Assembly (NCBI RefSeq): GCF_001187785.1
Contig: NZ_CP012154.1
Location: forward strand, 1,730,501-1,794,500
Source: Wenzhouxiangella marina
GTDB lineage: Bacteria; Pseudomonadota; Gammaproteobacteria; Xanthomonadales; Wenzhouxiangellaceae
Length of the DNA stretch: 64,000 nucleotides
Direction: 5' to 3'
Shown: in pieces, positions 1 to 64,000 of the stretch
How positions within the stretch are numbered: position 1 is the first letter of the stretch
Layout: each line of letters begins with the position of its first letter
Notes under the pieces: model-generated
The model's database searches: none
Seen by the model: only the letters and a program-made list of their open reading frames with translations
Told to the model about the DNA's origin: nothing
Position numbers and translations under genes: made by a program

Positions 1-793
1 CTTTCGACCAGGGCAGGGGGCGTTGATCGACGCTTGTGAGCTCGACGTCGCCTGCTTCACCAGGAAGCAGCTCGAGCAGGCTGACGCCGGCCGCATCCAG
101 ACGAACCGCGCTGCCCTTGTCGGCTCGCCAGTCGCCCAGCACCACCCGGTGGCCGGGCTCGCCGTCGAAGTCCAGGTCATGAATCGCCGGTCGGTGCGTA
201 TGGCCGTGAATCAGCAGTCGGACCCCGTGTTCGAGCATGCAGTCTTCGACGGCCTGCGCATTGACGTCCATGATCGCGGCCGGCTTGTTGCGGTTGCGGC
301 GCTGGCTCAGGGCTCGAGCCAGTCGAGCCAGCAACCGCCGGAACCAGATCGGGCGGGCGAGCATGCGGGCCTGCCATTCGGGGTTCCTGACGCGCTTGCG
401 AAAGCGCTGGTACTCCTCGTCATCGGTGCACAGACCGTCGCCGTGCAGCAACAGCACCACGCCACCGGCGAGCTCGAGGAGAACGGGCGCTTCCAGCAGT
501 GTCATGCCGGCGTGCTCGCAGTACGCAGGTCCCAGCAGAAAGTCCCGATTGCCGGCCAGGAAATGCACGGCCACGCCATGATCGCCCAATTCGCGCAGTG
601 CGGTGGCCACGGCAGCCGCGGGCGGCAGCATGGCATCGTCGCCGATCCAGGCTTCGAAGAGATCACCGAGGATGTAGAGGGCGCGGGCCTCGCGGCCCGG
701 CCCGGAGAGAAAGTCCAGCAGCAGCTTGGTGGTGCCGGACCGATCGCCGTCCAGATGCAGGTCGGCGATCAGATAGACGGGACGATCACTCAG
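1..793 (-). CDS. lpxH: UDP-2,3-diacylglucosamine diphosphatase LpxH (3' end beyond window)
   Basis: LpxH hydrolyses UDP-2,3-diacylglucosamine to lipid X in lipid A synthesis at the inner membrane. The minus-strand frame shows the metallophosphoesterase motifs in order: DLHLDGD near the N terminus, [28 protein letters not shown] and GHTHRP, followed by VVLGDW as in LpxH. No stop is reached before base 1, so the C terminus lies outside; at least 264 residues are open against about 240 in E. coli. The frame has no ATG, GTG or TTG between its upstream stop and the first motif. The only near-cognate start is CTG at 793-791, which overlaps the end of the cyclophilin gene by 8 bases, so translation is probably coupled. 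Identity is secure; the start is not. Confidence 0.93.
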
Positions 794-1394
794 GGATTTC
801 GACCCGCTCGATGATCACGTCCTCGACCGGGACGTTCTGGTGCATGCCTCTGGAGCCGGTGGCGACCTGGCGGATCGCATCGACCACGTCCATGCCGTCG
901 ACCACGCGGCCGAAGACCGCATAGCCCCAGGTCTGACCCGAGTGCTTGGAGCGGTGGTTCAGGAAGGCGTTGTCGGTCACGTTGATGAAGAACTGCGAGG
1001 TGGCCGAATGCGGGTCGTTGGTCCGTGCCATGGCCAGGGTGCCGCGGTCGTTCGACAGGCCGTTGTCGGCCTCGTTGTCGATCGGCTCACGGGTGGCCTT
1101 CTGGTTGAAGTCCGTATCGAAACCGCCGCCCTGGATCATGAAGTTGGAAATGACGCGGTGGAACAGGGTGCCGTCGTAGTGGCCGTCGCGGGCATACTGG
1201 AGGAAGTTCTCGACGGACTTCGGCGCGGCATCTTCGAACAGCTCGATGGTGATGGCGCCATGGTTGGTGTGCAGGATCACTTGCGGATACTCCTTCGGTT
1301 CGGTCTCGGTTTCGGCCTCGGCTGCCATTTCCTCGGTCTGGCTCCAGGCCAGAACGGGCAGCAGCAGAGCAACGATCAGTGACAGGATTCGCAT
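786..1394 (-). CDS. periplasmic cyclophilin-type peptidyl-prolyl isomerase
   Basis: A 202-residue cyclophilin that should catalyse cis-trans isomerisation of prolyl bonds in exported proteins. The first ~19 residues ([19 protein letters not shown]) look like a cleavable signal peptide, followed by a short Glu/Thr-rich linker. The cyclophilin core carries [17 protein letters not shown], the catalytic [15 protein letters not shown] segment, and [10 protein letters not shown] with [16 protein letters not shown]. This resembles PpiA/PpiB. Its stop overlaps the lpxH start, so the two genes are probably cotranscribed. It is divergent from mtnA across an 89-base gap. Confidence 0.93.
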
Positions 1395-1483
1395 GACTGG
1401 AATTCACTCCGGTGCGGGTCTGAAACGGCTGCCAATGATACTGGATTCGTTTCTTCGTCGTGCGCACGCATTAAACTAGACCG

Positions 1484-2530
<1,047 letters not shown>

Positions 2531-2552
2531 CCGATTGCGCTCGTCGTCGATC

Positions 2553-2558
2553 TATAAT
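2553..2558 (+). promoter_or_regulatory. -10 box (TATAAT) upstream of fumC
   Basis: A consensus TATAAT lies 29 bases before the fumC ATG, just after the mtnA stop. No good -35 hexamer is seen at 16-18 bases, so the full promoter is uncertain, but the box suggests fumC can be transcribed independently of mtnA. Confidence 0.45.
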
Positions 2559-2587
2559 TGCCGGCTGGATTTCCACCGGATAGAGCG

Positions 2588-3964
<1,377 letters not shown>

Positions 3965-3974
3965 GCCGAGTCGA

Positions 3975-4469
3975 ATGGGACGCTGGCGCCCGCCGGTCCG
4001 GCCCTCGAGCCCGTACATCACGGCCGAGGGCCATCGCCGTCTGCAGGACGAGCTCAAGACCCTGTGGGTCGAACGGCGTGAAGTCGTCGCCGCGGTCACT
4101 GCGGCGGCGGCGGAGGGCGACCGCTCCGAGAACGCCGAGTACATCTACCGCAAGAAGCAGCTGCGGGGCATCGATGGTCGAATCCGCTACCTCCAGAAGC
4201 GACTCGATGTCGTCGAAGTCGTGCGCCAGCGTCCGGCCGATCCCGAGCGCGTGTTCTTCGGCGCTCGGGTCCGTCTGGCCGAGGCGTCGGGCCAGGAGGT
4301 GCAGTACCGCATCGTGGGTGCCGACGAGACGGATGCCCAGCAGGGCTGGATCTCGATCGACTCGCCGGTCGCGCGGGCGCTGCTCGGTCGGCGTCTGGAC
4401 GAGGAGGTGGACGTACCGACGCCCTCGGGACCGCGCCGGCTGCTGATCGTCGACATCGCCTACGCTTGA
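3975..4469 (+). CDS. greB: transcription elongation factor GreB
   Basis: GreB rescues backtracked RNA polymerase by stimulating transcript cleavage through the secondary channel. The 164-residue protein has the N-terminal coiled coil (residues ~15-85) with [18 protein letters not shown] and the acidic tip region [18 protein letters not shown], typical of GreB rather than GreA. The C-terminal FKBP-like domain includes FFGARVRL and VGADETD. The gene lies 10 bases downstream of fumC. Its TGA stop sits inside a CTTGAA sequence immediately left of a palindromic element. Confidence 0.95.
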
Positions 4470-4470
4470 A

Positions 4471-4602
4471 CCCGCCTTGTTCACCACCCGTTCTACTGCG
4501 GCAACACCAGGCCCCGCATCAGCGACGTTTCGCTCGGTCGCGAAACGCGGCGGGTACAGGACCTGACAGCGCCTCGCAACGAACGGGTGGTGAACAAGGC
4601 GG
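4471..4602. repeat. palindromic repeat element, long copy (22-bp inverted arms)
   Basis: The left arm at 4471-4493 (CCCGCCTTGTTCACCACCC then GTTC) and the right arm at 4581-4602 are perfect reverse complements over 22 bases. The interior has a second hairpin (CGTTTCGC at 4526-4533 with GCGAAACG at 4540-4547). A shorter relative lies at 48238-48310 with the same arms and a shared interior core (ACCAGGCCC ... GCAACGAACGG). GCTTGAA occurs at both edges (4464-4470 and 4602-4608), which could be a target-site duplication from a MITE-like insertion. Transcribed, the element would form a long hairpin between greB and the Hsp20 gene. Confidence 0.85.
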
Positions 4603-4631
4603 CTTGAAAAGCGGTTCTGACCGACCCATCT
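4603..4631 (+). promoter_or_regulatory. sigma-32 (RpoH)-type heat-shock promoter for the Hsp20 gene
   Basis: CTTGAAA at 4603-4609 matches the RpoH -35 consensus exactly. After a 14-base spacer, ACCCATCT at 4624-4631 matches the -10 consensus CCCCATNT at 7 of 8 positions. It lies 110 bases upstream of the small heat-shock gene, which is the expected target. The -35 directly abuts the right arm of the palindromic repeat. Confidence 0.85.
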
Positions 4632-4740
4632 TTCATTTCGAGGTCGCCGCAAGGGGCCTCGCCACTCGCCCGGCCGGGAATCCGGGGGGCGAATCCAAGA
4701 AACCGAAACAAGACCGATTGCTTCCAAGGAGGATACGGTT

Positions 4741-5214
4741 ATGACCACGTTCGATCTTTCACCCCTGTACCGCACGGCCATCGGCTTCGACCGCCTGGCT
4801 GACATGCTCTCGTCGGCCGCTCGCGTCGATTCCGGCGCCAACAGCTATCCGCCCTACAACATCGAGTCGCTGGGCGAGGATCGCTACCGCATCACGATGG
4901 CGGTGGCTGGCTTCGCGCAGAACGAGCTCAGCATCGAAACCGAGCGCAACACCTTGACCATTGCCGGCGCCAAGACGGAAAGCGAATCCAGCGAGCAGGG
5001 CGAATTCCTGCACCGCGGAATCGCCACCCGCAGCTTCGAACGGCGCTTCCAGCTGGCCGATCATGTCGAAGTGTCTTCGGCCCGCCTGGAGAACGGTCTC
5101 CTGCACATCGAGCTGAAGCGTGAGCTGCCCGAGCAGATGAAGCCGCGCAAGATCGAGATCGGCAGCGGCACCAGCCGCCTGATCGAAGGCGAGCGCGACG
5201 CCAAGGCCGCCTGA
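4741..5214 (+). CDS. small heat-shock protein, Hsp20/IbpA family
   Basis: An ATP-independent holdase that binds unfolding proteins. The 157-residue product has the IbpA-type N terminus (MTTFDLSPLYRTAIGFDRL), then an alpha-crystallin domain (~35-130) with YPPYNIESLGEDRYRITMAV, FLHRGIATRSFERRF and the closing signature ARLENGLLHIEL. A near-consensus Shine-Dalgarno (AAGGAGG, 4728-4734) precedes the ATG. A sigma-32 promoter lies upstream and a Rho-independent terminator downstream, so this is a single-gene heat-shock unit. The ~110-base leader is GC-rich and might be a thermosensor, but I cannot show a ROSE-type fold. Confidence 0.95.
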   Translation: MTTFDLSPLYRTAIGFDRLADMLSSAARVDSGANSYPPYNIESLGEDRYRITMAVAGFAQNELSIETERNTLTIAGAKTESESSEQGEFLHRGIATRSFERRFQLADHVEVSSARLENGLLHIELKRELPEQMKPRKIEIGSGTSRLIEGERDAKAA

Positions 5215-5239
5215 TCCAGCCCGACTCTCCATGGGTACG

Positions 5240-5266
5240 GGGGCACCCGGTCGGGTGCCCCTTTTT
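5240..5266 (+). terminator. Rho-independent terminator after the Hsp20 gene
   Basis: GGGGCACCC (5240-5248), loop GGTC, GGGTGCCCC (5253-5261), then TTTTT. It closes the Hsp20 transcript and lies before the ATG chosen for the next gene. Confidence 0.9.
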
Positions 5267-5281
5267 GTGTACGATACTTCG

Positions 5282-6043
5282 ATGAGTGAATCGGTCCGAT
5301 CCTTTTCGCCGATGATGGCCCTGTACCCCCTGTGGCAGTGGCTGGTCTTCGTGCCTGTCGCCGTGTTGGCCACCCTGGTCGGTGCCAGCCTGGCCGTGCC
5401 CACGGCGCTGCTCGTTTCACCCCGCCTGGCCAACATCTACATCGCCGTGCCCTGGTGCCATGTCCTGGCTTTCTTCGCCCCGGTGCGCGTCGATGTCGAA
5501 GGGCTCGAACACGTCGATCGGGATCAGAGCTATGTGGTCGTGGCCAATCACCAGAGCCAGTTCGATATTCCCGTGATCTACGGCTTCTGCGGGCTCGATC
5601 TGCGCTGGGTCATGAAGGCCGAGCTCGGCAAGGTGCCGTTCATCGCCCAGGGCTGTCAGGCCATCGGCCATATCTTCGTCGATCGCAGTGATCCCGATCA
5701 GGCGCGCTCGGCGATCAATCGAGCGGTCGGGCGTTTGAAGCAGGGCACCGGCATCCTGTTCTTCGCCGAGGGCACCCGCAGTCGCTCGGGCCAGTTGCTG
5801 GCCTTCAAGAAAGGGGCCTTCCGGGTCGCGATCGACCAGCAGATGCCGATTCTTCCGATGACCGTGGTCGGCACTCGCGACGTGATGCCGGCCGACTCGA
5901 TCCGCATCCGGCCCGGTCGGACCCGTCTGGTGATTCACCCACCGATCGAAACCGAGGGCATGGGCATCGAAGATCTTCGTGCCCTGCGAGATCGAGTGCG
6001 AACGACCATCGGTAGCGCGCTCGAGCCCCTGGACGGTCCCTGA
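5282..6043 (+). CDS. 1-acyl-sn-glycerol-3-phosphate acyltransferase (PlsC family)
   Basis: Should transfer an acyl chain to lysophosphatidic acid to give phosphatidic acid at the inner membrane. The 253-residue protein has hydrophobic segments (~15-65), the catalytic NHQSQFD box with H90 and D95, the FAEGTRSRSG substrate box (~161-170) and ILPMTVVGT. The ATG at 5282 is chosen because an upstream in-frame start at 5231 would fall before the terminator hairpin. The next gene (rhomboid) follows after 3 bases. Whether this is the main PlsC or a paralogue cannot be told here. Confidence 0.9.
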   Translation: MSESVRSFSPMMALYPLWQWLVFVPVAVLATLVGASLAVPTALLVSPRLANIYIAVPWCHVLAFFAPVRVDVEGLEHVDRDQSYVVVANHQSQFDIPVIYGFCGLDLRWVMKAELGKVPFIAQGCQAIGHIFVDRSDPDQARSAINRAVGRLKQGTGILFFAEGTRSRSGQLLAFKKGAFRVAIDQQMPILPMTVVGTRDVMPADSIRIRPGRTRLVIHPPIETEGMGIEDLRALRDRVRTTIGSALEPLDGP

Positions 6044-6046
6044 TCC

Positions 6047-6724
6047 ATGCAGCTGCACGTCCCCGACCCCGACTACACGGGCTCCCCCCGGGCCATACGC
6101 AGCTTCTGGCTCGCGGTCCGTCTCGTGGTCGGCCTGCTGATCGTGATCTGGGCCGTGTTCGGCTTCGAGCGCCTGATGGCCATCGATCTGACCCAGTTCG
6201 GGCTCCGTCCGCGCGAGTTGGCGGGCCTCCTCGGACTGGCGACCACGCCGCTGCTGCACGGCAATTTCAGTCACCTGATGTCCAACACCCTGCCGCTGTT
6301 CGTCGGCGGGGTGGCGATGCTCTTCCTGTACCCGGTGGCAGCCCTGCGAGCCTTTCCCCTGATCTACGTGGGCAGTTCGGGCCTGGCCTGGTTGTTCGCT
6401 CGCTCGAGTCTGCACATCGGCGCCAGTGGTCTGATCTACGGAATTCTGGCCTTCGTCTTCGTGTCGGGCCTGATCCGTCGAGACCTGCGTTCGGTCGGGG
6501 TGTCGCTGATGATCTGGTTGCTCTACGGTTCGATGATCTGGGGCGTGCTCCCGACCGGCTCGGGAACGAGCTGGGAGCTGCATCTGAGCGGCGCCGCGGT
6601 GGGCCTGGTGCTGGCCTTTCTGCTCGAGCGTCACGATCGGCCGCCGCTCAAGCGCTACGATTGGGAGGACGAGTCCGAGTTCGAAGAGGGCGAGGACGAG
6701 CAGCCCTGGCGGGACTGGCACTGA
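6047..6724 (+). CDS. rhomboid-family intramembrane serine protease
   Basis: A 225-residue multi-pass membrane protein with rhomboid landmarks: H76 and N80 in HLMSN, the catalytic serine S127 in GASG, and H179 in ELHLSGAAVGL, giving a plausible Ser-His dyad. About six hydrophobic segments are visible. The C-terminal ~40 residues are strongly acidic (EDESEFEEGEDEQ) and cytoplasmic in character. It follows the acyltransferase by 3 bases, so they are probably cotranscribed. Substrates are unknown. Confidence 0.88.
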   Translation: MQLHVPDPDYTGSPRAIRSFWLAVRLVVGLLIVIWAVFGFERLMAIDLTQFGLRPRELAGLLGLATTPLLHGNFSHLMSNTLPLFVGGVAMLFLYPVAALRAFPLIYVGSSGLAWLFARSSLHIGASGLIYGILAFVFVSGLIRRDLRSVGVSLMIWLLYGSMIWGVLPTGSGTSWELHLSGAAVGLVLAFLLERHDRPPLKRYDWEDESEFEEGEDEQPWRDWH

Positions 6725-6763
6725 GCGGGCCGCGACCGCTTTCCAAACGAGGAATTCGAAATC

Positions 6764-7360
6764 ATGGCAAGACGTCTGCTGTCGATCCTGTTGGCCTTGG
6801 TGATCGTGATCATCCTGGTGGGCTTCTTCCTGCCGCGCGAAGTCACGGTGCAACGCACGCGCCTGATCGATGCGCCGCCGGAACGGGTCCACGCCGTGCT
6901 GGAGGACCTGCGCTACTTCAGCCAGTGGTCGCCCTGGTATGCGCGCACGCCGGACGCCGGCTACCGCCTGGAGGGGCCATCCTCCGGTCCGGGCGCGACC
7001 CTGAGCTGGCAGGACGAGCGCGGCAGCGGCGCCGGTCGCCTCTGGATCGTGGCCAGCCAGGCGCCGGAATCCATCGACCTGAAGCTCGAGCTCGGCGACA
7101 CCGAGGCGGACAATTTCTTTCGCATTGGGCCTGCCGACGGGGGCAGCTCGGTGACCTGGGGCATGCGCATGCGTTTCGGCACCTTCGACCTGACCGGGCG
7201 CTACATCGGACTGATGCTTCCGAACCTGGTCGGCAATGATTACCGCGAAGGCCTGGATCGCCTGGCCGACTACCTCGACGCCTTCCCGGGCTCGATGCCC
7301 CCGGTTCCAGAGGGCATCGAAGCGAGCGACTTCCCGAGCCGTCCCGACGGCGGATCCTGA
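6764..7360 (+). CDS. membrane-anchored SRPBCC (START-like) family protein
   Basis: A 198-residue protein with an N-terminal transmembrane segment (~5-25, LLSILLALVIVIILVGFFLP) followed by an SRPBCC/polyketide-cyclase-like domain beginning VQRTRLIDAPPERVHAVLED and including FSQWSPW. Members of this fold bind hydrophobic ligands; no catalytic function can be assigned. Its stop overlaps the ATG of the next gene by one base (TGATG), indicating coupled translation. Confidence 0.8.
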   Translation: MARRLLSILLALVIVIILVGFFLPREVTVQRTRLIDAPPERVHAVLEDLRYFSQWSPWYARTPDAGYRLEGPSSGPGATLSWQDERGSGAGRLWIVASQAPESIDLKLELGDTEADNFFRIGPADGGSSVTWGMRMRFGTFDLTGRYIGLMLPNLVGNDYREGLDRLADYLDAFPGSMPPVPEGIEASDFPSRPDGGS

Positions 7361-8226
7361 TGCCGCCGCGTCTGCACGTCCTGGGGGCGGGGCGCGCCGC
7401 CAGAGTGCTGGCGCGCTGGCTGGCCGATGCCGGACAGTGCCGGATCGGGCAACTGGTCTGTCGGCGACGCGCATCGGCAGAATCCGCGGCCGCCTTCATC
7501 GGCCAGGGCCAGGTCGCAGTCCGTCCGGGACCGATGGCCGCCGACGATTGGCTGCTGATCGGGCTCCCCGATGACCTGCTCGATCAGCACGAGGTTCAGG
7601 AACTGCGAAGCCGGTCGGAGCAACCGATGCTGGCCTTTCATCTGTCCGGAGCGCGGTCGGCCGAGCTGATTCGAGGCGTGGCCCGGGAGGTCGCATCGCT
7701 GCATCCGGCTCGGGCCTTTGCCGATCCCGAGCGTGCCCTTGCGCAGATGCCCGGCACCTGGTTCACCGCCGAAGGCGATGACGCGGCCCTCGAGTGCCTG
7801 GGCGCCTGCATTCGCGCGGCCGGCGGGTGCTGGCAGACCGTCGAGGCCGAGGCCAAGCCTGCCTACCATGCCGCCACCGTCGTCGCCAGCAACTACCTGG
7901 TGACCCTGACGGGCCTGGCGCGTCGCCTGGCGGCCGAAGCGGGGCTGGCGCCCGAATCCGCGGCGGCCCTGATCGAGGTGCTGCAGCGTGGCACCCTGGC
8001 CAATCTAAGCGAGCGGCCGGCCGCTTCTGCCCTGACCGGGCCCATCGAGCGTGGGGACGCGGGCCAGGTGGAGCGTCTGCAGGCGGTCATGGAACAGGCC
8101 TGCCCGGATCGCGTCGGCCTGCTGCGCGAGTTGGGCCTGGCCACCCTGGAGCTGGCGATCGAGCGCCGAGGTCCGGGCTCGAAGGATGCGAAGATGCTCG
8201 AGACCTTTACCAGTCGCTCAGATTGA
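7360..8226 (+). CDS. Rossmann-like and DUF2520 domain protein
   Basis: A 288-residue protein starting with a dinucleotide-binding pattern (LHVLGAGRAARVLARWL) and continuing into a helical C-terminal half seen in the Rossmann-like/DUF2520 family. It resembles 6-phosphogluconate-dehydrogenase-fold enzymes and probably binds NAD(P); the substrate is unknown. It is coupled to the SRPBCC gene. Its 3' end overlaps the convergent aat gene by 20 bases. Confidence 0.82.
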   Translation: MPPRLHVLGAGRAARVLARWLADAGQCRIGQLVCRRRASAESAAAFIGQGQVAVRPGPMAADDWLLIGLPDDLLDQHEVQELRSRSEQPMLAFHLSGARSAELIRGVAREVASLHPARAFADPERALAQMPGTWFTAEGDDAALECLGACIRAAGGCWQTVEAEAKPAYHAATVVASNYLVTLTGLARRLAAEAGLAPESAAALIEVLQRGTLANLSERPAASALTGPIERGDAGQVERLQAVMEQACPDRVGLLRELGLATLELAIERRGPGSKDAKMLETFTSRSD

Positions 8227-8935
8227 CCTGGCCCAGGCGTTCGCACCACGGGCCGGTCAGATCCTCACGCCGGATTCCCTCCGTGACCACGGCCCGGAAG
8301 TCGGTGCCATCGAGCAGGCGAACGCCCATCGTTTCCAGATGCGGGTTCCAGATCTGACAATCGGCGAGCAGAAAGTCCCAGCTCTCCAGACAGCGCATCA
8401 GCACGGCCAGGGCGATCTTCGAGGCATCGCGCCGCCGATGGAACTTGGACTCGGCGAAGAACAGCTTGCCCAGCGCCACTCCGTACAGGCCGCCGATCAG
8501 CTCACCTTCCGTCGACAGTACTTCCAGGCTGTGCGCATGGCCGGCCCGATGCAGCGCCAGATAGGCGCTTTGCATGGCCGGGGTGATCCAGGTGCCGTTC
8601 TGGTCCCTGCGCGGGGCGGCGCAGGCGGCGACCACCTTGTCGAAGGCCTGATCGAGTCGGATCCGGAAATCCCCCTGTCGCAGCGTGCGCGCAAGGCGGC
8701 GGGGCAGGTGCCAGCCGCCCGGGATCATCACGGCGCGGGGTTCGGGTGACCACCAGAGAATCGGGGAGCCGTGCTCGTACCAGGGGAAGATGCCCAGTCG
8801 ATAGGCATTGAGCAGTCGGGTCTGGCTCAGATCCCCGCCCCAGGCGACCAGGCCGTCGGGATGTCGGCAGGCCGCCGGATCGGGGAAGGGGGCATCGGGC
8901 TCTGGGCCGAGTTGGGGGATGAGGATACCGGACAT
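8207..8935 (-). CDS. aat: leucyl/phenylalanyl-tRNA--protein transferase
   Basis: Transfers Leu or Phe from tRNA to N-terminal Lys/Arg of proteins, making N-degrons for ClpAP. The 242-residue product has the Aat signatures: FPDPAACRHPDGLVAWGGDLS, LLNAYRLGIFPWYEHGSPILWWSPEPR split across the N-terminal third, then AHSLEVL and GGLYGVALGKLFFAESKFHRRRDASKIAL. It lies 22 bases downstream of the COG3146-type gene and ends convergently inside the DUF2520 gene. Confidence 0.96.
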   Translation of the reverse strand: MSGILIPQLGPEPDAPFPDPAACRHPDGLVAWGGDLSQTRLLNAYRLGIFPWYEHGSPILWWSPEPRAVMIPGGWHLPRRLARTLRQGDFRIRLDQAFDKVVAACAAPRRDQNGTWITPAMQSAYLALHRAGHAHSLEVLSTEGELIGGLYGVALGKLFFAESKFHRRRDASKIALAVLMRCLESWDFLLADCQIWNPHLETMGVRLLDGTDFRAVVTEGIRREDLTGPWCERLGQVNLSDW

Positions 8936-8957
8936 GCCTGATGCGATTACGGTGGGG

Positions 8958-12303
<3,346 letters not shown>

Positions 12304-12342
12304 TCAATCGATTGAAGCGCCTTATTCAAGTATGCTCTTGAT

Positions 12343-14664
12343 ATGAGCAAAGCTTCGGCCAAGAAATCCGCCGGCAATCAGGCCGACGCGTCGTCCGATT
12401 CGGGCGGCGCGATGGCGCGGCGGATGGCCGAGTCGGCCTTCCTGATCATCCTGGTGCTGGCCCTGTACCTGCTGCTGGCCCTGTTCTCGCACGACCCGAC
12501 CGATCCGGGTTGGTCGCGGGCCGCCTCGGGCAGCCAGGTGGCCAATCTCGGTGGCTCCTTCGGGGCCTGGCTTTCGGATCTGTTCCTGGTGCTGTTCGGC
12601 TACATGGCCTACGTCGCCCCGCTGCTCGTGGGGCTGGCAGGCCTGCGCATCCTGCGCGAGCGGACCGAACCGGCCAGTCTGGCCGAATGGAGCGTTCGCA
12701 CCGGCGGTCTGCTGCTGATCGTGCTGGCCGGCTGCATCCTGCTGGACATGCAGTCCCGCGGCGCGCTGGACGATGGCGGCGGGGTGCTCGGCGCCCTGCT
12801 GGCCGGGCCGATGGTGCGGACCATGGGCTTCACCGGAGCCGCCTTGATCAACCTCACCATCCTGCTCGCCGGGATCACCCTGTTCACCGGCCTGAGCTGG
12901 ATTCGCGTGGTCGATCGCACGGGCCGTGGCGCGATCTGGCTGGCCGCCTGGCTGGTCGATCGCTTCGGCAGGCTGCGGGACTGGTTCGCGGGTCGTCGGG
13001 CGCGCGCCGAGCGCGAGGAAGTACGCAAACGCGACACGATCAAGCGCAAGACCAAGCCGGAGGTTCGGATCGAGCCCCGGGTGGAACCGACCATCACCAG
13101 GCCGGTCGAGACCCGCCACAAGCAGCAGCCCCTGTTCAAGCATCTGAGTGATTCGGGCGTGCCGCCGCTGGATCTGCTCGACGAGCCCAAGCAGGCCAAG
13201 GCCGCCTTCTCCGAAGACGCCCTGAAGGCGATGAGTCGCCAGGTCGAACTGAAACTGGCCGACTTCGGCGTCGAGGTGGAGGTCGTGGCCGTGCACCCGG
13301 GGCCGGTGATCACGCGTTTCGAGCTGCAGCCCGCGCCCGGGGTGAAGGGGGCGCAGATCTCCAATCTGGCCAAGGACCTGGCGCGCGGCCTCAGCGTGAT
13401 TTCCGTGCGCGTGGTCGACGTCATCCCGGGCAAGAGCGTCATCGGCCTGGAAATCCCCAACGAGAATCGGGAGATCGTCTATCTGCGCGACATCTTCGCC
13501 TCGGAAGCCTACGTCAAGTCGTCCTCGCCGCTGACCCTGGGACTGGGCAAGAGCATTTCCGGCAAGCCGATGACGGCCGATATCGCCAAGATGCCGCACC
13601 TGCTGGTGGCCGGTACGACCGGCTCGGGGAAATCGGTGGCGATCAACGCGATGATTCTCAGCCTGCTCTACAAGGCCACGCCGGACCAGGTGCGCCTGAT
13701 CATGGTCGACCCGAAGATGCTCGAACTGTCCGTCTACGAGGGCATCCAGCACCTGCTCACGCCGGTCGTGACCGACATGAAGGAAGCGGCCAATGCGCTG
13801 CGCTGGTGCGTGGCGGAAATGGAGCGGCGCTATCGTCTGATGGCGGCCGTGGGCGTGCGCAATCTGGCCGGCTTCAATCGCAAGATCAAGGAGGCCATCG
13901 ACAAGGGCGAGCCGATTCCCGACCCCCTGATCGATCCCAGCGCCATTCCTGCCGGCGAAGAGGCGCCGACGCTGACCAAGCTGCCCTACATCGTGGTGGT
14001 GGTCGACGAGTTCGCCGATATGATGATGATCGTCGGCAAGAAGGTCGAACAGCTGATCGCCCGCCTGGCCCAGAAGGCGCGTGCCGCCGGCATCCATCTG
14101 GTGCTGGCCACGCAGCGGCCCTCCGTGGACGTGATCACCGGCCTGATCAAGGCCAATATCCCGACGCGGATGGCCTTCCAGGTCAGCTCGCGGATCGATT
14201 CGCGCACCATCCTCGACCAGCAGGGCGCCGAACAGCTGCTCGGCCACGGTGACATGCTCTATCTGCCGCCGGGGCAGGGCGTCCCCGAGCGAATCCACGG
14301 GGCCTTCGTCGACGACCACGAGGTGCACGGAGTGGTCGAGTGGCTCAAGCAACAGGGTGAGCCCGACTACCTCGAAGACGTACTGGCCGATACCCAGACG
14401 ACCAGCGACGGCATGACCATCGGCGAAAACGGCCTGCCCGAGAGTTCCGGCGGCGGCGACTCCGACGATGAACTTTACGACAAGGCCGTTGCCTATGTGA
14501 CCAGTAGTCGCCGGGCGTCGATCTCCTCGGTCCAGCGGCAGCTGCGCATCGGCTACAACCGCGCGGCCCGCCTGATCGAGGAAATGGAAGCCCAGGGCGT
14601 GGTCTCTCCGCCCGAGCACAATGGCCAGCGTGAAGTGCTGGCGCCGGCGCCGCCCCGCGACTGA
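12343..14664 (+). CDS. ftsK: DNA translocase FtsK
   Basis: Hexameric septal DNA pump coordinating chromosome segregation with cell division. The 773-residue product has an N-terminal membrane domain with about four hydrophobic segments (~20-175) and a short charged linker (~215-265), shorter than in E. coli. Next comes the RecA-like motor with Walker A GTTGSGKS (~425-432) and Walker [15 protein letters not shown]. The C-terminal winged-helix gamma domain includes [20 protein letters not shown] and recognises KOPS. lolA follows, as in many gammaproteobacteria. Confidence 0.97.
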
Positions 14665-14720
14665 GCCCGGGACCGTTCAGGGTCCGGGGTCCCGACCCGC
14701 TTTCTTCTGGAGTGTTGCCG

Positions 14721-15326
14721 ATGAAACCCATGCTGTTGCTGCTTCTCGCCGCCCTGGCCTCCGGCCTGCCGGCGCAGGAATCGGCCCGCGGTCAACTCGA
14801 TCGATTTGCCGATCAGCTTCAATCCATGTCCGGGCGATTCTCGCAGACGACCCTGGATGCCGATGGCTTCATTTCCGAATCCTCATCGGGAGAGATCTTC
14901 TTTGCCGCCCCCGATCGCTTTCGCTGGCGCTACGTCGACCCCTTTCCCCAGGAGCTGGTGGCCGATGGCGAGCGTCTCTGGCATTACGACGAGGCCCTGG
15001 AGCAGGTCACGGTGCGTCCTCAGCCGCCGGCCGAAGAGTCGCCGCTGCTGGTGCTGACCCGACCGGAACTGCTCGATCGCTTCTACCGCATCGAGGACAG
15101 CGGCATGGAGGACGTGATCGAGTTCCGACCCCTGGCCGAGGAGGCCGAGTTCGAGCGGGCACGCCTGTTTTTCGCCGATGGCCTGCCGGTGGCGCTGGAG
15201 CTGAACGACACCTTCGGTCAGCTGACCCGACTGGAGCTCGAAGGCCTCGTCCGCAACCCCGAGCTGGACTCGGCCTTGTTCCGCTTCGTGCCGCCGCCCG
15301 GGGCGGACGTGCTCGAAGGCTACTGA
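14721..15326 (+). CDS. lolA: outer-membrane lipoprotein carrier protein LolA
   Basis: Periplasmic chaperone that carries lipoproteins from LolCDE to LolB. The 201-residue product starts MKPMLLLLLAALASGLPAQ, a signal peptide, then LDRFADQLQSMSGRFSQT, the typical LolA opening, and PDRFRWRYVDPFPQELVADG. The ATG at 14721 is preferred over an in-frame GTG nine bases upstream. It lies 56 bases after ftsK and converges on the metalloprotease gene. Confidence 0.95.
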   Translation: MKPMLLLLLAALASGLPAQESARGQLDRFADQLQSMSGRFSQTTLDADGFISESSSGEIFFAAPDRFRWRYVDPFPQELVADGERLWHYDEALEQVTVRPQPPAEESPLLVLTRPELLDRFYRIEDSGMEDVIEFRPLAEEAEFERARLFFADGLPVALELNDTFGQLTRLELEGLVRNPELDSALFRFVPPPGADVLEGY

Positions 15327-15339
15327 CGCAACGTCCCCT

Positions 15340-18300
15340 TTAGGGGATGGCGCAGTCGAGCTGCTCGAGCTGCGTCAGGCGCTCCGGGAAGAGCATGCCC
15401 GCACCGACCGTCGGGTCGATCGCCTGATATTCGGCCACTGCATTCAGGCAGTCGGTAAAGCGGATCGTCAGGCTGCCCCAGGGTTCCAGGACGACCTCGC
15501 CCGGGTCGAAGGCCGAGCCGAAGCGCGTCCCCACCGGTCGGAGCATCTCGGGGAAATGGGCGATGCCCTCGGCGATCTCCCCGTTTCCGACCAGCCATTG
15601 CTGGTGCCCCTGCGCATCGTAGCTGTACCAGGCAACGAACAGCGCGCCGTCGGCCACTTCCTCGATGAACCAGCCCTGACCCGATCGCTGCGGCTCGAAC
15701 CACTGGCCGGACACGCCGGGGCGCGCCGGTTCGGCCGGGCGCGGCTCGCTGCCGCAGGGCAGGCCGGGGATTTCGATGAGCCGATCGAAGCGCTGCTCGC
15801 CACTGCCCCAGTCCTCGGGTCCGGTCCAATGGGCCACGCCGGCATTGCAGTCATGGAATTCCATGCTCAACTGTCCCCAGGGAACGAGCTCGAAGCTGTC
15901 GGGGTCGAAGTCCACACCGAAGCCCTGGCCCCGGCTGACGAAGACTTCGTCGAAGACCATGCGGGCACCGTCGATGGCGCCGATGCCGACGAGCCAGGCC
16001 TGCTCGGCCTCCGCGTCGCTGTCCGGCGGGTAGGTGAACCAGCTCATGGCCGCGGTGTTGTCGTTCAGGCGCTCGACCAGCCAGCCCTCGCCGGCGCGTT
16101 CCGGAGCGAAGAAGTGCCCGCTGGTGCCGGCCACGGTCTGATCGATGCGGGCGCTGAACGCGAGCGATACGGGGGCATCGAGACCGTTCGCCCCCGGTTC
16201 GACCACGGTCTCGAGGAAGGCACCCGTTTCGCCGTCGTAGCGGAGCACCGCGTCGCGCTCGCGATCGGCGACGTAGAGATCGCCCTCGGGCCCGAAGGCC
16301 AGGGCGCGCGCGTGGATCAGCCCACCGCGGCCACTCGGAATGAATTCGTCGAGGAATCCGGCATTGAGGTCATAGCGGAGCACGTTGGCGGCTTCGCCGT
16401 TGGCCAGGTACAGGCGTCCCTGGGCGTCGAAGGCCAGATCCCAGGGATCGACGATGCGGCCGTTGTCCGGGCCGGCGAGGTCGGGTAGACGCTGTCCGGT
16501 GGCCGCCGAGAAGGCCAGGATGCGATTGCCGGTGGCCTCGGCGACATAGAGACGCAGAGCGATATGGGCAGCCGCGCGCAGGGCGAGATCGAGCTGTTCG
16601 TTCCAGTTCGCCGGTTCCCGGGTCGGCTCGGCGCCCTGCAGGCGCGTCAGCAGCCGGCCCTGATCAGCGCTGTAGCGCTCGATGGCCGTGTCGCCGAGGA
16701 CGACGAACTGGTTGTTGGGCAGGGTGGCCATGGCGCGCGGAAATGCGCTGAGCAGATCGTTCGGCTCCGGTCGTTGCGAGCCGAGGAAGACATCGATCAG
16801 TCGCCCGGACAGACGATCGTAGCGACGCACATCGCCATTGGCGAGCAGATAGAGCCGTCCTTCGGAATCCGCGATCAGATCGGAGTAGCCGGTCAGGATC
16901 GGCCCGGGATTGACGCGCTCGGGGCGCAGGGCCACGCTGCGAAATTCCCCATCGATGCCGAAGGCCAGGACCTCGTTGCTGCCGGAGGAGACGACCAGCA
17001 GTTCCTGATCCGTGTCGGCCTCATCGGCCAGTGCCCGAGGACTGAAGACCAGGGCAGGGTCCGGGTCCGGGTCGCCCTGGCCGTCGAAGGGATCGAAGGG
17101 GAAGGGGTCGTCCCGATCGAGCTGGCCGTCCTGATCCTGATCCAGAGCGCTCGGGCCAGGTCGGCTCACCGACTCGCTCGAGATCGAGCCCCGGTAGCTG
17201 GCCAGGATCGGTGCGAGCTGCAGGATTTCCGCCGCATTGTTCGCGCCGGTGCCGGGGGCGCTCGAACCACAGGGCGCGCCGCCGCACTGGATGGCCGGGT
17301 TCGAGAACACGTCCAGGCGTCGGTAGCGGTCCTGATCGCCGGTGCCGAAACTACCCATTATGCTGTGCAGTTCGCCGAAGCGGATCCAGGCGTAGTTCGA
17401 GCGCTCCGGATCGTCACCGCTGGAGCGGCTGCGCTGGTGCTCGGCGTTCAGATTGTGGCCCAGCTCGTGGGTGAAGACCGAGTCGGAGCAGACCGACCAG
17501 TTGCTGAAGCCGTCGTTGTCGATATGGACGCCGTAGCTCGGGTCGTATCGGCCGTTCTCGAAGAACGGAAAGAAGGCGATGCCGCAGCTGCCACGGGTCT
17601 CGATGTCGTGGGGCCAGGTGAAGGCGACGATGTCCGCCCCCAGGGCGTTGCGCTGCGCGGCGAGCGTGCCCAGTCCGGCCACCGGATTCCCGGCCAGGGC
17701 CTGCTGCAGGTTGCCCAGGGTTTCGCCGTTCTCCTCGCTGGCCCGGTAGTCGACCAGGGTCTGACCGACCAGGCGCACCGCCACCGGCACCTGGGTGTCG
17801 ACGAAGGTCTGGTTGGCGATCGCGACGAGATGGTTGAGGCGGGTGGTGATCAGGCCGTCCGGGTAGCGCTCCACCATGCTCGGCGGATAGGCGAACATCA
17901 CGTCGATCAGATGGGCGTCATCGGAGGCCGGCTGCGCGATCGCTTCCTGGCCCGAGGCCATACTCGCCGCGGTCGACGCGATGGTCCTGGCCGATGGCTC
18001 CAGCACGTCGTGTTCGAAGGCATCGACGCTCAGCTTCGGGTCATTGACGTCGACCAGCCAGCTGCCGGCCGCGTCGCTGTGCACGAGGAACAGGCCCTGT
18101 TCGGTCTGGATTCGTCCGAACAGACCCTCCTCGCCCCAGGTCAGGAGGGCTCGGGGCAGGGCCTCGTGGCCGCCGTCGCGGACCAGCAGGCTCTCATCGC
18201 CGTTGGCGTGTGCGACGCGGCGCTGGACCGGTCCCGCGATGCGCCCCGCCGGGCCCAGGTCCAGGCTCAGCCAGTCGCCGCGAGGACGTGCGGCGGCTCG

Positions 18301-18603
18301 GATCTGCAGCAGTCGTTCCCCCGGCCACTGTTCGAGGCCAGAGACGGCCAGGGCCGAGGCCGATCGGGGCGAGTCGTCCAGCTGCCAGGCCAGCTCCGGC
18401 GCCGCGTCCTCGGGGAGGTCCGGCGCGATCGCTTCTGCTGCGCTCGGCGCGTCGGCCGACTCGGTCGGAGGGCTCGGCTCGCTGGTCGATTGCAGCGCGA
18501 AGGGCAGGGCGATCAGTGCCGCGATCATTGCAACAATCATTACGCCGATCGTTACGCCAATCGTTACGCCGAGAGGGCCGGCAAAGGAACGGATATCGGA
18601 CAT
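15340..18603 (-). CDS. secreted/anchored zinc metalloprotease with NHL-like propeller and duplicated C-terminal module
   Basis: A 1087-residue protein. An N-terminal transmembrane segment (~12-37) contains a short internal repeat (GVTIGVTIGV). A reprolysin-like metalloprotease domain (~235-470) has HELGHNLNAEH at ~379-389, with the three zinc histidines but Asn where the family usually has Gly, and a candidate Met-turn SIMGSFG. A Ca-binding-type Asp repeat (DQDQDGQLDRDDPFPFDP) follows. Residues ~535-815 have NHL/beta-propeller-like repeats. Two related ~110-residue C-terminal modules follow (SGHFFAPERAGEGW and SGQWFEPQRSGQGW, each with a PWG...F.DC core). It probably degrades or binds extracellular material. 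It follows the DUF4124 gene by 3 bases. Confidence 0.82.
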   Translation of the reverse strand: MSDIRSFAGPLGVTIGVTIGVMIVAMIAALIALPFALQSTSEPSPPTESADAPSAAEAIAPDLPEDAAPELAWQLDDSPRSASALAVSGLEQWPGERLLQIRAAARPRGDWLSLDLGPAGRIAGPVQRRVAHANGDESLLVRDGGHEALPRALLTWGEEGLFGRIQTEQGLFLVHSDAAGSWLVDVNDPKLSVDAFEHDVLEPSARTIASTAASMASGQEAIAQPASDDAHLIDVMFAYPPSMVERYPDGLITTRLNHLVAIANQTFVDTQVPVAVRLVGQTLVDYRASEENGETLGNLQQALAGNPVAGLGTLAAQRNALGADIVAFTWPHDIETRGSCGIAFFPFFENGRYDPSYGVHIDNDGFSNWSVCSDSVFTHELGHNLNAEHQRSRSSGDDPERSNYAWIRFGELHSIMGSFGTGDQDRYRRLDVFSNPAIQCGGAPCGSSAPGTGANNAAEILQLAPILASYRGSISSESVSRPGPSALDQDQDGQLDRDDPFPFDPFDGQGDPDPDPALVFSPRALADEADTDQELLVVSSGSNEVLAFGIDGEFRSVALRPERVNPGPILTGYSDLIADSEGRLYLLANGDVRRYDRLSGRLIDVFLGSQRPEPNDLLSAFPRAMATLPNNQFVVLGDTAIERYSADQGRLLTRLQGAEPTREPANWNEQLDLALRAAAHIALRLYVAEATGNRILAFSAATGQRLPDLAGPDNGRIVDPWDLAFDAQGRLYLANGEAANVLRYDLNAGFLDEFIPSGRGGLIHARALAFGPEGDLYVADRERDAVLRYDGETGAFLETVVEPGANGLDAPVSLAFSARIDQTVAGTSGHFFAPERAGEGWLVERLNDNTAAMSWFTYPPDSDAEAEQAWLVGIGAIDGARMVFDEVFVSRGQGFGVDFDPDSFELVPWGQLSMEFHDCNAGVAHWTGPEDWGSGEQRFDRLIEIPGLPCGSEPRPAEPARPGVSGQWFEPQRSGQGWFIEEVADGALFVAWYSYDAQGHQQWLVGNGEIAEGIAHFPEMLRPVGTRFGSAFDPGEVVLEPWGSLTIRFTDCLNAVAEYQAIDPTVGAGMLFPERLTQLEQLDCAIP

Positions 18604-18606
18604 GGC

Positions 18607-19086
18607 TCAGTTTCTCGGTGGGTCCTGGTGCAAGGGGTCGGGGGTTCGGCGTGTGCCCGGGAACGGGCCGCTCAGCGCGGAGTATCGGCTCGGTCGTTCC
18701 GGGATGCTGGCCGGCGGCAGTGGGCGTCGCTCCGGACGCCAGTGGCGCGGGTACCAGGGCAGGGGCGTGGTCTGCACCTGTTCGACGATGACCACCGGCG
18801 CTGGAGGCGCGGCGGTCACTTGTTCGCGCAGGCGCCGTCGTTCGGCCTGCTGTTCGCGTCGGTGGCTCAGCAGGGCCTGTACGGCCTCGTTGCCGGTCTT
18901 CAGATCCTTGCTGTGTTCGATGATGCTCAGGGACGCCGTCGTGTCGTAGGGGGTGGCGCTGGCGTCGCAGGGCTGATCGGCGAAGACGACGGTCCCGTCG
19001 ACTTCGCAGCGGTAGATCAGCGTGGTCGGATCGGCCTGCGAGACCGAGCAGACGATCAGGCCGAGTAGAAGACAAAGCGTTCGCAT
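18607..19086 (-). CDS. DUF4124-type periplasmic protein
   Basis: A 159-residue protein with a signal peptide (MRTLCLLLGLIVCSVSQA), then the short DUF4124-like pattern YRCEVDGTVVFADQPC, a basic helical stretch (SHRREQQAERRRLREQ), and a Pro/Arg-rich C-terminal tail. DUF4124 proteins are common and functionally unassigned in gammaproteobacteria. Its stop is 3 bases before the metalloprotease ATG, so they are an operon pair; it might assist that protease's export or regulation (inference only). Confidence 0.78.
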   Translation of the reverse strand: MRTLCLLLGLIVCSVSQADPTTLIYRCEVDGTVVFADQPCDASATPYDTTASLSIIEHSKDLKTGNEAVQALLSHRREQQAERRRLREQVTAAPPAPVVIVEQVQTTPLPWYPRHWRPERRPLPPASIPERPSRYSALSGPFPGTRRTPDPLHQDPPRN

Positions 19087-19142
19087 GCAAGCTCCATCGA
19101 ATCACCGGAGTCGATGTTAGCAGAACGCGATGCGGCGGCCGT

Positions 19143-19913
19143 TCAGGCGCCGTCGGGTCGGTGGAAGAGGCGGCGCAGGCGGCCGGCGAGATTGTCCGCA
19201 TTGACGACGATGATGAAGACCTTTCGCAGGCGGCCTTCCGGGCAGTCAAGGCGACGGACACCGTGCCAGGAATTGCCCTGGCGCTGGAACAGCAGCGAAC
19301 GATTGCCCATGGCCTTCGCGGTCCAGGCGCGGTCGAAATCGTCGAAATCCGGCGCGCTGGCACGCGAGAAGCGACCGCCGTCGTCGAGCACCACGGTCTC
19401 ACCGCCCCAGCGCTCATCCCATTCGTCCGGGGTGTTGAAGTAGAAGATGTGGGAGCCGAGCTTGCGCTTGGCATCGCAGTGCGGCGAGACCGAGGCCCCG
19501 CGCGGAGCGTAGTGCCAGTGGTAGCTGAGGCGGAAGCGACGCGTGGCGAACAACCGGGCCAGCCAGTTCTGGTAGACGGGGCCGTTCAGCTCTTCGATCA
19601 GCTGGTGCCAGACCGGATGGATGTCGAGTCCGGGATGGTATTCGAGGGCGTAGCGATCATGGGGGGTCTGTCCATGCGCTCGTTTGCGGCCGAAGCTGGC
19701 CTTCATCTGCTCGACTTCGGGCAGATTGGCGCGCAGCAGGTCGAAGGCCTCGTCGGTCAACAGGCCCTCGGGGTTCAGCCAGGGGTAGGGCTGAGCATCG
19801 CGGAACTGGCCGGTGGGGATCGCGGCCAGGGCCTCGCCATCGAGCAGGGTCGGAAGGGCTCGGCCCTGGGCCGGGGGCTGCGGGCGGGTCAGGGTTTCGG
19901 CGTTGCTGGACAT
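19143..19913 (-). CDS. 2-oxoglutarate/Fe(II)-dependent oxygenase-like protein
   Basis: A 256-residue protein with the iron- and 2OG-binding facial triad pattern of the double-stranded beta-helix oxygenases: H145 and D147 in SPHCDAK, H217 in SWHGVRRL, and R230 for 2-oxoglutarate. It probably hydroxylates a small molecule, lipid, sugar or protein; the substrate is unknown. It is the last of seven tightly packed minus-strand genes and starts 14 bases after the glycosyltransferase/ELM1 gene, so a role in tailoring that operon's product is inferred. Confidence 0.8.
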   Translation of the reverse strand: MSSNAETLTRPQPPAQGRALPTLLDGEALAAIPTGQFRDAQPYPWLNPEGLLTDEAFDLLRANLPEVEQMKASFGRKRAHGQTPHDRYALEYHPGLDIHPVWHQLIEELNGPVYQNWLARLFATRRFRLSYHWHYAPRGASVSPHCDAKRKLGSHIFYFNTPDEWDERWGGETVVLDDGGRFSRASAPDFDDFDRAWTAKAMGNRSLLFQRQGNSWHGVRRLDCPEGRLRKVFIIVVNADNLAGRLRRLFHRPDGA

Positions 19914-19927
19914 GCGGTTTCTTCAGG

Positions 19928-22183
19928 TCAGATCAGGGTGAGTTGGGCGGCGGCGTCAGCGGCTTCTGCCCTGGATTGGATGGCCAGCAGGCCACGTGCC
20001 TGGCGGACCAGGGCCTCGCATTCGCTGCTCGGGCGGAAGGACGCCGGGGCAGGCTGGCCGAATGGCGCGGCCAGGCCCTGATCGTACAGCGCCTTGAGCA
20101 GGGCGTTCGTATCGCGTGGCGGCAGGATCCAGTTCCGCTCGACCCAGCGGGCGCAAAGATAGGTCAGGCCCTGCTGGGGACGAATGCTGCCGCGCCGATT
20201 GAAGCGTGGGCGCGTGGCCTTGTCGGCGATCGCCCGACTCAGGCGGGACCAGGCTCCATCGGGGCGGCGAGACAGCGGCCAGACGAGGAATCCCTTGCCG
20301 CGACTGGCGGCGTCGGCGAGCATGGATTCGCTCTCGCCGGTGACGACCAGCTCGTCGCTGTGTTCCAGGGCCAGACGGTAGGGATTGTTCTCGTCGCCCG
20401 GCTGGAAGACATAGAGCAGATCCGCCTCGCCGAGTGCCGCCTTCAGCTCGCCGATCCGATTCAGGGATCGACGGCTGGTGACGACCAGCAGGCGGGCCTT
20501 CTGTTCCGCCGCCCAGGCCGAGGCCGTGGCTGCCAGGCGGCGGGCGTCGTCGGCCGAGAAGCGGTGCGACTTCGAGGCGCCGCCGATCAGCAGGGCAGCG
20601 CGGCGCGGTGCCTCCAGCCACTCGGACCAGGCCTCCCGCGCGCCTCCATGATCGGCCTGGCCGCGGTTGAGCGGCAGCAGGCTGAGGAGACGACGCGGGG
20701 CAGCGGGCAGGCCGAAATGGCGGCACTGGATCACGACACCCCCGTGCTCGGGAGGCGGGCCGGCCTTGCGGCCGCTCAGGATCAGACGCAGGCGAGGACG
20801 CTGTCTGGCCAGCGCTCGTGCGTAACGCGTCGGAAGCCAGCCGCCGGCGACCACGATCGAGATCGTGTCCAGCTCGGGTGGTTCGGGACTGCGCCCGAAC
20901 AGGCGTCCGATCGCGAAGCCCGCTTCAGTGGATTCGATGCGGTGCTCGCGCACCGGTCTGCCGGTCTGTCGGCCGAGTTCCTCGGCGATCGCCCGGGCCT
21001 GTTGATTGTGTCCGGGCTTGCGATGCAGCAGGACCAGGATATCGCCCTCGTCGGCCGGGCCGCCGCTGCAGGTGACCGCGCCCGAGAGCCCGCTGCGATG
21101 ATTCAGTAGCCAGCGCGTGTTCGGGTGGCGGCGGCTGGCCATCTGCAGCTGCTGCAGCCAGAAGTGTGCGGTCCGGCGGTATCGGGTGCGATTGCTGAAC
21201 GGTTCAGTCAGGTTGACGGTCAGCTCGGGCGTCGAGGCGAACAGTCTCGACAGCACCCAGGGCACGTCGGCGTCGGGGATCTCCGTCAGCCAGTCCCGGA
21301 CCGTGATCGAGGCCTGCTGCCGTTCGTGGCGGCTGGCGGACAGCAGGGCCTGGATGCTTTCTCCATCATCCCGGGAGGACAGCTTCAGCTTCGTCCTCGG
21401 CCAGTCCCGCGACGGACGGGTGGCCGAGACCGGCATGAAGTCCCTGGACAGGGCCTCGGCCTCCAGCTCGGGCCAGAGTGGGTGGGTCGGGTTCGGGTAG
21501 TAGACGAACTGACCCGGAAACGGCTGCCAGGGCTGCGTGTGCAGAGTGGTGAAATGAACCAGCTTCGACTCGCCGGGGCTGTACTCGCTGTCGCGTGCGT
21601 TCCAGCCATCGTCGAGATCGCCCCAGAGGCGGGCCTGGCGGGCTCGCGCTTCGAGCGCCTTGCGCTTGAGACGGCGCACGTCGTGTGGGTTCCAGACCTC
21701 GGCCATGCGCTTGCAGTCGATCAGCATGACCGAGGTGTCACGATCATTGATCGACAGGAACCCGGCCTTGGCCATGTCCGTGTCGAACAGTTCGGCCGGA
21801 TCGGTCAGGTAGACCTGATCGGCATCGTTGTAGATGGCCCGGCCTTCGAATCCGGCGAACTCCGGAATGGCAAAACGGTAATTGGTGAAGCCGGTCAGCC
21901 AGAAGCTCCGCCGGAAGCCCTTGAGGTCCCGGAGCAGGTAGATCTCGTAGATCCGGGCAGGGTCCCGATGCTTCTCGATCGACCACAGGAAGACGTGTTC
22001 GGCGCGGAACTGCCCGCGTTCGGTCCCGAGAAAGATCCGGACCGGCGGCTTGTCCGAGGGTCGTTGACCGGGCTTGACGCCCAGCACGATGCGGTCCGGT
22101 CGGTTCTGACGTGCCGGTGGACGGTCCGCGCTGAACAGGGCCGGTGTAAGCCCCCGTGCGATGCGTTGGATGAGCAATGCCAT
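19928..22183 (-). CDS. fusion: glycosyltransferase-like domain + ELM1-family domain
   Basis: A 751-residue two-domain protein. The N-terminal part (~45-330) looks like a GT-A glycosyltransferase: VRIFLGTERGQFRAEHVFLWS, then AIYNDADQVYLTDPAELFD with a DXD at D120-D122, and GESKLVHFTTLHTQPW. The C-terminal part (~380-690) matches the ELM1/nucleoside-diphosphate-sugar-epimerase-like family (VLLHRKPGHNQQARAIAEELG, ALLIGGASKSHRFSADDAR, VTGESESMLADA), which is GT-B-like in bacteria. No signal peptide is seen, so it is probably cytoplasmic and membrane-associated. It starts 22 bases after the LpxL-like gene. Substrates are unknown. Confidence 0.8.
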   Translation of the reverse strand: MALLIQRIARGLTPALFSADRPPARQNRPDRIVLGVKPGQRPSDKPPVRIFLGTERGQFRAEHVFLWSIEKHRDPARIYEIYLLRDLKGFRRSFWLTGFTNYRFAIPEFAGFEGRAIYNDADQVYLTDPAELFDTDMAKAGFLSINDRDTSVMLIDCKRMAEVWNPHDVRRLKRKALEARARQARLWGDLDDGWNARDSEYSPGESKLVHFTTLHTQPWQPFPGQFVYYPNPTHPLWPELEAEALSRDFMPVSATRPSRDWPRTKLKLSSRDDGESIQALLSASRHERQQASITVRDWLTEIPDADVPWVLSRLFASTPELTVNLTEPFSNRTRYRRTAHFWLQQLQMASRRHPNTRWLLNHRSGLSGAVTCSGGPADEGDILVLLHRKPGHNQQARAIAEELGRQTGRPVREHRIESTEAGFAIGRLFGRSPEPPELDTISIVVAGGWLPTRYARALARQRPRLRLILSGRKAGPPPEHGGVVIQCRHFGLPAAPRRLLSLLPLNRGQADHGGAREAWSEWLEAPRRAALLIGGASKSHRFSADDARRLAATASAWAAEQKARLLVVTSRRSLNRIGELKAALGEADLLYVFQPGDENNPYRLALEHSDELVVTGESESMLADAASRGKGFLVWPLSRRPDGAWSRLSRAIADKATRPRFNRRGSIRPQQGLTYLCARWVERNWILPPRDTNALLKALYDQGLAAPFGQPAPASFRPSSECEALVRQARGLLAIQSRAEAADAAAQLTLI

Positions 22184-22205
22184 GCGTTCGATAACCCCGA
22201 TTCGT

Positions 22206-23102
22206 TCAATCGCTGATGAAAGGGTAACGGGCCCAGCGACGCTGGTGCCAGGACCACCATTCTGGATGCTCGAGAATGGGTGCTTCCATGATCCGAGTCA
22301 ATTTTTCCACGCTTTGTTCCAGTGGCTCGTTCTTGTCGAGCGTCGCTTCCTGGTGAATCTCGAAGCGCCAGTTGGGTTCGACGCCGCACAGACGCGCGCT
22401 GAGAATCTCGCAGCCCGTTCGACGGGCCAGCTCGGCCGGGCCGGGCGGCATCGGCATCCGCTTGTTCAGAAACCGCTGTTCGACACCGCGCTTGATGCCC
22501 TGATCCATCAGGATGTAGATGATGCCGCCGCCCTTGAGGGTCTTGAGCATCTGTCGAACACCGACGGCCGCGGGTTGGGCGGGGATCGCGTTCAGGCCCA
22601 TGCGCGGAATGCCGCGGGCGTAGAAGCCGGGCTGGATCTTGTTCGATTCGCGGTGAACGACGGACACGGGGTAGCCCCGTTCGGCCAGGTGGGTCGCCAT
22701 GGCCACGCCGTTGCCCATGTGCCAGCCCAGCAGCAGCACGCCGCGGCCCTGTTCGAGGGCCTTGCCCAGCACGTCCAGTCCGGTGACTTCGCAGCCCTCG
22801 GCGACCTCGGCCGGCGTGAGATGACCGGAATACATGGCCAGCACTTCGAGGATCGCCCGGTCGCTGAGTCGATAGGCACTTTCCAGCCACTGTCGGCACT
22901 GCGGATCGCCCGCGGGCCGGTCGAACAGCCGTTCCAGCTGACGTCTCAACGAGCGGCGCTGCTGGAACGCGAATCGGTGGTGCCATCGGCCCAGCCGATC
23001 CCCGCTGCGGCGGACCGCCGCCATGCCTCGTCGGGCCTGCACTGCGGCAAGGAGCCGCAGCAGGTGAAAGCCCATTCGCCGGCGGAACTGTCTAAGCGTC
23101 AT
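22206..23102 (-). CDS. LpxL/HtrB-like lysophospholipid acyltransferase, catalytic acid missing
   Basis: A 298-residue protein resembling the lipid A late acyltransferase family: an Arg-rich N terminus, RGVLLLGWHMGNG, a conserved Arg in VVHRESNKIQPGF, GIIYILMDQ, and the C-terminal PEWWSWHQRRW typical of LpxL-like enzymes. The catalytic H-x4-[D/E] box reads H128-MGNG-V133, so the acidic residue is replaced by Val. It may be inactive, use another acid, or act on a different substrate. It overlaps the ABC transporter gene by 11 bases, so translation is coupled. Confidence 0.85.
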   Translation of the reverse strand: MTLRQFRRRMGFHLLRLLAAVQARRGMAAVRRSGDRLGRWHHRFAFQQRRSLRRQLERLFDRPAGDPQCRQWLESAYRLSDRAILEVLAMYSGHLTPAEVAEGCEVTGLDVLGKALEQGRGVLLLGWHMGNGVAMATHLAERGYPVSVVHRESNKIQPGFYARGIPRMGLNAIPAQPAAVGVRQMLKTLKGGGIIYILMDQGIKRGVEQRFLNKRMPMPPGPAELARRTGCEILSARLCGVEPNWRFEIHQEATLDKNEPLEQSVEKLTRIMEAPILEHPEWWSWHQRRWARYPFISD

Positions 23103-24846
23103 CGCCGGCCTCGGCCTTGCCTTGCGAGGATGCGGGTTCGAGGCGGATCACCTGATCGGCGATGTCGACCAGCGCCCGATCATGGCTGACGGCCAGCAGG
23201 GTCAGTTGGCCCTTGAGGTGCTGGACGGTCTCGACGACCGCGGATTCGGCCACCTCGTCGAGGCTCGAGGTCGCCTCGTCGAGGATCAGCAGGCGAGGCT
23301 GATGAATCAGGGCGCGTGCGATCGCCAGACGCTGGCGCTGGCCACCGGAGAGGCGGCCGCCGCGTTCGCCGAGCACCGTGTCGAGGCCGTCGGGCAGGGC
23401 GCGGACGAACTCCCCCGCATCGGCCTGTTCGATGGCGGCGAGAATTCGCTCTCGCGGGATGCCGTCTTCGCCGAGCGTGAGGTTTCTGAGCAGGGTGTCA
23501 TTGATCAGCAATGGGTCCTGCGGGACGTAGCCGATCATCCGCCGCCACTGTCGGTGGTCGATCTCGTCGAGGGGCTGACCATCGATCAGCACCCGACCCG
23601 AATCGGCGTGCAGCAGACCGGCAGCCAGGTCGATGATCGTCGTCTTGCCGGAGCCCGATGGGCCGGTCAAAACGGTCAGTTGGCCGGCCGGGATGCGGAA
23701 GCTCAGGCCATCGACGACCGGTTCGCGATCGTAGGCGAAGCGAACGTGGTCGAACTCGATGCCCTGCTCGAGGCTGGGCGTGCGATGGCCGCGCGGCGGT
23801 TCGCGTTCCGCTTCGGCCTCTTCGATGGTCTGGCGCAGCGACCAGTAGGCCGACTCGCTGATGGCCATGTGCTGCAGCGAGCGCTGCGCCTTGGCCAGGT
23901 GGTTCACGGAGCGGGCGATGAGGAAGATCATCATCATCACCGTGGCCATCGGCAGGTTCATCTGCACGAGGAAGTAGAAGAAGCCGATGCCGACCAGGAT
24001 CGCCAGCAGCGGTTCCTGGAGGGCCTGGAGACCCGCCTTCGACAGGACCTGATGGCGAAGGGCGGTTTTCAGATCCCGGGTCTGGCTCGACATGAGCGCG
24101 TCGATGTGCTCTTCGCGGGCCATGGCCTTGAGGGGTTTGACCGCGCCGAGCTGGTCGGTCATCACGGCCAGCATGGAACTCATCAGTCCGGTCTGATCGC
24201 GGCCGGCGCGACCGGCCGTTCGCACGAGAAAATGCAGCAGGCCCAGCAGGAAGCCCCCGAAGGCCAGGGCGATCAGGCTCGCCTTGAGCGAGATCATCAG
24301 GGCAAGGCTGGCGTAGATCAGGGCGTTGATGCCCTGGGTGGCCATCACCGCGCCGTGAAAGAAGCCCTCGGAGGCGCGATGGGCCTCGGTGGCCACCGCG
24401 TTGGACAGCTTTCCGACCGGCTGACTGAGGTAGTAGCGCCAGCGACTCGCGGTGACGGCGCGGATCAGGCGCAGGCGCAGGTCCGTGGCCACGTGCGCCA
24501 CGGTGTAGCCGACCTGACGATTGGCGAGCAGCACGATGGCCGCCTTGACCGCGATCAGCACCACACCCAGGGTCAGCAGGCTGGTGGTGGTCGGTTCGAT
24601 GCCCAGCCAGGCGACCACCTCCAGTGCGGCCTGTTCAGGCGCGGAGGGCTCCTCGTCGGTGCCGGTGGCCAGGTTGAGCATGCCGAGGATCATCGACAGG
24701 CCCAGGCCGTCGAGGACACCGGCGATGATCAGGGCCAGCAGGGCCAGGGCCGTGCGCCCCGGATAGGCCCTGGCGAAGGCCAGCAACATGCTCGCAGCAC
24801 CGCCTTGCGTCAGCGTGGCCACGGTGGAACTCGACGGTTTGCTCAT
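23092..24846 (-). CDS. MsbA-like ABC exporter (fused TMD-NBD)
   Basis: A 584-residue half-transporter: six predicted membrane helices (~15-320), then an ATPase domain with Walker A GPSGSGKTT (~390-400), a Q-loop in GYVPQDP, the signature LSGGQRQRL, Walker B LLILDEATSSLD and the switch His in VSHDRALV. The fold is that of type IV exporters that flip lipids or export peptides. The ATG at 24846 overlaps the previous stop as TGATG. Located between lipid-kinase/nucleotidyltransferase and acyltransferase/glycosyltransferase genes, it most likely flips the lipid made by this operon (inference). Confidence 0.88.
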   Translation of the reverse strand: MSKPSSSTVATLTQGGAASMLLAFARAYPGRTALALLALIIAGVLDGLGLSMILGMLNLATGTDEEPSAPEQAALEVVAWLGIEPTTTSLLTLGVVLIAVKAAIVLLANRQVGYTVAHVATDLRLRLIRAVTASRWRYYLSQPVGKLSNAVATEAHRASEGFFHGAVMATQGINALIYASLALMISLKASLIALAFGGFLLGLLHFLVRTAGRAGRDQTGLMSSMLAVMTDQLGAVKPLKAMAREEHIDALMSSQTRDLKTALRHQVLSKAGLQALQEPLLAILVGIGFFYFLVQMNLPMATVMMMIFLIARSVNHLAKAQRSLQHMAISESAYWSLRQTIEEAEAEREPPRGHRTPSLEQGIEFDHVRFAYDREPVVDGLSFRIPAGQLTVLTGPSGSGKTTIIDLAAGLLHADSGRVLIDGQPLDEIDHRQWRRMIGYVPQDPLLINDTLLRNLTLGEDGIPRERILAAIEQADAGEFVRALPDGLDTVLGERGGRLSGGQRQRLAIARALIHQPRLLILDEATSSLDEVAESAVVETVQHLKGQLTLLAVSHDRALVDIADQVIRLEPASSQGKAEAGDDA

Positions 24847-25775
24847 CAACGAAATCCTCCCTGCCGCCAGGTCCGCCAGGCCAGGCCCCAGGCCGCCCGG
24901 CGGGGATGGGCGCGCATGCGCTCGGTCGGTTCGATGCGCACGCCGCTATGGCGCTCGACCTTCCAGACCAGGTAGTCGATGCCGTTGGTGAAGGTGCCGG
25001 CGGCCTTGAACAGGCGCGCCAGATTCATCGCCTTGCCCCAGAAGCGACGCAGGCCCCAGGCGAGCGCGCTGTTCAGCCGGCTCAGGGCGCCGCGACGGCT
25101 GGCCAGGCGCGCGTCCTGCCAAAGCAGGCCCGCGCGCGGCTCGGCCGCAAGGGCCGGGGCCATGTACTGCCAGTAGTCCGGGTCGTGGCCGATCAGGGTC
25201 GCGGCCGCCCCCGGGGGCTCCGGTCGGAGTTCGCAGCGATAGGTGCGTCGCATGGCCTCGGTCCAGAATTCAGCGGGGCTTCGAGGCTCCCGCAGCAAGG
25301 GGGCGACGCGACGGGCAAAGCTGACCGCGGCGTCTGCGCGCAGCACGGCCAGACGATTCCGGACGCCAGGCTCGGCGTGGGCAATGCGGATGGGCTGGCA
25401 GAAGCGGGCCCAGAAATAATGATCGTGGCGAGCGCGAACGCGCCGCTCGAGCTGGTCGAGGCGGATCACCGCGTACTTGCAGCGCAGGGTGCCGCTCGGG
25501 CCTTCGGTCTGCAGGTAGTAGACGTTGGGTGGCAGCAGGAGGTTGAGTGCGGCGGCCAGGCGACCGCCGAGCGCCGGTCGATAGCGGTCGACCAGCACCA
25601 GCAGATCGACCAGGCCCTCGCCGGCATCGTTCTTGCGACGGCAGGAGCCATAGAGCAGAACGCCCTGAACCGCTGCGCCGTGGCGCTCGCGAATGGCGTC
25701 CACCAGGGCCTGCGTGCCGTCCGGGACCTGATCCAGGGCCGGATCGCCGGCCATGAAGTCGACCAGCGCGCTCAC
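24846..25775 (-). CDS. Tam41-like nucleotidyltransferase (possible CDP-diacylglycerol synthase)
   Basis: A 309-residue protein with features of the Tam41 family: a nucleotidyltransferase motif LLYGSCRRKNDAGEGLVDLLVLVD with G43-S44 and acidic D57, then LLLPPNVYYL and LRCKYAVIRLDQL, echoing Tam41's KVYFNP and KYGVI stretches. Tam41 makes CDP-diacylglycerol from phosphatidic acid and CTP; the same reaction here is inferred. The start is GTG at 25775, overlapping the kinase stop (GTGA). No membrane segment is evident; a basic C terminus could bind the membrane surface. Confidence 0.7.
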   Translation of the reverse strand: MSALVDFMAGDPALDQVPDGTQALVDAIRERHGAAVQGVLLYGSCRRKNDAGEGLVDLLVLVDRYRPALGGRLAAALNLLLPPNVYYLQTEGPSGTLRCKYAVIRLDQLERRVRARHDHYFWARFCQPIRIAHAEPGVRNRLAVLRADAAVSFARRVAPLLREPRSPAEFWTEAMRRTYRCELRPEPPGAAATLIGHDPDYWQYMAPALAAEPRAGLLWQDARLASRRGALSRLNSALAWGLRRFWGKAMNLARLFKAAGTFTNGIDYLVWKVERHSGVRIEPTERMRAHPRRAAWGLAWRTWRQGGFR

Positions 25776-26770
25776 GGCTGCAGAAACCTGAAGGCCGGGC
25801 CGGTGAGGATGTCGAGCGGCAGGTCCTTGCGGTAGTCGTGTTCCTGCCCATCGAGGCAGATCTGCTCGATGCCCTTGATCTCGACCCGCTCACAGCGTCC
25901 GCTCAGGTAGCCCTGCTCGGGCTGCATGGACGCCGAGAAATGCCCGCTGGCGGCTTTGGGCAGACGTAGCCAGAAACGCCGGGCGTTCGCGCCGATGGCA
26001 TCCAGGCGCAATTCGCCCTGACCGCGGTCGGCGTAAGGGTCGATCCAGGCGCCCGGGTGCTGCAGAGTGGTCAGCAGCAGAATCCGGATTCGGCCATCGA
26101 GACGTCCCAGGTCCTCGGCATCGACGGACAGCTCCGTCGGTGGGAAGGGCAGGCCGCCGAACAATCGGCGGACGCCGAGCTGCATGACGCGCCAGGCCGA
26201 CGATGCATGACCCTGGCGCAGCCAGCCGCGCCCGCCGCTGCGGTAACGGTGGCAATCCCGGATGACGTCGTTGACCCGCGCGCCGGCGATGAAGAAGCCG
26301 TGTCGGTCGTTCTGCCCGGACTGGCGGACGATCAGGCTGTGGCGAACCGTGGTCCGGAGTGACTCGGGCTGCTCGATCGCGCGTTCCAGCTGGCGCAGCG
26401 GATCCGCGTGCGTGCCCAGGTCGCGAGCCGTGTAGTTCGTGCGACCACCGCCAAGCACGAGCAGGGGCGGGCGCTGCGACTCGTCGGACAGCTCGGCCAG
26501 ATCGGTGATGACGGCCTGCACCGTGCCGTCGCCGCCGCTGACGGCCAGAATCGACGGCGAGTCGTCGATCGCCGCCCGCACCGCCGCCCGCATGGCTTCT
26601 GGCGTCTCGGCTTCGATCAGCTCCAGCCCGTGCCTGCGAGCCATTGCCCGGAGGCGATCGGCCCGGCCGGCGAGGCTCATGCGGAAGCTGCGCGGATTGA
26701 TGAGCAGGCGCGGCGGCGCCGTGGCCGGGAGCGGACGCTGCGATTCATCCAGAGGGGCGGTGGAAACCAA
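25772..26770 (-). CDS. diacylglycerol kinase catalytic-domain protein
   Basis: A 332-residue protein of the DAGK/sphingosine-kinase fold: LLINPRSFR near residues 22-30, the ATP-binding SGGDGTVQ at ~78-85 and LLVLGGGRTNYTARDLG, where family members usually have GT.N..A. It should phosphorylate diacylglycerol or a related lipid. The start is TTG at 26770 without an obvious Shine-Dalgarno; the next ATG lies after the conserved NPRS segment, so TTG is preferred. Its stop overlaps the Tam41-like GTG. It would supply phosphatidic acid to that enzyme (inference). Confidence 0.83.
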   Translation of the reverse strand: MVSTAPLDESQRPLPATAPPRLLINPRSFRMSLAGRADRLRAMARRHGLELIEAETPEAMRAAVRAAIDDSPSILAVSGGDGTVQAVITDLAELSDESQRPPLLVLGGGRTNYTARDLGTHADPLRQLERAIEQPESLRTTVRHSLIVRQSGQNDRHGFFIAGARVNDVIRDCHRYRSGGRGWLRQGHASSAWRVMQLGVRRLFGGLPFPPTELSVDAEDLGRLDGRIRILLLTTLQHPGAWIDPYADRGQGELRLDAIGANARRFWLRLPKAASGHFSASMQPEQGYLSGRCERVEIKGIEQICLDGQEHDYRKDLPLDILTGPAFRFLQP

Positions 26771-26792
26771 GGGTGTCGGGCGCTTCGAGTAA

Positions 26793-27920
26793 TCAGCCCG
26801 CCATTCTACCGGATGCGGGCGCCCGGCCCGCTGCCCGCCAGACCGCGATCGCGGAGGCTTCGGGTCGGGTGTCGCTGGCCGAACGCAGCAACTGACCGAC
26901 CACGCGGAAGAAGCTGGAGTGGTTGGCCGCCGCGTAGGGCGAATCCGGCCCGAAGCGATCGACCAGGCGGCGATGGGCCTCGCCCATGCTGTGGTAGGGC
27001 AGGCCCGGGAAGAGATGGTGCAGGGCGTGGTAGCGCAGACCGACCGGGAACAGCCAGCAGGTCAGCCAGGTCTGACCGGTGATGTTGACCGCATCCTGCA
27101 GCTGGGCGATGTGACTCATGGCCTGACCGGGGTTGTCGTAACGATGCGCCGCCAGATTCCGGACCCAGTTCAGGCCCAGGGTGAAGGCGTGCAGCACCCA
27201 GGCCATCAGCCAGTGAATGGGCTCGACGGGTCCGAAGACGGTCATGCCGACCCAGAACAGCACCCAGGCCAGACACAGGGCCTCGACGATCAACAGGTGT
27301 CGTCGGTCCTTCTTCGGAAAGGGCTTGCGGTAGTAGGGATTCGACACATAGGCCGAGCCCCGCTCGAGAAGCCAGCGCCGCAGCGGGGGAATCAGCCAGG
27401 ACAGGGGCGCGGCGATCGCGAAGCGGGCAAAGGCCATCAGCGACAGCAGTGGCACCTTCACCAGGTAGAGCAGGGTGTCGCGCAGCGGGGCAGCGGCCAG
27501 GGGCAGGTACTCGCCGTCGTCCGGCGTGCCGAAGTGGGCTCGTGTGTGATGGCCGATGTGATTGCGATAGAGCACCCAGGGCATCAGCAGGGGCACGCCG
27601 ATCAACAGGTTCCAGGCGCGCCGGAAGTTCACCAGCACGCCTCGGGGCATGTGGATGATCTCGTGCATGAAGGTGCCGGCGCGGTAGAACGCGATGCCGG
27701 CCACCAGCAGGCCCAGCAGCTGCCAGCCGGAGAAGGGCGTGGCCATGAAGTACAGCACGGTGCCGCTCCAGGCCGCGGCGGCGCTCAGCAACAGATCGGC
27801 CCAGTACAGGACCGGGCGATGCCCGAACAGATCCGCCACTTCCTGGTGCGCAGCGCGAATCCACTGCCGCTCTTCTTCGGGAGTCAGCGGGCCTGCGGTC
27901 GGGACGGTCACTTGAGTCAT
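26793..27920 (-). CDS. membrane fatty-acid desaturase
   Basis: A 375-residue integral membrane diiron enzyme with the three histidine boxes of the acyl-lipid desaturase family: HEIIH (86-90), HIGHH (121-125) and HALHH (298-302), plus H259. Four or more hydrophobic segments surround them. It should insert a double bond into, or hydroxylate, an acyl chain; regiospecificity cannot be read. It is the first gene of the seven-gene minus-strand lipid operon, 22 bases before the kinase gene, and is divergent from the GacA-like regulator across 91 bases. Confidence 0.88.
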   Translation of the reverse strand: MTQVTVPTAGPLTPEEERQWIRAAHQEVADLFGHRPVLYWADLLLSAAAAWSGTVLYFMATPFSGWQLLGLLVAGIAFYRAGTFMHEIIHMPRGVLVNFRRAWNLLIGVPLLMPWVLYRNHIGHHTRAHFGTPDDGEYLPLAAAPLRDTLLYLVKVPLLSLMAFARFAIAAPLSWLIPPLRRWLLERGSAYVSNPYYRKPFPKKDRRHLLIVEALCLAWVLFWVGMTVFGPVEPIHWLMAWVLHAFTLGLNWVRNLAAHRYDNPGQAMSHIAQLQDAVNITGQTWLTCWLFPVGLRYHALHHLFPGLPYHSMGEAHRRLVDRFGPDSPYAAANHSSFFRVVGQLLRSASDTRPEASAIAVWRAAGRAPASGRMAG

Positions 27921-27965
27921 GGGCGGGTTTGCAGCATACTGAGCGAAAGAAGACCTAAGGGGCTA

Positions 27966-28008
27966 CCAACGTTCAGGGCTAAGCCCTGGATGAGCAGGAG
28001 GGCGTTGG
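27966..28008 (+). promoter_or_regulatory. structured leader with GGA motifs before the response regulator
   Basis: CCAACG (27966-27971) can pair with CGTTGG (28003-28008), enclosing a hairpin CAGGGCT/AGCCCTG (27974-27980 with 27982-27988). The Shine-Dalgarno-like AGGAGG lies between. Two GGA motifs (CTGGATG and CAGGAGG) occur, as in RsmA/CsrA targets. Feedback by the Gac-Rsm system is possible but unproven. Confidence 0.4.
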
Positions 28009-28011
28009 CAG

Positions 28012-28659
28012 ATGATCGATATTGTAATCGTTGACGATCACGATGTGGTTCGCAGCGGCCTGAGCGGCTTGCTGAGCGACGATCCGGGCTTCGATGTAGT
28101 TGGAGAGGCGGCCACCGGCGAGCAGGGCATCCGCCTGGCCCGTGAGCTCGAGCCGGACATCGTGTTGATGGACGTGGAACTCCCGGGCTGCTCGGGCCTC
28201 GAGGCCACGGCCAGGATCCGCAGGGCTTCGCAGCGGGTGCGGGTGGTCGTACTGACCGCCCACGCCGAGCCGCCCCTGCCAGCGCGCCTGCTGGAGGTGG
28301 GTGCCAGCGGCTTCCTGTCGAAATCGAGCCCCGCCGAAGAGCTCCTGACCGCCCTCCGGGCCGTGTCCCGGGGCGAGCGCTACCTGGCGGCCGATATCGC
28401 GCAGCAACTGGCCCTGTCGATGCTGCCGGGCACCCCCGACACCCCCTTCGAAGGCCTGACCCCGCGCGAGCTCGAAGTGGCGCTCATGCTGGCCCAGGGC
28501 ATGCGCGTCAAGGCCATCGGCGAGGTCATGAACCTGAGCCCGAAAACAGTAGCCACGCACAAGTACCGGGTGTACGATAAGACCCGCGTGAGCAGCGAAG
28601 TCGAGCTGCTGCGCCTGGCCCTGCGGTACGGCTTGATGAACATCGATCCCGTTCACTGA
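28012..28659 (+). CDS. GacA/UvrY-like response regulator (REC + LuxR HTH)
   Basis: A 215-residue two-component regulator. The receiver (~1-120) has the acidic pair in VDDHD, phosphoacceptor D54 in DIVLMDVELPGCSGLEA, the conserved Thr in VVLTAHAE and Lys in GFLSKSS. The LuxR-type helix-turn-helix (~145-205) includes LTPRELEVALMLAQGMRVKA and LSPKTVATHKYRVYDK. The opening MIDIVIVDDHDVVRSGL is close to GacA/UvrY, which control the Csr/Rsm small RNAs. uvrC, the usual neighbour, does not follow; two tRNA genes do. No sensor kinase lies in the window. Confidence 0.88.
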   Translation: MIDIVIVDDHDVVRSGLSGLLSDDPGFDVVGEAATGEQGIRLARELEPDIVLMDVELPGCSGLEATARIRRASQRVRVVVLTAHAEPPLPARLLEVGASGFLSKSSPAEELLTALRAVSRGERYLAADIAQQLALSMLPGTPDTPFEGLTPRELEVALMLAQGMRVKAIGEVMNLSPKTVATHKYRVYDKTRVSSEVELLRLALRYGLMNIDPVH

Positions 28660-28688
28660 ACCGCCGAGCAATTTTTCGCGCAAAGTGT

Positions 28689-28717
28689 TTGACAGCCTCG
28701 AAATCCTTGGCTAGAAT
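28689..28717 (+). promoter_or_regulatory. strong sigma-70 promoter of the tRNA-Ala/tRNA-Glu unit
   Basis: TTGACA (28689-28694), a 17-base spacer, TAGAAT (28712-28717), then a GC-rich discriminator (GCGCGGC) typical of stringently controlled stable-RNA promoters, 15 bases before the first tRNA. Confidence 0.9.
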
Positions 28718-28731
28718 GCGCGGCTTGTTGT

Positions 28732-28807
<76 letters not shown>

Positions 28808-28852
28808 AAAAGATTTGCCTAGGCACGAAGCAGTACCTGTTTCACCGGTTAC

Positions 28853-28928
28853 GTCCCCTTCGTCTAGAGGCCTAGGACACCGCCCTTTCACGGCGGCGAC
28901 AGGGGTTCGAATCCCCTAGGGGACGCCA
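28853..28928 (+). tRNA. tRNA-Glu, anticodon TTC
   Basis: A 76-base cloverleaf starting GTCCCCT and ending AGGGGAC-G-CCA. The anticodon stem CCGCC/GGCGG holds loop CTTTCAC with anticodon TTC, and the T arm is AGGGG-TTCGAAT-CCCCT. It lies 45 bases after tRNA-Ala and directly precedes a terminator. Imperfect inverted copies of its 3' end lie just downstream. Confidence 0.97.
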
Positions 28929-28933
28929 AAATG

Positions 28934-28961
28934 AAAAAGCCCGCCTTGCGCGGGCTTTTTT
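28934..28961 (+). terminator. Rho-independent terminator of the tRNA unit
   Basis: AGCCCGC (28938-28944), loop CTTGC, GCGGGCT (28950-28956), then a T run; A-tract on the left as well, so it can act in both directions. It is the centre of a longer palindrome (28918-28976) whose arms match at 25 of 27 positions and whose left arm is the tRNA-Glu acceptor 3' strand. Confidence 0.92.
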
Positions 28962-29240
28962 ATTTTGGGGTCCCCTCTGGCGGATTCCAGAACCCAGTTC
29001 GAACCGAGCCGAAGGCGAGCTCGCTGACGCGGAGCGTCAGCAATCCCCTCCCGCAGCCTCCGACACAGCTTCTACTCCACCGGCGGGCTTTTTCATTTTT
29101 AGCCTCCCCTATGGAGGAATCGAACCCCACGGTTCGATTCGGAGGGCGCGACGCGCCCGGAGAACGCTGATGCGCAGCATCAGCAATCCCTTCCCACCAG
29201 AAACGCCGAACCAGCAACGCCTTGCGCGGGCTTTTTTACT
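28962..29240. repeat. tRNA-3'-end-like inverted repeats with interspersed terminators
   Basis: Two related units follow the tRNA terminator. On the minus strand each reads like a decayed tRNA-Glu 3' end plus terminator: unit 1 includes AGAGGGGACCCCAAAATAAA, unit 2 includes GGGGTTCGATTCC and TAAAAATGAAAAAGCCCGCC, to be compared with GGGGTTCGAATCC and CAAAATGAAAAAGCCCGCC at the true tRNA. Each unit also has a short palindrome (GCTGACGCGGAGCGTCAGC at 29023-29041; GCTGATGCGCAGCATCAGC at 29166-29184) followed by CAATCCC(C/T)TCCC. The GCGGGC-T(n) segments recur at 28950, 29083 and 29226. Small open frames here are repeat translations, not convincing genes. Confidence 0.8.
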
Positions 29241-29257
29241 TGACCGGCAGCGGTCCG

Positions 29258-29286
29258 TGGACAAGCAAGACATGCGCCGGTAGAAT
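29258..29286 (+). promoter_or_regulatory. sigma-70 promoter for the lipoprotein pair
   Basis: TGGACA (29258-29263), a 17-base spacer and TAGAAT (29281-29286) lie 38 bases before the ATG of the first lipoprotein. Confidence 0.7.
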
Positions 29287-29324
29287 TCCCCTCCGTTGGC
29301 TTTTGTTGTTTTCAGGGGAATCCC

Positions 29325-30182
29325 ATGTTTTATCGATATCGCTCGCCCGTCTGGGGCGCGTTCCTTTGTCTGTTGTTCTTGTCCGGTTGCGTGACGACCA
29401 AGCCCATCAGCGAGGTCGGCTTCCCGCTCGAGGAGTCCGGCGTATTCATCACCGCGACGCAGAAGGAACTCGAAACCGAGGCATCGAATACCAATGCGAT
29501 GGCCGCTGGTGGCGGATTGCTCGGCGTGCTCATCGTGCACGCGATCGATAGCAGCAAGAATCGTCGTGCTGAAGAAGCGATCGGCAGCATCCGCGATGCC
29601 CTGATCGACGTGCCTTTGGCCGAGGAGTTCAGCCAGCGAATCCTGGACTCCGGCCTGACGGATCAGATCAGTGTCCTCGAACCGGAAATCCTCTATGAGG
29701 TTCTGGACGAGGACTACGAGTACACCCGCGATTTCATCGGAATTTCGCCGACCGTGCGAATCACGAACGATCTTTCGGATCTGAAAGTCAGTCTGGCCCT
29801 GTCGGAATTCTCCATCGACAATCGAAACCGGCCCCGCTACACGGGCTTCAGTCAGAGCTACACCTTCGTTCATCCACTCCCCGAGCCGGACGAGGATGAT
29901 GACCGGGATGCCTACGCTGAAGCCTGGTTGGCCATGGGTGTCGATGAAAAGCGCGAACTGATCTTCCGCGGCATGGATGCCACGATCCAGGCTGCGATCG
30001 CGCATATCGAGGAAGGTGACTGGTCGATGGACGCCGACCGTCGATACCGCATTCCCGATTACACCGGACGGATTCGCTACTTCCATGTGGGCGGCACCGA
30101 CGAAACGCACTGGCTCGTCATGAACAAGAACGTGCGCGAGGTGCTCATCGTGCAGCATGATTCGGCGGTTGCGGCCGAGTAG
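29325..30182 (+). CDS. predicted lipoprotein of unknown function
   Basis: A 285-residue protein with a signal peptide ending in the lipobox LSGC (C22), so probably lipidated and membrane-anchored facing the periplasm. A glycine-rich hydrophobic stretch (AAGGGLLGVLIVHAI, ~60-75) follows, then a long soluble region rich in acidic residues. I do not recognise a family. A second lipoprotein gene follows after 22 bases, and a good promoter precedes this one, so the two probably form a unit. Confidence 0.75.
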   Translation: MFYRYRSPVWGAFLCLLFLSGCVTTKPISEVGFPLEESGVFITATQKELETEASNTNAMAAGGGLLGVLIVHAIDSSKNRRAEEAIGSIRDALIDVPLAEEFSQRILDSGLTDQISVLEPEILYEVLDEDYEYTRDFIGISPTVRITNDLSDLKVSLALSEFSIDNRNRPRYTGFSQSYTFVHPLPEPDEDDDRDAYAEAWLAMGVDEKRELIFRGMDATIQAAIAHIEEGDWSMDADRRYRIPDYTGRIRYFHVGGTDETHWLVMNKNVREVLIVQHDSAVAAE

Positions 30183-30204
30183 GCCGTCTCCGCGCCGCGA
30201 ACGC

Positions 30205-30738
30205 ATGATCAGAGCGTCGCTTGTCCTGCTGGTCACGGTACTCCTGGCTGCCTGCGGCAATCGGGAGTATCGGACCATCGAAATGAACGTCGAGGCTGGG
30301 CCCCGGTTGGCGGTGAGCTGCACGGCCAGCTTCGACGGCGTGATCGATCGCCGTCGGGCAGGTCGAGTGACCGGGCCATCGATGCATGCCTATGACATCG
30401 AGAATCTCATCGAGTACCTGGACGCAAACATCCGGTCCATGCTTACCGAGAGCGAGTCGGGACCGTCCCTGGACGTCGAACTCCGGTACGCCTATTCGCA
30501 AGGCAAGGCCATGCGAGGTTTCTATACGGTCGTACTGGTGGCGACGTTTTCCGATCTGTCTCCGATCGTGCTTCGTGGCCGTCATGACGTGACGAACTGG
30601 GCCGGTTCGAGCAGTGAGTTCCAGCGTGGAATCACCAACGCGGCGACGCAGGCCCTCGACGCGCTCGGCCGCTTTCTGTCCGAAGCCGAGCCCTGCAATG
30701 AGCCGCTACCGAGGACAGAGACAGCCACAACTCTCTGA
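30205..30738 (+). CDS. small predicted lipoprotein of unknown function
   Basis: A 177-residue protein starting MIRASLVLLVTVLLAACGN with lipobox LLAAC (C17). The ATG at 30205 is chosen because an upstream in-frame start would put 16 basic residues before the signal peptide. The mature part has no family I recognise. Its stop is about 10 bases before the left end of an ISL3-type insertion sequence. Confidence 0.72.
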   Translation: MIRASLVLLVTVLLAACGNREYRTIEMNVEAGPRLAVSCTASFDGVIDRRRAGRVTGPSMHAYDIENLIEYLDANIRSMLTESESGPSLDVELRYAYSQGKAMRGFYTVVLVATFSDLSPIVLRGRHDVTNWAGSSSEFQRGITNAATQALDALGRFLSEAEPCNEPLPRTETATTL

Positions 30739-30748
30739 GCTGCGCGCG

Positions 30749-32163
30749 TATTCCGGGGGAGTCCAGAGTGATTTCGCGGTCTTTGGCTCGGATTTCCCCC
30801 GATTTCCGGTGCAAGGGCTTTTTGAGGCAGGTTTTGCGCCCGATTGAGCACGCACAACAGCCACCGGGCGCGGGCAAGAGCGCGCGGGTGTAAGACTCTT
30901 GCTCGGGTTGATGGGTTTCCTCGAGCGGATCTTGGAGAGACCGATGCTTGATCGAAGAACGTTGGAGAGACTGGGGTCTTGGGAGGGCTACCGGCTCAAG
31001 GACGTAGTCTGGCCCGACGGCGAGACGGGGACTGTTGAGCTGCACTTGGAGCCCAAACGGAAGGTCATGACCTGTTCGAGCTGCGGGCAGCGCTGTCGGC
31101 AGGTGCATGAGACGGTCATTCGTCGCGTGCGGGATCTGCCGCTGTTCGAGTATCGGGTCGTTTTGGTGGTTCCTCGCCGGCGGATCTGGTGCGAGCGCTG
31201 CGGTGGGCCTCGGCTGGAGCAGCTGAGCTGGCTGAGCCGTTACCAACGCGTCACCGACCGGTTGGCCGATGCCTGTGGTCGATTACTGGAAGGCATGACG
31301 ATTCAAGGCGTTAGCCGCTTCTACGACCTGAACTGGCACACGGTTAAGGCGATCGACATGAGCCGGCTCAAAGCCTCATTGCCTGAGCCGGATTGGTCAG
31401 CCATCCGCTATCTGGCCATGGACGAGTTCGCGCTCCACAAGGGACATCGCTATGCCACCGTGGTGGTCGAACCGATTCAGCGCCAGGTGCTATGGGTTGG
31501 GCCTGGCCGCTCCCGCGACACGGCACGAGCCTTCTTCAAGTGGCTACCCGACGGGGTGTGCATGCGCATCGAGGCAGTGGCCATCGACATGACAACAGCC
31601 TACGAGCTGGAGATCCAGGCGCATTGCCCGCAGGCCGAAGTCGTCTACGACCTGTTCCACGTCGTGGCCAAGTACGGCCGCGAGGTGATTGACCGTGTCC
31701 GCGTCGATGAAGCCAACCGACTGCGCAAGGATCGGCCGGCCCGGAAGGTCGTAAAGTCGGCTCGCTGGCTGCTATTGCGCAACCGCAGGTGCCTCAGTCC
31801 GACTCAGAAGATCCAGCTCCAAGAGCTTCTCGAAGCCAATCAGGCTTTGCTGACAGTCTATCTGCTGCGAGATGAACTCAAGCGGCTTTGGTATTACCGC
31901 CGAGAAGGCTGGGCTCTCAAGGCCTGGGATAACTGGCTCGACCAGGCAATGGGCAGCGGGATCGCTGCGTTACAGCGCTTCGCCCAGCGCCTGAAGCCAT
32001 ATCTTCACGGCATTCTGGCTCGTTGCCGTCACCCGCTGAATACCAGCATCGTTGAAGGGATCAACAACACCATCAAGGTGATCAAGCGCAGAGCCTACGG
32101 CTACCGCGACCAAGAGTACTTCTTCCTCAAGATCCGGGCCGCCTTCCCCGGAAATGCGCGATG
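30749..32163 (+). mobile_element. ISL3-family insertion sequence (ends approximate)
   Basis: One full-length transposase gene is bounded by TTCCGGGG at the left (~30751-30758) and its reverse complement CCCCGGAA at the right (~32146-32153), the conserved cores of probable terminal inverted repeats. TGCGCG occurs just outside both cores, which could be the remains of a target duplication, but flanking bases do not match over the 8 bp usual for ISL3. About 185 bases between the left end and the transposase start hold no other gene. It separates the lipoprotein pair from a 5'-truncated toxin-like gene. Confidence 0.8.
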
Positions 32164-32164
32164 A
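30944..32164 (+). CDS. ISL3-family transposase, apparently intact
   Basis: A 406-residue transposase. An N-terminal zinc-ribbon-like domain has CSSCGQRC and CERCGG (Cys pairs ~43-85), then an HTH-like segment (GMTIQGVSRFYDLNWHTVK) and a DDE domain with YLAMDEFALHKGHRY, AIDMTTAY and a C-terminal IVEGINNTIKVIKRRAYGY containing the catalytic Glu. The ATG at 30944 has GGAG seven bases upstream and suits the family; earlier in-frame starts add 11-15 residues. No internal stop is seen, so the element could be active. Confidence 0.93.
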   Translation: MLDRRTLERLGSWEGYRLKDVVWPDGETGTVELHLEPKRKVMTCSSCGQRCRQVHETVIRRVRDLPLFEYRVVLVVPRRRIWCERCGGPRLEQLSWLSRYQRVTDRLADACGRLLEGMTIQGVSRFYDLNWHTVKAIDMSRLKASLPEPDWSAIRYLAMDEFALHKGHRYATVVVEPIQRQVLWVGPGRSRDTARAFFKWLPDGVCMRIEAVAIDMTTAYELEIQAHCPQAEVVYDLFHVVAKYGREVIDRVRVDEANRLRKDRPARKVVKSARWLLLRNRRCLSPTQKIQLQELLEANQALLTVYLLRDELKRLWYYRREGWALKAWDNWLDQAMGSGIAALQRFAQRLKPYLHGILARCRHPLNTSIVEGINNTIKVIKRRAYGYRDQEYFFLKIRAAFPGNAR

Positions 32165-32555
32165 ACCGAATATTTTCGACCTATTAGATAATGGGAGCAA
32201 TGTTGTCAATATCAGGGAAGGCTTAGTCTCAAGATATGATATCAAAGATGGTGAGCATGTCATCTATTGGAACTCCGATGCTGGTGTTTACCAGGATAGG
32301 GGATCTTTGAACACTCAATCACCGGCGCTGGGCTTGATTCATGAAGCTGGCCATGTGTATCAATTGGAGTACGATTGGGCCAATACTCAGCCGCTTGTTG
32401 TAGATCAAGAGTTGCCAGAAGGGCCGGTGATAAGCGGCATTGAAACACGTGTTGCGACCTTCTATGGCGAGCCTGTCCGAACTGGAGTTCGGAAGCATGG
32501 CGGAATCGTTCGTGAAGGTATGGGCGTGACAGAGTTTACAAATGATCAGAGGTGA
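32154..32555 (+). pseudogene. 5'-truncated metallopeptidase toxin-like fragment (HEAGH motif)
   Basis: About 130 residues are open from the right end of the IS. They contain HVIYWNSDAGVYQDRG and SPALGLIHEAGHVYQLEYDW, with an HExxH zinc motif at ~63-67. The layout resembles C-terminal metallopeptidase toxin domains of polymorphic/Rhs-type effectors (Peptidase_M91-like). The region is visibly A/T-richer than the flanks. The expected N-terminal delivery or Rhs part is absent upstream, where the IS begins, so this is read as a remnant; the first codons may derive from the IS end. A small exported protein starts 3 bases after its stop. Confidence 0.6.
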
Positions 32556-32558
32556 CTC

Positions 32559-33113
32559 ATGAGTACTAACAAAACACTAGGACTAAAAGGTAGCCTTTCG
32601 CTTTTAGTTATGGCGGTGACTTTTGGAGTGTTGCCCACAAATGCAATTGCAGAGCGTTTGCCCGTCTTTGAGTGGCTTTCAGATCAAGTGGGGGCCGTTG
32701 AGATATTCGTGACGCCATGGGTGTCCGCGGGGCCCCGAGTTTCTGTAGAGGACATCACCTCAGTTGCAACAAAAGTCTCTAATATTCGAACATCGTCTTC
32801 TGCAAGCTCCTTTGTTCGACGCTTTGAGCGCTTTATTGGTCAGTGCGACGAGCCAGAAGACCGACAAGAGCTTTCCGGGTCTTTGCGATTCAGAATGGAC
32901 CTGGTTTCACCAGACCGGTCGCTTTTGGGGATGATTGTGAGTAACGGGAATGAGGTTTTCTTGATAAATAGGTTCAACCACGAACCAGATTTATTTCTAG
33001 GTTGTTCTAATCAAACTTTCAAGTTCGTATTCGGATTAGGGGACTTGGGTACCTTGGACGAGGCTGCGGCGATCTCTGAGCTTATTGAAGAGCTTAGAGA
33101 AGTTGCTCGTTGA
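32559..33113 (+). CDS. exported protein, candidate immunity partner of the toxin-like fragment
   Basis: A 184-residue protein with a signal peptide (~1-31, ending NAIAE) and a mature domain containing two cysteines (IGQCDEPEDR and LFLGCSNQ). I do not recognise the family. It starts 3 bases after the toxin-like fragment, shares its A/T-rich composition and would be periplasmic, as expected of an immunity protein against a periplasm-acting or delivered toxin. The immunity role is inferred only from position, size and export signal. Confidence 0.6.
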   Translation: MSTNKTLGLKGSLSLLVMAVTFGVLPTNAIAERLPVFEWLSDQVGAVEIFVTPWVSAGPRVSVEDITSVATKVSNIRTSSSASSFVRRFERFIGQCDEPEDRQELSGSLRFRMDLVSPDRSLLGMIVSNGNEVFLINRFNHEPDLFLGCSNQTFKFVFGLGDLGTLDEAAAISELIEELREVAR

Positions 33114-33298
33114 CCAGATTGGTCTTGTCATTGTCTGTCAGAACGCACGCGCTAAATGATGTGAATGGTCCTCTTTTGTAAGTACGCACGGACGGGTTGG
33201 AGCGTTACCTGACTGCTACCGTCAGAGCCCAAGCTTGCCTCAATAATTCGAGCAAGATTCAATGCGCACGACATAAAGTTTTTAGATCGGTGTTTATA

Positions 33299-34921
33299 GT
33301 GAGAAAAGTTGCCACATTTTTGGTTTTCTACTGCCTGCTTGGGAATGCTCTGGCCCTGGAGTTCATCGTTACGTCGACCGCAGACTCCGGGCCGGGGAGC
33401 CTGCGGGAAGCGATTGGCCTGGCCAATCTGTCCCCGGAGGAAGATCAGATCCTTCTGGACGTGGACTCAGTGATACTTTCAGGAGGAGGTATCGAAATTA
33501 CAGCACCCGTTACAGTGCTCGGCACGCGGGGCAGGACGGTGATTAGCGGGGGTGGTAACGCCCAGATTTTTCGGGTCCTCGCTTCGGCGGGATCCGTAGT
33601 GCTAGAGGATCTTGTTCTTCGAGATGGTACCGCCACAGGTGATCCAGATTTTCTCTGCGAATCCCCTACATCCTATGGCGGTGCAATCTGCGCAAATGCC
33701 AGTGTCGAGATCGTCAATTCGATTTTCGAGACTAACCAGAGCGAGTCCTCTGGTGGTGCTCTCTACGTCCGGCAGGGCAATCTCGTTCTCTCGGAGACGA
33801 TTTTCCGCAACAATACAGCGGAAGCTGGTGGTGGCGGAGGGGCGATTCATTTTGTGGGCTACCCGGTTGTTTTCCCCGGTCCATCCTTCGAACTCAACAT
33901 TACCCGTTCCCATTTCGAGGGCAATTCCACTCTGGCCGGCAGTGGGGATGGCGGAGCATTGTCGCTCGAGGGTGGTTTAGTTGAAATTCGTGACTCGATT
34001 TTTTTTGGTAACGCAGCGCTCAACCTGGTCAACCCTGATTTTCCTGAAGGTGGTGCCATCAGCACCTCTAGTTCCGAGGTGGTGTTTTCCAATCTAATTG
34101 TGGAGTCTAACGAGGTATCCAATGGCTCAGGAGGCGGAATCGCGATTGGTGGGGGCAATGCGCTCATTCGCGACACAACGGTTTCCAACAACGTTTCGGA
34201 TTTTGCCGGGGGTGGCATCAGAGCGAATTTCAATGAATCCCTAGAGATCGTCAACTCCACCGTTTCGAACAATACGAGTCGCCTGAGCTCGGGCGGCGGT
34301 ATTGCAACAAACAATGCTTTCAGCGTGGATCTGTACAACTCGACAGTGACCGAGAATACGAGCCTTGTAGAAGGTGGCGCAGGGGGGCTCAGTCTGACTG
34401 CGGCTCAACCTAGCTTCCCTGTGACATCCCTCGTCGATATTCAGAGTTCGATCCTGTCCGGGAATATGGGTAGCGGCCCGGATTTCGAGCGCAATTCATT
34501 CGGTTTCAATCGGGTTCTCGTCGATAGCCGTCACAACCTGCTCGGCAGCGGACTGATGCCCGATGATAACGATGTGGTGAGCCTGGACCCGCAGTTGGGG
34601 CCGCTCCAGGACAACGGGTGCGCCGTGCCCGCCGGATTTCCGGGGATGGCGCGCTGCGTCGATACCCATCTGCCATTACCGACCAGTCCGTCTCTGGCTG
34701 TCGGCTTGAATCCTCTGAATCTTCCTTTCGACCAACGTGGAGCGGGCTTTCCCAGACAGATCGGATCTCCCTCGACAATTGGCGCGCTGACCGTCCCGAG
34801 TGGTTTTGCCGATGAGACAATCCCCGTCTCCTTGCTGTCTTCGCCCGCCTTGCTGGCGTTTCTGGTTCTCGGGTTGATGCTCATCTCCGGCCAGGAGTTT
34901 GTTAGAAGGCCTGCATCATAG
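33299..34921 (+). CDS. secreted beta-helix (choice-of-anchor Q-type) protein with CTERM-like tail
   Basis: About 540 residues. It starts with a signal peptide if the GTG at 33299 is used (RKVATFLVFYCLLGNALA); the frame is open further up, but those starts would bury the signal. FIVTSTADSGPGSLREAI is the usual opening of this surface-protein family. Many parallel beta-helix-like repeats follow (GGAI, SNNTS, GGGIA patterns), then DPQLGPLQDNG and RGAGFPRQIGSPSTIGA. The C terminus has a short motif (TIPVS), a hydrophobic helix and basic residues (FVRRPAS), like IPTL-CTERM sorting tails. It probably sits at the cell surface. An orphan tail copy lies ~100 bases downstream. Confidence 0.8.
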   Translation: MRKVATFLVFYCLLGNALALEFIVTSTADSGPGSLREAIGLANLSPEEDQILLDVDSVILSGGGIEITAPVTVLGTRGRTVISGGGNAQIFRVLASAGSVVLEDLVLRDGTATGDPDFLCESPTSYGGAICANASVEIVNSIFETNQSESSGGALYVRQGNLVLSETIFRNNTAEAGGGGGAIHFVGYPVVFPGPSFELNITRSHFEGNSTLAGSGDGGALSLEGGLVEIRDSIFFGNAALNLVNPDFPEGGAISTSSSEVVFSNLIVESNEVSNGSGGGIAIGGGNALIRDTTVSNNVSDFAGGGIRANFNESLEIVNSTVSNNTSRLSSGGGIATNNAFSVDLYNSTVTENTSLVEGGAGGLSLTAAQPSFPVTSLVDIQSSILSGNMGSGPDFERNSFGFNRVLVDSRHNLLGSGLMPDDNDVVSLDPQLGPLQDNGCAVPAGFPGMARCVDTHLPLPTSPSLAVGLNPLNLPFDQRGAGFPRQIGSPSTIGALTVPSGFADETIPVSLLSSPALLAFLVLGLMLISGQEFVRRPAS

Positions 34922-35009
34922 CGGGGTGAATTGCTGTCATTCGTCCCTGATGAAGGTGCCGAAGAGCCTGGCGGGATTAGAGGCTATTCGATAAAGGCTG
35001 GAGTGTTGA

Positions 35010-35195
35010 ATCGCCCCGGTGACCGTACCCAATGGCTTCGTCGACCAGACCATCGCCGTTTCGGTGCTCGAAGAAGGATGCTTGCTGATTCCCCTGGTGC
35101 TGGCAATGCTGGTTCTAGTGTTTCCCGCCACTCGTTTCCCAACTTTCAGCGAGTCGGAAAGCGCAAAGGCTCACCGAGGGCGGATTCGCAAGTGA
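35010..35195 (+). pseudogene. orphan copy of the CTERM-like C-terminal tail
   Basis: In this frame, directly after a stop, the sequence reads IAPVTVPNGFVDQTIAVSV followed by a Leu/Val-rich helix (LLIPLVLAMLVLVFPA). It parallels IGALTVPSGFADETIPVSL plus hydrophobic helix at the end of the upstream gene. It has no start codon of its own before the tail and no beta-helix part, so it is the leftover 3' end of a duplicated or recombined surface-protein gene. Confidence 0.65.
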
Positions 35196-35219
35196 GCTTG
35201 GCGCCGCACTTGCGAATCC
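35182..35219. terminator. 13-bp inverted repeat, possible terminator for convergent genes
   Basis: GGATTCGCAAGTG (35182-35194) and CACTTGCGAATCC (35207-35219) are perfect reverse complements around a 12-base loop. There is no T run, so it may be a factor-dependent terminator or a dyad site. It lies between the surface-protein region and the convergent cytochrome gene. Confidence 0.5.
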
Positions 35220-35235
35220 ACCGGATGCTCGCAGA

Positions 35236-37089
35236 TCAGCGGCGCTTGCTCGGTGAGAAATCCCGCTCCGCGGTCGCCAGTACCTCCGGCGCCGGTGGGA
35301 CGCTGGCGTACATCTTCTGGAACAGGCTGACGGACTCGCTTTCCGGGGCGTGCAGGCCCTGCACGAAGTTCGGGCGGATGCTCTGGTAGAGCAGTCGGGC
35401 CTCGATGCTGAGGGACAGGGCGGCTTCACCGGTCGGGATGCGGTAGCGGACGACGTCCTGACCGCTGCCCTGGGCGGGAAAGCTCGGGCTGAAATCTCCG
35501 TCGTTGCGGGCAGCACCGTAGATATCGCTGGCGCCGTCCGCCGGCAGGACGGAGCGACGGAAACCGATCGGCGGGATTCGGTTGTCCTTGAGGTAGTGGC
35601 TGCCGTAGATCAGGTGGTAGGTGATCAGACCGTTGACGTCGCCCATGACCGATTCGTAGATCGCCACCTGATCCGGATCCTCGATGAGATCACGATGGGG
35701 TTCGAAGCAGGGGCGAGGTGCCAGCGAGATGTGGTTCTCGTAGGGCTCCAGGCATTCGCTCCGGCCATGCAGGGCATCGAGTGCCAGTTCGCCATCGGCG
35801 TTCGGCGCGCCGGACTCGAAGACGACCTGGTCGTTGGCATCGAGGACTCGCAGATGAATCCACATGCGCCGGGATGGGTAGCCCGTGGGCAGCTTGTGGC
35901 CGGCGAGGTTGGTGATGCGAACGGGGGCCAGGATCGCGTCCCCATCGACTTCCGGATCCAGCACTTCGATCACCGCCGATGCGTTCTGAAGCAGGTTGCG
36001 CGAGTCTGCCGCCTTGGCGCGGAAGCCGTCTTCGGTGGTGTCGAGGAGGCCCAGCTGCTCGCGGAACTCGGCGAAGATGTCGAGCATATGGGCGTTGCCG
36101 CCGACGAACTCGTGGGCATGGAAGGGCTGCCGCAGGGGCCAGTTCGGCGCGGGATCGGTCCCGTTGCGCGTCGCGATGACGGTGGCATAGTCGGGTGCGG
36201 GCTGGGGCATGTGGCAGTCCTGGCACTGCACATCGCCGCCCAGATCGGCCGAGTAGATGCTGTTCTGCCATTCGAAGTAGGGGGTCTGCTCCGGGAAGTT
36301 CAGCCCGGCCGGCTCGTTGCTGTTGACGTCCACCACGGGCGTGTAGAGCGTATGGCAGGTGGCGCAGAGTTCCGAGCTCTCCATGTCCGGCCCGAACACT
36401 GCGTTGTAGCCGGTCTGATTGAACATGAGGTTGCCGCGCGGCGAGTCATAGGGCCCGAAGATGTCGCGGAGGATCGGGTCGATTTCATAGCCGCCGGAAA
36501 AGCTGCTTTCCTCGCCGAAGTTCGCGGGCTGGATCTGATGACAGACCGTGCAGCTGACGCCTTCGCGGGCGTGCATTTCGTTCACCGCTGTCGCCAGTCG
36601 ATACTGGCCCTCCGGGTCCAGGCCCTGGCCCGTGTGATGCGCGTTGGTCCGTCCCATCGGCGCATGGCAGGTCAGGCATTTGTCCTCGATGAACCCTGCC
36701 AGGCTCGGCACCGTTGCGGTTTCCGAGGTCAGCTTGGCCTGGAAATAGGGGTCGGCAAAGGCATTGGCCATCATGGTATGGCGCCAACCCGTGAACGGAC
36801 TGACATCGACCCCGTCGTGAAACATCACCGTGGGCACGTTGGGCGTGGCCTCATGGCAGCTGCCGCATTCCAGCGCCGAGGCGAAGGCGCCCACATAGCC
36901 CCAGTCCGGGTCGAAGTTGCTCGTCCCGGGCAGGTTGATGCTGATTGGCGGTTCGGGGCTGACCGGTGGCTTGGCGCGCCGGTAGCGATCCTGTGCCATG
37001 GCGAGGCCCGCCAGCAGGATCAGACCGGTCAGGGCGAACAGGATGATGACGCGGCCTCGCGGGCTGGGGCGGAGGTGGACTCGGTTCAT
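35236..37089 (-). CDS. pentaheme c-type cytochrome, membrane-anchored/periplasmic
   Basis: A 617-residue protein with an N-terminal hydrophobic segment (~12-35) ending LAMAQ and five CxxCH heme sites: CGSCH, CLTCH, CTVCH, CATCH and CQDCH, all in the N-terminal half. The C-terminal half contains ITNLAGHKLPTGYPSRRMW, seen in multiheme cytochromes with a beta-sandwich C-terminal domain. The ATG at 37089 (MNRVHLRPS) gives a normal export signal; upstream starts add 18 basic residues. It should move electrons in the periplasm; partner and substrate are unknown, and no heme-lyase or reductase gene is adjacent. Confidence 0.85.
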   Translation of the reverse strand: MNRVHLRPSPRGRVIILFALTGLILLAGLAMAQDRYRRAKPPVSPEPPISINLPGTSNFDPDWGYVGAFASALECGSCHEATPNVPTVMFHDGVDVSPFTGWRHTMMANAFADPYFQAKLTSETATVPSLAGFIEDKCLTCHAPMGRTNAHHTGQGLDPEGQYRLATAVNEMHAREGVSCTVCHQIQPANFGEESSFSGGYEIDPILRDIFGPYDSPRGNLMFNQTGYNAVFGPDMESSELCATCHTLYTPVVDVNSNEPAGLNFPEQTPYFEWQNSIYSADLGGDVQCQDCHMPQPAPDYATVIATRNGTDPAPNWPLRQPFHAHEFVGGNAHMLDIFAEFREQLGLLDTTEDGFRAKAADSRNLLQNASAVIEVLDPEVDGDAILAPVRITNLAGHKLPTGYPSRRMWIHLRVLDANDQVVFESGAPNADGELALDALHGRSECLEPYENHISLAPRPCFEPHRDLIEDPDQVAIYESVMGDVNGLITYHLIYGSHYLKDNRIPPIGFRRSVLPADGASDIYGAARNDGDFSPSFPAQGSGQDVVRYRIPTGEAALSLSIEARLLYQSIRPNFVQGLHAPESESVSLFQKMYASVPPAPEVLATAERDFSPSKRR

Positions 37090-37305
37090 GGCGCGGCTCC
37101 TCAAGGTGGGCTTGCGTCGGGCCATTGCCGATGGCCGGAGCAAATTCCGTTGTATGCGTATTACCTAATATGTATCACATGGGGTCGCCAGGCGAATTGA
37201 TCCAGGTCAGGAAATGACGGGTCGGAGCCTTCGGGCTTGGGGAAAAAATTGCATCGAGAATCCGCTTGGCGGGTAGGATGGCCACTGGTTCGGAATATCG
37301 ACGAC

Positions 37306-38223
37306 ATGTCCGCCTACCTCATCATCATCGGGCTGATCGCCGCCGGCTGGGCGCTGGCCCGCACCGGGTACTTTCCCGAGTCGACGCCGGAAGTGCTCAA
37401 CAAGGTGGTCATCGCCCTGTGTCTGCCGGCCCTCATCCTGATTCATGTCCCGACCCTGGAAGCCTCCTGGGCGCTGCTGCCCCTGGTGCTGATTCCCTGG
37501 CTGCTGCTGGCCATCACGGTGCTGGTGGTGCTGCTGATCGGTCGCTGGCTTCGCCTTCGCCGTGAGGTGATCGCGACCCTGATGGTGCTGATCCCGCTCG
37601 GCAACACCTCCTTCCTCGGCTTTCCGCTGGTCGAAGCCCTGCTGGGCGCCGAGGCCATTCGCCTGGCCGTGGTCTACGACCAGTTCGGCTCCTTCCTGAT
37701 CGTCTGTACCCACGTCCTGTTCGTGGTCGGCTGGTACGGCGAGGGCGAGAACCCGACGCTCACCTCGATGGGGCGGCGAATCCTGACGTTTCCGCCCTTC
37801 ATCGCGCTCGTGGCCGCCTTGCTGTTCGGCAATGCCTGGTTCCCGGGGCCGCTGATGGGTCTGGTCGAGCGCTTTGCCGACATGCTGCTGCCCCTGGTCA
37901 CCCTGGCGATCGGGCTCAGTCTGAAGCTGCGCCTGGTGCCGGACTACCGGCGCGGGCTCGTCATCGGCCTGGTCGGCAAGTTGCTGGTGCTGCCGGCCCT
38001 GGCGCTGGGCCTGGCCTGGATTCTGGGCGCGCGCGGCGACATCGGAACCGTGTCGGTGCTCGAGTCGGCGATGCCGCCGATGATCACCGCCGCCGCACTG
38101 CTGGCCGCGGCCCGCCTGGCGCCGGCCCTGGGTTCGGCCCTGGTGGCCTGGGGCGTGCTGTTTTCCGCCATCACCGTGCCGGCCTGGTTCTGGCTGGCCG
38201 AACGAATCCTGGGGGGCGCATGA
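37306..38223 (+). CDS. AEC-family (auxin efflux carrier-like) transporter
   Basis: A 305-residue membrane protein with about ten hydrophobic segments in the two-halved AEC arrangement. LNKVVIALCLPALILIHV is the typical first helix pair and IPLGNTSFLGFPLVEALLG contains the family's GNTxxxGxP motif. AEC transporters carry small carboxylates or amino-acid-like anions. The ATG at 37306 is preferred because the upstream extension is polar and unlike the family. Its stop overlaps the aceK ATG (ATGA), so the two are translationally coupled and the substrate may be a TCA/glyoxylate acid (inference). Confidence 0.87.
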   Translation: MSAYLIIIGLIAAGWALARTGYFPESTPEVLNKVVIALCLPALILIHVPTLEASWALLPLVLIPWLLLAITVLVVLLIGRWLRLRREVIATLMVLIPLGNTSFLGFPLVEALLGAEAIRLAVVYDQFGSFLIVCTHVLFVVGWYGEGENPTLTSMGRRILTFPPFIALVAALLFGNAWFPGPLMGLVERFADMLLPLVTLAIGLSLKLRLVPDYRRGLVIGLVGKLLVLPALALGLAWILGARGDIGTVSVLESAMPPMITAAALLAAARLAPALGSALVAWGVLFSAITVPAWFWLAERILGGA

Positions 38224-39959
38224 CACCGCGACCGGGGCAATTGAACGAGTCGGTGGAGTCGGCGGTCTCGCTGATCGTGACCGGCTTCGAGGACTACAAC
38301 GCCAGCTTCGGCGATATCGCGCGTCGGGGTCGCCGCCGCTTCGAGGCCGGTGACCGCCAGGGCATGCGTCGCGACGTGGTCGAGCGAATGGCGCTCTACG
38401 ACCAGGGCATCGACGAGCTGATCGGGCGCCTGGACGTGTTGCTGGCCAGCCGACTGTTCTCGCGCAGCGTCTGGAAGCATCTGCGTGCGGCGTATGAACG
38501 TCGCATCCGGGATCGCCTGGACCAGGAACTCTACAAGACCTGGTTCAATACCATCAGCCGGCGCCTGTTCAAGACTCGCGGCGTGGACCCGAAGATCGAG
38601 TTCATGGCGCCGGACATCGACCCGACGGACCGCATCACCCATCCGGTGTCTCGCCACGTCTACGCAGTCAGCGGGCGGCCTGCGGCGACCTTCGAGCGAA
38701 TTCTTCGGGACCACCCGTTCTCGATCGATTACGGCGACGTGCGCGGCGATGCCCGGAAGCTGGCCGAGCACATGGCCAGCGAACTGAAGGCGCGAGGTGA
38801 AGACGGGCTGAGCAGCATCGAATTGCTGGAGACGGTCTTCTACCGAGAAGGTCGGGCCTATCTCGTGGGCCGTGCCTTCGCCCGCGATGCCTTTCTGCCC
38901 TGCGTGATCGCTCTGAAGGCCGAGCAGGGCGAAGTGCGCGTCGATGCGCTGCTCTGCCGCCGCATCCAGGTCAGCATCCTGTTCGGCTTCACCTTCAGCT
39001 ACTTCCTGGCCGATCTGCCGACGGTGGGTGACGCGGTGGTCTTCCTGCGCACCCTGCTGCCCGACAAGCCCCTGGACGAGCTCTACACGGTGCTGGGGCG
39101 TGCCAAGCAGGGCAAGACCGAGCGCTACCGAGCCTTCTATCGACACATCGAACAGGCACCGAAGGAACAGATGCAGGCGGCCGAGGGCACGCCGGGCATG
39201 GTGATGATGGTGTTCACCCTGCCGTCCTACCCGCTGGTCTTCAAGCTGCTCCGTGATCGCTTCGATCCGGCCAAGAAGGTGCACCGCAAGGACGTCTTCG
39301 AGCGCTATCACCTGGTCTACCGCCACGACCGGGTCGGGCGCCTGCTGGACGCGCAGGAGTTCAAGGACCTGCGCTTCGACGCGTCGCGCTTTCCCGAACC
39401 GCTCCGGCAGGAACTGGTCGAGGGCTGCTCCAAGGTGGTCAACGAAGAGGAGGGCAGTCTGGTCATCCGCCACTGCTGGGTCGAGCGCCGCGTTCGGCCG
39501 CTGAATCTCTACCTGAAGGAGGTCGACGACGCGCAGGCCGAAGCCGCTGTCCTCGACATGGGGCAGGCCCTGAAGGATCTGGCGCGATCCAATATCTTCG
39601 CCGGAGATCTGCTGCCGAAGAACTTCGGGGTGACGCGCTCGGGAAGGGTGGTGTTCTACGACTACGACGAGCTGATGCTGCTGACCGACTGCCGCTTCCG
39701 ACGCATCCCCGAAGCGCGGGACTTCACCGACATCTACAGCTCGCAGCCCTGGTACTCGATCGAGGACAACGACGTCTTCCCGGAGGAGTTCCGGCGCTTC
39801 ATGGGCCTGAAAAGGGACCATATGGCGCTGCTCGAGCGCGTTCACGGTGAACTGTTCGATGCCGACTGGTGGGCCGAGGTGCAGTCGCGCATCCGCTCCG
39901 GCCAGGCCCTGGACGTGCCGCCCTACAACGAAGGCGCTTTGCTGAGCTGCTCCGGCTGA
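38220..39959 (+). CDS. aceK: isocitrate dehydrogenase kinase/phosphatase
   Basis: Bifunctional enzyme that phosphorylates and dephosphorylates isocitrate dehydrogenase, directing carbon between the TCA cycle and the glyoxylate bypass. The 579-residue length is typical. Signatures include the N-terminal regulatory helical domain (~1-310, with FEDYNASF and YKTWFNTISRRLF) and the kinase-like domain with MVMMVFTLPSYPLVFKLLRD, DLLPKNFGVTRSGRVVFYDYDE and EEFRRFMGL. Neither aceA nor aceB is adjacent; an AEC transporter is instead. Confidence 0.97.
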   Translation: MTPRPGQLNESVESAVSLIVTGFEDYNASFGDIARRGRRRFEAGDRQGMRRDVVERMALYDQGIDELIGRLDVLLASRLFSRSVWKHLRAAYERRIRDRLDQELYKTWFNTISRRLFKTRGVDPKIEFMAPDIDPTDRITHPVSRHVYAVSGRPAATFERILRDHPFSIDYGDVRGDARKLAEHMASELKARGEDGLSSIELLETVFYREGRAYLVGRAFARDAFLPCVIALKAEQGEVRVDALLCRRIQVSILFGFTFSYFLADLPTVGDAVVFLRTLLPDKPLDELYTVLGRAKQGKTERYRAFYRHIEQAPKEQMQAAEGTPGMVMMVFTLPSYPLVFKLLRDRFDPAKKVHRKDVFERYHLVYRHDRVGRLLDAQEFKDLRFDASRFPEPLRQELVEGCSKVVNEEEGSLVIRHCWVERRVRPLNLYLKEVDDAQAEAAVLDMGQALKDLARSNIFAGDLLPKNFGVTRSGRVVFYDYDELMLLTDCRFRRIPEARDFTDIYSSQPWYSIEDNDVFPEEFRRFMGLKRDHMALLERVHGELFDADWWAEVQSRIRSGQALDVPPYNEGALLSCSG

Positions 39960-39975
39960 AGCGGCTTCAGGCCGG
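39952..39975. terminator. hairpin at the convergent ends of aceK and the HAAO gene
   Basis: CCGG-CTGAAG (39952-39961), loop CGG, CTTCAG-GCCGG (39965-39975). It overlaps both gene ends and lacks a T run; possibly a shared bidirectional stop. Confidence 0.4.
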
Positions 39976-40467
39976 GTGCATTTCCCCGCAGCGATCGCAG
40001 CGGCGCAGCTCCTCGCTGCCGAGGAAGCGCTGGATGATCGGCGGAAACTGGTTCTCGATGCTCTCGAGGTGGAAGTACTCCTCGTGGAGCTTGTGGTGGC
40101 AGGCCGGGCAGAACCACATCAGGCCGTCCTTCTCATGGGGCAGACGCTTGCGCTCGATCACCAGGCCGACGGTGTTTTCCAGGCGCTGCGGTGAATGCGG
40201 CACCTTCGGCGGCAGGTAGAAGATCTCGCCTTCGCGAATGCGGACATCCCGCGGGCCGTCCTCTTCCATCAGCTTCAGGATCATGTCGCCCTCGAGCTGG
40301 TAGAAGAACTCGGGGCCTTCGTCGTAGTGGTAATCGCTGCGCTGGTTGGGGCCGCCGACGACCATGACGATGAAGTCCTCGTCATAGACGCACTTGTTGC
40401 CGACAGGGGGCTTGAGCAGGTGGCGGTTGTCTTCGATCCAGCGCTTGAAGTCGATCGGTGGCAGCAT
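39967..40467 (-). CDS. 3-hydroxyanthranilate 3,4-dioxygenase
   Basis: Iron(II) enzyme opening the ring of 3-hydroxyanthranilate to 2-amino-3-carboxymuconate semialdehyde. The 166-residue cupin has probable iron ligands H47, E53 and H91 ([18 protein letters not shown] and [10 protein letters not shown]). It also has the bacterial rubredoxin-like C-terminal site formed by CPAC (120-123) and CDRC near the end. It is the last gene of a four-gene minus-strand cluster that processes the ring-cleavage product. Confidence 0.95.
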
Positions 40468-40498
40468 GGTCCGGTCCTGGCTTGATTGACTCGACAGT

Positions 40499-40918
40499 CT
40501 ACTCGGCGAAGGCCGCCATGCACTTGAATTCGATCGCGATCGGGGTCGGCAGGGCGTTGATCTCGACCGTGGTCCGGCAGGGCGCGGCTTCGGTGAAATA
40601 CTCGGCGTAGATCGCGTTGAAGCGCTTGAAGTCCCGTTTCATGTCGGTCAGGAAGACGGTGATGTCGACCAGGTTGGCGCGGCTGGCGCCCGCCGATGCC
40701 AGCACCTGGTCCAGGTTGGCGACGAGCTGACGGGTCTGGGCCTCGATGTCGTAGTCGATCAGCGTGCCGGCCTCGTCGTAGACGTTGCCGGGGACTTCAT
40801 CGCTGCCCGGGATCCGCGGGCCGAGACCGGACAGGAACAGCAGATTGCCGACTCGGCGGGCGTGCGGATAGCTGCCGACGGGGCGCGGGGCGGTGTCGGA
40901 GTGGATCTTGTCGCTCAT
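40499..40918 (-). CDS. RidA-family 2-aminomuconate deaminase
   Basis: A 139-residue RidA/YjgF-fold protein. The opening ([25 protein letters not shown]) and the end ([17 protein letters not shown]) match the 2-aminomuconate deaminase subgroup more than general RidA, which has a conserved Arg in VARLP. In this pathway it releases ammonia from 2-aminomuconate. Its position between the semialdehyde dehydrogenase and 3-hydroxyanthranilate dioxygenase genes supports that reading. Confidence 0.88.
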
Positions 40919-40945
40919 GATTCCTTCGCTTGCTCGTGGGCGCGT

Positions 40946-42391
40946 TCAGTCGCCGTTGATGAAGACGTTCTTCGGTTCGGTGAAGAATTCCAGCGACCAG
41001 TGGCCGCCCTCGCGGCCCAGGCCGGAGGCCTTGACGCCGCCGAAGGGCGTGCGCAGGTCGCGCACCAGCCAGTTGTTGACCCAGACGATGCCCGACTGCA
41101 GGCGGCCAGCCACGCGATGGGCGCGCGACAGGCCTTCGGTCCAGACCGTGGCGGCCAGGCCATAGTCGACGTCGTTGGCCAGCGCGATCGCTTCCTCCTC
41201 GCTCGAAAAGCGCTGCAGGGTCACGACGGGGCCGAAGATCTCTTCGCGGTGCAGACGGCTCTCGGGGGGCAGGTCGGCGATCAGGGTGGGCAGCACGAAA
41301 GCACCGTCCTGACAGCGGCCCGTGGGCCGGGTGGCTTCGCCGCCGCAGAGAATGCGACCGCCGTCCTGGCGAGCCTGGTCGATGTAGCCGAGAACCTTGT
41401 CGCGATGGGCTGCCGAAATCAGCGCACCCTGGGTGTTGTCCTCGTCCTCGGGGTCGCCGACCTTCAGGCCCTTGACGGCCTCGACCAGGCGCTCGACCAG
41501 TGGCTCGTAGATGGACTCGTGGATCAGGAAGCGCGAGCTGCACAGGCAGACCTGGCCCTGATTGGTGAAGCCCGCACGCAGCAGACCGGCAACGGTCCGG
41601 TCGAGATCGGCGTCGTCGAAGACCAGGGCCGGGTTCTTGCCGCCCAGTTCCAGCGAGAGCTTGATCAGGCGGGGCGCGGTGGACTGGGCGATGCGACGCC
41701 CCGTGACCGTGCCGCCGGTGAAGGAGACGGCCTTGATGTCCGGGTGATCGACCAGGGCCTGGCCGCAGCGGGCCCCGAGCCCGTGGACGAGGTTGAAGAC
41801 GCCTGCCGGAAGGCCTGCCTCGTTGGCGAGTCGGGCCAGGGCGTCGGCGGTCAGCGGGGTGAGCTCCGAGGGCTTGGCCACCACCGTGTTGCCGGTGACC
41901 AGGGCGGGTCCGAGCTTCCAAGTCAGCAGGTAGAGCGGCAGGTTCCAGGGTGTGATCAGGGCCACGGGCCCCAGCGGTTCGCGGCGCGTGTAGTTGAACC
42001 CGGTCGGACCCATGTCGTGGCCGGCACTGGACCACTGGCTCATCGCTCGGGCGAAGAAACGCAGGTTGGCCTCGGCCCGCTGCATGTCGATCTCGCGCGC
42101 CAGGCGACGCGGCTTGCCCGTGTCTTCGGACTCGAGGGCGGCCAGTTCCTCGGCATTGGCCTGAATCAGACCGGCCAGGCGCTCCAGGCGCTCCATTCGG
42201 TCCGCGACGGGGCGAGCGGACCAGTCCGGGAAGGCTTCGCGCGCTGCGGCCACGGCCTGATCGACGTCGGCGGGGCCGGAGTCGGGTATCCGGGCGATGC
42301 ATTCGCCGGTGGCGGGATTGAGGTTTTCCAGGCTGCCGCCCTCGAGGGCCGGCTGGGTCCGGCCGGCGATGAAGTTGCCGACGGTTCTCAC
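40946..42391 (-). CDS. 2-aminomuconate/2-hydroxymuconate-type semialdehyde dehydrogenase
   Basis: A 481-residue NAD-dependent aldehyde dehydrogenase: ITPWNLPLYLLTWKLGPAL, SFTGGTVTGRRIA, the catalytic-Glu segment LELGGKNPALVFDDAD and the catalytic-Cys segment NQGQVCLCSSRF. Neighbours point to 2-aminomuconate 6-semialdehyde as substrate. The start is GTG at 42391 in a GTGA overlap with the upstream SDR gene, so translation is coupled. Confidence 0.9.
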   Translation of the reverse strand: MRTVGNFIAGRTQPALEGGSLENLNPATGECIARIPDSGPADVDQAVAAAREAFPDWSARPVADRMERLERLAGLIQANAEELAALESEDTGKPRRLAREIDMQRAEANLRFFARAMSQWSSAGHDMGPTGFNYTRREPLGPVALITPWNLPLYLLTWKLGPALVTGNTVVAKPSELTPLTADALARLANEAGLPAGVFNLVHGLGARCGQALVDHPDIKAVSFTGGTVTGRRIAQSTAPRLIKLSLELGGKNPALVFDDADLDRTVAGLLRAGFTNQGQVCLCSSRFLIHESIYEPLVERLVEAVKGLKVGDPEDEDNTQGALISAAHRDKVLGYIDQARQDGGRILCGGEATRPTGRCQDGAFVLPTLIADLPPESRLHREEIFGPVVTLQRFSSEEEAIALANDVDYGLAATVWTEGLSRAHRVAGRLQSGIVWVNNWLVRDLRTPFGGVKASGLGREGGHWSLEFFTEPKNVFINGD

Positions 42392-43173
42392 AGCGATTTC
42401 AGGCGACCGCCGTCGACCGCCAGACTGACGCCGGAGATGTAGGCCGCCGCCGGGCTGGCCAGGAAGGCGACCGCATTGGCGACTTCCTCCGGTTGGGCAA
42501 AGCGCCGCAGCGGCACGAAGGATCGAAGCTGCTCGGCCACCTCGGCGTCGCTCATGTCCTGCTGCCGAGCCTTGCCTTCGATGATCTTGTCCAGGCGGGA
42601 GGTGGCGGTGAAGCCGGGCAGGACGTTGTTGACCGTGATGCCGTCCGGGCCCAGCTCGCCGACGAGAGTCTTGGCCCAGGCGGCGACGGCGGCGCGGACC
42701 GTGTTGGAGACGCCCAGGCCCGGGATCGGCTCGTAGACCGAGGTGGAAATGATGTTGATGATCCGGCCGTAGCCGGCCTCGCGCATGCCGGGCAGGGCGG
42801 CGCGCAGCAGGTGCTGGCTGGCGACGAGGTGCGGGCGCATGCCATCGATGAAGGCCTGCGGGTCCGCCGACTGCAGGGGACCCGGCGGCGGGCCGCCGGC
42901 GTTCAGGACCAGGACCTGGACTGGATCCTTCGCCAGGGCGGGTAGGAGCCTGGCTTCGATCTCGGACTCGTTCGAAAGATCAACGGCAATCCACTGATTC
43001 TTCTCGCCATTGATTCGATCAAGCTGGCTGGCAACGGCCGATAGCTTGTCCGCCGAGCGGGCCACGACGGTGACCCGGGCGCCGAGCTCGGCCAGCGCTT
43101 CGGCGCTGGCCTGGCCGATGCCCTGGCTGGCGCCGCAGACCAGGGCGTGCTTTCCGTTCAGTTTCATGTCCAT
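42388..43173 (-). CDS. SDR-family oxidoreductase of the aminomuconate cluster
   Basis: A 261-residue short-chain dehydrogenase/reductase with the NAD(P) motif CGASQGIG, the NAGGPP segment, and a Ser-Tyr catalytic region that is atypical: around the usual S-x12-YxxxK it reads STSVYEPIPGLGVSNTVRAA, so the normal YxxxK is replaced by SNTVR. Such SDRs recur in 3-hydroxyanthranilate/aminomuconate clusters, with an unclear reaction. The start is ATG at 43173 (MDMKLNGK), with a second ATG two codons on. It lies 44 bases after asnS on the same strand. Confidence 0.83.
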   Translation of the reverse strand: MDMKLNGKHALVCGASQGIGQASAEALAELGARVTVVARSADKLSAVASQLDRINGEKNQWIAVDLSNESEIEARLLPALAKDPVQVLVLNAGGPPPGPLQSADPQAFIDGMRPHLVASQHLLRAALPGMREAGYGRIINIISTSVYEPIPGLGVSNTVRAAVAAWAKTLVGELGPDGITVNNVLPGFTATSRLDKIIEGKARQQDMSDAEVAEQLRSFVPLRRFAQPEEVANAVAFLASPAAAYISGVSLAVDGGRLKSL

Positions 43174-43217
43174 GGCGGGTCTCCGTTGTACGGGGTGGAC
43201 CGATCCCTGCCGGGGAA

Positions 43218-44618
<1,401 letters not shown>

Positions 44619-44689
44619 GGTAGAAATTAAGATCCTGTTTGAAAGCGGGCGCATTGAATGCGTCGAAGCAAACCACAATAATACTGGAC

Positions 44690-45046
44690 ATGGCTACGGC
44701 AACTGAACCCGAAATGCAGGAAAAACGCGTTGAACTGACGCCTTCGGCCGCTGCGCGGGTGCGCGAATTCATGGCTCGGGACGGCGGCATCGGCCTGCGC
44801 CTGAGCGTGCACCGGACCGGCTGCTCGGGCTGGGCCTACGACGTCGGCATCGCCGAGGCGGTCGAGGAGGGCGATCACGTCTTCGAGGCCGGGGGCCTCA
44901 AGGTCCTGGTGGATGATCGGGCCCTGCCCATGGTGGCCGGCACCACGGTCGATTTCGTCCATGAAGGCCTGGTGCGCGAATTCCGCTTCCGAAACCCCAA
45001 TGTCACCGGCGAGTGCGGCTGCGGGGAGAGCTTTACCGTCGGCTAA
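44690..45046 (+). CDS. HesB/IscA-type iron-sulfur assembly protein
   Basis: A 118-residue A-type carrier: [25 protein letters not shown], the first conserved Cys in [11 protein letters not shown] and the C-terminal pair in GECGCGESF, so the three Cys that bind the Fe-S cluster are present. It probably receives clusters from a scaffold and delivers them to apoproteins. The ATG at 44690 gives the usual length. It stands alone, outside an isc or suf operon. Confidence 0.9.
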
Positions 45047-45615
45047 GATTCGGGCTTGCGCCGCCGCAACTTGCCGGTCGGGGTGAGTGCCTCTTTCAAA
45101 GGCGAGCCCCGGGCAGGGTTTTTGATTCGTGGAGGGTTCCGCGGCACCGACAAACGTGCCTGCGGTTCGGCTCCACTCGGCAGTGGGTTCTGCCCTGATC
45201 CTCCTCTGCTGTGATCTATCAGTAGCTTTCCCACTATCGGCCGTGTTTCGGGCTCGGTGGTAGGCGGCGAGCGGCGTCGCCTGCTCACGGGGCAGGGATG
45301 CGATCATTATTGATGATGGTCCTGGTGTCCGCGGAGCCTTGGCTGACCGTTCAGAGTTTTTTTGCCATGCGTGAACCCTTACTTCAGCGCAGTTAATTCC
45401 CCTCCGCGCCAAGAATCCAGCGGAACAGCCGGAATCGACATGTTCTGAGGTTGATTCCTCAGGCTCTAGGGGATGATGACAAACGACTGAGAGATCACGC
45501 ATAGGAGAACTGTTCTGGCGGGCCTTGGAGCGCGCGTGCAGTTGGAGGTTCATTGGGCGAGCGCTATGGCCCGACATTCAGGACTGAAGTTGGGAGAAGA
45601 ATGAAATATCCCCTG
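45047..45615. other. long intergenic region without a convincing gene
   Basis: This stretch of about 570 bases shifts from GC-rich to more A/T-rich sequence. A small dyad CTGAGG-TTGATT-CCTCAG lies at 45445-45462 and a T run at about 45358-45364. A short minus-strand open frame (45043-45288) is Arg/Pro-rich, lacks family features and reads like a chance frame. A small RNA cannot be excluded. Confidence 0.5.
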
Positions 45616-45643
45616 TTGACAAGATGGTAAGACCAATTAGAAT
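45616..45643 (+). promoter_or_regulatory. near-consensus sigma-70 promoter of the orphan secreted-protein gene
   Basis: TTGACA (45616-45621), a 16-base spacer and TAGAAT (45638-45643) lie 40 bases before the ATG; GGAGG (45674-45678) then provides the ribosome-binding site. Confidence 0.82.
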
Positions 45644-45683
45644 TACGCCTTAAGGGGCTAATCTATTTTGCATGGAGGATAAA

Positions 45684-46676
45684 ATGGAAGGCCTGAAAGT
45701 TGGCGTGTTTGTTTTAGCGGTGTCTTTTGGAAGTTCTTTGGCCCTAGCGTCTGAAAATGCGTGGAAGACCTGTGACGGCTGTACTTGGGCTCAGAAACAT
45801 CAATGCGCGTCAGAGGTGGCGTTGGAGTATCAGCTCAAGACCGGGGATTTTGCCTGGATCTATGATTTCCATAACGAAATTGCGAGCAAATTCTATGTTC
45901 AGGTGACTCCGCCCGGCACGATCATTCAAGGGGCGGACGGTGCGGATAGTTCATCTGAAACCAGCTCATTACCCTCGGTCAGTGTTATTCAGAGCCCTTT
46001 GGGTGGGGACGAAGCGTACTATGCGGGTCTACTGAATTATTTCGTCAACGATGTCTGGCGCCCTCAGGGTGGCGCCTACGACTATCCCAGCTGTCAAGCG
46101 CAGTGGATCTCTGGAGAGGGGCAGCGAGAGACTTCGGGGGGTGTGATTTCCGGGGGTCGTTCTTCCGGAGTGATCGTGCACCCGATCAATATCCCGCCGG
46201 GCACCGGCCAGAATACCGCATATGATGTTTTCGGCGCTCTGGCTGCTGCAAGCCAGCTGGCCGAAAGTAACGTCGGTCTCCTGGGCCTGCTGGGAGAAGT
46301 TCAGAACATTTTTGACGGGTGGGTTCCTGCCTCTCCGATCAACGTGAACACCCAGCTGAAGCTGCAGTTCAGTGATGGGAGCTACGGGATCTGGAATTTC
46401 AATTTCCAGTCCGATCAGTGGGAGCCTGACTGGTCGACCTTCAGGGATTCCGAGGGCAATCCGATGCCGCTGACTCCAAGTGATATGGTCGGGCAGCGCT
46501 ATGATTTTTCAGGAACTCCCATCGGCCAGAATAGCCTGAGAGAGTTTCTGGACAGAGCCAGAGTGCTGGGAATCCCCATCACCGGTCCGGGTGGCGGACA
46601 AGGTGGCGATTCCGTTCCCGCGAGGTGCAGAATGGAAGGCGATACGATGCGCTGTTGGCCAATCGGACCTTATTGA
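45684..46676 (+). CDS. orphan secreted protein of unknown function
   Basis: A 330-residue protein with a signal peptide (MEGLKVGVFVLAVSFGSSLALA), then KTCDGCTWAQKHQCA with three closely spaced cysteines, a Ser/Gly-rich middle, a segment QLKLQFSDGSYGIWNFNF and a Cys pair near the end (RCRMEGDTMRCWP). I recognise no family. The ATG at 45684 is chosen because GGAGG sits five bases before it; an in-frame ATG four codons upstream overlaps that site. It has its own strong promoter and terminator and is A/T-richer than its neighbours, which suggests acquisition. Confidence 0.72.
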   Translation: MEGLKVGVFVLAVSFGSSLALASENAWKTCDGCTWAQKHQCASEVALEYQLKTGDFAWIYDFHNEIASKFYVQVTPPGTIIQGADGADSSSETSSLPSVSVIQSPLGGDEAYYAGLLNYFVNDVWRPQGGAYDYPSCQAQWISGEGQRETSGGVISGGRSSGVIVHPINIPPGTGQNTAYDVFGALAAASQLAESNVGLLGLLGEVQNIFDGWVPASPINVNTQLKLQFSDGSYGIWNFNFQSDQWEPDWSTFRDSEGNPMPLTPSDMVGQRYDFSGTPIGQNSLREFLDRARVLGIPITGPGGGQGGDSVPARCRMEGDTMRCWPIGPY

Positions 46677-46703
46677 TATTTTCGGTCATCTGCTCAATCA
46701 CGT

Positions 46704-46730
46704 TTTCCCCGGTTCGCCGGGGAAATCTAT
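46704..46730 (+). terminator. terminator with UUCG tetraloop
   Basis: TTTCCCCGG (46704-46712), loop TTCG, CCGGGGAAA (46717-46725), then TCTATTT. It ends the orphan secreted-protein transcript. Confidence 0.82.
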
Positions 46731-46832
46731 TTCAGGGGGGCTGTCAGGTCCTTTACCCGTGGTTTGTCCTGTCAAAGGACCGCATCGTAAGGTTCCGGAC
46801 CCATTCCGGCGGGATTTCGGAGAACGATGACA

Positions 46833-46861
46833 TTCACATTCTTGAGAAAGCCGCGTATAAT
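46833..46861 (+). promoter_or_regulatory. promoter of the rpsF-rpsR-rplI operon
   Basis: TTCACA (46833-46838), a 17-base spacer and consensus TATAAT (46856-46861), about 127 bases before rpsF. Confidence 0.82.
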
Positions 46862-46940
46862 GGCGGGCTGGCTCGGGTTTGCGCCCGGGTCTTCTTGCTC
46901 CACGGCCACTGTGCTGCAGTGCGTCCGGGGGCTTTGAACG

Positions 46941-46959
46941 GCCCGCCATCGAGGCGGGC
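46941..46959 (+). promoter_or_regulatory. hairpin in the rpsF leader
   Basis: GCCCGCC (46941-46947), loop ATCGA, GGCGGGC (46953-46959), 29 bases before the rpsF ATG, with CCG-containing flanks. S6:S18 complexes bind structured rpsF leaders in many bacteria; whether this is such a site is unproven from sequence alone. Confidence 0.4.
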
Positions 46960-46988
46960 GCTCGAAACCGAAAGGAGAACCATTGACC

Positions 46989-47438
46989 ATGCGTCATTAT
47001 GAAATCGTACTGCTGGTCCACCCGGACCAGAGCGATCAAGTGCCGGGGATGCTGGAACGCTACCGCTCTGTGGTCGAAAGCAACGGTGGCACCGTTCACC
47101 GCAGCGAAGACTGGGGCCGTCTGCAGCTGGCCTACACCATCGCCAAGCTGCACAAGGCGCACTACCTGATGATCAACATCGAGTGCGACGCGGCCACCCT
47201 GGAAGAGCTGGAAGGCATCTTCCGCTTCAACGACGCCATCCTGCGCCACCTCGTGGTGCGCAAGGACGAGGCCGAGACCGAGCCCTCGATCATGCTCAAG
47301 CGCAAGGAGAGCAAGGACGAGCGCGAGAAGAGCCGCCGCGTGTCGAACGATGACGACGACAGCAGCGACGATGACAACGACGATGACAGCGATGACGATT
47401 CCGATGATGATTCGGATTCGGATCGCTCGGAGGATTGA
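46989..47438 (+). CDS. rpsF: 30S ribosomal protein S6 with long acidic tail
   Basis: Ribosomal protein S6 of the small subunit platform, partner of S18. The 149-residue product starts [19 protein letters not shown] and has the usual [19 protein letters not shown] core. The last ~30 residues are almost entirely Asp and Ser with a few Asn, Glu and Arg, a tail far more acidic than usual. A TTG at 46983 is better spaced from the AGGAG site but the ATG at 46989 matches S6 homologues. rpsR follows after 3 bases. Confidence 0.97.
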
Positions 47439-47441
47439 TCC

Positions 47442-47666
47442 ATGGCCCGATTCATGAGACGACGCAAGTACTGCCGCTTCACGGTGGAAGGCATCGAGCA
47501 CGTTGACTACAAGGACGTCGACCTGCTGAAGGATTTCGTCGGTGAGACCGGCAAGATCGTGCCCAGCCGCATCACCGGCACCAAGGCCAAGTACCAGCGC
47601 CAGCTGGCCACGGCCATCAAGCGTGCACGCTATCTGGCCCTGCTGCCGTATTCGGACAACCACTGA
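47442..47666 (+). CDS. rpsR: 30S ribosomal protein S18
   Basis: A 74-residue basic protein starting [14 protein letters not shown], with [20 protein letters not shown] and [21 protein letters not shown], which is the classic S18 sequence. It forms a heterodimer with S6 in the 30S platform and lies between rpsF and rplI in the standard operon order, 3 bases after rpsF and 14 before rplI. Confidence 0.98.
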
Positions 47667-47680
47667 TCGGGAGTATCGCC

Positions 47681-48136
47681 ATGAAGCTGATTCTGCTTGA
47701 AAATGTCTACAATCTCGGCGGTCTGGGCGACACCGTGACCGTGCGTCCGGGCTACGGCCGCAACTTCCTGCTGCCGCGCGGCAAGGCCGTGGCTGCCACG
47801 CCGGAGAACATCGAGAAGTTCGAAGCCCAGCGCGAAGAACTGATGCGCCAGGCCAACGAGAAGCTGGGCGTCGCCCAGGCTCGTGCAGAGGCCATCGGTG
47901 GCATCGAGGAAGTGCGCTTCGAAGTGGCTCTGAGCCCCGAAGGTCGCCTCTACGGCTCGATCAATCCGCAGGAAATCGCGGCCAAGCTGACCGAAATGGG
48001 CTTTGCCGTCGAGAAGGCCGAAGTGGACATGCCGGAAGGCCCGATCCGCGAGCCGGGTGAGTACACCATTGGTCTGATCCTGCACGCGGACGTGCAGGCC
48101 GAGGTCAAGGTCACCGTGGTCGGCGAAGAAGGCTGA
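47681..48136 (+). CDS. rplI: 50S ribosomal protein L9
   Basis: A 151-residue L9: N-terminal domain MKLILLENVYNLGGLGDTVTVRPGYGRNFLLPRG (shown here only to identify the known L9 opening), a long connecting helix rich in Glu/Ala (~45-75) and a C-terminal rRNA-binding domain. It binds near the L1 stalk and supports reading-frame maintenance. It is the last gene of the rpsF operon and is followed by a clear terminator. Confidence 0.98.
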   Translation: MKLILLENVYNLGGLGDTVTVRPGYGRNFLLPRGKAVAATPENIEKFEAQREELMRQANEKLGVAQARAEAIGGIEEVRFEVALSPEGRLYGSINPQEIAAKLTEMGFAVEKAEVDMPEGPIREPGEYTIGLILHADVQAEVKVTVVGEEG

Positions 48137-48170
48137 TCGGATTTCCGTCCTCGGGGCGGAATCCAGAAAG

Positions 48171-48231
48171 AATCACCGAGTACCGAGCGCGCCGTAGTCA
48201 TTCGGCCCGCGAAGGTCTCGGTGATTTTTTC
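48171..48231 (+). terminator. Rho-independent terminator of the rpsF operon
   Basis: AATCACCGAG (48171-48180) pairs with CTCGGTGATT (48217-48226) followed by TTTT; a 36-base loop with internal pairing potential separates the arms. Confidence 0.82.
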
Positions 48232-48237
48232 GTTTAA

Positions 48238-48310
48238 CCCGCCTGATTCACCACCCGTTCTACGGCGGCACCACCAGGCCCTGCAACGAACGGGTGGTGA
48301 ACAAGGCGGG
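48238..48310. repeat. palindromic repeat element, short copy
   Basis: The left arm 48238-48260 (CCCGCCTGATTCACCACCCG then TTC) and the right arm 48288-48310 match as reverse complements at 21 of 23 positions. The right arm is identical to that of the 4.5-kb element except at the last base, and the loop shares ACCAGGCCC and GCAAC with it, lacking ~60 interior bases. It lies between the rplI terminator and dnaB. Confidence 0.85.
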
Positions 48311-48396
48311 TTTCAGGAGCGCGGTCGATCGGTGGGCCCGAGCTGGCGCTATACTGATCGACCCCCGATCGAGCGAGACCCGGAGCAGGACCTGGC

Positions 48397-49773
48397 ATGG
48401 CCGCTGAAGCACAACTGTCGACCCTGAGCAGCGCCAAGGCGCCGCCGCATTCGAACGAAGCCGAGCAGTCCCTGCTGGGCGCGTTGATGCTGAGCACGGA
48501 TGCCTGGGACAAGGTGGCCGATCAGATCGACGAGAGCGATTTCTATCGCGCCAATCATCGTCTGATCTACCGGGCCATCGCCGAACTCTGCCAGGGCGGG
48601 CAGCCCTGCGATGCCGTCACCGTGGCCGACTGGTTCGCCAGCCGTGACATGCTCGACAAGGTCGACGGGGGCGCCTACCTGACCATGCTCGCGAACGAGA
48701 CGCCGGGGCCGGCCAATGTGCTGGGCTATGCGAACATCGTTCGCGAGCGATCGATCCTGCGCCAGCTGATCGAGATCGGTACGTCGATCGCCGACGATGC
48801 GCTCCAGTCCGGCGGGCGCAACAGCAAGGAGCTGCTGGAAGAGGCCGAGAAGCGGATCTATGCCATCGCCGACCAGGGCGCCCACAAGCAGTCCGGCTAC
48901 GTGCCGATCCAGAAAGTCATGGCCGAGGCCATGGACCTGCTCAACGAGCTGCAGGAGAACGAAGGCGAACTGACCGGCGTGCCGACCGGGTTCTCCGAGC
49001 TCGACAAGCGCACGGCAGGCCTGCAGCCGACCGACCTGATCATCGTCGCGGCTCGACCCTCGATGGGCAAGACCACATTTTCCATGAACATCGCCGAGAA
49101 GGCCGCCATTCGCTACAAGGTGCCGGTGGCCGTGTTCTCGATGGAAATGTCGGACACGCAGCTGGTCATGCGCCTGTTCTCCTCCCTGGGGCAGATCGGC
49201 CAGGACAAGCTCCGCACCGGTCGCCTCGACAATCACGACTGGGTGAACCTGCGTTCGGCCATGACCATGCTCAAGGGCGCGCAGATGTTCATCGACCAGA
49301 CGCCCTCCCTGTCGCCCGTCGACCTGCGCGCGCGGGCGCGCCGCATGAAGCGCGACCACGACATCGGTCTGATCGTGATCGACTACCTGCAGCTGATGAA
49401 GGTGCCCGGCCTCGGTGAGAACCGCACTCAGGAAATCAGCGAGATCTCGCGCAGCCTGAAAGCCCTGGCCAAGGAGCTGCAGGTGCCGGTCATCGCCCTG
49501 TCGCAGCTCAACCGTGCCCTCGAACAACGCCCGGACAAGCGCCCGAAAATGGCCGACCTGCGCGAATCCGGCGCCATCGAGCAGGACGCGGACCTGATCC
49601 TGTTCATCTATCGTGACGAGGTCTACAACGAGGATTCGCCGGACAAGGGCAAGGCCGAGATCATCATCGGCAAGCACCGAAACGGCGCCACCGGACACTT
49701 CAACCTGAGCTTCCAGGGCGAGTTCCTGCGTTTTCGGGACTTCACCTACGACCACCACGGCCTCGACGGCTGA
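48397..49773 (+). CDS. dnaB: replicative DNA helicase DnaB
   Basis: Hexameric 5'-3' helicase at the replication fork. The 458-residue product has the N-terminal helical domain opening PPHSNEAEQSLLGALML and the RecA-type C-terminal domain with Walker A ARPSMGKT (~219-226), VFSMEMSD, Walker B LIVIDYLQLM, and LSQLNRALEQRPDKRPKMAD with the arginine-finger region. No intein interrupts the P-loop. A TATACT box 42 bases upstream may be its -10. alr follows after 54 bases. Confidence 0.98.
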   Translation: MAAEAQLSTLSSAKAPPHSNEAEQSLLGALMLSTDAWDKVADQIDESDFYRANHRLIYRAIAELCQGGQPCDAVTVADWFASRDMLDKVDGGAYLTMLANETPGPANVLGYANIVRERSILRQLIEIGTSIADDALQSGGRNSKELLEEAEKRIYAIADQGAHKQSGYVPIQKVMAEAMDLLNELQENEGELTGVPTGFSELDKRTAGLQPTDLIIVAARPSMGKTTFSMNIAEKAAIRYKVPVAVFSMEMSDTQLVMRLFSSLGQIGQDKLRTGRLDNHDWVNLRSAMTMLKGAQMFIDQTPSLSPVDLRARARRMKRDHDIGLIVIDYLQLMKVPGLGENRTQEISEISRSLKALAKELQVPVIALSQLNRALEQRPDKRPKMADLRESGAIEQDADLILFIYRDEVYNEDSPDKGKAEIIIGKHRNGATGHFNLSFQGEFLRFRDFTYDHHGLDG

Positions 49774-49827
49774 CCCGTATGAATCACGAATCATGCGGGC
49801 CAGGTCTGCCAGGACACCCGCCGTAGC

Positions 49828-50901
49828 ATGGCGCGCAACACCCTGGCACGAATCGACACCCGGGCCCTGAGTCACAACCTGGCTCGGATTCGCGAGCTGG
49901 CGCCTGACAGTCGGGTCATGGCCGTGGTCAAGGCCGATGCCTACGGTCACCGCCTCGACCTGTGCCTGCCGGCCCTGGCGTCTGCCGATCTGCTGGCCGT
50001 GGCGACCCTCGAGGAAGCCCGGGCCATCCGCCGGCTGGGTACCGGGCAGGCGATCCTGCTGCTCGAAGGGGTCAGCCACGACGAGGATCTGGCCGTGGCC
50101 GACGAGCTCGGCCTGGAACTCACGGTCCACCATGTGGCGCAGATCGAGGCCCTGGAGCGCTACGGGCGCTCCACCAGCCCGCGCCTGTGGCTGAAGATCG
50201 ACAGCGGCATGCACCGCCTCGGCGTGCCACCGGAGCAGGCGGCGGCGTGCCATGCGCGGCTTCGGCGCCTGGTGGGCGTCGAACAGGTCAATCTCATGAG
50301 CCACTTCGCTCGCGCCGACGAAGCCGACCCGGCGCCGACGGCCCGGCAGATGCAGCGTTTCGAGCAAGCGGTCGAGGGGCTCGAGGGCGAGCGTTGTCTG
50401 GCCAACTCGGCTGCCATCGTTGCTCATCCCGGAAGTCGGGCCGACTGGGTGCGGGCCGGTATCCTGCTCTACGGCATCTCGCCCTTCGAGGATGGCCATG
50501 CCGGCGAGCTCGGCTTTCGACCCGTCATGACCCTGGTCAGCGAGCTGATCGCGATCAACGAGGTGGCGGCCGGAGAGGCGATCGGCTATGGCGCCCGCTT
50601 CAGGACCGAGCGGGATCTGCGGGTGGGGGTCGCTTCCATCGGCTACGGGGACGGTTATCCCCGCAGCCTGGTCGACGGCAGTCCGGTACTCGTGGATGGA
50701 CATCGCTGCGCCCTGGCCGGGCGAGTGTCGATGGACATGATCACCATCGATCTGACTGCCTGCCCGGGGGCCAGTATCGGTTCGCCCGTGGTCCTGTGGG
50801 GCGATGGGCTTCCGGTGGAAGAGGTGGCCCGGCACGCCGGCACCATCCCCTATGAACTGGTCTGCCGCATTACCCGCCGGGTTCGCTACCGAGGATGCTG
50901 A
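49828..50901 (+). CDS. alr: alanine racemase
   Basis: PLP enzyme making D-alanine for peptidoglycan. The 357-residue product has the PLP-lysine motif VVKADAYGH (K35), the LKIDSGMHRLG segment, GIKLYG-like GILLYGISPF, AIGYGARFRTERDLRVG and MDMITIDLT near the second catalytic Tyr region. It sits in the standard dnaB-alr order. A dedicated alanine dehydrogenase is also in this window at 11.2 kb, but not linked. Confidence 0.97.
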   Translation: MARNTLARIDTRALSHNLARIRELAPDSRVMAVVKADAYGHRLDLCLPALASADLLAVATLEEARAIRRLGTGQAILLLEGVSHDEDLAVADELGLELTVHHVAQIEALERYGRSTSPRLWLKIDSGMHRLGVPPEQAAACHARLRRLVGVEQVNLMSHFARADEADPAPTARQMQRFEQAVEGLEGERCLANSAAIVAHPGSRADWVRAGILLYGISPFEDGHAGELGFRPVMTLVSELIAINEVAAGEAIGYGARFRTERDLRVGVASIGYGDGYPRSLVDGSPVLVDGHRCALAGRVSMDMITIDLTACPGASIGSPVVLWGDGLPVEEVARHAGTIPYELVCRITRRVRYRGC

Positions 50902-50982
50902 GACGCGTGGATCGTGCCGATCGAGACCGCAGGGCCCGCGCTGCGATACAATACTCGGCCGTTTCGACGCCCTGACAGACCC

Positions 50983-52326
50983 ATGGCCGGCAAGCTCTAC
51001 ATCAAGACGCACGGTTGCCAGATGAACGAGTACGACTCGGACAAGATGGCCGACGTGCTCGCCGCCTCGCACGGCATGACCCTGACCGACTCTCCGGAGG
51101 ACGCCGACGTCATCCTGATCAATACCTGCTCGATCCGCGAGAAGGCGCAGGAAAAGGTGTTCTCCCAGCTTGGCAAGTGGCGCCCACTCAAGGAGCGCAA
51201 TCCCGACGTGGTCATCGGGGTCGGCGGCTGCGTCGCCAGCCAGGAGGGCGAGGGCATCGTCAAGCGCGCGCCCTTCGTCGATCTGGTGTTCGGGCCGCAG
51301 ACCATCCATCGCCTGCCCGGCATGGTGGATCAGGCCAGGGACAGCCGCAAGCCGGCCATCGACATCAGCTTTCCGGAGATCGAGAAGTTCGACAATCTGC
51401 CGCCGGCCGGGAAGCAGGGCGCCAGCGCCTTCGTCTCGATCATGGAGGGCTGCAGCAAGTACTGCACCTTCTGCGTCGTGCCCTACACGCGCGGCGAAGA
51501 GGTCTCTCGACCGCTCGACGACGTCATCGCCGAGGTTGCCGAGCTGGCCGAGCGTGGCGTGGTCGAGATCAACCTGCTCGGCCAGAACGTCAACGCCTAC
51601 CGGGGTCCCATGCACGGTGGCGGCACGGCGGATCTGGCACTCCTGATCCACTACGTGTCGCACATCGAGGGCGTCGAGCGCATCCGCTTCACCACCTCGC
51701 ATCCGGTCGAGTTCTCCGACAGCCTGATCGAGGCCTTCCGTGACGTGCCGAAGCTGGCCAACTACCTGCACCTGCCGGTCCAGGCCGGCTCCGACCGCAT
51801 CCTGTCCTTGATGAAGCGTGGGCACACGGTGCTGGAGTACAAACAGAAGATCCGCAAGTTGCGCGAGGTGCGACCCGATATCGCCCTGTCCTCGGACTTC
51901 ATCGTCGGTTTTCCCGGCGAGACGGAAAGCGATTTCGAGCAGACCATGGACCTGGTCAGGACGCTCAATTTCGACCAGAGCTTCAGCTTCATCTACTCCG
52001 CTCGGCCCGGGACGCCGGCCTCGAACTTCCCGGACAACGTCAGCCTGGAGGAGAAGAAGGCCAGACTTCAGCGCCTGCAGGCCCAGATCAATGCCCAGGC
52101 CGCGGCCTTTTCCGAGGCCATGGTCGGCAGCGATCAGCGCATCGTCGTCGAAGGGCCGAGCAAGAAGAACCCGGCCGAACTGGCGGGTCGCACGGAAAAC
52201 AACCGGGTCGTCAACTTCCCGGGTCCGGCCGAGCTGATCGGGCGTATGGCCACGGTCAGGATCACGGCCGCGCTGTCCAATTCCCTGCGCGGACGTCTGG
52301 TCGGCGACCAGGACCAGGCTGCCTGA
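50983..52326 (+). CDS. miaB: tRNA-2-methylthio-N6-dimethylallyladenosine synthase MiaB
   Basis: Radical-SAM methylthiotransferase modifying A37 of UNN-decoding tRNAs. The 447-residue product has the N-terminal UPF0004 domain with its three Cys ([29 protein letters not shown]), the radical-SAM CSKYCTFC (C157, C161, C164), and a C-terminal TRAM domain (~375-440). The ATG at 50983 is preferred over an upstream GTG whose extension is unlike MiaB. It abuts phoH with no gap. Confidence 0.97.
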
Positions 52327-53310
52327 ATGAGCAAGCCTGCCTCGGCGATCACGCTCGAACTCGAACCCGCCGACAACGAGCGACTGGCCAATCTCTGCGG
52401 CCACCTCGACGACCACCTCCGACTGCTCGAGAAGCGTCTGGGCGTGTCGATCGCGGGACGCGGCAACGTCTTCAGCATCGAAGGCGAGGCCGATGCCGTG
52501 CAGGCGGGCCGGCGCGTGCTGCGCAAGCTCTACCGCCAGACCGAGCGCGAGGTGCTGACGCCGGCACTGGTCAATCTGCAGCTCCAGCAATCCGGCCTGG
52601 ACGAGCAGGAAAGCGAAGCCGAGAGCGAGATCGCGATTCGCACCCGGCGCGGCCTGATCCGGGGCCGTGGGCCGAACCAGAAGCGCTACCTCGAGCGAAT
52701 CGCCAGCTGCGATGTCAATTTCGGAGTCGGTCCCGCCGGGACCGGCAAGACCTTCCTGGCCGTGGCCTGCGCCGTCGATGCCCTCGAAAGCGATCGGGTT
52801 CAGCGCATCGTGCTGGTCCGCCCGGCCGTCGAGGCGGGCGAGCGCCTGGGGTTTCTGCCCGGTGATCTGGCCCAGAAGGTCGACCCCTACCTGCGGCCGC
52901 TGCACGATGCCCTTTACGAGATGCTGGGCTTCGAGCAGGCCGCGCGCCTGTCCGAGCGCAACGTCATCGAAGTGGCGCCCCTGGCCTACATGCGCGGCCG
53001 CACGCTCAATGATGCCTTCGTGATTCTCGATGAGGCGCAGAACACGACATCGGAACAGATGAAGATGTTCCTGACCCGGATCGGCTTCGGTTCCAAGGCG
53101 GTCATCACGGGGGACATGACCCAGATCGACCTGCCGGCGAACGTGACTTCGGGTCTGCGTCAGGCGATCGGCCTCCTCAAGGACATCGAGGGCGTGAGCC
53201 AGACCTTCTTCGACTCACGCGATGTGGTTCGGCACCCGATCGTGCGCCGAATCGTGGAAGCCTACGAACGAGCCGACGAGCTCAAGGACGAACGCAGAAA
53301 TGAGCGCTAA
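52327..53310 (+). CDS. PhoH-family ATPase (YbeZ)
   Basis: A 327-residue P-loop protein with an N-terminal KH-like region (~10-75) and an ATPase domain: Walker A GPAGTGKT (~136-143), VRPAVEAGERLGFLPGD and Walker B VILDEAQNTT. PhoH/YbeZ is thought to act with YbeY in RNA metabolism. Its ATG directly follows the miaB stop, and its 3' end overlaps ybeY by 11 bases, so the miaB-phoH-ybeY-corC operon is tightly coupled. Confidence 0.95.
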   Translation: MSKPASAITLELEPADNERLANLCGHLDDHLRLLEKRLGVSIAGRGNVFSIEGEADAVQAGRRVLRKLYRQTEREVLTPALVNLQLQQSGLDEQESEAESEIAIRTRRGLIRGRGPNQKRYLERIASCDVNFGVGPAGTGKTFLAVACAVDALESDRVQRIVLVRPAVEAGERLGFLPGDLAQKVDPYLRPLHDALYEMLGFEQAARLSERNVIEVAPLAYMRGRTLNDAFVILDEAQNTTSEQMKMFLTRIGFGSKAVITGDMTQIDLPANVTSGLRQAIGLLKDIEGVSQTFFDSRDVVRHPIVRRIVEAYERADELKDERRNER

Positions 53311-53773
53311 CGACCTGATCGAAATGGAAGTTCAGCGGGAGGTCGATGATCCTGCGCTGCCGGATGACGAGGCCCTGCGCCGCTGGGTCGAGCCAGTGCT
53401 GCGAGAGGAGGGAGCCGTCATGTTCAACCTCCGCCTCGTCGACCAGGCCGAGGGCTGGGCACTCAACCGGCAGTGGCGCGGCAAGGATTATCCGACCAAT
53501 GTGCTGAGCTTCCCGGCGTCTTCCCCCGCGATCGAAGGCCGGCGAGTGCTCGGGGACATCGTGCTCTGCGCGCCCGTGATCGAGCGCGAAGCGGTGGAGC
53601 AGGGCAAGGCACTCGAGGCACACTGGGCACATCTGGTCGTGCACGGGCTCTTGCATTTGCTCGGCTTCGACCATACTCATGCCGAACAGGCCGAGGCGAT
53701 GGAAGCGCGTGAGATCGCGCTGATGGCGGAACTCGGCTTCGACAACCCTTATGAATCTGACGATGCATCCTGA
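53300..53773 (+). CDS. ybeY: endoribonuclease YbeY
   Basis: Zinc-dependent RNase for 16S rRNA 3'-end maturation and 70S quality control. The 157-residue product has the invariant zinc motif HGLLHLLGFDH (H3xH5xH) and TNVLSFP upstream. The ATG at 53300 (MSANDLIEME) overlaps the phoH end. It is followed by corC after about 50 bases. Confidence 0.96.
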   Translation: MSANDLIEMEVQREVDDPALPDDEALRRWVEPVLREEGAVMFNLRLVDQAEGWALNRQWRGKDYPTNVLSFPASSPAIEGRRVLGDIVLCAPVIEREAVEQGKALEAHWAHLVVHGLLHLLGFDHTHAEQAEAMEAREIALMAELGFDNPYESDDAS

Positions 53774-53824
53774 TACAAGCTCCACCCATTCCTGCCGGCC
53801 CCTCGCAGGCCGCGCCTCCATCCG

Positions 53825-54658
53825 ATGAGCGACGACGGTTCCGGGAGTACCAGCTCCGCCTCGCGCGGCTGGCTCGAGAAGCTGGGCCGTGCCTTCGGCG
53901 GTGAACCTCGCAGTCGCGACGACCTGATCGAACTGCTTCGCGACGTTTCCGAGCAGGGCCTGATCGAGGCCGACACGCTGGCCATGCTCGAAGGGGCCCT
54001 GGAAGTCGATGAGCTCCAGGTGCGTGACGTGATGATTCCGCGCTCGCACATGGTGGTCATCCCGGAGAATGCCGGCCTGGACGAGATCCTGCCACTGATC
54101 ATCGAATCGGGGCATTCGCGCTTCCCCGTGGTCGGGGAAGACAAGGACGAGATCCGGGGCATCCTGCTGGCCAAGGACCTTCTGCGTCTGGTCGCCGGCG
54201 ACAAGCCCGAGCTGTCGGAGCTGCTGCGGTCGGCGGTCATCATTCCCGAGTCGAAGCGTCTCAACGTGCTGCTCAGGGAATTCCGGGTCAGCAAGAATCA
54301 CATGGCCATCGTGGTTGACGAGTATGGCGGCGTGTCCGGTCTGATCACCATCGAGGACGTACTGGAGGAGATCGTCGGTGACATCGACGATGAGCACGAC
54401 GCCGAGGCGGTCGAGGATATCCGGCGTCTGGACGATGCGCGCTACCTCGTCCAGGCCCTGACGACGATCGATGATTTCAACGACGCGCTCGGCACCGATT
54501 TCAGTGACGACGACTACGACACGATCGGGGGCCTGGTGGTGGCGGAGTTCGGACGGCTGCCCGAGGCCGGGGAGTCGGTGCAGATCGGCGAGTGGGCCTT
54601 CAAGGTGACCAGCGCAGACGACCGTCGCCTGCACGCCATGGAAGTCACCCCGGTCTGA
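53825..54658 (+). CDS. CorC/YbeX-like CBS-domain protein
   Basis: A 277-residue cytoplasmic protein with two CBS domains (~65-190; DVMIPRSHMVVI, FPVVGEDKDEIRGILLAKDLL, MAIVVDEYGGVSGLITIEDVLEEIVGDI) and a C-terminal CorC/HlyC transporter-associated domain (~205-275). It is linked to Mg/Co efflux and to ribosome metabolism in E. coli. It closes the miaB-phoH-ybeY-corC block; the next gene starts 3 bases later. Confidence 0.94.
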   Translation: MSDDGSGSTSSASRGWLEKLGRAFGGEPRSRDDLIELLRDVSEQGLIEADTLAMLEGALEVDELQVRDVMIPRSHMVVIPENAGLDEILPLIIESGHSRFPVVGEDKDEIRGILLAKDLLRLVAGDKPELSELLRSAVIIPESKRLNVLLREFRVSKNHMAIVVDEYGGVSGLITIEDVLEEIVGDIDDEHDAEAVEDIRRLDDARYLVQALTTIDDFNDALGTDFSDDDYDTIGGLVVAEFGRLPEAGESVQIGEWAFKVTSADDRRLHAMEVTPV

Positions 54659-54661
54659 TCC

Positions 54662-55825
54662 GTGCGTCGGGTCCTGAGCTGTCTCTTCGCCCTGCTGCTG
54701 CTCGCACCGATCTCCTCGCTGCGGGCGCAGGAGGCCTGGCTGGTGACCTATGGTCCCGGCCAGGAAGTCTGGGAGCTGTTCGGGCACAACGCGATCTGGA
54801 TTCGTGACGAAGAGCGAGGTCTCGATCACAGCTTCAGCTTCGGCTACTTCGAACTGGGCCGTGACGGCTTCTATCGGGATTTCGCCCGCGGCATCATGCC
54901 GTACTACGGTGCGGCGACGCGGATCGATCGGGAGTTCGAGTTCTATCGCGAGCGCGGGCGTTCGATTCGGGTGCAGCGATTGAATCTGGACGAGGCCAGG
55001 ATCGCCGCACTCTACGATCGCCTGCACGAGTCGATCTTCCCGCAGCCGCAGTACTACCCCTACGATTACTACCTGGCCAATTGTTCGACCTGGCTGCGTG
55101 ACCTGCTCGATGAAGTGACCAACGGCGCCCTGCGCGAGCCCCTGAGCAGCCGGCCTGCCGTGCGCAATTTCCGGGATCACACGCGGGCGATGACCTCCCA
55201 TCGCTTCTGGCTGCACACGGGGATCATGACCCTGCTGGGTCCGGCCGTCGATCGACCCATCACCGTCTGGGACGAGGCCTTCTTGCCCGTGCGCCTGGCC
55301 GATTCCCTGGTGGGTCTGCCCTACGGGGAGGGCGCTCTGGTGCTCGAGGACCGAGTGCTGCTCGATGCCGATCCGATCAATGATCGCCCGAACGAGCCGA
55401 GTGTCTGGCCGATCAGCCTCGGCCTGGGCCTGCTCAGCCTGGGCTTGCTGATGTGGCCCGCCATGGCCCAGCGGCGTCAGCGCCTGGCCGCTCTGACCCG
55501 GACCCTGGCCGCCCTGGCTGCGGGTGCGGCCGGGCTCGTGCTGGCCATGATGTGGATCGGCTCCGGGCATGAGGCGACCTGGCGCAATGCCATGCTGCTG
55601 GTGCTCAATCCATTCTGGCTGTTGTTGCTACTGCCCCTGAAGGACCGGCCGTATCGAATCCTGGCCTGGTCACTGATGTGTCTGGCGCTGCTGGGTGCGA
55701 TCTACCTGGTCATTCCCATCGGTCAGTTTCGTCTGGACCAGATGCTCTGGTACGGGCCCCTGACGCTTGGGCTGGGCCTGTCCGCCCTTCAGCGTCGTTC
55801 CGAGGTCAGCAGCAAGTCCAGATAG
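54662..55825 (+). CDS. DUF4105-domain membrane protein
   Basis: A 387-residue protein with a signal peptide (RRVLSCLFALLLLAPISSLRA), a periplasmic DUF4105 domain (~25-220) including WELFGHNAIWIRD, FGYFEL and YYLANCSTWLRDLLDE (a candidate Cys/His peptidase-like core), then four or five C-terminal transmembrane segments (~250-375). The start is GTG at 54662. It is 3 bases after corC. The function is unknown; the domain resembles NlpC-like cysteine peptidases in motif order. Its 3' end overlaps the convergent CYTH gene by 37 bases. Confidence 0.8.
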   Translation: MRRVLSCLFALLLLAPISSLRAQEAWLVTYGPGQEVWELFGHNAIWIRDEERGLDHSFSFGYFELGRDGFYRDFARGIMPYYGAATRIDREFEFYRERGRSIRVQRLNLDEARIAALYDRLHESIFPQPQYYPYDYYLANCSTWLRDLLDEVTNGALREPLSSRPAVRNFRDHTRAMTSHRFWLHTGIMTLLGPAVDRPITVWDEAFLPVRLADSLVGLPYGEGALVLEDRVLLDADPINDRPNEPSVWPISLGLGLLSLGLLMWPAMAQRRQRLAALTRTLAALAAGAAGLVLAMMWIGSGHEATWRNAMLLVLNPFWLLLLLPLKDRPYRILAWSLMCLALLGAIYLVIPIGQFRLDQMLWYGPLTLGLGLSALQRRSEVSSKSR

Positions 55826-56310
55826 GCACCCTCGATCAGGTCCGCCGGTTCGATTCCCAGTGCCTGCATCAGCTCGTCGGCCTCTCGTACCCCCTCCGCT
55901 TCGGATTCCCCGGGTGCCAGCACCACTTCGAGTTCCATGAAGCTCCCGAGCCCCTCGACCTCGTCAAGGTGGATCCGGGTCCGTCCGGCCATCAGCAGTA
56001 GGCGTCGTTTGCGGACGCGGCCCAGGATTCCCAGCGACTCGCTGAGCGTTGTCCGAAGGCCTGCGGGATCGTCGGTCGGGCTGATGGAATAGCGACTGGT
56101 CTTGGGTCCGGCCTGATCAGCCCGCCGATAGGCGATCAGTTCGCCTCGACCATTGCCGAAGTCCCGTAGCTTGAGACGACCGTTCGTGCAGTGGAAGAAG
56201 GTGTCGTCCTGATGGAGCACTTCCGCGGAACCGTCCGATCGCTGGCGGGCAAGCTCTTCAAGGGCTCGGGGTCGGTTCACTTTGGCCTTGATTTCGATAT
56301 TGCTCGGCAT
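55789..56310 (-). CDS. CYTH-domain (class IV adenylate cyclase-like) protein
   Basis: A 173-residue protein starting MPSNIEIKAKVNRP, the EIKAK variant of the CYTH ExExK signature, followed by LKLRDFGNGRGELIAYRRAD, VRKRRLLLMAGRTRIHLDEVEGLGSF and FMELEVVL. CYTH enzymes are thiamine triphosphatases, tripolyphosphatases or adenylate cyclases; which of these cannot be decided. The ATG at 56310 is chosen over an upstream start because the signature must be N-terminal. It overlaps the DUF4105 gene at its 3' end. Confidence 0.85.
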   Translation of the reverse strand: MPSNIEIKAKVNRPRALEELARQRSDGSAEVLHQDDTFFHCTNGRLKLRDFGNGRGELIAYRRADQAGPKTSRYSISPTDDPAGLRTTLSESLGILGRVRKRRLLLMAGRTRIHLDEVEGLGSFMELEVVLAPGESEAEGVREADELMQALGIEPADLIEGAYLDLLLTSERR

Positions 56311-56402
56311 GGTCGCGATTTCCTCACCGGGGGCCGGGATGGTAACTTGCGAGCGAAAGCGGCACAATGTGAACTCCGTCAGCTTCGGGAGGGTGTTTTT
56401 CC

Positions 56403-56726
56403 ATGATGCAATCGCATCGAGCGCAGGCGCGAAAGTCCGAGGGTGGCGGCTGGGACTATCCGTTCTTCATCGTGGCCATGATTGCGGCAGTCTGCTTCGG
56501 ATTGACGCGTTTCGAATTCCTGCCCGTGGACGGAACCCTCTACAGCCTCATCGATGCAATCTGGGGCTTGACCGGTTTCTTTTTCCGCTGGGCGGCCGAT
56601 CGGGTCCATGTCCTCATTCCAAGCCTGCCCGGTTCCCTGGCCGGGCCGATGTCGGCCCTGATCGGGCTACTGCTCTATCTGCTGGCCGACTCGGTGTGGC
56701 AGCGCCTCAGGAACATGCGTCGCTGA
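56403..56726 (+). CDS. small membrane protein of unknown function
   Basis: A 107-residue protein with a basic N terminus, two hydrophobic segments (~20-36 and ~81-96), a weaker one between (LIDAIWGLTGFFFRWAAD) and a basic C terminus. No family is recognised. It ends exactly where the convergent oxoprolinase gene ends (stops adjacent), leaving no terminator space. Confidence 0.6.
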   Translation: MMQSHRAQARKSEGGGWDYPFFIVAMIAAVCFGLTRFEFLPVDGTLYSLIDAIWGLTGFFFRWAADRVHVLIPSLPGSLAGPMSALIGLLLYLLADSVWQRLRNMRR

Positions 56727-59700
56727 TCAGGATCGCGGCGATCCATAGGCACCACCGCCGGGTGTTTGAATCACCAGTAGATCACCGGCAAGCACGTCCA
56801 CTCGTTGGCAGCCGGAGAGTTCCTCTCGTTGGCCTGAAACCCGCTCGATCCATGCGCGACCCGTGGCGCCTTCGCCGCCGCCGGCCAGACCCGATGGTGG
56901 GATCGCCCGCGAATTCGCCAACAGAGCCACGGTCATGTCCTCGAGGAAACGGAGCCGCCGTTCGACGCCATGCCCGCCGCGCCATCGGCCCAGGCCACCG
57001 GAGCCTTGTCGGATCTCGAAGCCTTCGAGCCTGACCGGAAAGCGGGTCTCGAGAATTTCGGGGTCGGTCAGTCTGGAATTGGTCATATGGACATGGACCG
57101 CATCGCAGCCGGGAAAGCCGGGGCCGGCGCCGGCGCCGCCGCAGAGGGTTTCGTAATGCTGGTGTTCGGCGTTGCCGAAGGTCAGGTTGTTCATCGTGCC
57201 GGGGCCATTGGCCAGGCATCCCAGGGCGGCGAGCAATGCATCCGTCACGACCTGGCTGGTTTCGACGTTGCCGGCGACCACGGCGGCGGGCGGGCTCGGA
57301 TTGAGCAGGCTGCCTTCGGGAATGACCAGATCGACGGGCGCGAGGCAGCCATCATTCAGTGGGATGTCATCGTCGATCAGGGTCCGCAGCACGTAGAGCA
57401 CGCAGGCCCGGGTCACGGCGGCGGGTGCATTGAAGTTGTTGTCCTGCTGAGGGCTGGTACCGCTGAAATCGATGCGTGCCCGGCGCTGGTTCCGGTCGAT
57501 ATCGATCCGGACGTGGACCTCCGCGCCACAGTCCATGCGCTTGACCCAGGACCCGCCCTCGAGTCGGGATAGGGCGGTCCGGACTTGCTCGGCGGCGTTT
57601 TCCTGGATGTGACCCATATAGGCCTCCACCACTGGCTGTCCGTATTGCCTGACGAGCGCCTCCAGCTCGCTCCGACCACGCGCATTGGCAGCGATCTGTG
57701 CCCTGAGATCGCTCAGATTCTGTTCGATGTTCCTGGCCGGATAGGGTCCGCCTGCGAGACGCTCGCGCAGGACCGATTCCTCCAGCTTGCCGTCGCGGAG
57801 GATGCGCAAGCCGGAAAACAGCACGCCTTCGTCCTCGATCCTGCTTGAATCCGGCGGCATCGAACCGGGCGTGAGCCCTCCGATATCGGCGTGGTGCGCG
57901 CGGCTGGCGGTGAAGAAGAGGCGCTTTCCTCGCTCATCGAAACAGGGACTGATGACCGTCAGATCCGGTAGATGAGTCCCGCCCCGGTAGGGGTCGTTGA
58001 GCAGGAATGCATCGCCGGGGCGCATGTCCTGGCCATGGGTTTCGATCACCGATCGCACGCTTTCGCCCATCGAACCGAGGTGGACCGGGACGTGCGGTGC
58101 GTTCGCGACCAGGTGGCCATTCGCATCGAACAGGGCGCAGCTGAAATCCAGGCGTTCCTTGATATTCGCCGACCAGGCCGTCTTCTGCAGGGCCGCACCC
58201 ATATGCTCGGCGATCGAACGGAACACGTTGTTGAACACTTCCAGGCGCACCGGGTCGACCCGTGTGTCAGCATCAGGCTGTCGGGATCGAGGTTTCGATC
58301 GTTCGAGAACGAGAATGCCCAGTGCGTCGATCCTGGCACGCCAGCCGGGCTCCAGCACGGTGGTGGAATTGTCCTCGGTCAGGATGGCCGGTCCTTGCAG
58401 GGTCTGACCCTGGCGCAGGGCGCGGCGCTCGTAGACCGGCGTATCGCGGTGCTCCTGCCCGGCCATGAAGGTCCTGGTTCGCGTTACCGGTTCCGGCGCG
58501 GTCCCCGAGGTCGGCAAGCGTTCTTCCGTTTCATTACGGGCATGGGCCAGGCCGATGGCTTCGACCACGCAGGCTTCGATGACGAGCGGGCGGTCGGGCA
58601 TGAGGAAGCCGAACTGGCGCTGATGCAGGGCTTCGAAGTCGTCGCGCATGCGGCCAGGCTCGGCGAGCTCGATGGCCAGTACCGTATCGGTGCCCGCATA
58701 CTTGATCTGGGCCTGCACGCGGACCTCGATCCGCGATGGATCGATGCCCTGGTCCGCCACCTGCTGGCGAACGCTGCATCGAGTCTGCTCCAGGCTCGAC
58801 CCGATCCGTTCCAGCAGGAGCGGCTGCAGTTCCGCCTCGACGGCGAGTTCTTCGAGTGCGGTCACGTCGGCCAGGCCCATGCCATAGGCCGACAGGACGC
58901 CGGCCAGGGGATGGATCAGGACCGTGTCGATGCCCAACTCGTCGGCGACGAGGCAGGCGTGCTGGCCGCCGGCGCCACCGAAGCAATTGAGTGCATAGCC
59001 CTTCAGATCGTGCCCACGCTGGATGGAAATGGTCTTGATCGCGTTGGCCATGTTGCTCACGGCAATCCTGAGGAAGCCTTCGGCCACGGCCTCCGGAGCC
59101 TGGGCTTTGCCGGTGGACCGTTCGATCCGCTCGGCCAGCGCGATGAAGCCCAGGCGCACGATCGCCTCATCCAGCGGCAGGTCGCCCTCCGGCCCGAAGC
59201 AATCGGGGAAGAAGCGGGGCTGGATCTTGCCCAGCAGCAGATTGGCGTCGGTGACGGTCAGCGGTCCGCCGCGCCGGTAGCAGGCCGGTCCCGGGTTCGC
59301 GCCGGCCGAGTCGGGGCCCACCCGGTAGCGGCTGCCGTCGAAGTGCAGGCAGGAGCCTCCACCCGCAGCGACCGTATGGATCTCCAGCATGGGGCTTCGT
59401 AGTCGAACGCCGGCGACTTCCGTGTCGAAGCAGCGTTCGAATTCGCCCTGGTAGTGAGAGACGTCCGTCGACGTGCCGCCCATGTCGAAGCCGATCACGC
59501 GTTGGAAGCCGGCCGCCTCGGCGCTTCGGGCGCAGCCGACGATGCCACCGGCGGGGCCGGAGAGGATGGCGTCCTTGCCGGAGAAACGAGCGGCTTCGGT
59601 CAGTCCCCCGTCGGACTTCATGAAGCTCAGGCGCGCCTTGCCGAGGCCTCCGGCGACGCGTTGGGCGTGGCGCCTCAGGCCGGGCGAAAGATAGGCGTCG

Positions 59701-60350
59701 ACAACGGTGGTGTCGCCGCGCCCGATCAGTCGAATCAGCGGGCTCACCTCGTGGGACAGGCTGACCTGCTCGAAGCCCATGGACCGGGCCAGCTCGCCGA
59801 CCTGTCGTTCATGCTCGGGGTAGCGGTAGGCGTGCAGGAAGACCACGGCCAGGGCGCGGATGCCGGCGTCCTTGAGCCGCCCCAGTTCGTCCTTCAAGCG
59901 GTCGAGATCGGGGCGACGCAATGCCTGGCCGTCGGCGCTGATCCGCTCGTCCACCTCCACGACGGTCTCGTGCAGGAGTTCGGGCCGCTGGATGTCGAGC
60001 GCGAAGATGTCGGGCCGACCCTGCGTGCCGATGCGGAGCGCGTCGGCGAAGCCCCGGGTGATCAACAGGGCCGTTCGCTCTCCCTTGCGCTCCAGCAGGG
60101 CATTGGTGGCCACCGTCGTGCCCATGCGCACGCTGTCGACCAGCTCATCGGGCAGGGTAGCGTCCGGGGCCAGTCCGAGCAGCTGGTGAATGCCCGCCAG
60201 CGCCGCGTCCTCGTAGCGCTCCGGGTGTTCGGAAAGCAGTTTGGCCGTGCGCAGGCGCCCGTCCGGCGCGCAGGCCACCACGTCGGTAAAGGTGCCGCCC
60301 CGGTCGATCCAGAACTGCCATTTCTTGTGCGTCGGATCGATGAGCTTCAT
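56727..60350 (-). CDS. 5-oxoprolinase / hydantoinase A-B fusion
   Basis: A 1207-residue fusion like eukaryotic-type 5-oxoprolinase. Residues ~1-690 are hydantoinase A ([19 protein letters not shown] at the start, [36 protein letters not shown]) with actin-like ATP-binding segments. Residues ~700-1205 are hydantoinase B ([41 protein letters not shown] and GGTMN-like [12 protein letters not shown]). It should cleave 5-oxoproline to glutamate with ATP. It is a lone gene here and divergent from the DUF389 gene. Confidence 0.92.
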
Positions 60351-60459
60351 CCGCTGGATTGGGTTCCTGCCGGAGTATATCGCGCCAACGACAGTGCGCT
60401 CCGAGTGGCATCGGGCCAGGCGTTATCATCAAGAGCATTGAGGAGAGGGAGACGATCTC

Positions 60460-61479
60460 GTGGCCGTCCGTCTGATCGAAATGCGCCTGCCGCTGGAGCG
60501 TCTGGAAGGCCTGCGCCAGCGCATTCTCGAGCTGGAGCCGATCGAGCTCAGCGCCCTGGTGGAGCAGGATGGTCAGCGTGCCGTGCTTCGCGTCCTCGTC
60601 GAGCAAGGCAAGGTCGAAGCCTTCCTCGATCGCTTCGAAGCGCTCAGCGAGCGCTACGACGACTTCCGCATGACGCTCTACGCGGTCGAGGCGACGCTGC
60701 CGGTCCCGGAAGCGCCTGCGGAGAACGCGGAACAAGCCGAACCCGCGAAGTCGCAGGACGAGGTCGACCGGCTGAGTCGGATCGAGCTGCACGAGCGGGT
60801 GCGCAAGAACGCGCGCCTGAATCCCGAGTACCTGCTGCTGGTGCTGTTCTCCTCGATCGTGGCGGCCGTGGGCCTGGTGCAGGGGAATGTCGCGGTCCTG
60901 GTCGGGGCGATGGTCATCGCGCCGCTGCTGGGGCCCAACATGGCCCTGGCCATGGCGGCCACGCTCGCCGATGCAGGCCTGGGTTGGCGGGCCGTGCGCA
61001 CGGGCATGGCCGGTGTGGCCCTGGCCACAGTCCTCGGTCTGTTGTGCGGCGCCTTCTTCGAGGTCGATCCCGCGCTCCCGGAGATCGCCAACCGCACCCG
61101 CATCGGTACCCTGGATCTGATCCTCGCGCTGGCAGCCGGGGGTGCCGGTGCGCTCGCCATGACCAGTGGCGTCGCCGGCACGCTGGTCGGCGTGATGGTG
61201 GCCGTGGCCTTGCTGCCGCCTCTGCTGGTCGCCGCCCTGCTGGCCGGGGCAGGGCAGTGGCGGGAAGCGGCGGGGGCTCTGCTGCTCTACAGCACGAACG
61301 TTGCCGCGGTGAACCTGTCCGCCATCGTCGTGTTTCTCGGGCGTGGGATTTCCCCCAGGACCTGGTGGGACAAGGCCCGTGCCCGTCGCTCGGCCTGGTG
61401 GTTCCTGCTGTTCTGGGCGATGGCCCTGACCGGTCTGGCCCTTCTCTTCATCCTCCAGAACCGTCAGCTCGGAGGCTGA
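60460..61479 (+). CDS. DUF389 / TIGR00341-family membrane protein
   Basis: A 339-residue protein with a GTG start and GGAGA upstream. The N-terminal soluble domain (~1-85) resembles the TIGR00341 opening, followed by an acidic linker and about six transmembrane segments (~125-335) with AMVIAPLLGPNMALAMA and TSGVAGTLVGVMVAVALLPP. These hydrophobic repeats are the DUF389 signature. The function is unknown; transport is suspected for the family. Confidence 0.85.
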   Translation: MAVRLIEMRLPLERLEGLRQRILELEPIELSALVEQDGQRAVLRVLVEQGKVEAFLDRFEALSERYDDFRMTLYAVEATLPVPEAPAENAEQAEPAKSQDEVDRLSRIELHERVRKNARLNPEYLLLVLFSSIVAAVGLVQGNVAVLVGAMVIAPLLGPNMALAMAATLADAGLGWRAVRTGMAGVALATVLGLLCGAFFEVDPALPEIANRTRIGTLDLILALAAGGAGALAMTSGVAGTLVGVMVAVALLPPLLVAALLAGAGQWREAAGALLLYSTNVAAVNLSAIVVFLGRGISPRTWWDKARARRSAWWFLLFWAMALTGLALLFILQNRQLGG

Positions 61480-61503
61480 CGGTTCCCGTTGGGGGAAGTG
61501 ATC

Positions 61504-62556
61504 TCAGGCCCTGAGCGTGCGCATGTCGATCACGAAGCGGTAGCGGATGTCGCCCTTCTTCATGCGCTCGTAGGCTTCGTTGACCTTGGCGATGTCGAGC
61601 ATTTCGATGTCGCAGACGATGCCGTGCTCGGCGCAGAAATCCAGCATCTCCTGCGTTTCCGGCAGGCCACCGATCAGTGAGCCGGCCAGGCGCTTGCGGC
61701 CGAAGATCAGCGCGGCGCCATCGACCGGCGGGTCGAGCGGCTCGGGCATGCCGACCAGAATGTGAGTGCCGTCCCGCTTGAGGGTCATCAGGTAGGGGTT
61801 GAGGTCGTGATGGACCGGCACCGTGTCCAGGATGAAATCCAGCTGACCGGCCATGGTGGCCATCTGCGCCTCGTCGGTGGAGATCACTACCTCGTGCGCA
61901 CCTTGCTTCTTCGCCTCCTCGACCTTGCCCTGGGAGCGAGTGAACAGCACGACTTCGGCACCCAGGGCGCGGGCGAACTTCACCCCCATATGACCCAGTC
62001 CGCCCATGCCGATGACGCCCACCTTGTGGCCAGTTCCGATACCGAAGTGGCGCAGCGGTGAGTAGGTGGTGATGCCGGCGCAGAGCAGGGGAGCCGCAGC
62101 GGCCGGATCCAGTGCATCCGGGACGTGCAGTACGAAGCGGTCGCTGACCACGATGTGTTCGGAATAGCCGCCGTAGGTCCGGGTGCCGTCGTGGCGATCC
62201 TCGCCGTTGTAGGTCACCGTGGGGCCTTGCTCGCAGTACTGCTCCAGGCCTTCGTCGCAGGAAGCGCATTCACGACAGCTGTCGACCAGGCAGCCGACAC
62301 CGACCCGGTCGCCGGCCTTGAAGCCCGTCACTTCCGAGCCGACGGCGGTCACGGTGCCGATGATCTCGTGGCCGGGCACGACCGGGTAGAGCGTGCCACC
62401 CCAGTCGTTCTCGACGAAATGGATGTCCGTGTGGCAGATGCCGCAGTAGTCGATATCGATGGCGACATCGTCAGGACGCAGCTCGCGGCGGGGGATCGGC
62501 ATCGGGGCGACACCCGAGCTTTCTGACTGGGCGGCATAGGCGCGGACTTCGGGCAT
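61504..62556 (-). CDS. zinc-dependent NAD(P) alcohol dehydrogenase (YahK/cinnamyl-type)
   Basis: A 350-residue medium-chain dehydrogenase. It has the catalytic zinc ligands in CGICHTDIHF and VPGHEIIGTV, the structural zinc lobe in CRECASCDEGLEQYC, YGGYSEHIVV, LLCAGITTYSPLRHFG and the cofactor motif VIGMGGLGHMGVKFA. It matches the NADP-preferring cinnamyl alcohol dehydrogenase/YahK group that reduces aldehydes. It is a single gene transcribed away from the lipase-like gene. Confidence 0.93.
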   Translation of the reverse strand: MPEVRAYAAQSESSGVAPMPIPRRELRPDDVAIDIDYCGICHTDIHFVENDWGGTLYPVVPGHEIIGTVTAVGSEVTGFKAGDRVGVGCLVDSCRECASCDEGLEQYCEQGPTVTYNGEDRHDGTRTYGGYSEHIVVSDRFVLHVPDALDPAAAAPLLCAGITTYSPLRHFGIGTGHKVGVIGMGGLGHMGVKFARALGAEVVLFTRSQGKVEEAKKQGAHEVVISTDEAQMATMAGQLDFILDTVPVHHDLNPYLMTLKRDGTHILVGMPEPLDPPVDGAALIFGRKRLAGSLIGGLPETQEMLDFCAEHGIVCDIEMLDIAKVNEAYERMKKGDIRYRFVIDMRTLRA

Positions 62557-62618
62557 GGTGGGACTCCTGATGATTGACGAAAACAGTATAGGGTGTGAAC
62601 GGTGAATTGCCTTCAGCG

Positions 62619-63623
62619 CTAATCGAGCAGCGATTCAATTTGCGCGAGGGTCCAGGCGATGCCGGGTGGTCGACCGTCATACATCGGGCCACTGACCAGC
62701 AGACCGCGATGGCTCGCCTGCACCAGGTCCGGTGAGGGTGACCCAGGAAAGGCCAGTGAGGCGACGGGGACCACGCCGTCGCCGAGACCCTCTCCGCTCT
62801 CGCGCAGCCAGGCGGCGAAGCCGTCCGCCCAGCCGCTGTGGCCGGTGGCCTCGTCCAGGTTGGCCAGGCTGGCCTGCAGTTGTTCCGGCGGCGGGGTGAG
62901 GCGGCCGCCGAGAATCGCCAAGGGGATCGTTTGGGGCCAGCTTCTTCGGTTCAGTTCGCGCAGGAAGTGGCTGTCGGGGCGCAGATCGATCTTGGCTGCG
63001 CCGGTACCATCGCGCAGACCGGCAAACAGGGCGAAGTCGCCTTGCTCATCATCGCCCAGACGGTCTCGCAGCTCCAGCCAGACGCGGAGCCGAGCCCAGT
63101 CGGAGCCCTGGTTCGGGGTGCCCAGCATCAACACACCGGCCAACTGCGGGCCAGCCGACCAGCTCGGTCCTGAACGGGTGACGAAGTCGCGGATGACCAG
63201 GCCGCCCATGCTGTGCCCGAGGAGCACGACGGGGCGATTGGCCGGCAGCGCCTCCCAGTGCATCGCCAGTAGATCGGCGCTTTCGGAGACCGCCTGGTCA
63301 TTGGGGTAGCGAAACTCGATGGCCTCGTAACCCTCGGAGGTCAGGGCGGGAATGAGTTCAACGAACAGGCCGCCGGGCTCGTCGAGCCCATGCAGCAGTA
63401 CGACCCGGGCGCGTGGCTCATCAGGGGACGGCCGCGGATGGAATCCGACCTCGCTTTCGAGGGGTTGCATGGCTTCGGGAAACCAGCTTTGCAACTGCGC
63501 CTGGGCCTGGCTTCTGAGCCAGTGTTCCTGCTGTGGCTGCGATTCGGCCCAGAGCACCCAGAAGCTGCTAGCCAGCAGGCCGATGGCCAGGAACAGCAGC
63601 AGGCGTCGGCGCCAGCGCTTCAA
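62619..63623 (-). CDS. membrane-anchored alpha/beta hydrolase (lipase-like)
   Basis: A 334-residue protein with an N-terminal signal anchor (~6-25) and an alpha/beta-hydrolase fold: RVVLLHGLDEPGG (oxyanion region), the nucleophile elbow VVLLGHSMGGLV, a candidate Asp later and a His in VQASHRGLLVS. Triacylglycerol-lipase or thioesterase activity is possible. The start is TTG at 63623, overlapping the mtfA stop by 4 bases (TTGA), so the two are coupled. Confidence 0.83.
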   Translation of the reverse strand: MKRWRRRLLLFLAIGLLASSFWVLWAESQPQQEHWLRSQAQAQLQSWFPEAMQPLESEVGFHPRPSPDEPRARVVLLHGLDEPGGLFVELIPALTSEGYEAIEFRYPNDQAVSESADLLAMHWEALPANRPVVLLGHSMGGLVIRDFVTRSGPSWSAGPQLAGVLMLGTPNQGSDWARLRVWLELRDRLGDDEQGDFALFAGLRDGTGAAKIDLRPDSHFLRELNRRSWPQTIPLAILGGRLTPPPEQLQASLANLDEATGHSGWADGFAAWLRESGEGLGDGVVPVASLAFPGSPSPDLVQASHRGLLVSGPMYDGRPPGIAWTLAQIESLLD

Positions 63624-64000
63624 GCGACCGGCTCGCGCCAGTGAATCGGATCGAGGCCGTAGCAGTGGCGCATCAGGGCGTAGAGTTCCGGGTGATGCTC
63701 GTGGAGATGGCCCGGTTCTTCGAAGAAGGTCTCGGTCAGAACGGCGAAGAACTCGGCGGGATTGGTGGCGCCGTAGGGATCGATCACGGTTGGCAGATGC
63801 CGGTCGACCCGGGAGACGTGATCTTCGAATTCACGCTGCATGACTCGCGCCCAACGCGCGGCTTCCGGCCCGCTGCCGAACAGCGGGGCCCCGTCGACCT
63901 GACCATCCATGTCATCGAGCTTGTGGGCAAATTCATGGAGCACGACGTTGTGCCCGTCGCGGACATCGAAGGTGCCGTGCAACACCGAGTCCCAGGCCAG
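63620..64000 (-). CDS. mtfA: MtfA-family zinc peptidase (5' end beyond window)
   Basis: The 3' part of a gene on the minus strand, open to the window edge. The visible ~126 residues include the zinc motif VVLHEFAHKLDDMDG, FAVLTETFFEEP with the third ligand Glu, and YGATNPAEFF, which match MtfA, the Mlc (DgsA)-titrating peptidase that tunes glucose PTS expression. The N-terminal half lies outside. It overlaps the downstream hydrolase start. Confidence 0.93.
   Translation of the reverse strand: MAWDSVLHGTFDVRDGHNVVLHEFAHKLDDMDGQVDGAPLFGSGPEAARWARVMQREFEDHVSRVDRHLPTVIDPYGATNPAEFFAVLTETFFEEPGHLHEHHPELYALMRHCYGLDPIHWREPVA

What the first reader, a model, noticed from the sequence alone, without database searches (positions are those of the whole stretch)
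19143..27920. Seven-gene overlapping operon that looks like an undescribed (glyco)phospholipid synthesis, flipping and tailoring pathway
Seen: desaturase, DAG-kinase-like, Tam41-like, ABC exporter, LpxL-like, glycosyltransferase/ELM1 fusion and 2OG oxygenase genes lie on one strand with gaps of 22 bases or less and three start/stop overlaps. Known: DAG kinase makes phosphatidic acid, Tam41 makes CDP-diacylglycerol in mitochondria, MsbA-type exporters flip lipids. Inferred: the operon makes a CDP-activated lipid, acylates, glycosylates and hydroxylates it, and moves it across the membrane. Use of a Tam41-type enzyme beside a lipid flippase in a bacterium is unusual, and I know no described pathway with this set.
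Basis: partly seen in the sequence, partly recalled or inferred. Interest (0 to 1): 0.82.

Follow-up and report, generated by a model that had tools for sequence, protein, structure and literature searches.

The report
Bacterial sphingolipid-finishing gene operon
Seven tightly packed genes in a gamma-proteobacterium look like the finishing line of a bacterial sphingolipid: they would phosphorylate ceramide, activate it, add sugars and a fatty acid, and carry it across the membrane, an extension of a pathway known from Caulobacter.

Summary
In detail: seven minus-strand genes, gaps 22, -4, -4, -11, 22, 14 bases, in the same order in related genomes. The Tam41-like call holds too: the predicted fold matches solved Tam41 far better than anything else listed. 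The substrate reading does not. The kinase groups with kinases of ceramide clusters, apart from this genome's two other DAGK-family kinases. The Tam41-like gene has the position of Caulobacter cpgC and follows serine palmitoyltransferase (Spt): 14 of 14 carriers among 41 genomes, 26 of 27 among 398. In four relatives the operon lies straight after spt; here a ceramide cluster lies 0.3 Mb away. So this is a Cpg-type phosphosphingolipid operon, extended by a two-domain glycosyltransferase/ELM1 protein, a PatA/LpxL-like acyltransferase, an ABC exporter, a desaturase/hydroxylase and a 2OG oxygenase. The activity of CpgC is open in the papers seen, and no flippase is established (one candidate is proposed in Caulobacter); the operon offers a Tam41-fold CpgC and an ABC candidate flippase. 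No chemistry was tested; the product is unknown.

The parts
26793..27920 (-). DES: fatty acid desaturase/hydroxylase family (375 aa); likely desaturates or hydroxylates a ceramide chain
   Evidence: PF00487 4.6e-25; homologues of 38-41% sit inside ceramide clusters in 3 of 26 phylum loci (L108, L109, L111); lies 44 bases after spt in G018
25772..26770 (-). CpgB-like lipid kinase (332 aa), most likely ceramide kinase
   Evidence: PF00781; on one side of a 100/99 branch with 26 CpgC-adjacent kinases, four paralogues on the other; 163 bits to the HMM of those 26, three paralogues 22-42 bits
24846..25775 (-). CpgC-like, Tam41-fold nucleotidyltransferase (309 aa), proposed CTP:ceramide-1-phosphate cytidylyltransferase
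23092..24849 (-). ABCB-type exporter (585 aa), MsbA- and HepA-like, candidate sphingolipid flippase
   Evidence: PF00005 and PF00664; best NCBIfam hits HepA (272.9 bits, cut-off 725) and MsbA (230.4, cut-off 602); a 42% homologue between a glycosyltransferase/ELM1 homologue and the ceramide genes in G133 (L107)
22206..23102 (-). LpxL/PatA-like acyltransferase (298 aa), proposed to acylate the glycosylated lipid
   Evidence: PF03279 3.8e-26; best NCBIfam hit PIM acyltransferase, 73.1 bits of 209; nearest solved structures PatA, 8e-8
19928..22183 (-). Two-domain glycosyltransferase: N-terminal GT-A-like domain with a DxD-like motif, C-terminal ELM1 domain (751 aa)
   Evidence: PF06258 in 4 of 4 members, weak PF01501 (best 0.066) in 3 of 4; N-domain of 11 homologues 57-84% identical to the window's; homologues in the ceramide clusters of L017 and G133
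19143..19913 (-). 2OG-Fe(II) oxygenase (256 aa), proposed hydroxylation of the lipid
   Evidence: PF13640 1.7e-6; nearest solved structure 9ei6, 2.3e-7; 71-83% identical in relatives

Best explanation
The operon finishes a ceramide made by a separate spt cluster in the same genome. Shown by sequence comparison: a ceramide set exists (Spt; homologues of AcpR, CerR, AasR, CerS) with a CpgD-like gene and an LptF/LptG-family gene; the operon's kinase and Tam41-fold enzyme are of the same families as the adjacent pair in Caulobacter-type phosphosphingolipid clusters (CpgB, CpgC); the two gene sets travel together. Inferred: the kinase makes ceramide-1-phosphate; the Tam41-fold enzyme uses CTP to activate it as CDP-ceramide (or otherwise builds the phosphodiester head group); the two-domain glycosyltransferase adds sugars; the PatA/LpxL-like enzyme adds an extra acyl chain, probably to a sugar; the desaturase/hydroxylase and the 2OG oxygenase modify chains or head group; the ABC exporter flips the product over the inner membrane, and LptF/LptG paralogues take it towards the outer membrane. 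The end product would be an acylated glyco-phosphosphingolipid rather than the CPG2 of Caulobacter, because no CpgA was found.
For: Spt of this genome passes NCBIfam's serine palmitoyltransferase equivalog (586 bits, cut-off 500), next to CerR-, AcpR-, AasR-, CerS-, CpgD- and LptF-like genes. Co-occurrence of the Tam41-like gene with Spt: 14 of 14 carriers against 2 of 27 non-carriers in 41 genomes (this one and 40 relatives), Fisher 3e-9; 26 of 27 against 11 of 371 in 398 phylum genomes (this one included), Fisher 5e-31. Linkage: a CpgB-like gene next to the CpgC-like gene in 25 of 26 phylum loci; an Spt match in the same stretch of at most 20 kb in 16 of 26, one of them weak. Operon directly after spt on one strand in G018 (44 bases), G004 and G021 (under 80 bases) and G024 (at least 238 bases, kinase first); on one contig with spt in G002, G005, G013. 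Glycosyltransferase/ELM1 homologues in the ceramide clusters of Marinimicrococcus (L017) and G133, in G133 followed by an ABC homologue. Kinase tree and HMM. Tam41 fold. Literature (passages): CpgB is a ceramide kinase (PMC10331486); CpgC is needed for CPG and carries a CDP-DAG-synthase-like InterPro domain (PMC11324152); its mechanism is unidentified (PMC12275187).
Against: No chemistry was tested. In this genome operon and spt cluster are 0.3 Mb apart. CpgB of Caulobacter phosphorylates diacylglycerol in vitro at comparable rate (PMC10331486). The CpgC label rests on position beside CpgB-like and Spt genes; Caulobacter's own CC_1161 was not compared. The co-occurrence numbers treat related genomes as independent. 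LpxL-like and 2OG genes had no match in the 26 phylum loci, so their link to sphingolipids is operon membership alone; the desaturase matched in 3 and the glycosyltransferase in 1 of those 26. The ABC protein is nearer HepA than MsbA by score, and its nearest solved relatives are ABCB1-type drug pumps. G024 lacks the desaturase. G001 and G015 have spt but no Tam41-like gene (incomplete assemblies); 11 phylum genomes have spt without it (G292 borderline). The tree program warned that the branch between paralogues and the rest joins long branches. TM-scores to Tam41 are moderate (0.41-0.47 of the query). The model of the glycosyltransferase was unusable (pLDDT 49.8).
Confidence: 0.8

Rival explanations
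1. One reading: the kinase makes phosphatidic acid, the Tam41-like enzyme makes CDP-diacylglycerol, and a modified glycerophospholipid is exported.
For: Kinase is of the DAGK_cat family; fold is that of the CDP-DAG synthase Tam41; CpgB can use diacylglycerol in vitro (PMC10331486, passages).
Against: Kinase groups with CpgC-adjacent kinases, not with the paralogues of this genome and its relatives; tight co-occurrence and linkage with Spt; the genome has a CdsA-family gene (PF01148, 2.2e-49).
Confidence: 0.07
2. Ordinary Caulobacter-type CPG synthesis: the pathway makes ceramide phosphoglycerate, and the extra genes act on something else or do minor tailoring.
For: CpgB-, CpgC- and CpgD-like genes and an LptF/LptG-family gene are present; in Caulobacter the first phosphoglycerate needs cpgB and cpgC by genetics (PMC12275187, passages).
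Against: No CpgA found: with the CDP-alcohol phosphotransferase of L101 as query there was no match in this genome and none in the 8 operon carriers among the 25 genomes searched; four weak hits (1e-4 to 8e-4) were in other genomes. A diverged CpgA could be missed, and Caulobacter's own CpgA was not the query. The extra genes overlap or abut and are kept in order over long divergence.
Confidence: 0.2
3. A lipid A/LPS modification operon: LpxL-like acyltransferase, ELM1-type core glycosyltransferase, MsbA-like exporter and oxygenase act on LPS.
For: LpxL and MsbA families act on LPS elsewhere; ELM1-family proteins are predicted glycosyltransferases of the Acinetobacter outer-core locus (PMC4172580, passages); LpxC is present.
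Against: Scores lie far below the cut-offs for MsbA (230.4 of 602 bits) and LpxL/LpxP (54.6 of 297.8); the acyltransferase is nearer PatA; LpxC is in 38 of 41 genomes, with or without the operon, whereas Spt tracks it.
Confidence: 0.06

Closest known systems
Caulobacter crescentus phosphosphingolipid cluster CC_1168-CC_1152 (cpgA-D, spt, cerR, cerS, aasR, acpR, lptC2F2G2; PMC11324152)
   Same: CpgB-CpgC-like pair, ceramide gene set, CpgD-like gene and an LptF/LptG paralogue; spt beside the operon in some relatives
   Different: No CpgA found; adds glycosyltransferase/ELM1 fusion, PatA/LpxL-like acyltransferase, ABC exporter, desaturase and 2OG oxygenase in one operon
Tam41 CDP-DAG synthase (PF09139; PDB 7ecd bacterial, 6ig2/6ig4 mitochondrial)
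   Different: About 11% identity, no Pfam hit for the window protein, sits beside a CpgB-like kinase and tracks spt
PatA phosphatidylinositol mannoside acyltransferase / LpxL
   Same: Family PF03279; PatA is the nearest solved relative (8e-8)
   Different: Below the cut-off of all 15 NCBIfam families listed; genomic setting is a sphingolipid operon
ELM1/GtrOC1-type glycosyltransferases
   Same: C-terminal half is PF06258 (2.7e-25)
   Different: Fused to a second, GT-A-like domain. The full-length single-frame fusion was seen in this genus, in L018 and in Marinimicrococcus; in G133 the two halves lie in two adjacent reading frames; in the other 53 of 55 phylum genomes with a hit only part of the protein matched

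Membership tests
Caulobacter-type phosphosphingolipid (Cpg) pathway | Genome makes ceramide: Spt, CerS, CerR, AcpR, AasR | tested here: met
   Spt passes NCBIfam NF047599; CerS-, CerR-, AcpR- and AasR-like genes adjacent by homology to the L017 cluster; CerS has no significant curated family
Caulobacter-type phosphosphingolipid (Cpg) pathway | CpgB-class ceramide kinase | tested here: met
   With 26 CpgC-adjacent kinases on one side of a 100/99 branch, HMM 163 bits; Caulobacter CpgB itself not in the tree; activity untested
Caulobacter-type phosphosphingolipid (Cpg) pathway | CpgC next to CpgB | tested here: met
   Overlap of 4 bases here; pair kept in 25 of 26 phylum loci; CC_1161 itself not compared
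Caulobacter-type phosphosphingolipid (Cpg) pathway | CpgD-like cytidylyltransferase | tested here: met
   40% identical to the CpgD-like protein of L017, 6.8e-46, at L099 5.0-5.8 kb; PF12804
Caulobacter-type phosphosphingolipid (Cpg) pathway | CpgA CDP-alcohol phosphotransferase (for CPG2) | tested here: not met
   No match in this genome with the L101 protein (PF01066) as query; so it is not filed as a CPG2 pathway
Caulobacter-type phosphosphingolipid (Cpg) pathway | Product is ceramide phosphoglycerate | not testable with these tools
   Needs mass spectrometry
Tam41 family (PF09139) | Tam41 fold | tested here: met
Tam41 family (PF09139) | Pfam model recognises it | tested here: not met
   No hit for the window protein; 2 of 31 family members hit, best 1.4e-4
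Tam41 family (PF09139) | CTP:phosphatidate cytidylyltransferase activity | not testable with these tools
   Enzyme assay needed
YegS/Rv2252/BmrU-type lipid kinases | Passes the NCBIfam family cut-off | tested here: not met
   TIGR00147 26.4 bits against 118.65; characterised YegS and DgkB were not in the tree
MsbA | Passes the MsbA equivalog cut-off | tested here: not met
   230.4 bits, cut-off 602

The most novel reading that the evidence does not exclude
The operon makes a new class of outer-membrane lipid through CDP-ceramide: a multi-acylated, glycosylated phosphoceramide that is built like lipid A and has its own ABC flippase and Lpt-like route, running beside ordinary LPS. In one relative (G002, by Pfam) and by reading in two more (G005, G013) a NeuB-type nonulosonate synthase lies between spt and the operon, in G002 with a CMP-sugar-type cytidylyltransferase and a sulfotransferase, so some members might carry sialic-acid-like or sulfated head groups, similar to gangliosides or sulfatides.
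Probability: 0.25. Interest if true: 0.8.

Novelty: new variant of a known kind. Interest (0 to 1): 0.57.

Why it matters
Two open points in recent papers become testable with this operon: what CpgC does (PMC12275187 leaves its mechanism open) and which protein flips bacterial sphingolipids (PMC11087976 reports none identified; PMC11324152 proposes CC_1166 of Caulobacter as a potential flippase). The operon puts a Tam41-fold CpgC and a dedicated ABC exporter in one unit. It also suggests that Tam41-type cytidylyltransferases, known from mitochondria, are a regular part of bacterial sphingolipid synthesis, and that bacterial phosphoceramides can be further glycosylated and acylated.

Tried and rejected
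Rejected: glycerophospholipid reading (kinase tree, Spt co-occurrence, CdsA-family gene present); LPS-modification reading; plain CPG2 synthesis (no CpgA found); replacement of LPS (LpxC present in this genome and in 38 of 41 genomes).

Led nowhere: PF09139 search of the own genome and controls (rang nowhere, so it is no proof of absence); single-sequence PDB search of the Tam41-like protein (noise) and profile search (short nucleotidyltransferase-motif matches, best 0.0025; Tam41 not among the 12 listed); AF2 of the glycosyltransferase/ELM1 protein (mean pLDDT 49.8, no fold search made with it); PDB profile search of its N-domain (one hit at 0.11); PDB search of the desaturase (noise); promoter scan; Pfam scan of one L107 stretch (last protein, no family; a wrong frame). 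Paper searches whose listings gave nothing on this combination. Rows set aside: L015 and L021 are the same contig and were counted once; the L151 paralogue was left out as a fragment, and the L150 row was replaced by a longer open frame of the same locus; the short L150 and L151 rows gave no hit to the kinase HMM. The labels AcpR, CerR, CerS, AasR and CpgD rest on homology to the L017 cluster, position and general families, not on curated models of those names; in L017 itself the carrier protein, AMP ligase, CpgD-like, LptG-like and kinase genes were labelled by reading and tblastn. PatA's role on sugars and the DxD and YGS...D motifs as marks of glycosyl- and nucleotidyltransferases are recalled.

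Full report
What is there. Seven ORFs on the minus strand of 19143-27920 are present as described, with gaps 22, -4, -4, -11, 22 and 14 bases. The four named records found with the Tam41-like protein are two Wenzhouxiangellaceae MAGs (L015, L016), a gamma-proteobacterial MAG (L018) and Marinimicrococcus flavescens (L017). Pfam gives families for six of the seven proteins and nothing for the third.

Conservation. 13 loci were fetched from same-genus genomes that carry the Tam41-like gene. By tblastn 9 of 13 hold all seven genes in the same order and strand, 3 of 13 (G014, G013, G021) are cut by a contig end with the remaining genes in order, and 1 of 13 (G024) lacks the desaturase. Identities in these run from about 39% (Tam41-like, kinase) to 83% (2OG oxygenase); in L016 the kinase is at 34%, in L018 the acyltransferase at 37%. 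In 5 of the 13 a homologue of the response regulator at 28012-28659 lies beside the operon as in the window.

The clue to the substrate. In Marinimicrococcus (L017) the Tam41-like and kinase homologues are adjacent and lie in a cluster with a glycosyltransferase/ELM1 homologue, a fatty acid hydroxylase (PF04116), a protein in the place of CerS (no curated family), a CpgD-like protein, a metallophosphoesterase (PF00149), LptF/LptG-type proteins (PF03739 for the first; the second by reading), serine palmitoyltransferase (NCBIfam NF047599, 625 bits, cut-off 500), a CerR-like reductase (PF01370), and by reading a carrier protein and an AMP ligase. This matches the set that PMC11324152 (passages, sections 9 and 13 read) describes for Caulobacter CC_1168-CC_1152: CC_1160 (CpgB) ceramide kinase, CC_1161 (CpgC) with a CDP-DAG-synthase-like InterPro domain, ceramide genes CC_1165-CC_1162 and CC_1154, and LptC/F/G second copies. 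That paper already suggested that CC_1161 may form a nucleotide-activated ceramide.

Test 1, the genome makes ceramide. An Spt lies at G000:C1:2074173-2075351; it passes the NCBIfam equivalog at 586 bits, cut-off 500. The 20 kb around it (L099) hold, in order, an LptF/LptG-family gene (PF03739), CpgD-like (PF12804), CerS-like, AasR-like (fatty acyl-AMP ligase), CerR-like (PF01370), AcpR-like (PF00550) and Spt.

Test 2, co-occurrence. Among 41 genomes (this one and 40 relatives) the Tam41-like gene is in 14 and Spt orthologues (51% identity or more to the L017 Spt, against 38% or less for the related enzymes) in 16: all 14 carriers have Spt; 2 of the 27 others have it, and both (G001, G015) are incomplete assemblies. 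In G014 the Spt is in two pieces on two contigs. Fisher p 3e-9; these genomes are related, so the number overstates independence. In 398 phylum genomes, this one included, the profile of the Tam41-like family finds 27 and Spt at E of 1e-70 or less finds 37; 26 are shared, p 5e-31. The exception, G382, has a gene 34% identical to Spt next to its CpgC, which may be a divergent Spt or a paralogue. Eleven have Spt without it; one of them, G292, is borderline (2e-71).

Test 3, linkage. In 26 phylum loci the CpgB-like gene is beside the CpgC-like gene in 25, and an Spt match is in the same stretch in 16, G382's weak one included. Within the genus the operon directly follows spt on the same strand in G018 (44 bases between spt and the desaturase), G004 and G021 (under 80 bases) and G024 (at least 238 bases, kinase first, no desaturase); in G002, G005 and G013 it is on the same contig with divergent genes between. 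In G133, of another family, a glycosyltransferase/ELM1 homologue (47% and 39%, the two halves in two adjacent frames) and then an ABC homologue (42%) stand directly before the AasR-like gene of the ceramide cluster.

Test 4, the kinase. In a maximum-likelihood tree of 37 kinases the window kinase and its relatives are with the 26 CpgC-adjacent kinases on one side of a branch with support 100/99; four paralogues (two of this genome, one each of G003 and G025) are on the other. The program warned that long branches meet there. An HMM of the 26 scores the window kinase at 163 bits and three paralogues at 22-42 bits. Characterised YegS, DgkB and Caulobacter CpgB were not in the tree. PMC10331486 (passages) shows Caulobacter CpgB to be a ceramide kinase that also takes diacylglycerol in vitro.

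The added enzymes. The acyltransferase is nearest to PatA, which acylates a sugar on a glycophospholipid (recalled). The glycosyltransferase has an ELM1 half, a family predicted as glycosyltransferase in Acinetobacter (PMC4172580, passages), and an N-terminal half with an NDADQ motif, 57-84% identical to the window's in 11 homologues, that weakly resembles GT8. The ABC protein is an ABCB-type exporter; its best NCBIfam hits are HepA (272.9 of 725 bits) and MsbA (230.4 of 602), and its nearest solved relatives are ABCB1-type pumps. The desaturase has homologues inside ceramide clusters of 3 of 26 phylum loci; in Caulobacter a DesA-family protein is reported to hydroxylate the amide-linked chain (PMC11324152, section 9). 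The 2OG enzyme is nearest to a prolyl-hydroxylase-domain protein. LpxL-like and 2OG genes had no match in the 26 loci.

Mechanism. Shown: gene content, order, co-occurrence, predicted fold. Inferred: ceramide, ceramide-1-phosphate, CDP-ceramide or another phosphodiester, glycosylation, acylation, hydroxylation, flipping. No CpgA was found in this genome, so CPG2 itself is unlikely. PMC12275187 (passages) leaves the mechanism of CpgC open; PMC11087976 (passages) says no flippase or transporter has been identified, while PMC11324152 (passages) proposes CC_1166 as a potential flippase and LptC2/F2/G2 as transporters. Order of steps and product are open.

Novelty. Pathway core known; the extended operon is a new variant. 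One search found two papers that hold both Wenzhouxiangella and sphingolipid, each word once (listing). One search found 11 papers with Tam41, ceramide and bacteri-; the 10 listed have titles on mitochondrial, eukaryotic or general lipid topics (listing).

Noticed in passing
L127 1878-7824 (G002); also L128 2862-8874 (G005) and L129 9845-11341 (G013): Between spt and the desaturase of G002 lie divergent genes: sulfotransferase (PF00685), an unassigned 464-aa protein, GFO/IDH/MocA oxidoreductase, CTP_transf_3 cytidylyltransferase and NeuB plus cupin. L128 shows ORFs with like beginnings and L129 a NeuB-like one (by reading). It suggests nonulosonate or sulfate decoration.
   Followed up: partly
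window 28012-28659 (+): GacA/UvrY-like response regulator (246.5 bits, cut-off 280) divergent from the operon; it lies beside the operon in 5 of 13 related loci.
   Followed up: partly
window 18607-19086 (-): Small protein 56 bases after the 2OG gene, no family above its cut-off, kept after the operon in several relatives at 35-39% identity.
   Followed up: no
window 15340-18603 (-): Large 1087-aa ORF downstream of the operon, kept in that place at 50-54% identity in three relatives; it reads like a secreted metalloprotease-type protein (reading only).
   Followed up: no
window 30899-32164 (+): ORF of 421 aa that reads like an ISL3-type transposase (not tested), in a stretch whose G+C drops to 0.62 and to 0.51 just downstream.
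   Followed up: no
L110 10.1-11.2 kb (G382): Gene 34% identical to Spt next to CpgC: a divergent Spt or a related enzyme of the same superfamily.
   Followed up: no
L117, L119, L122, L124, L125: CpgB-CpgC pairs with no spt inside the 20 kb although spt is elsewhere in the genome.
   Followed up: no
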